Source of the DNA: Candidatus Omnitrophota bacterium
Lineage (GTDB): Bacteria; Omnitrophota; Gorgyraeia; Zapsychrales; Fredricksoniimonadaceae
NCBI GenBank assembly: GCA_030650275.1
Contig: JAUSEK010000003.1
Coordinates: forward strand, 1-44,834
Direction of reading: 5' to 3'
Length of the DNA stretch: 44,834 bases
A model generated the notes under the pieces. That model had not been told where the DNA came from. It made no database searches and saw nothing but the letters and a program-made list of their open reading frames with translations. This document shows, one piece after another, positions 1-44,834 of the stretch; position 1 is the first letter of the stretch, and every line of letters begins with the position of its first letter. Made by a program: the position numbers and the translations under genes.

Positions 1-469
1 TGCGGAACAAAAACGTCCCCTCACCCCCAAACCCCTCCATCGGCGGTACGAACGGACGGGAACCGGTGGCAATGATCAAATGATCATAGGTTTCTTCGAG
101 CGGCCCTGCCAGCAAGGACCCTTCAGTGTGCACGGCATAGGCCGCGGCCTGCGGATGCAGCTGACGGGCAGTGACCGTTTTACGCCCGGTGTCAATGTGG
201 ACGGCTTTAAAACCCGCGTGCAGGGTGATATTATTTTCCTTATACCAGCTTAAAGGATTGATAAAAATATCACTGGCTTCCTGCGTCTGGTTGAGAACAT
301 TGCTCAATAAAATGCGGTTATAATTGCCGTAGGGTTCCGCGCCGAACATGACAAAATCAAACCGGCCCGGCGCCCTCCCTAAAATTTCTTCGACCACCCT
401 GGCCCCGGCCATGCCATTGCCGATCACAACGATCTTTTTCTTGTTCATGCCTGTCCTGATCTGTTCCAT
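1..469 (-). CDS. nirB: NirB/NasD-like FAD-dependent nitrite reductase, N-terminal part (cut by window edge)
   Basis: About 156 codons of an N-terminal FAD/NAD(P)H oxidoreductase domain. The start shows a dinucleotide-binding motif, IVVIGNGMAGARVVEEIL, followed by YNRILLSNVL, a stretch typical of the flavin domain of assimilatory nitrite reductase large subunits (NirB/NasD). The sequence LIIATGSRPFVPP is the second FAD contact. The rest, where siroheme and Fe-S domains would be, lies outside the window, so a smaller NirB-type reductase cannot be excluded. The start at 469 is preferred because GAAGGA lies 5 nt upstream; an in-frame ATG at 448 is the alternative. The gene is preceded by its own promoter and a 200-nt structured leader, so it appears to be a separate regulated unit and not part of the rarA operon. 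Confidence 0.7.
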   Translation of the reverse strand, partial: MEQIRTGMNKKKIVVIGNGMAGARVVEEILGRAPGRFDFVMFGAEPYGNYNRILLSNVLNQTQEASDIFINPLSWYKENNITLHAGFKAVHIDTGRKTVTARQLHPQAAAYAVHTEGSLLAGPLEETYDHLIIATGSRPFVPPMEGFGGEGTFLFR

Positions 470-487
470 AAAGATCCTTCACCAAAT

Positions 488-541
488 AAAAAATCCTTAA
501 CCGCCACCGGTCAACGGTGGCAATTAAGGACGTCCGCGCCC
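488..541 (-). terminator. Intrinsic terminator 2 in the nirB-like leader, same layout as terminator 1
   Basis: TCCTTAATTGCCACCG pairs with CGGTGGCGGTTAAGGA (494-530) around a TTGAC loop, with two G-U pairs in the middle, and six T follow (488-493). Just before it is GGGCGCGGACGTCC (528-541), in the same place as hairpin 1 of the first unit and with the same flanks (GGGC...GTCC), but its six-base loop starts with G instead of A. Both units end in the same 13-base string AGGATTTTTTATT. This looks like a duplicated and diverged attenuator 20-60 nt before the coding start. Confidence 0.7.
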
Positions 542-551
542 AAAAATTCTC

Positions 552-571
552 TTAAGGCCTCAAGGCCTTAA
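552..571 (-). repeat. Perfect hairpin between the two leader terminators
   Basis: TTAAGGCC-TTGA-GGCCTTAA is a perfect 8-bp stem with a tetraloop, followed by GAGAATTTTTG. It lies between terminators 1 and 2. Its TTAAGG arm resembles part of the terminator 2 stem, so it could be a competing fold, a third weak terminator or an independent palindrome. Confidence 0.55.
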
Positions 572-578
572 CACAAAT

Positions 579-618
579 AAAAAATCCTCCCCCAAAACGT
601 CATTGTTTTAAGAGAGGA
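579..618 (-). terminator. Intrinsic terminator 1 in the nirB-like leader
   Basis: TCCTCTCTTAAAAC pairs with GTTTTGGGGGAGGA around the loop AATGAC, giving 14 contiguous pairs with three G-U wobbles, and six T follow (579-584). It lies upstream of the reductase start and would attenuate transcription unless the stem is disrupted. Confidence 0.75.
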
Positions 619-629
619 CATCTTTGCCC
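585..629 (-). promoter_or_regulatory. Putative ANTAR-type dual-hexaloop antiterminator with terminator 1
   Basis: Read on the minus strand, GGGC-AAAGAT-GTCC (616-629) forms a 4-bp stem with a six-base loop having A at position 1 and G at position 4. Directly after it, TTAAAAC-AATGAC-GTTTTGG (592-611) forms a second stem with another A1/G4 hexaloop, AATGAC. The second hairpin is the top of a longer 14-bp stem (585-618, with G-U pairs) followed by six T, an intrinsic terminator. The 3' arm of hairpin 1 overlaps the base of the terminator stem, so the two are mutually exclusive. Paired A1/G4 hexaloops are the known target of ANTAR-domain antiterminators such as NasR in nitrate assimilation, which fits the downstream gene. 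No ANTAR protein is seen in this window. Confidence 0.6.
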
Positions 630-648
630 TTTCAATCCATCTGATGTA

Positions 649-677
649 AGGTTACAACCTAATTATGGCTTTGTCAA
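649..677 (-). promoter_or_regulatory. Promoter of the nirB-like leader
   Basis: A consensus -35 box TTGACA (672-677) is followed after 17 nt by TAACCT (649-654), which keeps the important -12T, -11A and -7T positions of a sigma70 -10 box. It lies just past the rarA stop codon, so the leader and the reductase can be transcribed independently of rarA. Confidence 0.6.
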
Positions 678-689
678 ATAAAAAAGTGA

Positions 690-2018
690 TTAATCCGGCG
701 AGGCGGGCTTGATCTTGGCCAGGCGTTCCTTGATCCTGGCCTCGTAACCCTGGTCGGTGGGCTGGTAATAGGACACGGGATGCGGCATGTATTCCTGGTC
801 AACATAATGACCGGGATAGTCGTGGGCGTATTTGTATCCCTCTCCCCGGCCGAGCTTTTTTGCGCCTTTGTAATGGGTGTCTTTGAGCGATGTTGGCACA
901 GGCCTGGTGCGGTTTTGGCGGACATCCTCAAGGGCTTTATCAATGCCTAAATACACCGCGTTGGACTTGGGCGCGCAGGCCACATACACCGCGGCATGGG
1001 CCAAAATGATGCGCGCTTCCGGCATGCCGACGAATTGGGCGGCTTGCATGGCCGCTGTCGCGAGCACCAAGGCCTGCGGGTCGGCATTGCCCACGTCCTC
1101 GCTGGCGCAAATGCAGATGCGCCGGGCCAGAAAACGCGGGTCTTCCCCGGCATGAAGCATCTTGGCCATCCAGTACAAAGCCGCGTCCGGGTCAGAGCCG
1201 CGCATGGATTTGATGAATGCCGAGATGGTGTCGTAATGCGCGTCGCCGTCAGCGTCATAATTGATCTGTTTTCTTTGCACCGACTGCTCGGCAACAGCCA
1301 CGGTCAAAGGCACGATGCCGTCAGAATTCTTAGGCGTGCTTAAGACCGCCACTTCCAGAGCATTGAGCCCCCGGCGGGCATCGCCATCACAAATTTCCGC
1401 CAAAAATTCCAAGGCGCCGGGTTCGGGACGGACGTCCAGAAAACCAAGGCCGCGTTCGGCATCGCTCAAAGCCCGACGCAACAATACAAGCATGTCTTCT
1501 TTGCTGATGGGTTCCAGTTCAAAAACCAGGGAACGGGACAATAAAGGGCCGATAAGGGCGAAAGAAGGATTAAACACCGTAGCGCCGATGAGGATGATGT
1601 TGCCTTCCTCGATGTCCGGCATGAGCACGTCCTGCTGGGCTTTGTTGAAACGGTGGATCTCGTCAATAAAAAGGATGGTCTTGCCCCCGGTGGTGCGGCG
1701 GCGGTTCTGGGCCGCGGCGATCACCCGGCGCATCTCCTCAACGTTGGACGCCACCGCGTTGAGCCGCTCAAAATGACTTTGGGTTTTATGACTGATGCAT
1801 AAAGCCAATGTGGTCTTGCCCGTACCCGGCGGGCCGTACAGGATGAGCGAAGAAATGCGGTCCGCCTCAATGGCGCGGGTCAACAGTTGGCCGGGGCCCA
1901 AAATGTGCTTTTGCCCCACGAATTCATCCAATGAACGCGGACGCATCCGGGCGCTTAAAGGAGAATCTTTAGTATCAACGGGAAGGTCAGAGGAGAATAG
2001 ATTGGTCGGGGACATCAT
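690..2018 (-). CDS. rarA: Replication-associated recombination protein A (RarA/MgsA), AAA+ ATPase
   Basis: A 442-residue AAA+ protein of the clamp-loader-like RarA/MgsA/WRNIP1 family, which acts at stalled replication forks. Walker A GPPGTGKTT is at residues 62-70, Walker B ILFIDE near 115-120, and the arginine-finger SR at 161-162. The C-terminal half has the MgsA-type tetramerisation region ending in HPVSYYQPTDQGYE. The N-terminal PLSARMRPRSLDEFVGQ is the family signature. The sensor-1 stretch reads ATVFNPSF, where many homologues have ATTENPSF, with the key Asn kept. Translation probably starts at ATG 2018, which has GGGGA five bases upstream inside the 3' stem of the 6S RNA; ATG 2015 is next to it. 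Adjacency of 6S RNA and rarA is known in several bacterial phyla. Confidence 0.95.
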   Translation of the reverse strand: MMSPTNLFSSDLPVDTKDSPLSARMRPRSLDEFVGQKHILGPGQLLTRAIEADRISSLILYGPPGTGKTTLALCISHKTQSHFERLNAVASNVEEMRRVIAAAQNRRRTTGGKTILFIDEIHRFNKAQQDVLMPDIEEGNIILIGATVFNPSFALIGPLLSRSLVFELEPISKEDMLVLLRRALSDAERGLGFLDVRPEPGALEFLAEICDGDARRGLNALEVAVLSTPKNSDGIVPLTVAVAEQSVQRKQINYDADGDAHYDTISAFIKSMRGSDPDAALYWMAKMLHAGEDPRFLARRICICASEDVGNADPQALVLATAAMQAAQFVGMPEARIILAHAAVYVACAPKSNAVYLGIDKALEDVRQNRTRPVPTSLKDTHYKGAKKLGRGEGYKYAHDYPGHYVDQEYMPHPVSYYQPTDQGYEARIKERLAKIKPASPD

Positions 2019-2021
2019 AAA

Positions 2022-2177
2022 TGTCCCCGCTATGCCGTCGGACTGGTGTAATGAGAACCATCGTTCTCAAGGTGGGTGGCCGGTATGGGTCCGCCAAGGC
2101 GAAACGCAGGTGACCAGCCCCCATTGTATTGTTTTGTGGTTCAATACATCGCAGTCCTAACGCACACTGCAGGGACA
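2022..2177 (-). ncRNA. ssrS: 6S RNA (RNA polymerase sigma70 holoenzyme regulator)
   Basis: About 156 nt with the 6S layout. The ends TGTCCCTGC and GCGGGGACA pair over 9 bp as the closing stem. GGACTG near the 5' side pairs with CAGTCC near the 3' side. On the 3' side of the bubble is the small hairpin GAGAAC-GATG-GTTCTC, preceded by CACCTT, and the tail reads CGACGGCATAGCGGGGA. These closely resemble the 3' half of E. coli 6S RNA (CACCUUGAACC..., GGCGGCAUCUCGGAGA). A strong promoter precedes it and rarA follows. The 6S RNA imitates an open promoter and sequesters holoenzyme in stationary phase. The exact ends are estimated. Confidence 0.85.
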
Positions 2178-2183
2178 ATTATT

Positions 2184-2211
2184 ATTATAACACGTTACGC
2201 GCAGAGTGCAA
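2184..2211 (-). promoter_or_regulatory. Promoter of the 6S RNA gene
   Basis: A perfect TATAAT (2184-2189) lies 16 nt after TTGCAC (2206-2211). The predicted transcript starts near 2177, exactly where the closing stem of the 6S RNA begins. The -35 box lies just downstream of the pheT stop codon. Confidence 0.75.
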
Positions 2212-2218
2212 TGAAGGA

Positions 2219-4243
2219 CTATCGGAGGGTGGCGCCTAGATCGTGGACCAAGGCATCAAGGATATTCTGGTGCACGGCATTGACTTCTTCTTCGCGCAGG
2301 GTACGGTCATTGGATTGGTATGTCAGAGAAAACACCAATCCTCGATAGCCGGATTGGATCTTCTCTCCGGTATATTGCTCGATCAAATGCATGCCGGTCA
2401 ATATGCCGCCGTCCCTCTGTAAACACAGGTCTCTGATCCTGGCATACGGCACATCATTTCTGACGGCAATGCTGACATCACGGCGCATAGCAGGGAATAC
2501 CGAAACCGGAGAGTATTTGACCTCTGGTTTTGGCAGGATCAACAGCGCCTCGAGATCGATCTCTCCAAAATAGACATCAGGGATACCGATGTCCCAATTC
2601 TTTAAAACACTGCCCAGGACCCTGCCAAGCGCCCCGATCACATGCCCATTCAATTTCAGATGTGCCGTTATATCGGGATCTAATCCTCCATACGTCCCTT
2701 TGCCCCAATCCACACCGGTTATCCCGGCCTGCCGCAAGGCCTGCTCAAGGCCTAAGTCGAAAACATCGACGTCGTATTCGCGGTCATCCCGCCAATCCCG
2801 GTCTCTTTTCCCTGCCATCAAGATCGCCAAGGTCCAGCGCTCTGCGCCTTCAAAATACCTCTTGCCCATTTCAAAAAAGCGCATCGATCTCTGGCCGTGG
2901 CCAAAATTCATGGCGGCAACCGCCAGCATGCTCGGCAGCAAGCTCGGCCTTAATATACTGTATTCCTGGCTCAGGTAATTCTTCAGCGCCAGCACCGGCG
3001 TGCCGGCAAGACCCGTCTTCTCAAGGTCATTTTGTCCCATCAAAGAATATGTAACAGTTTCTAAATAACCCTGGGCCGTAAGCGCCTGGGCCAGGGCTTC
3101 CCTGACGGCTCGGGGCCTGGGATCAACGCGGATGTTGACGGCTTTGATGACGGGAAGGCCTTCGGACAAACGGTCATACCCCACCATGCGGGCCACTTCC
3201 TCAACAATGTCCACCCCGGCCTTGATGTCCCCGCGCCACGACGGCGGCGTCACTCTAAAAATATTTTTACCCGACGGCCGCAGGGTGAACCCCAAAGACG
3301 TCAGGAACATCTTGATCCTGGCGGGCGCGATGCGCGTGCCCAAAAGCCCTTCAATATCGCTGATACCAACGATCAACGGCCTGCGGGACGCCGCGACGGT
3401 CTTGAAACAATCGGTGCGGCGCGTGACGCGCGCGTTGGTCAAAGAACAGATCAGGTCTGTGGCGCGGTTCGCGCCCGACAACACGCCCTCAAAATCCACT
3501 CCCCGCTCAAAACGGTAGGAAGAATCGCTTTGCAACCCCAACGCGCGGCTGGCACGGCGGACAAGGCCGGCATCAAAAGACGCGCTTTCCAAAAGGATAT
3601 TTTTGGTCGCGACCGTGACCTGGGCGGACTTGCCTCCCATGACACCGGCAATGGCCACCGGCTTTTGGGCGTCGGCGATCACTAAAATGGACGGGTCCAG
3701 TTTACGTTCAATACCATCAATGGTCACGATGCGCTCGCCTGTTTTGGCGCGCCGGACAATGATCTTGTCTCCGACTATTTTGTCATAGTCAAAAGCATGC
3801 AGGGGCTGGCCGCTTTCCATCAGGACAAAATTGGTGACGTCAACGGCATTGTTGACGGGCCGCAGGCCGACGGCGGACAAACGCTGGACGGTCTCTGCCG
3901 GCGAGGACGCGATCGCGGCCCCTTGCATAAGGGTCGCGATATAACGGCCGCAGTCCTTCTTGTCCTCAACGGCAATGGAAATTTTATCCTTCGTCGGCTT
4001 ATAGGTCTTGATCCTGGGCAAGGCCAAGGACTTGCCTGTCATGGCCGCGATCTCGCGGCTCATGCCCCACACGCTCAAACAGTCAGGACGGTTGGGGGTG
4101 ATCTCCAGCTCCAGCACCGTATCCGCTCCAGCGGCATGCACGCCTTCCACCTCAAGCCCGGCCATGGTCAGCCGATGCGCAAGGTCGTCGGTGGACAGTT
4201 TCGGGTCCACATAACTTTTAAGCCAGTTGAGCGATAATTTCAT
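2219..4243 (-). CDS. pheT: Phenylalanine-tRNA ligase beta subunit, lacking the B2 tRNA-binding domain
   Basis: The 674-residue beta subunit of the (alpha-beta)2 PheRS. The first 38 residues are a normal B1 segment (MKLSLNWLKSYVD...LTMAGLEVEGV) but the chain then goes straight to TPNRPDCLS at about residue 49. In most bacteria about 110 residues of EMAP-like OB-fold (B2) lie between these parts, which accounts for the short length (usual about 800). The B3/B4 editing region (VNNAVDVTNFVL, QPLHAFDYDK), B5 and the C-terminal FDX-ACB anticodon-binding domain (FPAMRRDVSIAV) are present. It follows pheS across an unusual 93-bp GC-rich spacer, and no Shine-Dalgarno sequence is visible before ATG 4243. 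Confidence 0.95.
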   Translation of the reverse strand: MKLSLNWLKSYVDPKLSTDDLAHRLTMAGLEVEGVHAAGADTVLELEITPNRPDCLSVWGMSREIAAMTGKSLALPRIKTYKPTKDKISIAVEDKKDCGRYIATLMQGAAIASSPAETVQRLSAVGLRPVNNAVDVTNFVLMESGQPLHAFDYDKIVGDKIIVRRAKTGERIVTIDGIERKLDPSILVIADAQKPVAIAGVMGGKSAQVTVATKNILLESASFDAGLVRRASRALGLQSDSSYRFERGVDFEGVLSGANRATDLICSLTNARVTRRTDCFKTVAASRRPLIVGISDIEGLLGTRIAPARIKMFLTSLGFTLRPSGKNIFRVTPPSWRGDIKAGVDIVEEVARMVGYDRLSEGLPVIKAVNIRVDPRPRAVREALAQALTAQGYLETVTYSLMGQNDLEKTGLAGTPVLALKNYLSQEYSILRPSLLPSMLAVAAMNFGHGQRSMRFFEMGKRYFEGAERWTLAILMAGKRDRDWRDDREYDVDVFDLGLEQALRQAGITGVDWGKGTYGGLDPDITAHLKLNGHVIGALGRVLGSVLKNWDIGIPDVYFGEIDLEALLILPKPEVKYSPVSVFPAMRRDVSIAVRNDVPYARIRDLCLQRDGGILTGMHLIEQYTGEKIQSGYRGLVFSLTYQSNDRTLREEEVNAVHQNILDALVHDLGATLR

Positions 4244-4336
4244 AATTGCGTGGTGCGGGTGGCGTCGCTGGGGGTCCCCCGGCGGCGCGCAGCTGGTGCG
4301 AGCACCGACGGGGGTGAGCGACGACAGGACCCGCCC
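4244..4336 (-). repeat. GC-rich palindromic spacer between pheS and pheT
   Basis: These 93 bases contain nested complementary segments on the minus strand: GGGCGGGT near the start with ACCCGC near the end, CGTCGCT with AGCGACG, CCCCCG with CGGGGG, and a small GGTGC-TC-GCACC hairpin. It encodes nothing evident and carries no Shine-Dalgarno sequence for pheT. It looks like an inserted palindromic element in an otherwise tight operon. Confidence 0.5.
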
Positions 4337-5359
4337 TTAAAATTGTTTTAAAAAACGTACATCGTTCTCGTAGAACAAGCGTATGTCCTTGATGCCGTAT
4401 TTGAGCATGGCCATGCGCTCAACGCCCATGCCAAAGGCCAACCCCGTGTATTTGCCAGCCGGATACCCGGCCGCCTCGAACACCCTGGGGTTGACCATGC
4501 CGCATCCTAATATCTCCAGCCACGGCTTGCGGCCCGTGCCTTTAAAAATGTCCGCGGAAATGTCCACCTCGGCCGACGGTTCGGTGAACGGGAAAAAATG
4601 CGGACGAAAACGCATCTTCACCGACGGTCCGAAGAAGCGGCGGCAGAATTCAGACAGTAATCCTTTGAGGTCGGAAAATTTGACGTCCTTGTCCACCAAA
4701 AGACCTTCCACCTGATGGAACATGAACGAATGGCTGGCATCCCCGGCATCGGGACGGTAGACACGGCCGGGAATAATGACGGCCAAAGGCGGTTTATGGT
4801 CATGCATCACCCGCACCTGGCCCGGAGACGTATGGCTCCTTAAAAGAAGATTGCGCCCTTTGGTAGACGGGTCATTGGCTTCCAAATAAAATGTGTCGAA
4901 CGCGTCACGCGAAGGATGGTCAATGGGGATGTTCAAGCCGGTGAAATTATTGTATTCTGTCTCGATCTCCGGGCTTTCCACGACCACAAAACCCATGCGC
5001 TCAAAAACATCGCAGATCTCGGTCATGGTCTGCGTCAGGACATGCCGGTGGCCCAAAGCAGGCCCGACGCCAGGCATGGTGATATCCACCGGTCTTCCGG
5101 AGGGCTTGCCGCCCTCCCTCTTGCCTAAGGCCCCTGCCTTTTCTTCGAGAAAAGCAATGACCAGAACGCGCAGGTCATTGGCCCCTTTGCCGATGGCGGG
5201 CTTATCTTCCGGCGATGCCGAAGACAGGGAATCAAAAATAGCGGGAACAAGCCCTTTTTTACCGAGGTATTTTAAACGGCAGGCCTCAAGAGAGGACGCA
5301 TCATTGGCCGAGGCAAGATCATTCCTGGCCTGATCAAAAATTTGCGGAAAATTCCACAT
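4337..5359 (-). CDS. pheS: Phenylalanine-tRNA ligase alpha subunit
   Basis: The 340-residue catalytic alpha subunit of PheRS, which charges tRNA-Phe. It has the N-terminal coiled-coil tRNA-binding arm (residues 1-90) and the class II core with motif 2 around LLRSHTSPGQVRVM, plus the motif 3 stretch AFGMGVERMAMLKYG near the C terminus. Length is normal for the family. ATG 5359 shares its A with the TGA of rplT (TGATG) and has AAGG four bases upstream, so it is preferred over the in-frame GTG at 5362. The gene is in the conserved infC-rpmI-rplT-pheS-pheT cluster. Confidence 0.95.
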   Translation of the reverse strand: MWNFPQIFDQARNDLASANDASSLEACRLKYLGKKGLVPAIFDSLSSASPEDKPAIGKGANDLRVLVIAFLEEKAGALGKREGGKPSGRPVDITMPGVGPALGHRHVLTQTMTEICDVFERMGFVVVESPEIETEYNNFTGLNIPIDHPSRDAFDTFYLEANDPSTKGRNLLLRSHTSPGQVRVMHDHKPPLAVIIPGRVYRPDAGDASHSFMFHQVEGLLVDKDVKFSDLKGLLSEFCRRFFGPSVKMRFRPHFFPFTEPSAEVDISADIFKGTGRKPWLEILGCGMVNPRVFEAAGYPAGKYTGLAFGMGVERMAMLKYGIKDIRLFYENDVRFLKQF

Positions 5360-5715
5360 CACACCTTCGCTTGTTTTGCCATTTCAACGATTTTAGCAAA
5401 GGCATCCGGCTCTGTCACGGCCATGTCGGCTAAAATTTTGCGGTCGATCGCGACCTTGGCTATCTTCAAGCCGTTGATAAAACGGCTGTATGCCACGCCC
5501 AGTTCCCGGCAGGCCGCGTTCAGGCGGATGATCCACAGGGAACGAAAATCGCCCTTTTTCTTCTTGCGGTCATAATAGGCATACTGTTTGCCGGCGATCA
5601 GGGACTTGGCGGCTTCTTTGTAGCGTTTGCTGCGGTCGCCCCACTGGCCTTTGGCCTCTTTCAAAACGCGCTTTTTGCGTTTGTGAGAATAAACGTTTGT
5701 TTTAATGCGTACCAT
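5359..5715 (-). CDS. rplT: 50S ribosomal protein L20
   Basis: 118 residues, strongly basic, with the standard L20 start (MVRIKTNVYSHKRKKRVLK) and the conserved WIIRLNAACRELGV...SRFINGLK core. L20 binds 23S rRNA early in 50S assembly. Its start overlaps the end of rpmI by 14 bases and its stop overlaps pheS, which suggests translational coupling. In many bacteria L20 represses its own operon through a leader before infC, but there are only 50 bases between thrS and infC here and I see no such leader. Confidence 0.97.
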   Translation of the reverse strand: MVRIKTNVYSHKRKKRVLKEAKGQWGDRSKRYKEAAKSLIAGKQYAYYDRKKKKGDFRSLWIIRLNAACRELGVAYSRFINGLKIAKVAIDRKILADMAVTEPDAFAKIVEMAKQAKV

Positions 5716-5920
5716 ACGGCAACAACCTCCTGATGCGCTTCGCGTCCGTCAACGACAAATAGCCGTCTTTGCGCAAGTGACGTTTGCGTTTGCGTGTTTT
5801 CTTGCCCAGAATATGCTGGCGGCCCGCGTTGCGCTTTTTGAAAAGACCGCTTTTGGTCATGCGCAGGCGTTTGGCGGCGCCTTTATTGGTTTTTAACTTG
5901 CCCTTTCGACCGATCCCCAT
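5702..5920 (-). CDS. rpmI: 50S ribosomal protein L35
   Basis: 72 residues, very basic, with the L35 core LKTNKGAAKRLRMTKSG and the C-terminal DAKRIRRLLPY. Five extra residues (MGIGR) precede the usual start. GAGAGGA lies about nine bases before ATG 5920. The gene begins just downstream of a GTAGGGGC palindrome that supplies the infC stop codon. Confidence 0.95.
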   Translation of the reverse strand: MGIGRKGKLKTNKGAAKRLRMTKSGLFKKRNAGRQHILGKKTRKRKRHLRKDGYLSLTDAKRIRRLLPYGTH

Positions 5921-5938
5921 ATTATTTTATCCTCTCCC

Positions 5939-5964
5939 GGGCGGGCACAGGGGCCCGCCCCTAC
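5939..5964 (-). repeat. GTAGGGGC palindrome, copy A (infC-rpmI gap)
   Basis: On the minus strand GTAG is followed by GGGCGGGC-CCCTGT-GCCCGCCC, an 8-bp GC stem. The TAG at 5961-5963 is the stop codon of infC. It belongs to the same family as the copies at 9668-9723, 11539-11595 and 35031-35058. Confidence 0.7.
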
Positions 5965-6479
5965 TTAGTCTCCGCCTTGGGCGCCAGGACCATGGATACG
6001 ATGCGTCCCTCGGCCAGCGGTGTTTTTTCGATGATCGCGTGCGCTGAAGTCATGGCCACCACCCTATCGAGCACCGAGCGCCACTGGTCGCGGAAACTCA
6101 TTTCGCGGCCGTGGAACACCAGATTGATCTTGACCTTGTCCTTTTTGGACAAAAAAGCGATGGCCTGGTCCATTTTGATCTGCAGATCATGGTTGCCGAT
6201 ATGGGGCTTGAGGCGGATCTGTTTCAAATGGGTCACGTGCTGGCTTTTGCGGACCCGGCGTTCTTTCTTTTCCTGGTCATACTTGTATTTGCTGAAATCA
6301 ATGATGCGGCACACCGGCGGGGCGGCGGTGGGGGCCACCTCCACGAGGTCAAGACCGAATTCATTGGAAAGCTCCAAGGCCTTTTGAATGGTGACAACGC
6401 CTAATTGTTCTGAATTGGGCCCGATCACGCGGACTTCGCGTGCGCGGATCTGCTGATTGATTCGGATCTGTTTTAGAAT
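5961..6479 (-). CDS. infC: Translation initiation factor IF-3, AUU start codon
   Basis: 172 residues if started at ATT 6479. The N-domain begins RINQQIRAREVRVIGPNSEQLGV and the C-domain contains HVTHLKQIRLKP and NLVFHGREM, both IF-3 hallmarks. IF-3 keeps subunits apart and rejects non-canonical start codons. The family-conserved RINQQIR segment lies upstream of the first GTG (6428), and no ATG is available. GGGAGGGG (6486-6493) sits six bases before ATT. An AUU start is the known autoregulatory device of infC in E. coli and many other bacteria. The gene follows thrS after 50 bases. Confidence 0.95.
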   Translation of the reverse strand: MLKQIRINQQIRAREVRVIGPNSEQLGVVTIQKALELSNEFGLDLVEVAPTAAPPVCRIIDFSKYKYDQEKKERRVRKSQHVTHLKQIRLKPHIGNHDLQIKMDQAIAFLSKKDKVKINLVFHGREMSFRDQWRSVLDRVVAMTSAHAIIEKTPLAEGRIVSMVLAPKAETK

Positions 6480-6493
6480 GGTTTGCCCCTCCC
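6477..6493 (-). promoter_or_regulatory. Strong Shine-Dalgarno sequence and AUU start of infC
   Basis: GGGAGGGG followed by CAAACC and ATT. The very strong ribosome-binding site with a near-cognate start is the usual arrangement for IF-3 autoregulation: excess IF-3 destabilises initiation at AUU. Confidence 0.8.
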
Positions 6494-6529
6494 GGTTGAG
6501 TGTTAAAGGTGTTCTATTATCTCTAAATT

Positions 6530-8260
6530 CTATGTCTTGTCAATGGTCTGTTGGGACAAGCGGGCTGTGAGCGCTTCCACGGTCATGGACCCCAGATCAC
6601 CCTGCGCGTGGCTGCGCACGGAAACTTGGGCCGTCTCAACTTCTTTGGCGCCGATGATGATCTGATAGGGGATCTTCTTGACAGATGCCTCACGGATGCG
6701 TTTCCCCAGCGATTCATTGCGGTTATCCAGGACAACGCGTAATCCCGTCTTGACCAGCATCTCACGGACGCCCTGGGCAAACTCTTCCTGCTCGGGATTA
6801 ATAGCAATAATGACAACCTGATTAGGCGCCAGCCATAAGGGGAAATTGCCGGAATAATGCTCGATGAGCGTGCCGATGAAACGCTCCAAACTTCCCAGGA
6901 TCGCCCGGTGCAGCATGATGGGCCGCGCGTGTTGACCGCTTTCGTCGATATAATGAAGGTCGAAGCGCTCGGGCAGATTGAAATCGCACTGGATGGTGCC
7001 GCATTGCCATGGCCGGCCGATGGCGTCTTTGAGTTTGATGTCTATTTTGGGACCGTAAAAAGCGCCGTCGCCCTCATTGATGTCATATTTCAATTTTTTG
7101 GTTTTCAGCGCGTCTTTGAGCGCGGCTGTGGCCTTGTCCCAATTTTCCCGGGAACCCATGGAATCCTCGGGCCGTGTGGACAGTTCAATGTGCAGGTCTT
7201 TGAAACCGAAATCCTTCATGACCGCGAACACGAAATCCAGAACGGCCATGACCTCGTCCTTGATCTGGTCGGGCCGGCAGAAAATGTGGGCATCATCCTG
7301 GGTGAACCCGCGCACGCGCAACAGGCCGTGCAAGACCCCTGCTTTTTCCTGACGGTACACCGTGCCCAATTCAAAATAACGGATGGGCAGGTCGCGGTAG
7401 GAACGCACATGAGAACCGTAAATGAGGATATGCCCGGGGCAGTTCATGGGCTTCACCGCGTAGTCCTCCTGGTCCACCTTGAAATAATACATATTGTCTT
7501 TGTACTGCTGGGCGTGGCCGGAGATCTCCCAGAGCTTGCCTTTGAGCATATGGGGCGTATAGACCAGGTCATACCCGCGCTTCAGATGCGCTTCGCGCAC
7601 ATAGTCCTCAATGGTCTTGCGCAGCATGCCGCCGTTGGGGTGATAGAAAATGAGCCCGGCCCCGGCGGTGTCGTGATAAATGTGGAACAAATCCAGCTGG
7701 GTGGCGATCTTGCGGTGGTCGCGCTTGGCCGCCTCTTCAAGCATTTTCAAATACTCGTCGAGTTCTTTCTGGGTGAAAAACGCGGTGCCGTAAATGCGCT
7801 GGAGCATGGGGCGTTTCTCGTCCCCGCGCCAATAAGCGCCGGCCACGGACAAAAGTTTGAAGCCCTTGATGAGCCCGGCGTGCTCCACGTGCGGCCCCTT
7901 GCACAGGTCCAGCCACTCCTTGCCGGTCTTGTAGATAAAAACTTCTTTATCAGGCAGACCTTCAATGAGCTCGACCTTGTAGGACTCGCCCTTGCCGCGG
8001 AAAAATTCCAGCGCCTTCTCGCGCGGCCAGGTCTCTCCGGTAAAAGCGGGCTTGCCGTTGATGATCTTCATCATCCGTTTTTCAATGGATTTTAATTCGT
8101 CCGGTGAGAACGGCTGTGGGCGGTCGAAATCGTAATAGAAGCCATTGTCAATGGCCGGGCCGATGGTGACCTTGACTTCAGGCCACAATTCCTGGACCGC
8201 CTGGGCCATGACGTGGGCACAGCTGTGACGTAACTTATCTATGTCGCGGGAGTAATCCAT
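6530..8260 (-). CDS. thrS: Threonine-tRNA ligase without the N-terminal TGS domain
   Basis: 576 residues; typical bacterial ThrRS has about 640. The N-terminal TGS domain is absent and the protein begins almost directly with the N2 editing domain: HSCAH at residues 12-16 and C120-KGP-H124 form the expected metal or editing-site cluster that removes Ser from tRNA-Thr. The class II core follows, with the zinc ligand region MNCPGH, motif 2 near VYRQEKAG...RVRGFTQDDAHIF, and a C-terminal anticodon-binding domain. The upstream 79 bases are shared with the divergently read tRNA-Lys. No T-box is visible. Confidence 0.95.
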   Translation of the reverse strand: MDYSRDIDKLRHSCAHVMAQAVQELWPEVKVTIGPAIDNGFYYDFDRPQPFSPDELKSIEKRMMKIINGKPAFTGETWPREKALEFFRGKGESYKVELIEGLPDKEVFIYKTGKEWLDLCKGPHVEHAGLIKGFKLLSVAGAYWRGDEKRPMLQRIYGTAFFTQKELDEYLKMLEEAAKRDHRKIATQLDLFHIYHDTAGAGLIFYHPNGGMLRKTIEDYVREAHLKRGYDLVYTPHMLKGKLWEISGHAQQYKDNMYYFKVDQEDYAVKPMNCPGHILIYGSHVRSYRDLPIRYFELGTVYRQEKAGVLHGLLRVRGFTQDDAHIFCRPDQIKDEVMAVLDFVFAVMKDFGFKDLHIELSTRPEDSMGSRENWDKATAALKDALKTKKLKYDINEGDGAFYGPKIDIKLKDAIGRPWQCGTIQCDFNLPERFDLHYIDESGQHARPIMLHRAILGSLERFIGTLIEHYSGNFPLWLAPNQVVIIAINPEQEEFAQGVREMLVKTGLRVVLDNRNESLGKRIREASVKKIPYQIIIGAKEVETAQVSVRSHAQGDLGSMTVEALTARLSQQTIDKT

Positions 8261-8311
8261 ACTTTAATACCGTCGAACCAAAAAATCGATACACAATCAG
8301 GGAATTTATTG

Positions 8312-8317
8312 TATAAT
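8312..8317 (+). promoter_or_regulatory. Probable -10 box of the tRNA-Lys promoter
   Basis: A perfect TATAAT lies 22 bases before the tRNA 5' end. The -35 region (about 8289-8294, ATACAC) is poor. The 79-base gap between thrS and the tRNA must hold promoters for both directions. Confidence 0.5.
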
Positions 8318-8339
8318 CCGTCTCTGTTTCCGAATTTCC

Positions 8340-8412
8340 GGGCCATTAGCTCATCCGGTAGAGCGACTGACTCTTAATCAGTAGGTGGCAGGTTCGAGTC
8401 CTGCATGGCCCA
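8340..8412 (+). tRNA. tRNA-Lys (anticodon CTT)
   Basis: A full cloverleaf: acceptor GGGCCAT/ATGGCCC, D arm GCTC...GAGC, anticodon stem ACTGA/TCAGT with loop CTCTTAA (anticodon CTT at 8373-8375), and T arm GCAGG-TTCGAGT-CCTGC. CCA is not encoded. It is the only plus-strand gene I can support. Its last 19 bases (8395-8413) are repeated at 8544-8562. Confidence 0.95.
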
Positions 8413-8562
8413 TATTCCAAAATACTATCAGTTGTCGAAGGACTCGAAGGAGCCCCGCTTATCAACTGCGATGAATAAGAGCAGTTGATGGGGCGGGTGG
8501 CCGACCTGAAGCGAGTTCCGAAGTCGGAACGAGCGGAAGGCGCCGAGTCCTGCATGGCCCAT
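8395..8562 (+). mobile_element. tRNA-tail duplication bracketing a 149-bp structured insert
   Basis: CGAGTCCTGCATGGCCCAT occurs at the tRNA 3' end (8395-8413) and again at 8544-8562, an att-like direct repeat that regenerates the tRNA tail. The DNA between (8414-8543) has no credible gene but can fold. GGACTCG (8440-8446) pairs with CGAGTCC in the second copy (8544-8550). GCCCC(8452)...GGGGC(8494) together with ATCAACTGC/GCAGTTGAT make a 14-bp hairpin with a 4-nt bulge. GTTCCG-AAGT-CGGAAC (8515-8530) is a third stem. It could be a remnant of tRNA-targeted integration or a small non-autonomous RNA-encoding element. Confidence 0.6.
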
Positions 8563-8642
8563 TTTTATTCCATTCTTCGTCGCTAAATCGAAGTGTTTTA
8601 TATCAGATTTATCGAACGCTGTAAAGAAGCATTTCCAGCGCG

Positions 8643-9305
8643 TCAAGGCTTCAGCCCTCCTATGTTAAAACTGCGGCGATGGATCAGGGACGGTCCGCAG
8701 CGGCGCAGGACTTCGCGGTGCATGGACGTCGGATATCCTTTGTGCTGACCAAACCCGTATTGGGGGAACACGCGGTCATAACAGCGCATGGCCCGGTCGC
8801 GGGTGACCTTGGCAATGACGGACGCGCAGGCAATGGACAAACAGCGCCCGTCTCCCCCGATAATGGTCTTATACCTGTACGGCAAGGCGGACTTAAACCG
8901 GTTGCCGTCCACCAAAAGCATGACCTGCTTTTTAAAATCCTCTGCGCCGCTAACCTCTGACGGCAGGCGGCTGACCAGGTCCGCCACGGCGGCTTCCATG
9001 GCCAGATGGGACGCGTTGAGAATATTCACGACGTCAATGACGGCTTCGCTGATCATGCCGATGCCCACATGCGCTTTTTCAAATATCTCATGGAAGGCCC
9101 GCTCGCGCAACACAGGCGTCATTTTCTTGGAATCGTTGATGGGACAGGAAAAGCTAGACGATGTCAGGCATACGGCCGCGGCCACCACCGGACCGGCCAA
9201 GGGGCCCCGGCCCGCCTCGTCAATGCCGAAAATAAAACGGAAGCCCTGATCTTGGGCTTCCGTTTCATGGTCCGACAGGAGAAGAATTTTATTCGCCTTG
9301 GTCAA
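8643..9305 (-). CDS. rnhB: Ribonuclease HII
   Basis: 220 residues. It cleaves the RNA strand in RNA-DNA hybrids and removes misincorporated ribonucleotides. The acidic active site is visible: D29-E30 in [15 protein letters not shown]133 in LVDGNRF and D170 in KVTRDR. The C-terminal HKGYPT motif is also present. The apparent start is TTG 9305, overlapping rplS by 17 bases; no ATG is available in frame before the catalytic motif, so the exact start is uncertain. The rplS-rnhB order is common in bacteria. Confidence 0.93.
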
Positions 9306-9651
9306 CTTTGACGCGGGATTGTTTTCCTAAACGGTCCCGCAGGTAATACAATTTGGCGCGCTTGATGACACCCTTGGCCACGACCTCGATCTTGTCGATG
9401 ACCGGTGAATGGATGGGAAACGTCCTCTCCACGCCTTCACCGAAAGAGATCTTGCGCACCGTAAAAGCACAGCCCAAACCACGGCCTGTTTTCTTGATGA
9501 CGATGCCTTCAAAGGGATGGATGCGCATCTTGTCGGCTTCTTTGACCTTGATCTTCATTTTGACCGTATCGCCGACGTCAAACACGGGCAGGTCCTTGCG
9601 CAGCTGCTGATCGTCGAACATTTTGATCTTTTCAATATTACCGGCAACCAT
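9289..9651 (-). CDS. rplS: 50S ribosomal protein L19
   Basis: 120 residues, with the L19 features [26 protein letters not shown] and [22 protein letters not shown]19 sits at the 30S-50S interface. The start ATG 9651 has AAGGAG six bases upstream; a longer frame continues upstream but would translate the palindromic repeat, so it is rejected. It follows trmD, as in the classical rpsP-rimM-trmD-rplS order, though rpsP and rimM are not in the window. Confidence 0.96.
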
Positions 9652-9667
9652 TGCTGACTCCTTACCT

Positions 9668-9723
9668 GTACGGGCGAATCTTGTATTCGCCCTCTTGCGG
9701 GCGATCACAAGGATCGCCCCTAC
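9668..9723 (-). repeat. GTAGGGGC palindrome, copy B (trmD-rplS gap)
   Basis: Two hairpins in a row on the minus strand, GGGCGATC-CTTGT-GATCGCCC and GGGCGAAT-ACAAG-ATTCGCCC, bounded by GTAG and GTAC. The first TAG (9720-9722) is the trmD stop codon. It has the same two-hairpin layout as copy C. Confidence 0.8.
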
Positions 9724-10397
9724 ATCAATAAATCCGGCCTGACTTTTTTCGTTTTGGCCAGGGCCTGCTGATGACGCCACATTTTGATGGCTTCATGATT
9801 TCCAGATAATAACACGACCGGCACTTTTGCGCCACGAAAATTTGCCGGCCGGGTGTAATGGGGACACTCCAGCATGCTGTCCTCAAACGATTCGCTTTCC
9901 AGCGACTCCTGCTTGCCCACAACACCGGGAACAAGCCGGGTGACCGCGTCCGCCACGACCATGGCCGGGACCTCCCCTCCGGTCAGCACATAATCACCGA
10001 TGGAAATTTCCTCGTCCGCCAGTTTGAGCCGTACGCGCTCGTCAATGCCCTCATAATGGCCGCAAATGATGATGAGGTTGCGCTCCTGTGCCAGACGTTT
10101 GGCGCGCGCCTGCGTGAACGGTTTTCCGGAAGGAGACATGACAATGACCCTGGCCGAACGCTTGCCCTTGATCTTGCGCACGGCGTCAAACAGCGGTTGG
10201 GGCGACATGACCATGCCCGGACCCCCGCCGAAAGGACGGTCATCCACCCTGCGGTGTTTTTTGTCCGCTGAATACTTGCGCAGGTCGTGGACATGAAAGA
10301 CAACTTTCTTTTTATCCTGCGCGCGTTTGAGGATGGACTCCTGCAGGACGCCGGCGAACATCTCCGGAAAAATAGTAATGATATCGAATCGCAACAT
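9720..10397 (-). CDS. trmD: tRNA (guanine-37-N1)-methyltransferase
   Basis: 225 residues of the SPOUT class, methylating G37 of tRNAs reading CUN, CCN and CGG codons to prevent frameshifting. Visible features are the N-terminal [11 protein letters not shown], the knot region [14 protein letters not shown] and [13 protein letters not shown], and the C-terminal [11 protein letters not shown]. It starts three bases after the tgt stop. The TAG stop lies inside repeat copy B. Confidence 0.96.
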
Positions 10398-10400
10398 GGT

Positions 10401-11591
<1,191 letters not shown>

Positions 11592-11595
<4 letters not shown>

Positions 11596-12647
11596 AAAAT
11601 CAACATTGCATCTCCATAGCTATAAAAACGGTAACGTTCCCGCACGGCCTCGGCATAGGCGCGCTGAACCAGATCATATCCGCCAAAAGCGCAGACGAGC
11701 ATCAACAGCGTGCTATAGGGCAGATGAAAATTGGTCAATAAAATGTCCGCGGCCTTAAAACGGTATCCGGGATAAATAAAAAGGTCTGTTGTTCCTTTAA
11801 GCGCGCCTGTCGCCGCCACGCTTTCCATGACCCGGCAGGATGTCGTGCCCACCGCAGCGACGGGACGTCCAGCCGCTTTGGCTTTTAACAGCGCGGCCTG
11901 CGTGGAGACGCCAACAGCATAGGTCTCTTTGTGCATCGGATGCCGGCGGATGTCCGGCGTTTCCACGGGCTTAAATGTCCCATAGTTGATATGCAAAGTC
12001 AACTCCAAAAAACCATGGCCCTTTGCCCTCAAACGCCGCATCCGTTCCTTGGTAAAATGCAACCCGGCCGTGGGTGAGGCGACAGACCCCAGGCGTTTGG
12101 CGTAAACGTTCTGGTAATAGTCGCGGTCCAGGGGCTCGTCGGCGCGTTTGATGTAGGGCGGCAAAGGAACATGACCCACGTCCTTCAGGCGGCGGATGAC
12201 ATTTTTCACGTTGAACCGGACAATGAGTTTTTCCTTGTCCGTTAAAACCGCGCTGATCCCAAATCCAAAATCCACTCTCTCGCCTTCGCGGATCTTTTTC
12301 AAGGGCTTTAACAGCACCTCAAATGAATACCCGTCGGAAAGCTGATCGAGCAAAAAAACCTCGGCCTCTCCCCCGGTGGCAGCCCTGCGGCCCAACAAAC
12401 GCGCGGGGATGACCTTGCTGTTATTGACGACGAAAACGGTTTTTGGCGCAAGATACTGTTCGATATCGGCAAATACGCCGTGGCGGATGGTTTGAGCGCT
12501 GCGGTCAAGGACCATGAGGCGCGCCCGGTCCCTGTCAGGGCACGGGTACTGGGCGATCAGGTCTTCGGGGACATCGGTGCCGTACGCGTTGAGATCAAAG
12601 AAGTTATTTGCCGGCGGGTGTGGGACGGTGGTTCTCTGGAAGGTCAT
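11592..12647 (-). CDS. queA: S-adenosylmethionine:tRNA ribosyltransferase-isomerase
   Basis: 351 residues. It transfers the ribosyl moiety of SAM to preQ1-modified tRNA, giving epoxyqueuosine. Typical features are VPEDLIAQYP near the N terminus, ARLMVLDR, the SPTAGLHFT motif and the C-terminal NFHLPYSTLLMLVCAFGG. From ATG 12647 it overlaps the spoIID-like gene by 44 bases, and the first about 17 residues are not conserved, so a later non-ATG start is possible. It ends in repeat copy C. Confidence 0.95.
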
Positions 12648-13824
12648 GATAATCCATTATCTCGGCGCGGGGGTAATAATAGCTCAAGATCTGTTTGTAG
12701 GTGAACTGCTGCAGGGCCATGCCGCGCGCCCCCCACTGGCATAAGCCGACACCGTGGCCCCAGCCCTTGCCGGTCAGATCAGCGTAATAACCCTGCATGC
12801 TAATTTCATAATTATTGCTTTTGAGGACATTAGGGCCAAGAACTTCCCGGAAGTCCTTGCCGGATATCAGGGTTTCCTTGCCGTCGCGCGACGTGATCTT
12901 GATATGATTAATGCGTCCGCTGCGGTTGCGGTCCACGATATTCAAGTCCTTGATAGGTCCGACGGCGTAGCCGTTCCTGTTGAGCGCATCCTGGATGTCT
13001 TTGAGACGGAAATTCTTCTTCCATTTCATGTGCGGGGAATCCTTGCAGAAATTACACGCCACTCCCCTTAAAGGCGCCAGGTCGATCGCCCACAGATCGT
13101 TGGCATCCTCGGTCATGCCGCCGCAGGTGGCGTGAAAATACGCGGGCAATACCTTGTCTTTGAATGCCAGCACTTCCCCGACGGTATGGGTGACCGCCAG
13201 CCCCGTACGGTAGCGCTCGGAATCCTTGCCGCCGTAGACCTGCGAATAAATATCATTGGTGACGTCGTAATCCTTGTTCGCCGAGCCCGCCATGGCCTGC
13301 AAAACATAGGTGCGGGTGGCAACGGCCTGGGCCTTGATCGCCTCCATGGGCCAATGATGCGAGACCTCGTGATAAAGCACGCCCCTGATATAATCTTCAA
13401 TGTTGATGCTGTTGACCGCGGTCAGGCGGTTGTCCGCGGTACGGATGATGGTCACATTGCCGCGGAAACGCCGGTTGTTGACAACGACCGACGCGTCGCG
13501 CAAGGGCTCGATGATGACGCGCTGATACGGATAAGCCTGCATGCCGATCAAGATGCCTTTGTCCAAAAGCCGCACCCTGGATATGGCCAGGCGGGGCCCC
13601 TTGGTGATGACCTTCCCATGGTCCACGTCGCGGAAATTGTATGGACCGTCGAGCTTCAAGTTGATCTCACGGGCATCCCGGACAATGGCCACACGCACCA
13701 TCTGCGGCGGCATGTGCTTTTTGTCGCCACTGGCCGACGCAGTCCCCGCAGGGGCGAACGCAACAAGGCCGGCCAAACCCAAGGCCCCCGCGAAAACCGA
13801 CGACACTAAAATCCTTCTTTTCAT
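12604..13824 (-). CDS. SpoIID/LytB-domain secreted protein, possible lytic transglycosylase
   Basis: 406 residues with a cleavable signal peptide (basic MKRR, hydrophobic run to about residue 30, ASASG). The SpoIID domain follows, with INIEDYIRGVLYHEV, AIKAQAVATRTYVL, SQVYGGKDSE, YFHATCGGMTE and the C-terminal GWGHGVGLCQWGARGMA. In Bacillus SpoIID cleaves peptidoglycan at denuded glycan strands; outside spore formers these proteins are generally linked to cell-wall remodelling or division. CNFC and CGG are additional cysteine sites. It lies one base after ruvB. No sporulation genes are nearby, so a vegetative wall role is inferred. Confidence 0.88.
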   Translation of the reverse strand: MKRRILVSSVFAGALGLAGLVAFAPAGTASASGDKKHMPPQMVRVAIVRDAREINLKLDGPYNFRDVDHGKVITKGPRLAISRVRLLDKGILIGMQAYPYQRVIIEPLRDASVVVNNRRFRGNVTIIRTADNRLTAVNSINIEDYIRGVLYHEVSHHWPMEAIKAQAVATRTYVLQAMAGSANKDYDVTNDIYSQVYGGKDSERYRTGLAVTHTVGEVLAFKDKVLPAYFHATCGGMTEDANDLWAIDLAPLRGVACNFCKDSPHMKWKKNFRLKDIQDALNRNGYAVGPIKDLNIVDRNRSGRINHIKITSRDGKETLISGKDFREVLGPNVLKSNNYEISMQGYYADLTGKGWGHGVGLCQWGARGMALQQFTYKQILSYYYPRAEIMDYHDLPENHRPTPAGK

Positions 13825-13825
13825 C

Positions 13826-14830
13826 TCACGCCGCTTTCTCCCGCAGGTATTTGTCCGCCGCCTCGGTCAGTTCCCGGCCGCGGCCGGTGCGCCTTAAGAA
13901 CCCGGCCTTCAGCAAAAACGGCTCCACCACATCCACGATGGTGTCGGTCTCTTCATTGAGCGTCGCGGCCAAGGCCTCGATGCCCACGGGCCCGCCGTTG
14001 TAATGGGTCTTGATGGCGATCAAAAGTCTCCGGTCCAGATCATCCAGCCCCGCGATGTCGATCCTCAAGGCCTCCATCGCCTCCTCGACCACCGAGGACT
14101 TGATATGATTGGTGCCGGTCTTGACCTGGACGTGATCGCGCACGCGGCGCAACAGCCGGTTGGCGATGCGCGGGGTGCCGCGCGCGCGCCGCGCAATGGC
14201 ACGGGCCGCGTCCGGCTCAAGAACGACATTCAATTTCACGGCGGACGCGCCGACAATGGCGGCCAGGTCCTCTTCTCCATAAAATTCAAGGTGAAAAAAA
14301 ATACCGAAACGGTTGCGCAAAGGCGTTGTCAAAAGCCCGCTGCGCGTGGTGGCGCCGATGAGGGTGAAGGCTTTAAGATTAAAATTGATGGTCTTGGCAT
14401 AAGGCCCCTTGTCCACGATGAAGTCGATCTTGAAATTTTCCATCGCCGGATACAGGAATTCCTCCACCGTCTTGGACAGGCGGTGGATCTCGTCGATAAA
14501 AAGGATGTCCCCGGCTTCCAGGTTGGTGAGGATGCCGATGAAATCCCCGGCCCGGTCAATGGCAGGCCCGGAAGTGACGGTGATGCGGGAGCCCATCTCG
14601 TGGGCGATGATGTGGGCCAAAGACGTCTTGCCCAATCCCGGAGGGCCGGAAAAAAGAACGTGCTCCAGCGGCTCCCCGCGCTTTTTGGCCGCGGCCATGG
14701 CCACCTGCAGGCCATGGACCACGTCTTTCTGGCCGATGAAATCCCCCAGGCGTCCCGGCCGCAAAGAAATGCCAACCACCTGGTCTTCTTCGGTTTCCTG
14801 ATTTAAAACAACTCTTTTGATCTCATCCAT
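13826..14830 (-). CDS. ruvB: Holliday junction branch-migration helicase RuvB
   Basis: 334 residues. The AAA+ motor drives branch migration with RuvA. The Walker A motif GPPGLGKTS is at residues 62-70, Walker B ILFIDEIHR at about 109-116, sensor 1 in GATTRSGLL, and the winged-helix C-terminal domain contains GGPVGIEALAATLNEE and TGRGRELT. The ruvA and ruvC genes are not adjacent. It is placed between scpA and the spoIID-like gene with almost no spacing. Confidence 0.97.
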   Translation of the reverse strand: MDEIKRVVLNQETEEDQVVGISLRPGRLGDFIGQKDVVHGLQVAMAAAKKRGEPLEHVLFSGPPGLGKTSLAHIIAHEMGSRITVTSGPAIDRAGDFIGILTNLEAGDILFIDEIHRLSKTVEEFLYPAMENFKIDFIVDKGPYAKTINFNLKAFTLIGATTRSGLLTTPLRNRFGIFFHLEFYGEEDLAAIVGASAVKLNVVLEPDAARAIARRARGTPRIANRLLRRVRDHVQVKTGTNHIKSSVVEEAMEALRIDIAGLDDLDRRLLIAIKTHYNGGPVGIEALAATLNEETDTIVDVVEPFLLKAGFLRRTGRGRELTEAADKYLREKAA

Positions 14831-14832
14831 AG

Positions 14833-15567
14833 TTATTGCGGGCCTTCATGCGCGCCGTTACGCATGACCTCAATGTCTTCAAACGCGCGGCGCTGCAGGA
14901 CCACGATCTCTTTGAGCCGTATCAATTCCAAAACCGCGATGAAGGTGCAGACGATCTCGTCTTTGCCTGAACAACGGCTGAACAAAGCGGCCAAGGACAC
15001 CCGCGGCTGGTCCGCCAGAAGATGCAACAGGGCGTGGACCTTTTCCTCGACGGTGTATTCTTCCTGCTTCAATTCATAGATCTTTTTTTCCGGGACGCTT
15101 TTAAGCGCGGCATTCAGCGCGTTGATGAGGTCAAACAAGGTGGCCTCAAACGTCACTTCCTCGGCGTCTTCTTTGATCTCATTGAGCCGCTCTTCATCCA
15201 CCACCCGGCGGAAGAAATCCTGGCGCTCCTGTTCCCTGGTCTTTAAGGTCTCAGCGATCTCCTTGAATTTCTTGTACTCCTCCAGGCGGCGCACCAGTTC
15301 ATCACGGGGGTCTTCCGGCGGGGTTTCGGCCAACGGGTCAGGCGGCAAAAGCATTTTGGATTTGATCTGCATGAGGGTGGCGGCCATCACCAAAAAATCC
15401 CCCACCACGTCCAGGTCAAGCATCTTCATCATGGCGATATATTCCATATACTGGTCGGTGACCGAGGCAATGGGGATATCGCAAATATCAATGTCGTTTT
15501 TCTTGATCAGGTACAGCAAGAGGTCCAGTGGGCCTTCAAATTTTTCTAATTGGATCTTGTAGTTCAT
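14833..15567 (-). CDS. scpA: Segregation and condensation protein A
   Basis: 244 residues of kleisin type, bridging the SMC heads in the bacterial condensin. The N-terminal FEGPLDLLLYLIKKNDIDI is the family signature, followed by FLVMAATLMQIKSKMLLP and a charged linker, with a winged-helix C-terminal region. The ATG overlaps the trpS stop (ATGA). ScpB, which normally follows, is not in the window. Confidence 0.94.
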   Translation of the reverse strand: MNYKIQLEKFEGPLDLLLYLIKKNDIDICDIPIASVTDQYMEYIAMMKMLDLDVVGDFLVMAATLMQIKSKMLLPPDPLAETPPEDPRDELVRRLEEYKKFKEIAETLKTREQERQDFFRRVVDEERLNEIKEDAEEVTFEATLFDLINALNAALKSVPEKKIYELKQEEYTVEEKVHALLHLLADQPRVSLAALFSRCSGKDEIVCTFIAVLELIRLKEIVVLQRRAFEDIEVMRNGAHEGPQ

Positions 15568-16547
15568 AGTTTGGCGAATACCGCTTCTTTGACCTGCGCC
15601 ATGGTCCTGGCCGCGATGACACGGGCTTTTTTCGCGCCCTCGCGCAAGACATCGGCAACGAAATCTTTGTCTTTTCCCAATTCCGCCCGTTTTTCCCGGA
15701 TAAAGCCCAAATAATCCACCAGACGGCCGCCCATCACTTTTTTACAATCCACACAGCCTTTGAGGGCGTTGGAGCACCAGTGGCGCGCCTCCCGCTCCTG
15801 GTCAATGGCGAACACTTTATAATAACTGAACACATTGCACTCATCGGGATGGCCGGGGTCGGTCATCCGGATGCGTTTGGGATCGGTGATCATGCGGGCC
15901 GTCTTTTCGCGGATGACGTCGGGCGTGTCAGAAAGGTTGATGGCGTTATTGTAACTTTTGCTCATCTTGCGGTTGTCCGTACCCAACAGCCGCGGGACCG
16001 GCGTCAAGATGGCCTTGCAATCGGGAAAGAGTTCCGTCTTGTAGATAAAATTGAAACGCCGGCCGATCTCGCGGCACAATTCCAGGTGAGGCACCTGGTC
16101 CTCGCCGATGGGAACGGCATCGGCCTTATAAAGCAGGATGTCCGCGGCCTGCAAAACCGGATAACCTAAAAACGCGTAGGTCTGCAGGTCGCGGGAGGCG
16201 ATCTCCCGCAATTGTTCCTTGTACGTCGGGTTGCGTTCCAGCCAGCCCAACGGCGTCAGGCAGGCCAGGACCATCTGCAGTTCCAAATGCTCGGGCACAT
16301 CCGACTGCAGATAGACAATGCTTTTGTCCGGGTCAATGCCGCACGCCAGCCAATCCAGCACCATGTCCGCAATGTGACCCTGCACCTGGCGGCTTTGCTC
16401 ATATTCGCTCATGAGCGCGTGCCAGTCGGCGATGCTGTAGATGCATTGCGCCTTGTCCTGCAGGTCCACCCAATTGCGCAAGGCCCCCAAAAGGTGGCCG
16501 AGGTGGAGTTTGCCCGTCGGACGCATGGCTGAAAAAACGGTTTTCAT
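15564..16547 (-). CDS. trpS: Tryptophan-tRNA ligase
   Basis: 327 residues, a class I synthetase. The HIGH-type motif is PTGKLHLGHLLGALRNW near residues 11-27, the specificity region includes AFLGYPVLQAADILLYKADAVPIGEDQ, and KMSKSYNN is the KMSKS loop. Length and motifs are normal. The start overlaps the infB stop as ATGA and the stop overlaps scpA, so infB, trpS and scpA are probably translationally coupled. Confidence 0.96.
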   Translation of the reverse strand: MKTVFSAMRPTGKLHLGHLLGALRNWVDLQDKAQCIYSIADWHALMSEYEQSRQVQGHIADMVLDWLACGIDPDKSIVYLQSDVPEHLELQMVLACLTPLGWLERNPTYKEQLREIASRDLQTYAFLGYPVLQAADILLYKADAVPIGEDQVPHLELCREIGRRFNFIYKTELFPDCKAILTPVPRLLGTDNRKMSKSYNNAINLSDTPDVIREKTARMITDPKRIRMTDPGHPDECNVFSYYKVFAIDQEREARHWCSNALKGCVDCKKVMGGRLVDYLGFIREKRAELGKDKDFVADVLREGAKKARVIAARTMAQVKEAVFAKL

Positions 16548-18988
16548 AGTTTTCTGGCGATCGACTCAACCTCGAAGGCTTCAATGACATCGCCGACCTG
16601 GATCCCGTCGAAATTGGCGACGGTGATCCCGCATTCAAAACCCTCGGCCACTTCCTTGACGTCATCCTTGAACCGTTTCAAAGTGCTGATATGGCCCGTG
16701 TGCGCGACCTCGCCGTTGCGCAGGACCTCCACCTGGGACTTGTTACGGACCTTGCCTTTTTGCACGTAACATCCGGCCACGACACCGGAGCGGCTCAATT
16801 TAAAGACATTGCGGATCTCAACGCGGCCCACGAAATGACGTTTGAGCCGGGGCGCCAGCAGCCCTTCCAGGGCCTTTCTGACGTCGTCGACCGCGTCATA
16901 AATGATGCGGTATTCGCGCAGGTCCACGGGTGTTTTTTCCAGTTCCTCTTTGGCCTTGGTGTCTATCTTGACATGAAAAGCGATGATGATGGCCTGGGAC
17001 GCCACGGCCAAAATGACGTCGGAAGCATTGACGTCGCCGACCGCCGCGTGCATGAACCGCAGTTTCACCTCATTGGTGGGGATCTTCGCCAGCGATTCCT
17101 TGAGCGCCTCAATGGAGCCCTGCACGTCCCCCTTGATGACGACCCGCAGTTCCTTGATATCGCCCTGCTGGATCTGTGAATACAGTTCCTCCAGGGAGAC
17201 CCTGGCCGTGCCGGCCAATTTCTCGTGCTTGATCTTTTCCTGGCGCACGGCGGCGATGTCGCGGGCCTGTTTCTCGTCCTCGACGGCATAAAAAATGTCC
17301 CCGGCGGCCGGGACTTCCGACAGGCCGAGGATCTCGATGGGTGTTGAAGGCCCTGCTTCCTTGATGGGCCGCCCATGGCCGTCAAAAAGCGCTTTGACGC
17401 GCCCCGCGTAAGGCCCAACCACGACCGCATCGCCTTCCTTTAAAGTACCGCTTTGGACGATGAGCGCGGCCACAGTGCCCTTGCCCTGGCTCAAATGCGC
17501 GTCGATAACGATCCCCGACGCTTTCTTGGCGGGGTTGGCTTTCAATTCCAGGATCTCCGCTTCCAACAAAATACGCTCCAAAAGGGCATCAATGCCTTCT
17601 CCCGTCACGGCGGAAACACCGACCACTCCCACCTTACCGCCCCAATCCTCGGACGAAAGGTCATGGACGGCCAGTTGTTTCTTGACCCTGTCCTGATCGG
17701 CCTCCTTGCGGTCTATTTTATTGAGGGCAACGATGATGGGGGCCCCGGCCGCGCGGGCATGGTTAATGGCTTCTTCGGTCTGGGGCATGACGCCCTCATC
17801 GGCGGCCACGACCAGAACGACCAGGTCGGTGATGTGCGCCCCGCGGGCACGCATGGCCGTGAACGCCTCATGACCCGGAGTGTCCAAAAACGTAATCCTG
17901 CCGTTGGGAGTGTCGACGGAATACGCGCCGATATGCTGGGTGATGCCGCCGTGCTCGCCCTGGGCCACCCTGCTGGAACGGATACGGTCAAGCAAAGACG
18001 TCTTGCCGTGGTCCACATGGCCCATGAATGTTACCACGGGCGGGCGCGGTTTCAAGGAATCCGGATCATCCTTTTCGTGCTCATGGACATCGATCAGCTG
18101 TTCTTCCTTGCTCTTGACCTTAAGGATATTGTATCCAAAAAACTCGGCGATCTTGTGGACCGTCTCTTCGTTAAGATACTGGTTGATGCTGGCAAAAATG
18201 CCCATATCCAGCAGTTTCTTGAGCACCACATTGGTCTTCTGGTCGATCTTGACCGCAAAATCCTTGACGGTAATAGGGAACGGGATCTCAATGTCCCGCA
18301 AAGGACCGGTGGAAACGACTTCTTCAACCACGGCACCGGCGATGCTGGCCGACGGTTTGCTGGAACGGCTGCCGAAGGCCCCGAAACCGCCTTCGGGCGA
18401 ACGTTTGCGTTTCTTGGCCAGCGGTTTGACTGTGACAAAGGGCTGGTCAAAACGCATGGTCTTTTTCTTGAGAGGATCAAACTGGTAAACTTCCTTGGGT
18501 ATTTCGATCTTGGAAACGTCAACCTTGGGCGGCTGCGGAGGTGGTGGTGGCGACGGCGGGGGCACGACCGCTTGTGGTGAGCTTGATCGAACCACCTGCG
18601 GTGAGATCGGTCGAACCACTTGCGGCTTGGGCGGCGGAACAACCGCTTTGATCGGCTCTGCCGCCTTGGCTTTAGGCGCAGCCACGACAACTGGCGCGTG
18701 GGCAACGGGTTTTTTGGGGACTTTTTTCGCAACGGCCGGCTTTCCGCCGGAGGCGGATCCGCCTTTGGCGGAAATCACCTTTTTCTTCACTATTTTTTTC
18801 TTCGGCGCTTCATCCTCTTCATCCTTAACGGCCTCACCGATGCCTTGCTTGGCCAAAGCGTCACGCAAGACGATCTCAACGATCTTGGTCAGGGACCCGT
18901 CCTTGGCCTTGAGTTTCAAGGTCTTGAGTTTCTTGAGAAGGAAATTCTCCGTCACTTTTAATTCTTTAGCCAGATCCGATATCAACAT
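16544..18988 (-). CDS. infB: Translation initiation factor IF-2
   Basis: 814 residues. The N-terminal IF2_N module ([19 protein letters not shown]) is followed by a Lys-, Ala- and Pro-rich linker with repeats of [16 protein letters not shown] type and a polyproline run at about residues 140-155. A second IF2_N-like segment and the GTPase domain come next ([24 protein letters not shown]), then the C1/C2 domains. IF-2 delivers fMet-tRNA to the 30S subunit. It starts five bases after nusA. The usual rbfA and truB do not follow; trpS does. Confidence 0.97.
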
Positions 18989-18993
18989 AACGT

Positions 18994-20013
18994 CTATGCC
19001 TCTTCCTCTTCAGACCCCGCTGGAGGCGGGGTTGGCCCGGCCTGCTCGGCCTGGGCCTGCTTTTGCTTTTCTTCCCATTGTTTGGCGGAATAAATGTCCA
19101 GTTCCCAGCCGACCAATTTGCTGGCCAGGCGCACGTTCTGGCCATACTTGCCGATGGCCAAAGATAACTGGTCCTCGTCCACGATGATGTTGACGCGCTT
19201 CTCATCGGCAATGAGCTGCATCTGCGAAATTTCCGCCGGGGACAGGGCCGCCTGGATGTATTCCTTGATATCGTCGGAATAACGCACGATGTCGATCTTT
19301 TCGCCGTGCAGTTCGGTGACGATGTTCTTGACACGCGAACCGCGCATCCCGACACAGGCGCCGACGCAATCGATCTTGTCGTCCTTGGAAAAGACCCCGA
19401 TCTTGGTGCGCTCGCCGGGGTCGCGGGCGATGGCTTTCACCTCGATGATGCCCTCGTAAATTTCCGGCACTTCCAGTTCAAAAAGGCGTTTGACAAAATT
19501 CGGGTTGGTGCGCGAAAGGATGATCTGGGGGCCCCGCGTCTCGCGGCGCACCTCTAAAAGATAAGCGCGGATGCGTTCCCCCTGACGGAACTCCTCTTTG
19601 TTGGACTGTTCGCTGCGGGGGATGAGCGCTTCGGTCTTGCCTAAGTCCACAATGATATTGCCGCGCTCAAAACGGTACACGGCACCGCTGATGATCTGGC
19701 CCAGACGCACGCTGTATTCATTAAAAACCACGTCTTTTTCCGCCTCACGGATCTTCTGGATGACGACCTGTTTGGCGGTTTGCGCGGCGATGCGGCCGAA
19801 CTCGCTGGAATGGATCTCCTGGTCGCCGGCCCAGGCGGTCAATTTTCCGGTCTCACGGTCCAGGGTCACCTTGACCTCCACCTCTTTGTCCACGCTCCAG
19901 ATCTTCTTGGCGGCGGAAGCCACGGCGGCCTCGACAGCGGCGATCAGGATCTCCTTGTTGATGCCCCGGTCGCGCTCCAATTGTTCCAAAATGGTCAGTA
20001 ATTCATTCTCCAT
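18994..20013 (-). CDS. nusA: Transcription termination/antitermination protein NusA (short form)
   Basis: 339 residues. It has the N-terminal RNA polymerase-binding domain (LEQLERDRGINKEILIAAVEAA), S1 (GQIISGAVYRFERGNIIVDLG), and two KH domains (GACVGMRGSRVKNIVTEL; LSLAIGKYGQNVRLASKL). The linker between N domain and S1 is contracted compared with most bacteria and there are no C-terminal acidic repeats, only a Gln/Ala/Pro-rich tail ending EEEEA. It pauses polymerase and shapes termination hairpins. It sits in the standard rimP-nusA-infB order with AGAGG before ATG 20013. Confidence 0.97.
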   Translation of the reverse strand: MENELLTILEQLERDRGINKEILIAAVEAAVASAAKKIWSVDKEVEVKVTLDRETGKLTAWAGDQEIHSSEFGRIAAQTAKQVVIQKIREAEKDVVFNEYSVRLGQIISGAVYRFERGNIIVDLGKTEALIPRSEQSNKEEFRQGERIRAYLLEVRRETRGPQIILSRTNPNFVKRLFELEVPEIYEGIIEVKAIARDPGERTKIGVFSKDDKIDCVGACVGMRGSRVKNIVTELHGEKIDIVRYSDDIKEYIQAALSPAEISQMQLIADEKRVNIIVDEDQLSLAIGKYGQNVRLASKLVGWELDIYSAKQWEEKQKQAQAEQAGPTPPPAGSEEEEA

Positions 20014-20025
20014 GCTTAAGCCTCT

Positions 20026-20496
20026 CTAAATAACCAGCGTTGCTTTAACGATCTGCCCCAAGGGCAAAACGATCTCTTTCTTCTTTGTCCGTACAACGAT
20101 CTGTTTTTCATCGGCGGCCATCAGCACGCCGCTGTATTCTGTTTTTCCTTCCACCGGCTCTTTGAGCCAAAAGCGGACCGCGCGATCCAGGTTACGGCGG
20201 AAATCTTTGGCCGTGACCAACGGCCTGTCCAAGCCCGGCGAAGAAAATTCCAGCGAATATCCCTGCTCCCCTAAAAACCCGTCGGCGTCAATGGCTTCAA
20301 CGATGGTCTGGTTGAGCGACGCGCATTGCCCGACGGTGATGCCGCCCGCGGGCAGATCGGCCGCAAAACGGATGATCACATCCTCTTGATAAACACCCAC
20401 GCTCAATTCCACGGGGTCGACACCGGCGTTCGCCAGAATGGGCGCGGCCAGCGTTTCCACCTTACAGCGGATCTCATCCGTATCTAAGGGCGGCAT
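20026..20496 (-). CDS. rimP: Ribosome maturation factor RimP
   Basis: 156 residues. It has the RimP N-domain (ELSVGVYQEDVIIRFA), the GYSLEFSSPGLDRPL motif and an SH3-like C-domain ending VLPLGQIVKATLVI. RimP assists assembly of the 30S central pseudoknot. Its start overlaps the end of proS by 13 bases, and nusA follows after 12 bases. Confidence 0.94.
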   Translation of the reverse strand: MPPLDTDEIRCKVETLAAPILANAGVDPVELSVGVYQEDVIIRFAADLPAGGITVGQCASLNQTIVEAIDADGFLGEQGYSLEFSSPGLDRPLVTAKDFRRNLDRAVRFWLKEPVEGKTEYSGVLMAADEKQIVVRTKKKEIVLPLGQIVKATLVI

Positions 20497-21722
20497 AACT
20501 TTAAAACAGCTTCCACGGCGCTGTCTTTAGCGACCATCTCGGTCTTGCCTGTCCGGCGGCATTTGATCTCCGCCTGACCCTGGGCCAGCGTGCGCTTGCC
20601 GATGACGATGCGATAGGGAATGCCGACCAAGTCCGCGTCATGGAACTTGCGCCCGGCGCTTTCGTCGCGGTCATCCAGCAAAACATCCAGGCCCGCCGCG
20701 GTCAAGTCCTCATAATATTTTTTGGCTAAAGCCATGCTTTCGGCATCGCCCGCCTGCACCGGCAGGATCTCCACGTCAAAAGGCGTCACCTCCCGCGGCC
20801 AGATGATGCCATCCTTGTCGCAATTGATCTCGATCATGGCGGCGATCAGCCGGCTGACCCCGATGCCGTAACAGCCCATGATCACGGGTTTTTGCTGACC
20901 GTCCTCATCAAGATACAAAGCGCCCAAAACCTGGCTGTATTTGGTGCCCAATTGGAAAATATGACCCAGTTCAATGGCTATTTTGCGCTCCCACGGACCG
21001 TTTGCCGGCGGCGGCTGGCCATTGTTATCTTTAACGGCCCGGCCGGCCCCGTTGACCCACAGCACATCCTCTCCGATCGGGGCCAGGACCAAAAATTCAT
21101 GGGAAACGCTCCCGCCCATGGCCCCGGGATCCGCCTCGACGGTCACGGCATCCAAACCGCAACGTTTAAAAATTCTCAAATACGCCCCGTGCTGCAGATC
21201 GTAATTCTTCTTTAAGCCCCCCGCGTCGCGGTCAAAACTGTACGCGTCTTTCATCAAAAACTCGCAGGCGCGCACGATGCCGAACCGGGTGCGGGTCTCG
21301 TCGCGGAACTTCGTTTGGATCTGATACAGGGTCACCGGCAATTGGCGGTAACTCTGGATGAAATGTTTGACCAGATCCGTAATGACCTCTTCGTGCGTGG
21401 GCCCCAGGCACATGCGCCGGCCCTTTTTATCGTCAAAGGTGATCATCACTTCTTTGAGCGTCACATCGCGCCCTGTCTTTTTCCAAATATCAACGGGCTG
21501 CAAAGACGGCATCAAAAGTTCGTGACAGCCGATCGCGTCCATTTCTTCGCGGATGATGTTTTCCACCTTGCGCAGGACGCGATACCCCAAAGGCAAATAC
21601 GTGTACACGCCGGAAGTCAGCATGTGCACCAGGCCGGCGCGCAGCGACAATTGATGGCTGACGGCCTCTGTACCGACCGGTATTTCTTTGAGCGTCGGGA
21701 TAAAATATTTGGACCACAACAT
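20484..21722 (-). CDS. proS: Proline-tRNA ligase without the INS editing domain
   Basis: 412 residues; the usual bacterial enzyme is about 570. The class II core is intact, with motif 2 region TKFRDETRTRFGIVRACEFLMKDAYSF, motif 3 region GCYGIGVSRLIAAM and the C-terminal anticodon-binding domain. Between motifs 2 and 3 the about 180-residue INS domain that deacylates Ala-tRNA-Pro is replaced by a short linker (around GAGRAVKDNNGQPPPANGPW). Editing would need a trans-acting YbaK/ProX-type deacylase, which is not in the window. ATG 21722 has no close Shine-Dalgarno sequence: GGGAGG lies 31 bases upstream, separated by a hairpin. Confidence 0.95.
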   Translation of the reverse strand: MLWSKYFIPTLKEIPVGTEAVSHQLSLRAGLVHMLTSGVYTYLPLGYRVLRKVENIIREEMDAIGCHELLMPSLQPVDIWKKTGRDVTLKEVMITFDDKKGRRMCLGPTHEEVITDLVKHFIQSYRQLPVTLYQIQTKFRDETRTRFGIVRACEFLMKDAYSFDRDAGGLKKNYDLQHGAYLRIFKRCGLDAVTVEADPGAMGGSVSHEFLVLAPIGEDVLWVNGAGRAVKDNNGQPPPANGPWERKIAIELGHIFQLGTKYSQVLGALYLDEDGQQKPVIMGCYGIGVSRLIAAMIEINCDKDGIIWPREVTPFDVEILPVQAGDAESMALAKKYYEDLTAAGLDVLLDDRDESAGRKFHDADLVGIPYRIVIGKRTLAQGQAEIKCRRTGKTEMVAKDSAVEAVLKLCRP

Positions 21723-21730
21723 AAATCACA

Positions 21731-21753
21731 GACGCAGCATTGCTGCGTCTCTA
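21731..21753 (-). repeat. GTAGAGACGCAGC palindrome before proS
   Basis: On the minus strand AGACGCAGC-AAT-GCTGCGTCT forms a 9-10 bp hairpin, preceded by GTAG-type sequence. It sits between GGGAGG (21754-21759) and the proS ATG. It resembles the GTAGGGGC palindromes in form but has a different stem. Confidence 0.7.
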
Positions 21754-21759
21754 CCTCCC

Positions 21760-23031
21760 TTATTCGAAAAGCCCGTTCAAAGATACATTGCGCCGGACAA
21801 ACGTGGGATAACACGAGGGCCGCTTGCGGGACATGGTCCAATCGCCCACGACCTTGCCGCCCTGATCAATGCGTTCCTGTTTGAACGTAAAAATATCCTC
21901 CAGCGTGATCATTTTGGTTTCCTTGTCGAAACGCAGATCCGTGATATTGGCCACCCTGCGCACACCATCGAGAAAAAGCTCAACGTAGACAATAAGGTCA
22001 ATGGAGCTGGCGATCTGCTGCTGGATCTGTTCCCCGCTCAGGCGAATCCCGGACATGAGCATCATGGTGGTCATGCGGTTAAAACATTCCTGCGGGGAAT
22101 CGGCATGGACAATGGCCAACGAACCCGCGTGCCCGCTGGCGATGGATTGGACCAGGTCCAGGACCTCGTGGCTGCGCACCTCGCCGATGATGATGCGGTC
22201 CGGACGCATGCGCAGAGAATTGATAAAAAGGTCGCGGATGGTCACTTCGCCCCTGCCTTCAATATTGGCGGTCTTGGACTGCAGGGACACGACATGGTCC
22301 TGCATGAGCCGCAACTCAGCCGTATCTTCAATGGTGATGATGCGTTCGTGCGCCGGGATATGGCTGGAGAGCACATTGAGCAGGGTGGTCTTACCGCTGC
22401 CGGTGGAACCGCAAAAAACGATATTCAGTTTGGCCTTGATGGCGGCCGTCAGGAACGCGGCCATGGGCCTGTTGAGCATGCCGCGCCCGATGAGATCATC
22501 AACGCTCGTCAGGTTGGTGGAAAATTTACGGATGGTCATGATCGGCCCGTGCAGGGAGCACGGCGGCAGGATGACGTTGACCCGCGACCCATCGGGCAGG
22601 GAAAAATCCACGTACGGCGAGGACTCGTCCACCCGCCGGTGGGAACCGGAAGCCGCCAGCATTTTCTGGATCGTATGCGAAAGCTCGGCATTGTCTGAAA
22701 AATGGACATTGGTCTTCTCGGTCTTGCCGGCACGCTGGATGTAGACGGACTTGGCGCCATTGACCATGACCTCGCTGACCATCGGGTCCTCCATGAAAGG
22801 CCGCAACGGCCCCAGGCTCACGATGGCCGTGACCAGTTCCCGGATCACGGCGGTGCGCTCCTCCATGGAGACCGTCAATTGTTTCTCACGGCATAAACTG
22901 GTGATGGCCTCGTCCACAAAAAGCTGCAGCTGGTCCTCGTGCATCCGGTCCTTGATCTCCAGAAAATTGGTCTTGGAGATCAAATAATGGTAAATGACGG
23001 ATTTCAGTTCTTTTTGATCTAATGTGGCCAT
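21760..23031 (-). CDS. cpaF: CpaF/TadA-type secretion ATPase (orphan)
   Basis: 423 residues of the type II/IV secretion hexameric ATPase superfamily, closest in pattern to CpaF/TadA, which powers Tad/Flp pilus assembly. The N-terminal helical region is followed by FMEDPMVSEVMVNG, the RVDESSPYVDFSLPDGSRVN segment, Walker A GSTGSGKTT (208-216), the Asp box IEDTAELRL, the His-box region GHAGSLAIVHAD and Walker B near RMRPDRIIIGEVR. No pilin, TadB/C, secretin or prepilin peptidase gene is near. It overlaps rseP by 13 bases and is followed by proS, so it is embedded in a housekeeping operon. Confidence 0.9.
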   Translation of the reverse strand: MATLDQKELKSVIYHYLISKTNFLEIKDRMHEDQLQLFVDEAITSLCREKQLTVSMEERTAVIRELVTAIVSLGPLRPFMEDPMVSEVMVNGAKSVYIQRAGKTEKTNVHFSDNAELSHTIQKMLAASGSHRRVDESSPYVDFSLPDGSRVNVILPPCSLHGPIMTIRKFSTNLTSVDDLIGRGMLNRPMAAFLTAAIKAKLNIVFCGSTGSGKTTLLNVLSSHIPAHERIITIEDTAELRLMQDHVVSLQSKTANIEGRGEVTIRDLFINSLRMRPDRIIIGEVRSHEVLDLVQSIASGHAGSLAIVHADSPQECFNRMTTMMLMSGIRLSGEQIQQQIASSIDLIVYVELFLDGVRRVANITDLRFDKETKMITLEDIFTFKQERIDQGGKVVGDWTMSRKRPSCYPTFVRRNVSLNGLFE

Positions 23032-24134
23032 ATGTTCACGATCCTGTCAATGAGCCCGATGCGTTCAAAATCCGAATAAAAAACGAACACCGCTAAAACG
23101 ATGATCAGGCTGAAACCCGCCCGGGTGATGATCCGGTCCACCCGCAGGGACAATGTTTTGCCGCGCAGTTTCTCCAGGCCCATCAGGAACAAATGCCCGC
23201 CGTCCAAAGGAACGACCGGCAGTAAATTGAAGATCGCCAAACTCGCGCTGATGACCCCGACGATGTGCAGCAAGAACGAAAACCCGACCGTGATGGCGAA
23301 CTTGACAATGAAGAACATGCCGATGATGCCCATGGCTTCCTTGGGGGAGCGCAGGCCCAAAGCCATCTCATACAACGCCGTGCAGGTCTTGACCGTCACC
23401 GATCCCAGCTCCTGGACGGCCTTGAGGGACGCTTGGAAAAAACCGTAACGCGTGATGACCAGGTCCCCGGCATTGTCCATCGGCCGGGGCCCCACCCCGA
23501 TGCGCCGGGTGACATGCGTCCGTCCAAAAATATCTTTCTGCGTCTGGTCCGAAGGGACCAGGGTCTTTTCAACCCGCTGTCCCTGACGCTCCAAAACAAT
23601 GGACAGTTGTGCTGCTTGCGAGGTTGTCACCGCTTCCTGCAGGTCCGGCCAATGCAGGACGGCCTTGCCGTTGACATTCAGGATCTTGTCCCCGGGTACG
23701 ATCCCCGCTTTCTGGGCCGCTGACCCCTCAAGCACCTGGCCGACGACCGCGGGGACTTTCTTCGCGGAAGCGTCCAGGTCCACATGGCCGATCATAAAGA
23801 CCGCCCAAAAACAGGCGTAAGCCAAAACCAGATTGACCACCGGCCCCATGACCACGATCAGGGCCCTGCGCCCGATGGATTTCCCAAAAAATTCGCCGCT
23901 GACACCCTTGCATTGGTCCCGTTCGTCGCCGGCCATCTTGACATAGCCGCCCAAAGGAATGGCGCACAAAGCAAATTCCGTGCCGTTGATGACCCGGCCG
24001 GCGATCTTGGGGCCGAAACCCAAAGAAAATTGCTCGACCTTCACCCCGCATTTCCTGGCCGTGATGTAATGCCCCCACTCATGCACCAGGATGAGGATGC
24101 TCAATATGAAAATAAAAATAAACAATGTCATCAT
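23019..24134 (-). CDS. rseP: RseP-type site-2 intramembrane zinc metalloprotease
   Basis: 371 residues. The catalytic HEWGH (residues 18-22) lies in the first membrane helix and the second metal ligand is in the C-terminal LLPVVPLDGGH helix. A PDZ domain lies in between (about 120-190, with GSAAQKAGIVPGDKILNVNGKAV). Such proteases cut membrane-bound anti-sigma factors or signal-peptide remnants. The start codon shares an A with the dxr stop. The dxr-rseP order is common, though bamA, which often follows, is absent. Confidence 0.94.
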   Translation of the reverse strand: MMTLFIFIFILSILILVHEWGHYITARKCGVKVEQFSLGFGPKIAGRVINGTEFALCAIPLGGYVKMAGDERDQCKGVSGEFFGKSIGRRALIVVMGPVVNLVLAYACFWAVFMIGHVDLDASAKKVPAVVGQVLEGSAAQKAGIVPGDKILNVNGKAVLHWPDLQEAVTTSQAAQLSIVLERQGQRVEKTLVPSDQTQKDIFGRTHVTRRIGVGPRPMDNAGDLVITRYGFFQASLKAVQELGSVTVKTCTALYEMALGLRSPKEAMGIIGMFFIVKFAITVGFSFLLHIVGVISASLAIFNLLPVVPLDGGHLFLMGLEKLRGKTLSLRVDRIITRAGFSLIIVLAVFVFYSDFERIGLIDRIVNIWPH

Positions 24135-25285
24135 TATATTTTTTCCATCACAGCCCCGGCCTCCTGCCGGGCCCAGGCATCGGCCGCCAGGATGTCCGCA
24201 ACCGTCGCAGACGCAACTATTTTATGCCGGCGCACGATTTTTTCAACCACTTTATAAATGGCCGTAAAACCGATGTTCCCTTTCAAAAATCCCTCCACAG
24301 CTTGCTCGTTGGCGGCATTGAGCACGCACGGCAGCGTGCCGCCCGAACGCGCCGCTTCAAACGCCAGGCCTAAGGCCGGGAATTTCTTCAGGTCCGGTTT
24401 TTGAAAATCCAAATGTTTCAATCCCGCCAGGTCCAAACGCCGCAAACCCGTTGGCAGACGGTCGGGATAGGTCAGCGCATACTGGATGGGCAGGCGCATG
24501 TCGGTTATGCCCAACTGGGCCAAAATGGACCCGTCCTCAAATTCCACCATGGAGTGGATGATGGCCTGGGGATGCACCACCACCTTGATCTGGTCAAAAC
24601 GCAAACCAAAGAGCCGCTGGGCTTCGATGAACTCAAAACCCTTGTTCATCAGCGTCGCTGAATCCACCGTGATCTTCGGCCCCATGTTCCAGCGCGGATG
24701 GCGCAAAATGTCTTTGACCGTCATGGCGCCAAACCGCCGGGCCGGCACGTCCCGCAAAGGGCCTCCCGACGCCGTCAAATGCACGCTTTTGACCGGGGAC
24801 CTGGACCCGTCGAGGCATTGAAAAATGGCGCTTTGCTCGCTGTCCACCGGGATGATCCGGGCCCCGCAGCGGCGTGTTTCTTTCATCAATATCTCTCCGG
24901 CGATGACCAGGGCCTCTTTATTGGCCGGCGCAATGGTCTTGCCCGCCCTGGCCGCGGCCAAAAACGGGGCCAAGGCCCCTGCCCCGCGCATGGCGATGAC
25001 GACGACATCCACGTCTTTAAGGGCGGCCATGGCGCCCAAATCCTTTTGCGCATCATACAACCGCGTTGAAGAGGGCAATGATCTCTTGAGACCCGCCAAC
25101 GTCCAGGGCGCGGCGGCCACGTGTTTTGGCTTGAATTGCCTGATCTGCTTTTGTAAAAGAGCTGTATTCGTATACGCCGACAAAGCCGTGACAATAAAAC
25201 GTTCGGGGTAACGCTCGACAACCTTTAATGTGTTGACCCCGATGGAACCTGTAGACCCTAAAACCGCAATTCGTTTAGGACGCAT
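24134..25285 (-). CDS. dxr: 1-deoxy-D-xylulose 5-phosphate reductoisomerase
   Basis: The second step of the MEP isoprenoid pathway. From ATG 25285 it is 383 residues: NADPH-binding LGSTGSIGVNTL, ANKEALVIAG, substrate-binding ASGGPLRD and MGPKITVDSATLMNKGFE, and the C-terminal HPQAIIHSMVEFEDGS. A TTG at 25291 would overlap the cdsA stop and is an alternative start. It is placed between cdsA and rseP, so isoprenoid, undecaprenyl and phospholipid precursor genes are transcribed together. Confidence 0.95.
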   Translation of the reverse strand: MRPKRIAVLGSTGSIGVNTLKVVERYPERFIVTALSAYTNTALLQKQIRQFKPKHVAAAPWTLAGLKRSLPSSTRLYDAQKDLGAMAALKDVDVVVIAMRGAGALAPFLAAARAGKTIAPANKEALVIAGEILMKETRRCGARIIPVDSEQSAIFQCLDGSRSPVKSVHLTASGGPLRDVPARRFGAMTVKDILRHPRWNMGPKITVDSATLMNKGFEFIEAQRLFGLRFDQIKVVVHPQAIIHSMVEFEDGSILAQLGITDMRLPIQYALTYPDRLPTGLRRLDLAGLKHLDFQKPDLKKFPALGLAFEAARSGGTLPCVLNAANEQAVEGFLKGNIGFTAIYKVVEKIVRRHKIVASATVADILAADAWARQEAGAVMEKI

Positions 25286-25287
25286 GA

Positions 25288-26109
25288 TCAAAGGCTTTTT
25301 AACGTTGAACTCATGTACAAATAAAACGCCGGGGCCGCGAACAAAACGCTGTCCAGCATATCCAGAACACCGCCCAAACCCGGCAAAAGCCGGCCGGAAT
25401 CCTTGACCCCGCAGTCGCGCTTGATCAGCGACTCCGACAGGTCTCCGAGTTGGCCGATCCCTCCGAAAAAAGCGCCCATCAAAACAACCTGCAGGAGCGG
25501 AAAATGCGCCTCCGCCGGCAAAAAAGACCGGAAAACCACCGCGGTCAGCGTGCTGAACAACAAAGCCCCGATACTGCCCTCAACGCTTTTATGAGGACTA
25601 ACCTTGGGCAAAAGCGCATGCCGTCCCAGCCGGCTGCCGATCAAAAACGCGCCGACATCCCCGGATTTGGTGACCAGCAGAATGAACCCGGCGAGTTTTA
25701 CGCCTTCCACGCCGGGAAGCATCATGCGTATCTTGACGAGGAAACTAAAAAACCACGAAACATACAGGACGCCGAACAGCGTCGTGGAAAGGCCCAGGAT
25801 CGCGTTGCGGTTGTCCTGCCGGGAAAATTGCAGCAGGAGGATGAGCAAAAACCCGACAACGATAAAAAGCAATTCCCAATTCTTGGTCAACGCAAAGCGC
25901 GTGAAGACGGTGATCGGGATCAACAGGCCGATCAAGATGCCGATATAACTGTAGATCGGGACGTCTTTTTTCTGCACCATGTGAAAGAACTCGTACAAAC
26001 CGCCCGCCGTCAGGAAACAAATGACGGCGATGAACATGAAATCATTGACCACGGCCCAGGCGGCCAGCATCGCCATGAACGAAGCGGATAAAAAACGCGC
26101 GCGCGACAA
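25288..26109 (-). CDS. cdsA: Phosphatidate cytidylyltransferase (TTG start)
   Basis: 273 residues. A polytopic membrane enzyme making CDP-diacylglycerol. The signature SGRLLPGLGGVLDMLDS near the C terminus and the LVTKSGDVGAFLIG stretch identify it. Several hydrophobic helices are evident. The reading frame is open upstream into uppS, but conservation and AAGGAG six bases before TTG 26109 support MSRARFLSASF as the start. The uppS-cdsA-dxr-rseP order is the usual one. Confidence 0.92.
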   Translation of the reverse strand: MSRARFLSASFMAMLAAWAVVNDFMFIAVICFLTAGGLYEFFHMVQKKDVPIYSYIGILIGLLIPITVFTRFALTKNWELLFIVVGFLLILLLQFSRQDNRNAILGLSTTLFGVLYVSWFFSFLVKIRMMLPGVEGVKLAGFILLVTKSGDVGAFLIGSRLGRHALLPKVSPHKSVEGSIGALLFSTLTAVVFRSFLPAEAHFPLLQVVLMGAFFGGIGQLGDLSESLIKRDCGVKDSGRLLPGLGGVLDMLDSVLFAAPAFYLYMSSTLKSL

Positions 26110-26131
26110 GGGGAACTCCTTGATCAGGTGC

Positions 26132-26842
26132 TCATTTAACGCCGCCGTAACGGCGCTGACGTCCGGCAAACTCGGCCAACGCCTTGTGAAACTCCTGGAC
26201 CGTGAATTCCGGCCAAAACTTGTCCGTAAAATACAACTCCGCGTACGACAACTGCCAGAGCAGGAAATTGCTGATCCTTTGTTCACCCGACGTGCGGATC
26301 AAAATGTCCGGGTCCGGCTGGCCGGCGGTATACAAGTAACGGCCCAACGTCTCTTCGCTGATGTCCTCAAGTCCCAAGCGCCCGGCTTTGACGTCGGCCG
26401 CAAGGCCCTTGACCGCGTCCGCGATCTCGGCGCGGCTTCCGTAATTGAATGCCACGTTCAAGGTCATTGCCGTGTCCGCCCCGGTCATGGTTTCGGCCGA
26501 TCGGATGGCGGTCCGCACATGATCGGGGACGCCCTGGCGGCGGCCGATGAAACGGATCCGGACGCCGTGGACGTGCAGTTCTTTGGCCTTTTGGTTGAGG
26601 GCCGAGACCAGGGTGCGCATGAGCATGCTCACCTCATCCGGGGGCCGCGACCAATTCTCCGTCGAAAAAGCGTAAAGGGTCAGCACCTTGACCCCTGCCT
26701 TAAGGGCCGCCTGCGTGATCTCTTCAACGCGTTTGACGCCTTCGATATGTCCCTGGGTGCGCGTCAAATGCCGCGCCTGCGCCCAACGGCCGTTGCCGTC
26801 CATGATGATCGCCACATGCATGGGGACCTTGGAATCGTCCAT
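26132..26842 (-). CDS. uppS: Undecaprenyl diphosphate synthase (cis-prenyltransferase)
   Basis: 236 residues. It makes the C55 carrier lipid for peptidoglycan and LPS. Family features are IIMDGNGRWA near residues 12-21, LTLYAFSTENWSRP, LNVAFNYGSRAEI and PDILIRTSGEQRISNFLLWQLSY. The motif and length are canonical. A GC hairpin with a partial T tract sits in front of the gene; a separate Shine-Dalgarno sequence is hard to see. Confidence 0.96.
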   Translation of the reverse strand: MDDSKVPMHVAIIMDGNGRWAQARHLTRTQGHIEGVKRVEEITQAALKAGVKVLTLYAFSTENWSRPPDEVSMLMRTLVSALNQKAKELHVHGVRIRFIGRRQGVPDHVRTAIRSAETMTGADTAMTLNVAFNYGSRAEIADAVKGLAADVKAGRLGLEDISEETLGRYLYTAGQPDPDILIRTSGEQRISNFLLWQLSYAELYFTDKFWPEFTVQEFHKALAEFAGRQRRYGGVK

Positions 26843-26870
26843 AAATATTAAAGGGGGATATCCATCCCCC
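26843..26870 (-). terminator. GC-rich hairpin with partial T tract before uppS
   Basis: GGGGGAT-GGAT-ATCCCCC (26853-26870) on the minus strand, followed by TTTAATATTT and then the uppS ATG. It may end the OmpA-like transcript (partial terminator), or act on uppS translation because the uppS ribosome-binding region lies here. Confidence 0.5.
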
Positions 26871-26919
26871 TTGCGTACTGCGACAACTAAAATGCAAAAC
26901 GCTTACGCCGCCATGTCCA

Positions 26920-27264
26920 TCATTGCGCTGGTGCCTGCACTGCCGCCTTGACCTTGGCTTCTAACGCCTCTTTGGCTTCGGCCAACTGCGCGTATTGCTT
27001 CTTCAGGTCGGCGTTAACGCCTTTTTCCTGTTCCACGATATCCTGGATCTTGACCATCTTGTCCGAGGTGGACTTGATCTGTGCTTCCATCGTGGACAGT
27101 TTCGAAGCGTTCTTCTGCAAACTTTCTTCAGCCACCATGCGGCTGTAGCGTTCTTCCTCAAGGCCTTTGAGGGCCCTGTGTTCTTTTTCAAGGGAACGCG
27201 CCAAAAAAACGGAAAGACCGACGACCAATAACCCTAAAATGACCACAACAACGTCTTTTTTCAT
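26920..27264 (-). CDS. Small coiled-coil inner-membrane protein of unknown function
   Basis: 114 residues. A single N-terminal membrane helix (DVVVVILGLLVVGLSVFLA, about residues 4-22) is followed by an unbroken charged heptad-rich region (about 25-105) predicted to be a coiled coil, with a short Ala/Pro/Gln tail. I do not recognise a family. The ATG overlaps the stop of the OmpA-like lipoprotein gene, so the two are likely made together and may form a periplasmic complex or scaffold at the envelope. Confidence 0.7.
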   Translation of the reverse strand: MKKDVVVVILGLLVVGLSVFLARSLEKEHRALKGLEEERYSRMVAEESLQKNASKLSTMEAQIKSTSDKMVKIQDIVEQEKGVNADLKKQYAQLAEAKEALEAKVKAAVQAPAQ

Positions 27265-27875
27265 TCTTCGGATTTTGTCTTTTCTGTTTTAGGCAGGATC
27301 ACGATCTCGACCCGGCGGTTCTTTTGACGGCCCTCTTTGGTGGTATTGAGGGCAACGGGCTTAAACTCGCCGTAACCGATGGCCGCCAGACGCGGTTCGG
27401 AAACGTTCTTTTGGCTCAAATAATGCAAAACACTTAAAGCGCGCGCCGAGGACAGTTCCCAGTTGGACTTCCATCCCGACTTGCGGATGGGCTCATTGTC
27501 CGTGTAGCCCTCAACACCGACGTTCAAATCCGCCACCGTGGTGTTCAGGACACCGGCGACCTTGTCAAGTTTAGGGAAGGAGGCCTTGCGCAGCTGGGCT
27601 TTTCCGGAATCGAACAGCACCTCCGCGACAAAGGTGATGACAAGGCCACGGGCCAGCATCTCAACCTTGACCTCTTTGTCATTGATCTCGTTCTTGAGAC
27701 GGCTCTCCAGCTCCTGCTTGGCGCGCTCCAGTTCGGTCAGATCGCTTTTCAATTTGGAAATTCTCTCGACGTCGGCGCGCCGGCCCTTTTGAAAAATGAC
27801 CGTGCAGCCGGAAAACCCGATGGCGATCAACCCGCTCAAGACGATGGTGACAAAAAACATCCGATTCTGACGCAT
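27261..27875 (-). CDS. OmpA/MotB-domain lipoprotein
   Basis: 204 residues. The signal peptide ends in a lipobox-like FSGC with Cys24 as the predicted lipidation site. A coiled-coil stretch (about 33-65, VERISKLKSDLTELERAKQE) precedes an OmpA-like peptidoglycan-binding domain (about 75-195) with LFDSGKAQL, GYTDNEPI, SSARALSVLHYL and NRRVEIVILP. It resembles Pal or MotB-type anchors, but the usual Tol genes or a MotA partner are absent. The likely role is outer-membrane or peptidoglycan anchoring. It has its own promoter in the gap after purA. Confidence 0.85.
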   Translation of the reverse strand: MRQNRMFFVTIVLSGLIAIGFSGCTVIFQKGRRADVERISKLKSDLTELERAKQELESRLKNEINDKEVKVEMLARGLVITFVAEVLFDSGKAQLRKASFPKLDKVAGVLNTTVADLNVGVEGYTDNEPIRKSGWKSNWELSSARALSVLHYLSQKNVSEPRLAAIGYGEFKPVALNTTKEGRQKNRRVEIVILPKTEKTKSEE

Positions 27876-27909
27876 GCGATCCCCCTGTTGTTGAATAATT
27901 TAGGAACTC

Positions 27910-27938
27910 AAATTATCACAGCCATTTATTAAAGTCAA
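27910..27938 (-). promoter_or_regulatory. Promoter of the OmpA-like lipoprotein operon
   Basis: TTGACT (27933-27938), then 17 nt, then TAATTT (27910-27915). It lies in the 86-base AT-rich gap between purA and the lipoprotein gene. Confidence 0.6.
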
Positions 27939-27961
27939 GAAAATCCGCCCTCACCTCAATG

Positions 27962-29233
27962 CTACCGGACGATGATCGCGTCGCGCTTGGAGCCCACGGA
28001 AATATATTTGACCCTCACTTTCAGCAATGCCTCAAGCCGGCGGATGTACCGACGGGCATTGGCCGGCAGTTGGGCGAAAGAGCGTATGCCGCGGGTATCG
28101 GCCTGCCAGCCGGGCAGGGTTTCATACACCGGCCTGGCATTGCCCAGGACCTCGCCATCGTGCGGATAATCCTTATAGGTCTTTCCTTTATATGTATACG
28201 CGGTGGCGATCTTCAATTGGGGCAGGTCGTCCAAAACGTCTAATTTCATGATGGCCAGTTCGGTGGCGCCGTTGATGATGACCGCGTAACGCACCAGCAC
28301 GCTGTCAAACCATCCGCAGCGCCGCGGCCGGCCGGTGGTGGCACCGAACTCAAGGCCCTTGCGGCGGATGGCTTCGTCCATGGCTCCCTTGAATTCCGTG
28401 GGAAACGGCCCTTCCCCCACCCGCGTGGTGTAGGCCTTGACCGCGGCAACAACCCTGCCGATCTTTGTCGGCGGCACGCCTGTGCCGGAGGAAACCCCGC
28501 CGGTGGTCGCGTTGGAGGACGTGACAAACGGGTATGTCCCAAAATCAATGTCCAAAAATGTGCCCTGCGCCCCTTCAAAAAGGATTTTTTTCCCGCGGTC
28601 GATGGCGCGGTTCAAATACAACGCCGTGTCGCAGATATAAGGTTTCAAACGCTGTCCATAGCCCAAATATTCCTTATAAACAGCGTTGAAATCATATCGC
28701 TTGTGCCGATACACATTCACGAGAATATCGTTCTTCTCGGCGAGATTGTCCGCGATCTTGGCCTTGAGCGCGCGGGGGTTCAAAAGGTCGGTCATGCGCA
28801 CGCCCATGCGCCCGACCTTGTCCGCGTAACAGGGGCCGATGCCCCTGCCCGTGGTCCCGATCTTCTGGGTCCGCCTGCTGTCCCTCAAACCGTCCATCAC
28901 CCGGTGATACGGCATCACCACATGGGCATTGGAGGCCACCTTGAGTTGCTTACCCGTCATGGGCAGGCCGCGTTTCTTGAGAGCGCCGATCTCGTCGAGC
29001 AAGGCCTTGGGATCAACGACCGCCCCGTTGCCGATGACACAGACCTTGTCCCGGCGCAGGATCGCCGAGGGGATCAGATGAAAAATATATTCCTTGTCCC
29101 CCACAATGACCGTATGGCCCGCGTTATTGCCGCCCTGATAACGCGCCGTGATATCAACGCCCTGGGAAAGGATGTCGATCAATTTTCCCTTGCCTTCATC
29201 CCCCCATTGGGCGCCTACAACAACAAGATTCAT
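27962..29233 (-). CDS. purA: Adenylosuccinate synthetase
   Basis: 423 residues from ATG 29233. It catalyses GTP-dependent IMP-to-adenylosuccinate conversion. It has the N-terminal VVVGAQWGDEGKGKLID, GNNAGHTVIVG, IGTTGRGIGPCYADKV, FEGAQGTFLDIDFGTYPFVTSSN and the TTGRPRRCGWFD region. The longer open frame upstream overlaps serA antiparallel to known sequence and is not used. It is 16 bases downstream of serA. Confidence 0.96.
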   Translation of the reverse strand: MNLVVVGAQWGDEGKGKLIDILSQGVDITARYQGGNNAGHTVIVGDKEYIFHLIPSAILRRDKVCVIGNGAVVDPKALLDEIGALKKRGLPMTGKQLKVASNAHVVMPYHRVMDGLRDSRRTQKIGTTGRGIGPCYADKVGRMGVRMTDLLNPRALKAKIADNLAEKNDILVNVYRHKRYDFNAVYKEYLGYGQRLKPYICDTALYLNRAIDRGKKILFEGAQGTFLDIDFGTYPFVTSSNATTGGVSSGTGVPPTKIGRVVAAVKAYTTRVGEGPFPTEFKGAMDEAIRRKGLEFGATTGRPRRCGWFDSVLVRYAVIINGATELAIMKLDVLDDLPQLKIATAYTYKGKTYKDYPHDGEVLGNARPVYETLPGWQADTRGIRSFAQLPANARRYIRRLEALLKVRVKYISVGSKRDAIIVR

Positions 29234-29249
29234 ACGATCTCTCTTTAGG

Positions 29250-30836
29250 TCACACCTTGATGGTTTTAGCGAACAGGATATTTTTGGTCTGCTTGAGTTT
29301 GGCCAAAACGGGCTCGGGGATCTGGCTGTCCACATTAACGACGCTGACCGCCACCCCCTGCTGGTCCTCACGGCCCAGCGTGATGCCGGCGATATTGATG
29401 CCGGCTGCCGCCAAAACGGTGCCGATGGCGCCGACAATGCCGGGCTTGTCGTTATTGTTGATGAACAGCATGTGTCCGGCGGGAGTGGTCTCGACGTAAA
29501 CATTGTTGATCTTGACGATGCGCGGCTGATGGTTGCCGGTCAGCGTCCCCCAGACACCGAACGTCTCTTTGTCGGAAACCACGTCCACGCTGACCAGATT
29601 CATGTATTCACCTTCCTGGTTGGAAATGATCTCCTGGATATTGATGCCGCGGTCCTTGACCATGTTCATGGCATTGACGGTATTGACCGTCTCGCCCAGG
29701 ACCGGCGTCAAAAGCCCTTTGGCCAAAGCCATGGTGACCGGCGCCACATTTTGCTGGGTGACGGCACCGCTGTAGGTGACCTTGACTTCCTTGACCCGTC
29801 CCTGCACAAGTTGGCCGGCGAATTTGCCCATGCGTTCGGCCAGATCCAGATAGGGCTCAATGGCCTTGTAGGCCTCGGCGCTTAAACTCGGGAAATTGGC
29901 GGCGTTGCGGATGCCGCGGCCTAACAGCGCGTCCTTGACCGCTTGCGCGATCTCCACGGCAACGTTGACCTGGGCCTCGGACGTGGAAGCGCCCAGATGC
30001 GGGGTGGTGACACAATTGTCCAGTTTGAATAAAGGATCGTTAAAATCCGGAGGTTCGGCGCTGTAAACGTCCAATGCCGCGCCCGCGATGCGTTTTTCAG
30101 TCAAGGCCTTGGCCAGGGCTTTCTCGTCAATGATACCGCCGCGCGCGCAATTGATGAGGCGCGTGGTTTTTTTCATGAGAGCGATCTGCTTTTCGCCGAT
30201 CATGCCGGTAGTTTCCTCGGTCTTGGGAATGTGCACGGTGATGTAATCAGCGGTCTTGTAAATTTTATCCAATTCCACCAGTTGAATGCCATTCTTCGCC
30301 GCGATCGCGGCAGAAAGGAACGGATCGTAGCCGATGGTGATCATGCCGAAACCCTGGGCCATTTTAGCGACCGTGGTCCCGATGCGGCCAAGGCCGATGA
30401 TACCCAAGGTCTTGCCATACAATTCAATGCCGGTAAATTTTGAACGCTCCCATTTTCCGCTTTTGAGCGACGCCACGGCCTGCGGGATATTGCGCGAGAG
30501 CGCCATGATCAAACTCATGGTGTGCTCGGCGGTAGACGTGGTGTTGCCCGCCGGGGTGTTCATGGCAACAATGCCTTTTCTGGTCGCGGCCGGCAGGTCC
30601 ACATTGTCCAGGCCCACACCGGCGCGGCCGATGATCTTCAACTTGTCCGCCCCTGCGATGATCTCGGCCGTGACCTGCGTGCCGCTGCGCACGATGAGCG
30701 CGTCATAATCCTTGATGATCTTTTTGAGTTCATCCGCCGGCACGCCGAACTTGCAATCCACCGTGAACCCCGGCTCGGCGGTGAGAATGTCCAGGCCCTC
30801 TTTTTCCAATTTATCACTGACTAGAATTTTAAACAT
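29250..30836 (-). CDS. serA: D-3-phosphoglycerate dehydrogenase, long form with ACT domain
   Basis: 528 residues. The first step of serine synthesis. The NAD-binding GLGRIGTTVAKMA motif and catalytic segments (NCARGGIIDE, TTPHLGASTSEAQ) are followed by an allosteric intervening domain and a C-terminal ACT domain (INNNDKPGIVGAIGTVLAAAGINI). AAAGGG precedes ATG 30836. It is separated from the upstream class V aminotransferase gene by the inserted ATPase gene. Confidence 0.95.
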   Translation of the reverse strand: MFKILVSDKLEKEGLDILTAEPGFTVDCKFGVPADELKKIIKDYDALIVRSGTQVTAEIIAGADKLKIIGRAGVGLDNVDLPAATRKGIVAMNTPAGNTTSTAEHTMSLIMALSRNIPQAVASLKSGKWERSKFTGIELYGKTLGIIGLGRIGTTVAKMAQGFGMITIGYDPFLSAAIAAKNGIQLVELDKIYKTADYITVHIPKTEETTGMIGEKQIALMKKTTRLINCARGGIIDEKALAKALTEKRIAGAALDVYSAEPPDFNDPLFKLDNCVTTPHLGASTSEAQVNVAVEIAQAVKDALLGRGIRNAANFPSLSAEAYKAIEPYLDLAERMGKFAGQLVQGRVKEVKVTYSGAVTQQNVAPVTMALAKGLLTPVLGETVNTVNAMNMVKDRGINIQEIISNQEGEYMNLVSVDVVSDKETFGVWGTLTGNHQPRIVKINNVYVETTPAGHMLFINNNDKPGIVGAIGTVLAAAGINIAGITLGREDQQGVAVSVVNVDSQIPEPVLAKLKQTKNILFAKTIKV

Positions 30837-30860
30837 ACAATCCCTTTCATATGCTTACAC

Positions 30861-30887
30861 TGTCATTCCCGCGAAAGCGGGAATCCA
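30861..30887. repeat. TCATTCCCGCGAAAGCGGGAA palindrome
   Basis: ATTCCCGC-GAAA-GCGGGAAT (30865-30884), an 8-bp stem with a GNRA-type loop. The sequence TGTCATTCCCGCGAAAGCGG is an intergenic repeat seen in many bacterial genomes. It lies between serA and the inserted ATPase gene. Confidence 0.75.
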
Positions 30888-30918
30888 TTTCAATTAATTC
30901 GGATTACGGTGGGTGGCT

Positions 30919-30940
30919 CGAATCTACTCCGAATCTACTC
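30919..30940. repeat. 11-bp tandem duplication at the edge of the ATPase insert
   Basis: CGAATCTACTC occurs twice in a row (30919-30929 and 30930-30940), 19 bases beyond the ATPase stop codon. Confidence 0.7.
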
Positions 30941-30958
30941 TTTCAAATTGTTGCGACT

Positions 30959-32164
30959 TTAATAGAGCATGCCAAATAGATACAATGGGATTTTATTGCC
31001 GGCACCTATCTCAATACGGTCCGCGGCCACAAAGGCATTATCCGTATTCTTAATTTGCTTGAACGTCTTGCCCTTGCCGCCGATCTCAAAGATATATTTA
31101 TCACCCACCAAAAAATCCCCTTTATCGCTGGCCGTTATTTTAACAAGGCCTTTTAATTGATTGAGAAAGAAAGTCTCGCGCAATGCCCCCTGGTCGTGCT
31201 CGGATATAAGCTGGCTATGCAAAACACCGAGAAGATTGGGATCTTCAATATACGCCTTCTGCGGTTTGCGCGCCAACACGTAGCCTTTACCGCCGGGACG
31301 CAAACAATATATTAATCCCGATCCCTCAAGATACTCCAGGTAAGCATAAACATATTCTTTTGATAGACCCAGTTCACGGCTCATTTTATCAATATTGACC
31401 GTGAACGATCCGGCGGTCGCAATAAGCCAAAGCATTTTCTTGAGGACCGCAATGTTCGATTTTTTTACATTCCCCATGACCGCGACATCTTCATAAAGGA
31501 CCTTTTCAATGATATTAAGGAGTTTCGAGACATAGGTCGCTTCTCCCTCGAGAAAGAACGGGTAATACCCCATGGCAAGATAATGCTTAAAATATTTGAG
31601 TATTGGTTTACCGGAAGCGAATTTTTGGGCCAGACGCACATGACCGGTCAAGACATCCTCAAGAGATACAGCCGGAACTGAGATTTTCTCTTTAAGCGCC
31701 AAGTACTCCCGGAACGAAAGCCCCTTCATCCCGTAATAGACCAACCGGCGCGAAAGGTCCACCTTGCTCTCCTGCAAAGCAAGCGAAGAACTACCGGAAA
31801 CAAGGATTTTCTTTCCTTTGAATGTATCTAAAATGCTCTTGAGTTCCACCTCCCATTTGGAATATTTATGGATCTCATCAATAATGAGGGCTTCGCCTCC
31901 GTATTGAAAATATTCCTTTGCTGTACGGAAAAGCCCTCCCGCAGAAACCTCCACATTATCGGCCGAAATGTATAAGCATTTCTCAACATCATCGTATTGA
32001 TCACGGTAATGCTGAAGCAAAAGCGTTGTCTTACCGACCCCCCGGGAGCCTGTGATACAAAGGGCCGAAGCGCTCCAATCAATCGTATGGTAAAGATACC
32101 TTTTAAAATCCACTGGGGTATCTTCAACCGTTTGTTTGTGTATATAAAAAAGTTCTTCAAGCAT
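30959..32164 (-). CDS. AAA family ATPase with C-terminal DUF4143 (AAA_14 type)
   Basis: 401 residues. Walker A GSRGVGKTT is near residues 39-47, Walker B ALIIDEIHKYSKW near 91-103, and sensor-like KKILVSGSSSLAL follows. The C-terminal half has the DUF4143 pattern (FREYLALK, YLEYLEGSGLIYCL, ETFFLNQL, YIFEIGGKGK). These ATPases occur in scattered copies in archaea and bacteria, often with mobile elements or toxin-like loci; their substrate is unknown. The gene is Lys-rich, more AT-rich than its neighbours, has its own promoter and interrupts an aminotransferase-serA operon. Confidence 0.85.
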   Translation of the reverse strand: MLEELFYIHKQTVEDTPVDFKRYLYHTIDWSASALCITGSRGVGKTTLLLQHYRDQYDDVEKCLYISADNVEVSAGGLFRTAKEYFQYGGEALIIDEIHKYSKWEVELKSILDTFKGKKILVSGSSSLALQESKVDLSRRLVYYGMKGLSFREYLALKEKISVPAVSLEDVLTGHVRLAQKFASGKPILKYFKHYLAMGYYPFFLEGEATYVSKLLNIIEKVLYEDVAVMGNVKKSNIAVLKKMLWLIATAGSFTVNIDKMSRELGLSKEYVYAYLEYLEGSGLIYCLRPGGKGYVLARKPQKAYIEDPNLLGVLHSQLISEHDQGALRETFFLNQLKGLVKITASDKGDFLVGDKYIFEIGGKGKTFKQIKNTDNAFVAADRIEIGAGNKIPLYLFGMLY

Positions 32165-32189
32165 TGTATAAACTCCTAAGGACTAGTAG

Positions 32190-32218
32190 AGTATACGATA
32201 TATTAACAATTCCGTCAA
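32190..32218 (-). promoter_or_regulatory. Promoter of the AAA/DUF4143 ATPase gene
   Basis: TTGACG (32213-32218), 17 nt, TATACT (32190-32195), then TAGGAG eight bases before ATG 32164. A near-consensus promoter that makes the ATPase independent of the surrounding operon. Confidence 0.7.
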
Positions 32219-32270
32219 GTGTAGTCTGCTAATAAATCTCACCCACCCACAAAGAGGGGAGGGAAAAATC

Positions 32271-33413
32271 CTATTTTTGATTCAGGGCTTTCTGCGCTGC
32301 GGCCAAGCCGGCGCCCAATTCAAATTTGTGTCCCATCTCATGCAAGACCTTCTCCAGGCAGGCCAAACCTGTCAGGACATCGTATTCATCCAAAGCGCCC
32401 ATATGCGCCATGCGGATGACCTTTCCCTTTAAAGGGCCCTGTCCGCCGGCAAAGGTGATGCCGTGCGTATCGCGCATGATCTTCGTCAATTTCTCCCCGT
32501 CAATACCGGCAGGCACCTTCACCGCGGTCAAGCCGTTGGTCGCACAGGACAAGTCGGGATACAGGTCCATGCCGATGGCCTTGCATCCGGCGCGGGCCGC
32601 CTTGGCCAGACGCTCAAAATGTTTGAACATGTTGTCCAGACCACGCTCCTTGATCAGGCGTATGCTCTCCGCCATGGCAATGATGATGCCGATGGCCGGG
32701 GTAAAAGGCGTATCGGTCTTTTCCAGCGCCTTCTTGGACTCGCGCAGGTCGAAATACAAGCGCGGGGTCGTTGATGCATTGATGTAGGCAATGGCCTTGG
32801 GCGAGGCGGTGACAAAGCCAACTCCGGGCGACAGCATCAAACCCTTATGAGAACCGGCAACCACCATGTCCACATGCCATTCGTCAGCGCGCAATTCCTG
32901 CACCGCTAATCCCGAGACCGCGTCAACGACAAGAACGGCCTTGGTGTTCCTGACCGCTTCACCAATGGCCTTGATGTCCGGGGTAACACCCGTCGATGTC
33001 TCGACCAGGGTGACGAAAACGGCCTTGGCGTCCGGATGCTGGTCCAATAATTTCTTGATGTCCAAGGCCTTGGGCGCTTTGCCCCACTGCACCTTCATCT
33101 CAATGGTATTGGCCTTGTACGTCCGGCACAGGTCCACCCAGCGCTCGCCGAATTTGCCGCTGTTGACCGCAATGGCTTTGTCCCCGGGGGACAAAAGATT
33201 GACAACGCAGGCCTCCATGCCGCCAGACCCCGAAGAGGCCAGCAGGTAAACGTCGTTTTTGGTCCGGGCGATCTCCTGCAGTCCCGCGACCACCTCCTTA
33301 AGGTATTCCTGAAAGCGCGGCGTGCGGTGATGGATGATGGGCCGCCCCAGAGCGGCACACAATTCCGGCGGGACCTGTGTCGGTCCCGGGGTCAACAACA
33401 AATTGCGTTTCAT
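32271..33413 (-). CDS. Class V aminotransferase (alanine-glyoxylate / serine-pyruvate type)
   Basis: 380 residues, PLP-dependent fold type I. It has LTPGPTQVPPEL at the start, the cofactor loop SGSGGMEACVVNLLSPGD and the PLP lysine in VAGSHKGLMLSPGVGFV. The closest group contains bacterial alanine-glyoxylate or serine-pyruvate aminotransferases. Its placement in one transcription direction with serA suggests a role in serine or glycine metabolism, possibly in place of SerC or for serine-glyoxylate transamination; this is inference. It starts 8 bases after clpP. Confidence 0.88.
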   Translation of the reverse strand: MKRNLLLTPGPTQVPPELCAALGRPIIHHRTPRFQEYLKEVVAGLQEIARTKNDVYLLASSGSGGMEACVVNLLSPGDKAIAVNSGKFGERWVDLCRTYKANTIEMKVQWGKAPKALDIKKLLDQHPDAKAVFVTLVETSTGVTPDIKAIGEAVRNTKAVLVVDAVSGLAVQELRADEWHVDMVVAGSHKGLMLSPGVGFVTASPKAIAYINASTTPRLYFDLRESKKALEKTDTPFTPAIGIIIAMAESIRLIKERGLDNMFKHFERLAKAARAGCKAIGMDLYPDLSCATNGLTAVKVPAGIDGEKLTKIMRDTHGITFAGGQGPLKGKVIRMAHMGALDEYDVLTGLACLEKVLHEMGHKFELGAGLAAAQKALNQK

Positions 33414-33421
33414 AATATCTC

Positions 33422-34036
33422 CTATTGCTTCTTATCCGGTTCCCCGAAATGTGCGATGACGCCGTCCACAAGCCCGTAATCCTTGGCTTCCTGCGCGGAC
33501 ATGAAGAAATCGCGGTCCGTGTCTTTTTTGACTTTCTCGACGGCCTGGCCCGTGTGTCTGGCCAGGATCTTGTTGAGCTCATCCTTCATGCGCAGGATCT
33601 CCTCCGCCTGGATGGAAATGTCGCTGGCGGTCCCCTGCGTGCCACCCCACGGCTGATGGATCATGATGCGGGCGTTGGGAAGCGCGTAGCGTTTGCCTTT
33701 GGTGCCCGCGGTCAACAGCACCGCGCCCATGCTGGAGGCCTGACCCACGCAATAGGTGCACACGTTGGGTTTGACGAACTGCATGGTATCGTAAATGGCC
33801 AGTCCCGCCGTCACCGAACCGCCGGGAGAATTGATGTACACGTTGATGTCTTTCTGCGAATCCTCAGACTGCAGGAACAGCATTTGCGCGATGACCAAGT
33901 TGGCGACGGTGTCGTCAATGCCCGTGCCCAAAAAAATGATCCGGTCTTTGAGCAATCGCGAATAAATGTCATAGGCGCGTTCCCCGTGGCTGGTCTTTTC
34001 AATGACCATCGGAACTAAAATTTGTGATTTTAACAT
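33422..34036 (-). CDS. clpP: ATP-dependent Clp protease proteolytic subunit
   Basis: 204 residues. The catalytic triad is visible: Ser102 in GQASSMG, His127 in IMIHQPWGG and Asp172 in KKDTDRDFF. The N-terminal [19 protein letters not shown] is typical of ClpP. AGGAGG is five bases before ATG 34036. The order tig-clpP is conserved, but clpX does not follow; an aminotransferase gene takes its place. Confidence 0.97.
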
Positions 34037-34073
34037 TCAATCCTCCTTACGATTAAAAACCACTGAGGAGCCC

Positions 34074-34129
34074 CCTGAAAAGCTTGGGAAGCAGCTTTTC
34101 AGGAAGTGATCTGCGTCGGCAGATCACTT
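34074..34129 (-). repeat. Two perfect 11-bp palindromes spanning the tig stop codon
   Basis: AAGTGATCTGC-GTCG-GCAGATCACTT (34104-34129) lies within the last codons of tig, and CCTGAAAAGCT-TGGGAAGC-AGCTTTTCAGG (34074-34103) contains the tig stop at 34099-34101. Neither is followed by a T tract on the minus strand. Confidence 0.7.
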
Positions 34130-35007
34130 ACCCATTTGGCTTCTTTGAGCAAAAATTCCATGACCTTGGCCGGCAAATTCTCCTGCTGTTCTGACCCGAT
34201 CTTTTCCTGTTTGGCGATCTCCTCCAGAATGAGATACACCTTCACGTCGCGTTCAACCATCGTCTGCAGTGATGCGGCGATCTCCGCTTCTTTTTTCTGG
34301 ATCTCCTCGTCCTTCATGCCCTGGCTTTTAAGCCGCTTGAGGGTCTCGTTCAAACGGTGCTGCAGCTGGCGCTGGACCAGGGACTGCGGCACCACGAGCC
34401 GGGCGTTCTTGATCAGGGCATCAATGACCTGGTTTTCCACGTCAACGCGGTTCTGGCGGTCTTTGTCCAGTTCCAGCTGGCGTGATAAGGCCTGCTTGAA
34501 ATCCTCCAAGTTCGGAAAACCCATGCCACGCGCGAACGCGTCGTCAATAACAATTTCGGCGCCGTCGCGGCCTTTCTTGAAAAATTCAAGGGTCTTGGTG
34601 ATATCTTCCTCGCTGACCTTGGAACTTTTGCGGGTCACCTTAATGCCCTTATAATGGCCGGGTTTCACCTCGGGACGGATGTCTAAAGTCGCTTTGAAAC
34701 TCAAGATGCCGTCCTTCAGGGCCACGTCGCTGATCTGGGGAAGGTCAATGGGGTTCAACTGATGCTGACCGATGCCTTCCTGATAGGCCTGGGGCACGAG
34801 TTTCTTGATGGTCTCTTCCTCGGCGAGTTTGCCGTGAGAATTGGCCAGGACCGCGCGCGGCACCTTGCCCGGGCGAAAGCCCCTGACCTTGGCGTATTTG
34901 CTGATCTCCTCGTAGACCTCGTCCATGGTCTTGCTGACCCGCTCACGGGGGACCTCAAATTTGACCTCACGTTTGAGCGTGTCGATCTTTTTGACATCTA
35001 CTTTCAT
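34099..35007 (-). CDS. tig: Trigger factor without PPIase domain
   Basis: 302 residues; a usual trigger factor has about 430. The N-terminal ribosome-binding domain is clear, with the GFRPGKVPRAVL signature at about residues 43-54. The chain then goes from TLDIRPEVKPGHYKGIKV directly into the helical C-terminal chaperone arms (DDAFARGMGFPNLEDFKQ...). The FKBP-type prolyl isomerase domain that normally lies in between is missing. The last about ten codons are formed by a palindrome. AAAGGAA lies eight bases before ATG 35007. It should still act as a nascent-chain chaperone; PPIase activity is predicted to be absent. Confidence 0.93.
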   Translation of the reverse strand: MKVDVKKIDTLKREVKFEVPRERVSKTMDEVYEEISKYAKVRGFRPGKVPRAVLANSHGKLAEEETIKKLVPQAYQEGIGQHQLNPIDLPQISDVALKDGILSFKATLDIRPEVKPGHYKGIKVTRKSSKVSEEDITKTLEFFKKGRDGAEIVIDDAFARGMGFPNLEDFKQALSRQLELDKDRQNRVDVENQVIDALIKNARLVVPQSLVQRQLQHRLNETLKRLKSQGMKDEEIQKKEAEIAASLQTMVERDVKVYLILEEIAKQEKIGSEQQENLPAKVMEFLLKEAKWVSDLPTQITS

Positions 35008-35030
35008 TAACGCGATTCCTTTCCATTAAT

Positions 35031-35058
35031 GTACGGGCACGGCATGCCGTGCCCCTAC
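35031..35058 (-). repeat. GTAGGGGC palindrome, copy D (lptB-tig gap)
   Basis: On the minus strand GTAGGGGCACGGC is complemented by GCCGTGCCCGTAC, a 9-bp GC stem flanked by GTA. The TAG at 35055-35057 is the stop codon of lptB. Confidence 0.75.
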
Positions 35059-35777
35059 ATAGTGAATTTCTCGCCCAAATAAATTTTCCGGGCTTTCTGG
35101 TCGTTGATCAGGTCCTGCGCCGTGCCGGAGATCAGGACCCTGCCGTCGGCAACCAGATACGCGCGGTCGGTGATGGACAGCGTCTCGCGCACGTTATGGT
35201 CGGTCAGCAAGATGCCTAAGCCCCGTTTTTTAAGGTCGCGGATGATCTCCTGCGCCTCGGCCACGACAATGGGATCAATGCCCGAGAACGGCTCATCCAA
35301 AAGCAAGAACGACGGGTTGGTGACCAAAGCGCGGGTGATCTCCAGACGCCGGCGTTCCCCGCCGGAAAGCGTGTAGGCCCTGGACCTGGCCAGATGCGAA
35401 ATGTTGAGTTCTTCCAGCAAGGACTCCAGACGGTTTTTGCGTTCCCTGGGACTCAAATGCAAGGTTTCCAGGACCGCCATGATGTTTTCCTCGACGGTCA
35501 GTTTGCGGAAGATGGAACTTTCCTGCGCCAGATACCCCATGCCCAGACGGCAGCGGTCATGGATGGGTTTTTTGGTGATGTCTTCCTGGTCAAAGACCAC
35601 CTGGCCTTCATCAGGATCGACGATCCCCACCACCATGTAAAAACTCGTGGTCTTGCCGGCGCCGTTGGGGCCCAAAAGGCCCACGATCTCGGAACGGCCG
35701 ACCGAAATGGTCAATCCGTCCACGACGCGCCGCCCCCCGTATGTCTTCACCAAATTTTTCGCTTCCAGTAAATGCAT
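35055..35777 (-). CDS. lptB: LPS export ABC transporter ATP-binding protein LptB
   Basis: 240 residues from ATG 35777 (MHLLEAKNLVKTYGG). Walker A GPNGAGKTT is at residues 36-44, the signature is LSGGERRR, Walker B is FLLLDEPFSGID and the switch His is in LLTDHNVRET. LptB energises LPS extraction by LptFG, whose genes are not here. An in-frame upstream ATG at 35834 would lie within the preceding gene and has no support. It starts five bases after the LptC/LptA-like gene, and its stop codon is in repeat copy D. Confidence 0.95.
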   Translation of the reverse strand: MHLLEAKNLVKTYGGRRVVDGLTISVGRSEIVGLLGPNGAGKTTSFYMVVGIVDPDEGQVVFDQEDITKKPIHDRCRLGMGYLAQESSIFRKLTVEENIMAVLETLHLSPRERKNRLESLLEELNISHLARSRAYTLSGGERRRLEITRALVTNPSFLLLDEPFSGIDPIVVAEAQEIIRDLKKRGLGILLTDHNVRETLSITDRAYLVADGRVLISGTAQDLINDQKARKIYLGEKFTM

Positions 35778-35781
35778 AAGG

Positions 35782-36645
35782 TCATTTTTCCATCTTGGGG
35801 AACAATCCTGATCCCTTATTGTCGCTGGTGTCAAATACCAGTTTGGGACGGCCGGTCATGATCAATTGCTGGTCATCGCCGTCATAAACCATTTCATCGG
35901 CGTAACTGGCATTGGTCCCCTGAATGACCTTCACATGGCCCGTGCAGATCACTTTCTTGATCTTCTTGGTCTTGTCGTCAAAATAAACCGTCATCTTGTC
36001 CGCGTACAGCTGGCGGCCCGTGGATGCCTCAACCGCCACCACGTTGACATTAAAAACCGCGACCATTTTCAGCTGGTCCATCTGCATGGGCCCGTCGCAG
36101 GTGATGGTCGCTGTCTGGTTGGGCGTGAGGTCCTTGGTCGTATTCAAAACCGCCTTGACGTCCTGGTCAATGGCGGCCTGTTTCAAATTCGGGTGCGCGG
36201 TCAGGCCTGTGCCGGTGATCACCCCCTGCTTGTCCACGATCTTGACCGGGTCCTTGGTCGTGATCAGGTCCTGATCGCGTTTCCAGTCCAGGGTATCGGT
36301 GGTCATCTGCGTGCCGCGCTCGGCGGTGATGACCACGTCGTCCTTCAGGTTGATGTCCCCGTTGATCTTGTTGATGGTGCCGGTCCTGGACTTGAGATTG
36401 ACCTTTTGCTTGTCAAACGCATTCGCGTCCACGTTGGTGATCTTTATTTTTTCATCGGAAATATCAGCTTTATCGCCATTGATCTCCCACGACTTTTTAC
36501 CGCCGGTGGTATAGCCGTTGAGATTAAACCCCTCCAATTGCTGGGTGGGCGCATCCTGATCCTGCGCCGGCGCATCCTCTGCAAACGCGGGGGCGTATGC
36601 CAGATAGCAGATCCCGAACGTTATCATGATCGTTTTAATGTTCAT
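35782..36645 (-). CDS. LptC-LptA-like periplasmic LPS transport protein (apparent fusion)
   Basis: 287 residues with a signal peptide (cleavage after AFA, residue 22). Residues about 40-160 look like LptC: GYTTGGKKSWEINGDKADI, then VITAERGTQMTTDTLDWKRD and VKIVDKQGVITGTGLTAHP. Residues about 160-280 look like the LptA/OstA beta-jellyroll: CDGPMQMDQ, ADKMTVYFDDKTKKIKKVIC and GHVKVIQGTNASYADEM. A continuous LptC-LptA bridge would guide LPS across the periplasm. It is placed between kdsC and lptB, as lptC-lptA are in E. coli. Confidence 0.8.
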   Translation of the reverse strand: MNIKTIMITFGICYLAYAPAFAEDAPAQDQDAPTQQLEGFNLNGYTTGGKKSWEINGDKADISDEKIKITNVDANAFDKQKVNLKSRTGTINKINGDINLKDDVVITAERGTQMTTDTLDWKRDQDLITTKDPVKIVDKQGVITGTGLTAHPNLKQAAIDQDVKAVLNTTKDLTPNQTATITCDGPMQMDQLKMVAVFNVNVVAVEASTGRQLYADKMTVYFDDKTKKIKKVICTGHVKVIQGTNASYADEMVYDGDDQQLIMTGRPKLVFDTSDNKGSGLFPKMEK

Positions 36646-37150
36646 ACAATTCAGGCCCCCACTTGCCCTGCGCCTTTAAGACCATTTCAATGACCTCACG
36701 GGCAGCGCCGTCTCCGCCGCGACGGGACGTGACATAATGCGCCGCCTGTTTGAGCTCGGGGGCGGCATTGGCCACAGCCACCCCGAAACCAACACGCTTG
36801 AGGACCACCAGGTCGGCCAGATCATCGCCGACAAAACACACTTCGCTGTCTGAGACCTTAAAATCCTGCAGCATCTGTTCATAAGCGCCGGTCTTCGGGT
36901 AAACGCCCGTGAACACTTTGTCGATCTTCAAATCCTCGGCGCGGTAGCGCACGACATCGGAAAGGCGGGCGGAAATGAGCACGGTCTTCAGGCCCGCCTT
37001 TTGGGCGAAAACAATGCCGAAACCATCCTGCACGTCAAACGCCTTGCTCTCAACGCCGTTGCTGTCAATGATGATCTTGCCGTCGGTCAAAACACCGTCC
37101 ACATCAAAAGCCAGGACCTTGATCTTCTTGAGCGCCTTGTCCGTGATCAT
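36635..37150 (-). CDS. kdsC: KDO-8-phosphate phosphatase
   Basis: 171 residues, HAD superfamily. The nucleophile motif FDVDGVLTDGKI (Asp16, Asp18) and the Lys/Asp motif CFVGDDLADLVVLKRVGFGVAVANA are clear. No cap domain, as expected for KdsC tetramers. It releases KDO from KDO-8-P. The start overlaps the kdsD stop by four bases and the end overlaps the LptC/A-like gene by 11. Confidence 0.94.
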   Translation of the reverse strand: MITDKALKKIKVLAFDVDGVLTDGKIIIDSNGVESKAFDVQDGFGIVFAQKAGLKTVLISARLSDVVRYRAEDLKIDKVFTGVYPKTGAYEQMLQDFKVSDSEVCFVGDDLADLVVLKRVGFGVAVANAAPELKQAAHYVTSRRGGDGAAREVIEMVLKAQGKWGPELYEH

Positions 37151-38103
37151 ACCAGCCCCGCCTTCAACAGGTCCTGCACATCCACCAAACCAACGAGTTT
37201 GGCCTTTTGGTCCACCACGGGCAATTCGTCGATCTTTTTGGTCTTCAAAATATCAAAGGCCTCGGCCGCCAGTTTATCTTTAACAATGGCTGTCGGTTTT
37301 TTGGTCATGAACAGCCCCACGGGCTTGGATAAAAGCGCGGGGTCTTCTTTCAAATGACGGCGCAGGTCCCCGTCCGTGAATATTCCCAGCAGCCGGTTTT
37401 GACCGTCGACAACACAGGCGGATCCGCAACGGGCCCTGGTGATGGCCAAGAGCACATCCTTGACCCTGGCCGACGGCTTGACCCTGACGTAATGCGTACC
37501 CGCGCGCATGATGTCCTCGACTTTTAAGAACAAACGCCGGCCCAAAGCGCCGCCGGGATGGTAAAAAGCGAAATCTTCCTTTTTAAACTTCCTGCGGTCG
37601 ATCAAACACGCGGCCAACGCATCCCCCATGGCCAGGGTCGCCGTGGTTGAAGCCATGGGCGCCAGGCCCAGCGGACATCCTTCTTCCTTCACGGAAACAT
37701 TGAGCACCACGTCGCTGTGGCGGGCCAGGGACGACCGGGGATTGCCGGTCAAAGCAATGGTCTTGGCCCCGATCTTCTTGACCAAAGGCAGGGTCCGCAC
37801 GCTCTCCTGGGTCTCCCCGCTTTGGGAAATGACAATGAACACATCGCGTTTGGTCACCTGCCCCAGATCACCGTGCACGGCCTCGGCGCTGTGCAGAAAA
37901 ACGCTGGGCGTGCCCGTGGAGGAGAAGGTGGCCGCGATCTTGCGGCCCACGATGCCGCTTTTGCCCATGCCACAAACGACCACACGGCCCTGGCATTTGG
38001 CCATCAGGTCCACGGCCGCGATGAAGTTCCTGTCCAAACGCCCGGCCAGCGCCTTGACGGCACGGGCCTCGATCTCTAAAACCTGTTTAGCGCGTTTAAG
38101 CAT
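37147..38103 (-). CDS. kdsD: Arabinose-5-phosphate isomerase
   Basis: 318 residues. The SIS domain (about 30-170; VVCGMGKSGIVGRKIAATFSSTGT, FIVISQSGETQESV) converts ribulose 5-P to arabinose 5-P. Two CBS domains follow (about 200-315). KpsF, GutQ and KdsD share this layout; its neighbours kdsC, kdsA and kdsB mark it as KdsD. It is preceded by a 27-bp inverted-repeat element. Confidence 0.94.
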   Translation of the reverse strand: MLKRAKQVLEIEARAVKALAGRLDRNFIAAVDLMAKCQGRVVVCGMGKSGIVGRKIAATFSSTGTPSVFLHSAEAVHGDLGQVTKRDVFIVISQSGETQESVRTLPLVKKIGAKTIALTGNPRSSLARHSDVVLNVSVKEEGCPLGLAPMASTTATLAMGDALAACLIDRRKFKKEDFAFYHPGGALGRRLFLKVEDIMRAGTHYVRVKPSARVKDVLLAITRARCGSACVVDGQNRLLGIFTDGDLRRHLKEDPALLSKPVGLFMTKKPTAIVKDKLAAEAFDILKTKKIDELPVVDQKAKLVGLVDVQDLLKAGLV

Positions 38104-38108
38104 ATTTT

Positions 38109-38179
38109 GAATTATAGGGACACAATACTTAATTCAACCATACATAACACAGGAATTAAGTTTTGTGTCCCCATAATTC
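38109..38179. repeat. Long inverted repeat (27-bp arms) between kdsA and kdsD
   Basis: GAATTATAGGGACACAATAC... (38109-38135) and its inverted copy at 38153-38179 match in 25 of 27 positions around a 17-base loop. The core GGGACACAATACTTAATTC resembles palindromes found near REP-associated tyrosine transposases in other bacteria. It fills the gap between the kdsA stop and the kdsD start. Confidence 0.75.
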
Positions 38180-38183
38180 CTGC

Positions 38184-39005
38184 TTACTTCTTAACTACTC
38201 GGTCAATATTAATTAAATCCTTGAGAAAATCTTCCAATTTATTAATTGGAAGCATATTCGGCCCGTCGGACAAGGCCTTGGCCGGATTCGAATGCGTCTC
38301 TAAAAAGATCCCATCAACACCGGCGGCAACGGCGCAGCGCGCCAATAACGGAATGTATTTGCTTTCCCCGCCCGAGGCATGGCCCAGACCGCCGGGATGC
38401 TGGACGCTGTGCGTGGCATCAAAGATGACCGGGTATCCTGTTTCGCGCATCACCGCCAAAGACCTGAAATCCGAGACCAGATTGTTATACCCGAAACTCA
38501 CCCCGCGCTCGGTGAGCAATAAATTCCGGTTGCCCGCCTCTTCCATTTTCTTGATAATGCCGGCCACGTCCCACGGCGCCAAAAATTGTCCCTTTTTAAC
38601 ATTGATGACCCTGCCTGTTTTGGCCGCGGCCACGATGAGATCCGTCTGGCGGCACAGGAACGCGGGGATCTGGATGATGTCCAAAATTTCAGCGGCCGGG
38701 CCGACCTGACCCATATCATGCACGTCGCTTAAAACCGGCACTCCGACCTTGGCCTTGATCTCCGCCAGGACCTTCAACCCTTCCCATAATCCGGGGCCGC
38801 GGAAAGACCTGATGGACGTGCGGTTGGCCTTGTCAAAGCTGGCCTTGAACACGAACGGCACTCTCAAACGCGACGTGATCTTTTTGATCCGCTCGGCGAT
38901 GGCCAACGCAGAAGCCCTGGACTCGATCACGCAGGGCCCGGCGATCAGCACGAACGGATGGCCTTTGCCGAATCTGACTTTACCTATTTTGATCTCTTTA
39001 ACCAT
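38184..39005 (-). CDS. kdsA: KDO-8-phosphate synthase
   Basis: 273 residues. Condenses arabinose 5-P and PEP. It has LIAGPCVIES, FKASFDKANRTSIRSFRGPG, SDVHDMGQ and FDATHSVQHPGG, all conserved in KdsA. It overlaps kdsB by eight bases. Confidence 0.96.
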   Translation of the reverse strand: MVKEIKIGKVRFGKGHPFVLIAGPCVIESRASALAIAERIKKITSRLRVPFVFKASFDKANRTSIRSFRGPGLWEGLKVLAEIKAKVGVPVLSDVHDMGQVGPAAEILDIIQIPAFLCRQTDLIVAAAKTGRVINVKKGQFLAPWDVAGIIKKMEEAGNRNLLLTERGVSFGYNNLVSDFRSLAVMRETGYPVIFDATHSVQHPGGLGHASGGESKYIPLLARCAVAAGVDGIFLETHSNPAKALSDGPNMLPINKLEDFLKDLINIDRVVKK

Positions 39006-39735
39006 GGCGCCTCAAAAATTCCTTCGCTGTTTTCAGGTCTTCGCGCGTGTCCACCGCGATCGATTCCGCCTTTGTCACGACGGTCTTGATGCGGGCACCG
39101 TTTTCCAAAGCGCGCAATTGTTCCAACTGCTCCGTGCTTTCCAAAATGGACTTGGGCCAGCGCGTGTACTGCAATAAAAATTCTTTACGGTACGCGTATA
39201 AGCCCAAATGTTTATACAGCTTCAGCTCTGCTGGCCTTTGCGCGTTGCGGTTATAAGGAATGGGCGCGCGCGAAAAATACAGCGCGTATCCGGCCGCGTC
39301 CAGGACGCATTTGACGACATTGGGATCCGTGAAGTCCCTCTCGTCGGTGATCACCTTGACCACCGTGCCCATCTGGCACGAAGGATCGTTCTTTAAAGCC
39401 AAAACCAAAGCATCAATGGCGGCCGGGTCAACCAACGGCTCGTCCCCCTGGATATTGACGACGATGTCTACATCCAGGTCTTTGACCACTTCGGCGATGC
39501 GGTCCGAACCCGACGGATGCCGGGGATCGGTCATCACCGCCTTGGCCCCGAACGCGCGGGCCGCGTTCAAAACCTCGGCGTGGTCGCAGGCAATGAGCAC
39601 ATCGTCCAGCTGACAGCATTGCTTGGCCCGTTTCCAGACATGCGCGATCATAGGCGCGCCGTTGATGAGCGCCAAAACCTTGGCCGGAAAACGCGTGGAC
39701 GCAAAACGCGCGGGAATAACTCCTAATGTCTTCAT
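38998..39735 (-). CDS. kdsB: CMP-KDO synthetase
   Basis: 245 residues. Activates KDO as CMP-KDO. The N-terminal VIPARFASTRFPAKVLALI nucleotide-binding loop and NIQGDEPLVDP are characteristic. It overlaps the heptose kinase gene by four bases (ATGA). Confidence 0.96.
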   Translation of the reverse strand: MKTLGVIPARFASTRFPAKVLALINGAPMIAHVWKRAKQCCQLDDVLIACDHAEVLNAARAFGAKAVMTDPRHPSGSDRIAEVVKDLDVDIVVNIQGDEPLVDPAAIDALVLALKNDPSCQMGTVVKVITDERDFTDPNVVKCVLDAAGYALYFSRAPIPYNRNAQRPAELKLYKHLGLYAYRKEFLLQYTRWPKSILESTEQLEQLRALENGARIKTVVTKAESIAVDTREDLKTAKEFLRRHG

Positions 39736-40769
39736 GGATGGTCCAGGGCTGCCTTTAACTCGTCCAACCCGACAGCCACGGCCCCCATTTTACCGACGAC
39801 GATGCCGGCGGCGTGATTGGCGATGTCCGCGGCCCGGCGCTGATCAGCCCCGGCCGCCAAACACAAAGCAAAAACGGAAATGACCGTGTCCCCGGCGCCG
39901 GAAACGTCATAGACCTCCTGGGCGCGCGTGGCGATGGGGAACGGCGGCTTGCCCCGCTCAAAAACGTACATCCCATGCTCGCCTAAAGTGACGAGCAGGG
40001 ACCCAATGCCCAGATAGGCCAATAAGCCGCGGCCATTGCTTTCAATATCTTCCTTGGTGTCGAGGCGCGTCGAACGGATGCCGTAACGCTTGCGCGTCTC
40101 TTCGGGGATAATGCTCAAAGCGGTCTCGGTCTCTTTCTTGTTGGGCGTGATGCACGTCACCCGGCCGTAACCGCGCAGGTCCTCAAGCTTGGGATCCACA
40201 ACCACGGGAATTTTATGTTCCCCCGCCAAACTGCGCACGGCGCTCAAAAGCCCGGCGTCAACGGTCCCCTTGCCGTAATCGGAAATGATCACGGCGTCAA
40301 ATTTGGAAAAATTCCGGCGGATGAACGGGATGATCTTGGCCGCCTTGAGCTTGTCGTCCTTGAGGTCCAGGCGGGTCTCACGGTCCAAACGCACCACCTG
40401 CTGATGCCGGGCAATGATCCGGGTCTTAAAAATGGTGTCCATGTGTCCATCGGCAAAAATGCCGGCGGTGGTGATCTTGCGGCGTTCCAATTCTTTTTTC
40501 AGGATGCCGCCTTCAGCGTCTTTCCCGATCTTGCCCACCAGGGTGACTTGCGCGCCCAAACTGCGCAAATTATTGGCCACGTTGGCAGCGCCCCCCAGCG
40601 TAAAAAACGATTCCTCCTGCAAAACCACGGGCACCGGGGCTTCCGGGGAAATGCGGCTGACGCTGCCCTTGATGTACCGGTCAAGGACCACGTCGCCGAC
40701 CACCAAAAGCCGCCTGGTCTTGAACTTGGCTATTATATTATTATAAGTAGTGGCCATAAAACCGGTCAT
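39732..40769 (-). CDS. rfaE1: D-glycero-beta-D-manno-heptose-7-phosphate kinase (RfaE1/HldE N-domain type)
   Basis: 345 residues of the PfkB/ribokinase fold. N-terminal VVGDVVLDRYIKGSVSRISPEAPVPV, GGAANVANNLRSLGA and the catalytic DVSGAGDTVISVFA are visible. It matches the kinase half of HldE without the nucleotidyltransferase half, which must be encoded elsewhere. It makes heptose-1,7-bisphosphate for the LPS core. ATG 40757 is an alternative start. Confidence 0.93.
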   Translation of the reverse strand: MTGFMATTYNNIIAKFKTRRLLVVGDVVLDRYIKGSVSRISPEAPVPVVLQEESFFTLGGAANVANNLRSLGAQVTLVGKIGKDAEGGILKKELERRKITTAGIFADGHMDTIFKTRIIARHQQVVRLDRETRLDLKDDKLKAAKIIPFIRRNFSKFDAVIISDYGKGTVDAGLLSAVRSLAGEHKIPVVVDPKLEDLRGYGRVTCITPNKKETETALSIIPEETRKRYGIRSTRLDTKEDIESNGRGLLAYLGIGSLLVTLGEHGMYVFERGKPPFPIATRAQEVYDVSGAGDTVISVFALCLAAGADQRRAADIANHAAGIVVGKMGAVAVGLDELKAALDHP

Positions 40770-40790
40770 TTTAGCATAGTTTGCAAGGGG

Positions 40791-41810
40791 TTACCAATAA
40801 AAAATACCCTGGCTGTCCCTGCGCAGGATGTCTTCCACCAGGTCCAGGACCTTGTCCACGGTGATGGGATCGGTTGAGAGAAAAAACCCTTTGGGCCCCA
40901 ACGGCTTCCAACGTTTAGGGTTAATGCCGGGCTGATCGCGTAGAAATAAGGAAATAACGAAAGTCCCCACCCCCGCGGCCAGATGCACAGGGCCCGAGTC
41001 ATTGGAGATCAAAAGCCGGCAGCGGCTCAACAGGGCTACACTTTGGGCCACGCTCGTGCGTCCGGTCAAGTCCGCCACCGGCTTGGGGCATAGGCGTAAT
41101 ATCTCTGCGGCGATGGCCGTGGTTTGGGGCCCTCCGATCAAAACGATCTTAAGATCATAGCGGTCCGTCAAACGGCTGATCAAACCCGCGAAGGACGCGG
41201 CCGGCCAGCATTTGGCCGGGTCGCTGGCGCCTGGATGAATGGCGATCAACTCCCCGGCCCGTATGCCCTGGCTGTTGAGCCAATCCAAAACCCAGGTCTC
41301 CGCATCCTTGCGCACAGGCACCAGCATGCCCAAAGCATCTTCGGTCTCCGTGGGAATGCCGACCCCCTTTAAAACGTCCAAACAATATTCGCTTTCATGT
41401 TTTTCACCCAAATGCCGGACATCTTTTAAAGGGTGTGTGAGCAAAAATCCCATTTTGTCGTTGCGGTAACCAATGCGCGCCAGCACTCCGGCCAAAAAAC
41501 ACGCGAAGTTATAACGGCGTTTGGTATGCAGAATAAAAACGGTGTCAAAATTCCCGCGGCGGATCTCCCGCGCTAAACGCAAAGCTCCGAGCACGCCTTT
41601 GTGCCGTCCCGCGCGATCGTCCACCAAGACCTCGTTGAGATAAGGGTTGCCAGTGACCAGGTCCTTTGTCGCCGGTGTCACGAGGATGGAAATGTACGCC
41701 GCCGGATACGCCCTGCGCAGGGCCTTGATGAACGGTGTGGTCAACACCACATCCCCGATACGGTCGGTGCGCACGACCAGGATCCTAGAGAAATTTATTT
41801 TGGATGACAT
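40791..41810 (-). CDS. GT9 heptosyltransferase
   Basis: 339 residues from ATG 41810. ADP-heptose:LPS heptosyltransferase family (GT9, GT-B fold). N-terminal ILVVRTDRIGDVVLTTPFI and the C-terminal donor-site stretch LISNDSGPVHLAAGVGTFVISLF are hallmarks. Three such genes run in series, with a fourth cut at the window edge, so each probably adds one residue of the inner core. It overlaps the next gene by 26 bases. Which heptose it adds cannot be told. Confidence 0.9.
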   Translation of the reverse strand: MSSKINFSRILVVRTDRIGDVVLTTPFIKALRRAYPAAYISILVTPATKDLVTGNPYLNEVLVDDRAGRHKGVLGALRLAREIRRGNFDTVFILHTKRRYNFACFLAGVLARIGYRNDKMGFLLTHPLKDVRHLGEKHESEYCLDVLKGVGIPTETEDALGMLVPVRKDAETWVLDWLNSQGIRAGELIAIHPGASDPAKCWPAASFAGLISRLTDRYDLKIVLIGGPQTTAIAAEILRLCPKPVADLTGRTSVAQSVALLSRCRLLISNDSGPVHLAAGVGTFVISLFLRDQPGINPKRWKPLGPKGFFLSTDPITVDKVLDLVEDILRRDSQGIFYW

Positions 41811-42729
41811 CAATGACGTCCTGTGCCTGAATAGCCGCCATGCATTGATGCGGCGCACGGCTCCTGGGGTTTAAACAACGCGGGCAAGACCCGTTGCGGC
41901 GGATGACAACGGACTTAGGGTCCCGCGGACCGCTTTTTGTGTGATCCGTGGGCCCGAACAGGGCGATCACCGGCACGCCGAAATAACAGGCGATGTGCAT
42001 GGCCCCGCTGTCATGGGCCACAACGAAGGCGGCCCTGCCTAAAACAAAGGCGAGCTCCCGAAGGTCCATCTGTCCAACCAGGGACAGCGACGGGTTTTTC
42101 ATGCGCCGGCGCATGCCTTCAATGAGCTCTGTTTCCGCCGCACCGCCGGTGAAAACCACGGCCATGCCCTTGGCCGCGATGAAATCCGCGACCTCAACAA
42201 AACCATCCGCTGTCCAGCGTTTAGCGGAATCCGCGGCGCTGGGTGCTATCACGACGAATTTGCCCTTGGGCAAAACATCGCCGGCCAATGGCTTGGGCAC
42301 AATGGCCGTGCGCGGGACATTTTCATCTGAAAAATGATGGACCGTGCGCAAACGGTCCAAATGTTTTCGGCTCATATGCTCCCGCGAAGGCATTTGCAGC
42401 GGGGTGCGCACGCGGGCGTTCAATACAAAAGGTAAAATGGTGTTGCGCAGATCAACGATGAGGTCAAAGCGTTCGCGGCGCAAGGCCAAAAACCAGCGGC
42501 ATTGGTCCGGCCACGACATATGCTTGTCGTAAACGATCACGCGCAGACGGGGATTGCCCCCCAGAAGGGTCACGGCCTTGGGGCCGACGATAACATGAAC
42601 ACGCGCTGACGGAAAATCACGGCACAGCACATCAAGGACCGGACAGGACGCGACCACGTCCCCGATATTTGAGTGAGAAAAGACCAGGATATTTTTAACT
42701 GAAGATAGTTCCAAGGGCTTTCCAGACAT
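41785..42729 (-). CDS. GT9 glycosyltransferase, probable heptosyltransferase
   Basis: 314 residues. It has the GT9 features ILVFSHSNIGDVVASCPVL and VAHDSGAMHIACYFGVPVIALFGPTDHTKSGP. The C terminus carries GSCPRCLNPRSRAPHQCM, a Cys-x2-Cys...Cys group. From ATG 42729 it overlaps the upstream gene by 35 bases; a later TTG near the conserved start is possible. Confidence 0.88.
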   Translation of the reverse strand: MSGKPLELSSVKNILVFSHSNIGDVVASCPVLDVLCRDFPSARVHVIVGPKAVTLLGGNPRLRVIVYDKHMSWPDQCRWFLALRRERFDLIVDLRNTILPFVLNARVRTPLQMPSREHMSRKHLDRLRTVHHFSDENVPRTAIVPKPLAGDVLPKGKFVVIAPSAADSAKRWTADGFVEVADFIAAKGMAVVFTGGAAETELIEGMRRRMKNPSLSLVGQMDLRELAFVLGRAAFVVAHDSGAMHIACYFGVPVIALFGPTDHTKSGPRDPKSVVIRRNGSCPRCLNPRSRAPHQCMAAIQAQDVIDVIQNKFL

Positions 42730-43675
42730 CGTCCACCGTCACAGAATTCATGCACACATGATCGGCGCATGACAAATGATAACAGGGCGCTTTGTTGCAC
42801 CCGACATCCCTGAACACAACCGCTGCCTTCCCGCGCTTTCCCCGCGGCCCGGTGATCTGCGGCCGCGTGGGCCCGAACAAAGCGACCACAGGGGCCCCGA
42901 CGCTGTTGGCCAAATGCAAAGGCCCGGTGTCGCAGGACACCACCGCTTTGGCATTCTTGAACAAGACCAGGGCCTCGGCCAGGGTCGTGGTCCCGGCCAG
43001 ATTGACCGCCGCAATGCCCGCGGACTTGATGATACGGTCACAGGGCTCCTTGTCCCTTTGGGAACCGGAAAAAACAACCTGGACTCCCGTGCCGGCTGCC
43101 CGGCGCGCCAGATCGATCCAATTCGCCTCGGGCCATTGCTTGCGTTTCCAATTACCGCCGGTATTAAGAACAAGGTACCCGACATTGTTCGCCAAACCCT
43201 TGGGCCAGGCATCACCGACGGTCAACGCGCAACAGCGGTCCTCAACACGCAGGCCGTGATCCTCAAGCACCTTCAAATACGCGTCCGAACGGTGAATGTC
43301 ATCGCCGGGAAACGCAACGGGATGGGTCAAGAGCCGCGGCGCTTTTGAATAACCGACGCGTTGAGGGATGCCGGCCAGATAAACCATCAGCGCGCGGGTG
43401 AAGGAGCGATGCAAAAGAAAGGCTACGTCAAAACGCCGTCCGCGCAGTTGAGCGATCAGGCCAACCAGCCCCCACGGCGTGCGGTGCCGCCCTTTCTCGT
43501 CGTAAACGATGATCTCGTCCACGTCCGGACAATGCGTCAAGACCTCCTGGACCCTCGGCACGCACAAACAACAAACGCGCGCACCGGGAAAATTGGCTTT
43601 CAACGCCTTAAAGACCGGCGTTGAAAAAATGGCATCCCCGAGCCAATTGACATTAACGACAAGTATATTTTTCAT
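42695..43675 (-). CDS. waaF: LPS heptosyltransferase II-like (GT9)
   Basis: 326 residues. It has the WaaF-type ILVVNVNWLGDAIFSTPVF start and VVSCDTGPLHLANSVGAPVVALFGPTRP. The C-terminal CNKAPCYHLSCADHVCM has four cysteines and a His, then the VDDVW region. It is the best WaaF match of the series. It overlaps the GT4 gene by 23 bases. Confidence 0.9.
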   Translation of the reverse strand: MKNILVVNVNWLGDAIFSTPVFKALKANFPGARVCCLCVPRVQEVLTHCPDVDEIIVYDEKGRHRTPWGLVGLIAQLRGRRFDVAFLLHRSFTRALMVYLAGIPQRVGYSKAPRLLTHPVAFPGDDIHRSDAYLKVLEDHGLRVEDRCCALTVGDAWPKGLANNVGYLVLNTGGNWKRKQWPEANWIDLARRAAGTGVQVVFSGSQRDKEPCDRIIKSAGIAAVNLAGTTTLAEALVLFKNAKAVVSCDTGPLHLANSVGAPVVALFGPTRPQITGPRGKRGKAAVVFRDVGCNKAPCYHLSCADHVCMNSVTVDDVWKALGTIFS

Positions 43676-44750
43676 AAATCGCTACCGTTCCCTCGACCAT
43701 ACGCTCTGCGCTGAATTCCTTTTCCATCAAAGCGCGTGCGGCCCGGGCCATGTTCAAAGCCCGGACTGGATCACCGAGCATTCCCTTAATACGCTTTGCC
43801 AAAGCAGTGCTATCCCCCACAGGGGTCAGAGATCCGGTCTGCCCGTCCTTGATCAAGTCCGGCAAACCGCCCACATTAGACGCCACCACCGGAATACCCG
43901 CGGCCATGGCTTCCATAACACTTAAGCCCAAACCCTCCTGCAGTGAGGGCATCACGAACACGTCAAAGGCCGGCAAAATGTCCGCCGTGCTTTGGACGGT
44001 GGAACGAAAATCGACGCTCTTTTCTAAACCCAACTGATCGACAAGCATCCGCAGATCATTTTCCTGCGGCCCCTGACCCACGATCATCAGCCGCACGCCG
44101 GGAAACGATGCCTTCACCGAAGGCATGGCGCGGATAAGAACATCAATGCCTTTGACATCGGACAGGCGCGCGATGATGCCGATCACGGGAGATCCCTCCA
44201 CAGACCATTGCGCGCGATTTTGCCGGCGCAAGGCCTCATCGGTGAATGGATAGCAGGACATATCAATACCGTTGGGGACCGGATGAACACTGTCGGGATC
44301 GACGTTGAGATCTTTGATAAGATGTTCACGGACACCGCGGCTGATGGCAATGACCCCCTGTCCCCAGCAAGAAAAAACCTTCCTGAACCAGCGGGGTCTG
44401 AAAAATCCGTGGCAGGTGCTGATAAAGGGCTTGCCTGTCATACGACTTAACCAAAACGCCATCACCTGGGTGACGCGGGTCTGCGCGTGGATGATGTCAA
44501 TGCCCTCGGCGCGTATCAACGCGGCCAGACGGGGCAGAACCAGATAAATTTTGGGATGTGCCTCGGACTTGACGCGGATATCCATGCGCTCGTGCCGTAC
44601 TCCGGTCTTTTCAAGAACACCAACGGCATCTCCACCGGCGGAAACGACAATGACCCTCTGCCCGGCACGGCACAGGCCCGCGCTGAGGGTCGTCACGTAA
44701 CTGGTGATCCCGCCGGTATCAAAATGGCTGGTTAATAATAAGATATTCAT
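43653..44750 (-). CDS. GT4 family glycosyltransferase
   Basis: 365 residues, GT-B fold, retaining. N-terminal TSHFDTGGITSYVTTLSAGL, the donor-binding GIIARLSDVKGIDVLI and the EX7E motif in PSLQEGLGLSVMEAMAAGIPVVAS identify it. It may add a hexose to the LPS core; donor and acceptor are unknown. Its ATG overlaps the stop of the truncated GT9 gene (ATGA). Confidence 0.92.
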   Translation of the reverse strand: MNILLLTSHFDTGGITSYVTTLSAGLCRAGQRVIVVSAGGDAVGVLEKTGVRHERMDIRVKSEAHPKIYLVLPRLAALIRAEGIDIIHAQTRVTQVMAFWLSRMTGKPFISTCHGFFRPRWFRKVFSCWGQGVIAISRGVREHLIKDLNVDPDSVHPVPNGIDMSCYPFTDEALRRQNRAQWSVEGSPVIGIIARLSDVKGIDVLIRAMPSVKASFPGVRLMIVGQGPQENDLRMLVDQLGLEKSVDFRSTVQSTADILPAFDVFVMPSLQEGLGLSVMEAMAAGIPVVASNVGGLPDLIKDGQTGSLTPVGDSTALAKRIKGMLGDPVRALNMARAARALMEKEFSAERMVEGTVAIYEKYTCR

Positions 44751-44834
44751 AAATTGATCAATTCTTTGATTTTTTTAAACACTTCCTCCGGCGTGATCTC
44801 CTCCATGCACGCGTGCGTGCGGATCTTGCATTGC
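44747..44834 (-). CDS. GT9 glycosyltransferase, C-terminal end only (cut by window edge)
   Basis: The last 28 codons of a frame ending QCKIRTHACMEEITPEEVFKK... and a TGA that overlaps the GT4 start. The CxxxxxxxCM...ITPEEV pattern matches the cysteine-bearing C terminus of the GT9 genes nearby. Confidence 0.65.
   Translation of the reverse strand, partial: QCKIRTHACMEEITPEEVFKKIKELINL

Follow-up and report, generated by a model that had tools for sequence, protein, structure and literature searches.

Described ANTAR antitermination systems and the Omnitrophota locus

In the ANTAR antitermination systems described so far, the second of two hairpins overlaps the terminator (PMC3369931; PMC7496416). 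The EutV/EutW system of the Enterococcus faecalis eut genes (PMC3369931; PMC8934654) shares with the locus analyzed here adjacent hairpins with A1/G4 hexaloops closed by a C-G pair, a terminator that is mutually exclusive with one of these hairpins, and ANTAR residues that read G4. In eut, the first hairpin (P1) is free and the second (P2) lies over the terminator base, whereas in the Omnitrophota leader it is P1 that covers the base, with P2 forming the apex of the terminator; in addition, EutV is a phosphorylated response regulator, whereas the Omnitrophota ANTAR protein contains two GAF domains. Klebsiella oxytoca NasR, which acts on nasF (PMC7496416), is also a one-component sensor-ANTAR protein associated with a nitrate-assimilation operon, but it has a NIT nitrate domain in place of the GAF-GAF arrangement and a single target operon, where the Omnitrophota regulon includes amt, glutamine synthetase and nif genes. 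The ANTAR regulons of Desulfotomaculum acetoxidans and Pelobacter carbinolicus (PMC3369931) likewise have several attenuators on amt, glutamine synthetase, nitrogenase and nitrite reductase genes and two or more elements in one transcription unit, but they belong to other phyla, and their leader topology and regulator type were not described as those in Omnitrophota.

ANTAR control of nitrogen genes is already known in other phyla (PMC3369931), so an ANTAR nitrogen switch in Omnitrophota is a solid finding that is not surprising in principle. As of a 2012 survey there was no characterized example of a GAF-ANTAR protein, and the collection of papers searched contained none on ANTAR in Omnitrophota.

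The nirB leader contains two serial attenuators

The window, the entire 44,834-nucleotide stretch analyzed, comprises positions 1-44,834 of contig JAUSEK010000003.1 from a Candidatus Omnitrophota assembly (GCA_030650275.1; Gorgyraeia; Zapsychrales; Fredricksoniimonadaceae); those relatives that carry a name in the public collection are all Candidatus Omnitrophota. The 5′ part of nirB, encoding the large subunit of an assimilatory NADH nitrite reductase, lies at positions 1-469 of the minus strand and is cut by the contig end. The first-pass annotation of this DNA, made from the letters alone, had called the gene NirB-like, and the N-terminal part of the protein present in the window is indeed NirB by TIGR02374. 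Because the remainder of nirB opens a second contig, C25, the window's contig (C3) and C25 are presumed to be adjacent in the genome. On C25, nirD comes after nirB, and next are genes for a transporter of the NarK type (narK), an Fe-S subunit and a molybdoenzyme resembling NasA (nasA); this gene order is predicted to constitute a nitrate assimilation operon.

On the minus strand, the leader begins with a promoter at 677-649 and extends to the start of nirB near 469; rarA ends at 690, just upstream. The promoter consists of a TTGACA -35 element (677-672), a 17-nt spacer and a weak -10 element, TAACCT (654-649); it was not among the listings of a consensus scanner, and the segment containing it (TTTGACAAAG..GGTTGTAAYCT) is kept in the leaders of the nirB orthologs of two relatives, G001 and G008. 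Farther away, a 6S RNA (Rfam RF00013, E 1.9e-9) lies at 2020-2178 of the minus strand, just upstream of rarA.

Between positions 630 and 594 (minus strand) there are two adjacent hairpins, each with at least three base pairs, a C-G closing pair and a six-nucleotide loop in which A comes first and G fourth (A1/G4). P1 (630-615) is AGGGC(AAAGAT)GTCCT and P2 (609-594) is AAAAC(AATGAC)GTTTT; the linker between the end of P1 at 615 and the start of the five-pair P2 at 609 is 5 nt, within the 5-12 nt of eut. An intrinsic terminator, T1, occupies 619-578, with a stem at 619-584 and a T-run at 583-579. P2 is the apex of T1, and the 3′ arm of P1 doubles as the 5′ base of T1, to which it contributes five basal pairs, making P1 and the terminator mutually exclusive. 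The paired A1/G4 hexaloops, the promoter and the overlap between the terminator base and the first hairpin had all been proposed in the first-pass annotation, and each is borne out. An extra hairpin upstream of P1, corresponding to the canonical P1, was expected at first and was dropped, because the conserved promoter leaves no space for it. The second hairpin does not overlap the 5′ base of the terminator in the window leader, where the first hairpin does so instead; such overlap is a description of the known cases, not a requirement for ANTAR binding.

The predicted fold of the leader has a z-score of -5.3, with 0 shuffles equally stable, and free folding favors the terminator by about 5 kcal/mol. 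When P1 is forced to form, the 11-bp upper stem of T1 persists, so exclusion by P1 is limited to the terminator base.

A second attenuator, overlooked in the first-pass annotation, follows at 541-484 of the minus strand. Its hexaloop hairpin, GGGC(GCGGAC)GTCC (541-528), has a G1/G4 loop and is followed by terminator T2 (531-484; stem at 531-493, then a T-run). Two attenuators are likewise present in each of the G001 and G008 nirB leaders. Between both attenuators of the window, at 571-552 (minus strand), is another terminator-like hairpin, TTAAGGCCTTGAGGCCTTAA, which has a tetraloop and is without an ANTAR hexaloop.

The element is conserved among relatives and associated with ANTAR genes

The P1-P2-T1 arrangement is near-identical in four loci whose flanks have diverged. 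Among nirB orthologs with a readable start, the window and G001 included, attenuators are upstream of 16 of 18 and the element is absent from the other 2, and the A1/G4 loops are kept in orthologous leaders, as the first-pass annotation would have predicted. More broadly, the pattern GGRC-RNNGRN-GTCC followed by a T-run is found in 65 of 92 related genomes, and the terminator pairing is mostly clear; a control pattern lacking G4, which is three times looser, yielded matches that by inspection were without terminator pairing. The metagenome-assembled genomes compared are incomplete. In loci fetched by protein similarity only, G4 is present in 57/60 of the hexaloops that overlap a terminator.

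The nested layout, with P1 at the terminator base and P2 at the apex, is recurrent and not universal. Of 151 elements, 50 have a second R1/G4 hexaloop at the apex of the terminator and 36 have one upstream; with another letter in place of G4, the corresponding counts are 2-21 and 1-4. Pairing statistics for P2 are biased because leaders were picked for a pairing apex, and a fairer test is to compare the apex with that of other terminators. By a strict definition, an A1/G4 hexaloop caps 11 of 86 attenuators and none of 100 other terminators from these loci, so the enrichment of apex hexaloops is real and confined to a subset of attenuators. By the criteria used here a partner hexaloop is missing in about half of the attenuators; therefore, either one loop suffices or the partner is the neighboring attenuator. 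Two or three attenuators are present in 36 of 111 leaders. Variation was also seen in the hexaloop stem, which in nirB leaders of several relatives (e.g. L049:1293 and L094:1403) is often GGAC...GCCC, where the third pair becomes an A.C mismatch and the other pairs are kept; this form accounts for 15/151 elements overall.

A covariance model, the check suggested in the first-pass annotation, was built from the leaders of 27 relatives, leaving out the window leader and the sister genome. It matches the window leader with 72.3 bits (E 2.2e-17, E-values being rough), and its best two matches in the whole genome are the nirB leader and the leader of the amt gene that adjoins the ANTAR gene. Across the 92 related genomes, the model has matches in 62 of 74 with an ANTAR gene vs 5 of 18 without one (Fisher p 9e-6, a value that overstates independence because the genomes are kin). 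Some of the five ANTAR-negative genomes with matches are incomplete, which does not apply to G060 (95%) or G040 (93%); these two are rather complete and have no detected ANTAR gene, yet contain attenuator-like elements. Outside the order, genomes G081-G091 have ANTAR genes, mostly encoding shorter proteins of about 243 aa, and the covariance model found no targets in them.

The genome encodes a single GAF-GAF-ANTAR protein

A search of the genome for ANTAR genes, also called for in the first-pass annotation, found one above the cut-off (PF03861, E 7.5e-22). Its 409-aa product has the domain order GAF-GAF-ANTAR, and the gene is located on contig C15, where it closely precedes amt, glnK and a long ORF predicted to encode a type III glutamine synthetase (GSIII). 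This amt gene is preceded by an intergenic region, the second-best match of the covariance model in the genome, in which hexaloop hairpins and a terminator follow the order known from other systems.

Alignment with EutV shows that the GAF-GAF-ANTAR protein retains the residues that contact G4 in the EutV-RNA structure (R142, K149, E160 and Y164) as well as the Met172 plug, and that it has H, D, C and S in place of the backbone-contact residues R168, N173, R175 and R177. Fold searches with the GAF domains returned generic tandem-GAF matches plus the GAF domain of EI-Ntr, to which the first GAF is closest (fold match 3ci6, TM 0.90) and which is reported to bind glutamine (PMC4848567). The second GAF resembles that of NifA, which binds 2-oxoglutarate in Azotobacter (PMC8219145), and is weakly similar to the nitrate sensor NreA (39.8 bits).

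The regulon points to nitrogen status as the probable signal

The 88 proteins encoded downstream of the elements include 30 Amt proteins, 25 glutamine synthetases, 8 NirB and 3 NifH. In loci retrieved solely with the pattern, the Amt, glutamine synthetase, NirB and NifH kinds accounted for 49 of 68 downstream proteins. Since the same switch precedes ammonium-uptake, glutamine-synthetase and nitrogenase genes, the element looks like part of a general nitrogen-control network across the order and not a nitrate switch.

The first-pass annotation had proposed nitrate-responsive ANTAR antitermination in a little-studied phylum. The covariance match, the ANTAR gene and the A1/G4 loops uphold ANTAR antitermination ahead of nirB; the nitrate response is not supported. 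A nitrate-specific switch like that of NasR on Klebsiella nasF, in which nitrate or nitrite would activate the ANTAR protein and so permit transcription of the nirB operon, would suit a nirB-nirD-narK-nasA gene set, the precedent of known nas operons under such control, and the weak likeness of the second GAF to NreA. However, the sole ANTAR protein of the genome has no NIT domain, its gene adjoins amt-glnK-GSIII, 60 of the 74 ANTAR-positive genomes lack a nirB ortholog, and elements also precede amt, glutamine synthetase and nifH genes, so we regard a nitrate-specific switch as unlikely. The signal is probably nitrogen status rather than nitrate, because most ANTAR-positive genomes are without nirB and because the GAF domains are similar to those of EI-Ntr and NifA.

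In three relatives, a gene for a LuxR-type (GerE) regulator is located directly upstream of nirB (L090, L086 and L100, from G018, G044 and G056, respectively), and that of G018 is itself preceded by a nested ANTAR leader nearly identical to that in the window.

Proposed mechanism and other explanations

We consider it very probable that the nirB operon is governed by two serial attenuators under antitermination by a GAF-GAF-ANTAR protein that senses nitrogen status. By default, the transcript would fold into T1 and T2 and transcription would stop. The active GAF-GAF-ANTAR protein, encoded elsewhere beside amt-glnK-GSIII, would bind the hexaloops of P1 and P2; with P1 held, T1 would lose its bottom five base pairs and the remaining stem would be parted from the T-run, and as a proposed consequence RNA polymerase would read through. 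The same protein is predicted to control amt, glutamine synthetase and nitrite reductase genes and, in some relatives, nitrogenase genes, with its GAF domains most likely sensing internal nitrogen status in the form of glutamine and/or 2-oxoglutarate. More tentative, and in our estimation doubtful, is the proposal that the completed terminator presents the second recognition loop, so that the protein can dock on the apex and pull the base apart, and that the protein reads glutamine or 2-oxoglutarate directly and serves as the main nitrogen regulator throughout the order.

Attenuation in general involves terminators with alternative pairing, so a riboswitch, a leader peptide or another antiterminator protein (e.g. 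one of the BglG/SacY family) might produce a similar leader. Such a device is very improbable here, as an Rfam search of the window and 14 relative loci returned no family for the nirB leader, the loops, closed by C-G, agree with the consensus for ANTAR targets from EutV and NasR SELEX, and the element tracks the ANTAR gene. Least likely of all, and rejected, is the notion that T1 and T2, which resemble good terminators and lie close to the end of rarA, simply end transcripts from that gene and bear hexaloops by chance, given the promoter between rarA and the hairpins, the conserved loop letters, the match to a model built without this leader, the association with nitrogen genes, and the lack of A1/G4 apices among other terminators.

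Antitermination by the GAF-GAF-ANTAR protein in response to nitrogen status, if correct, supplies a predicted nitrogen-control network for an uncultured phylum, one that operates by RNA attenuation and can be read from DNA alone. It also provides a concrete set of candidate targets for GAF-type ANTAR proteins, and the layout of the leader offers a test of whether two free hairpins are necessary for ANTAR action or a terminator apex can serve.
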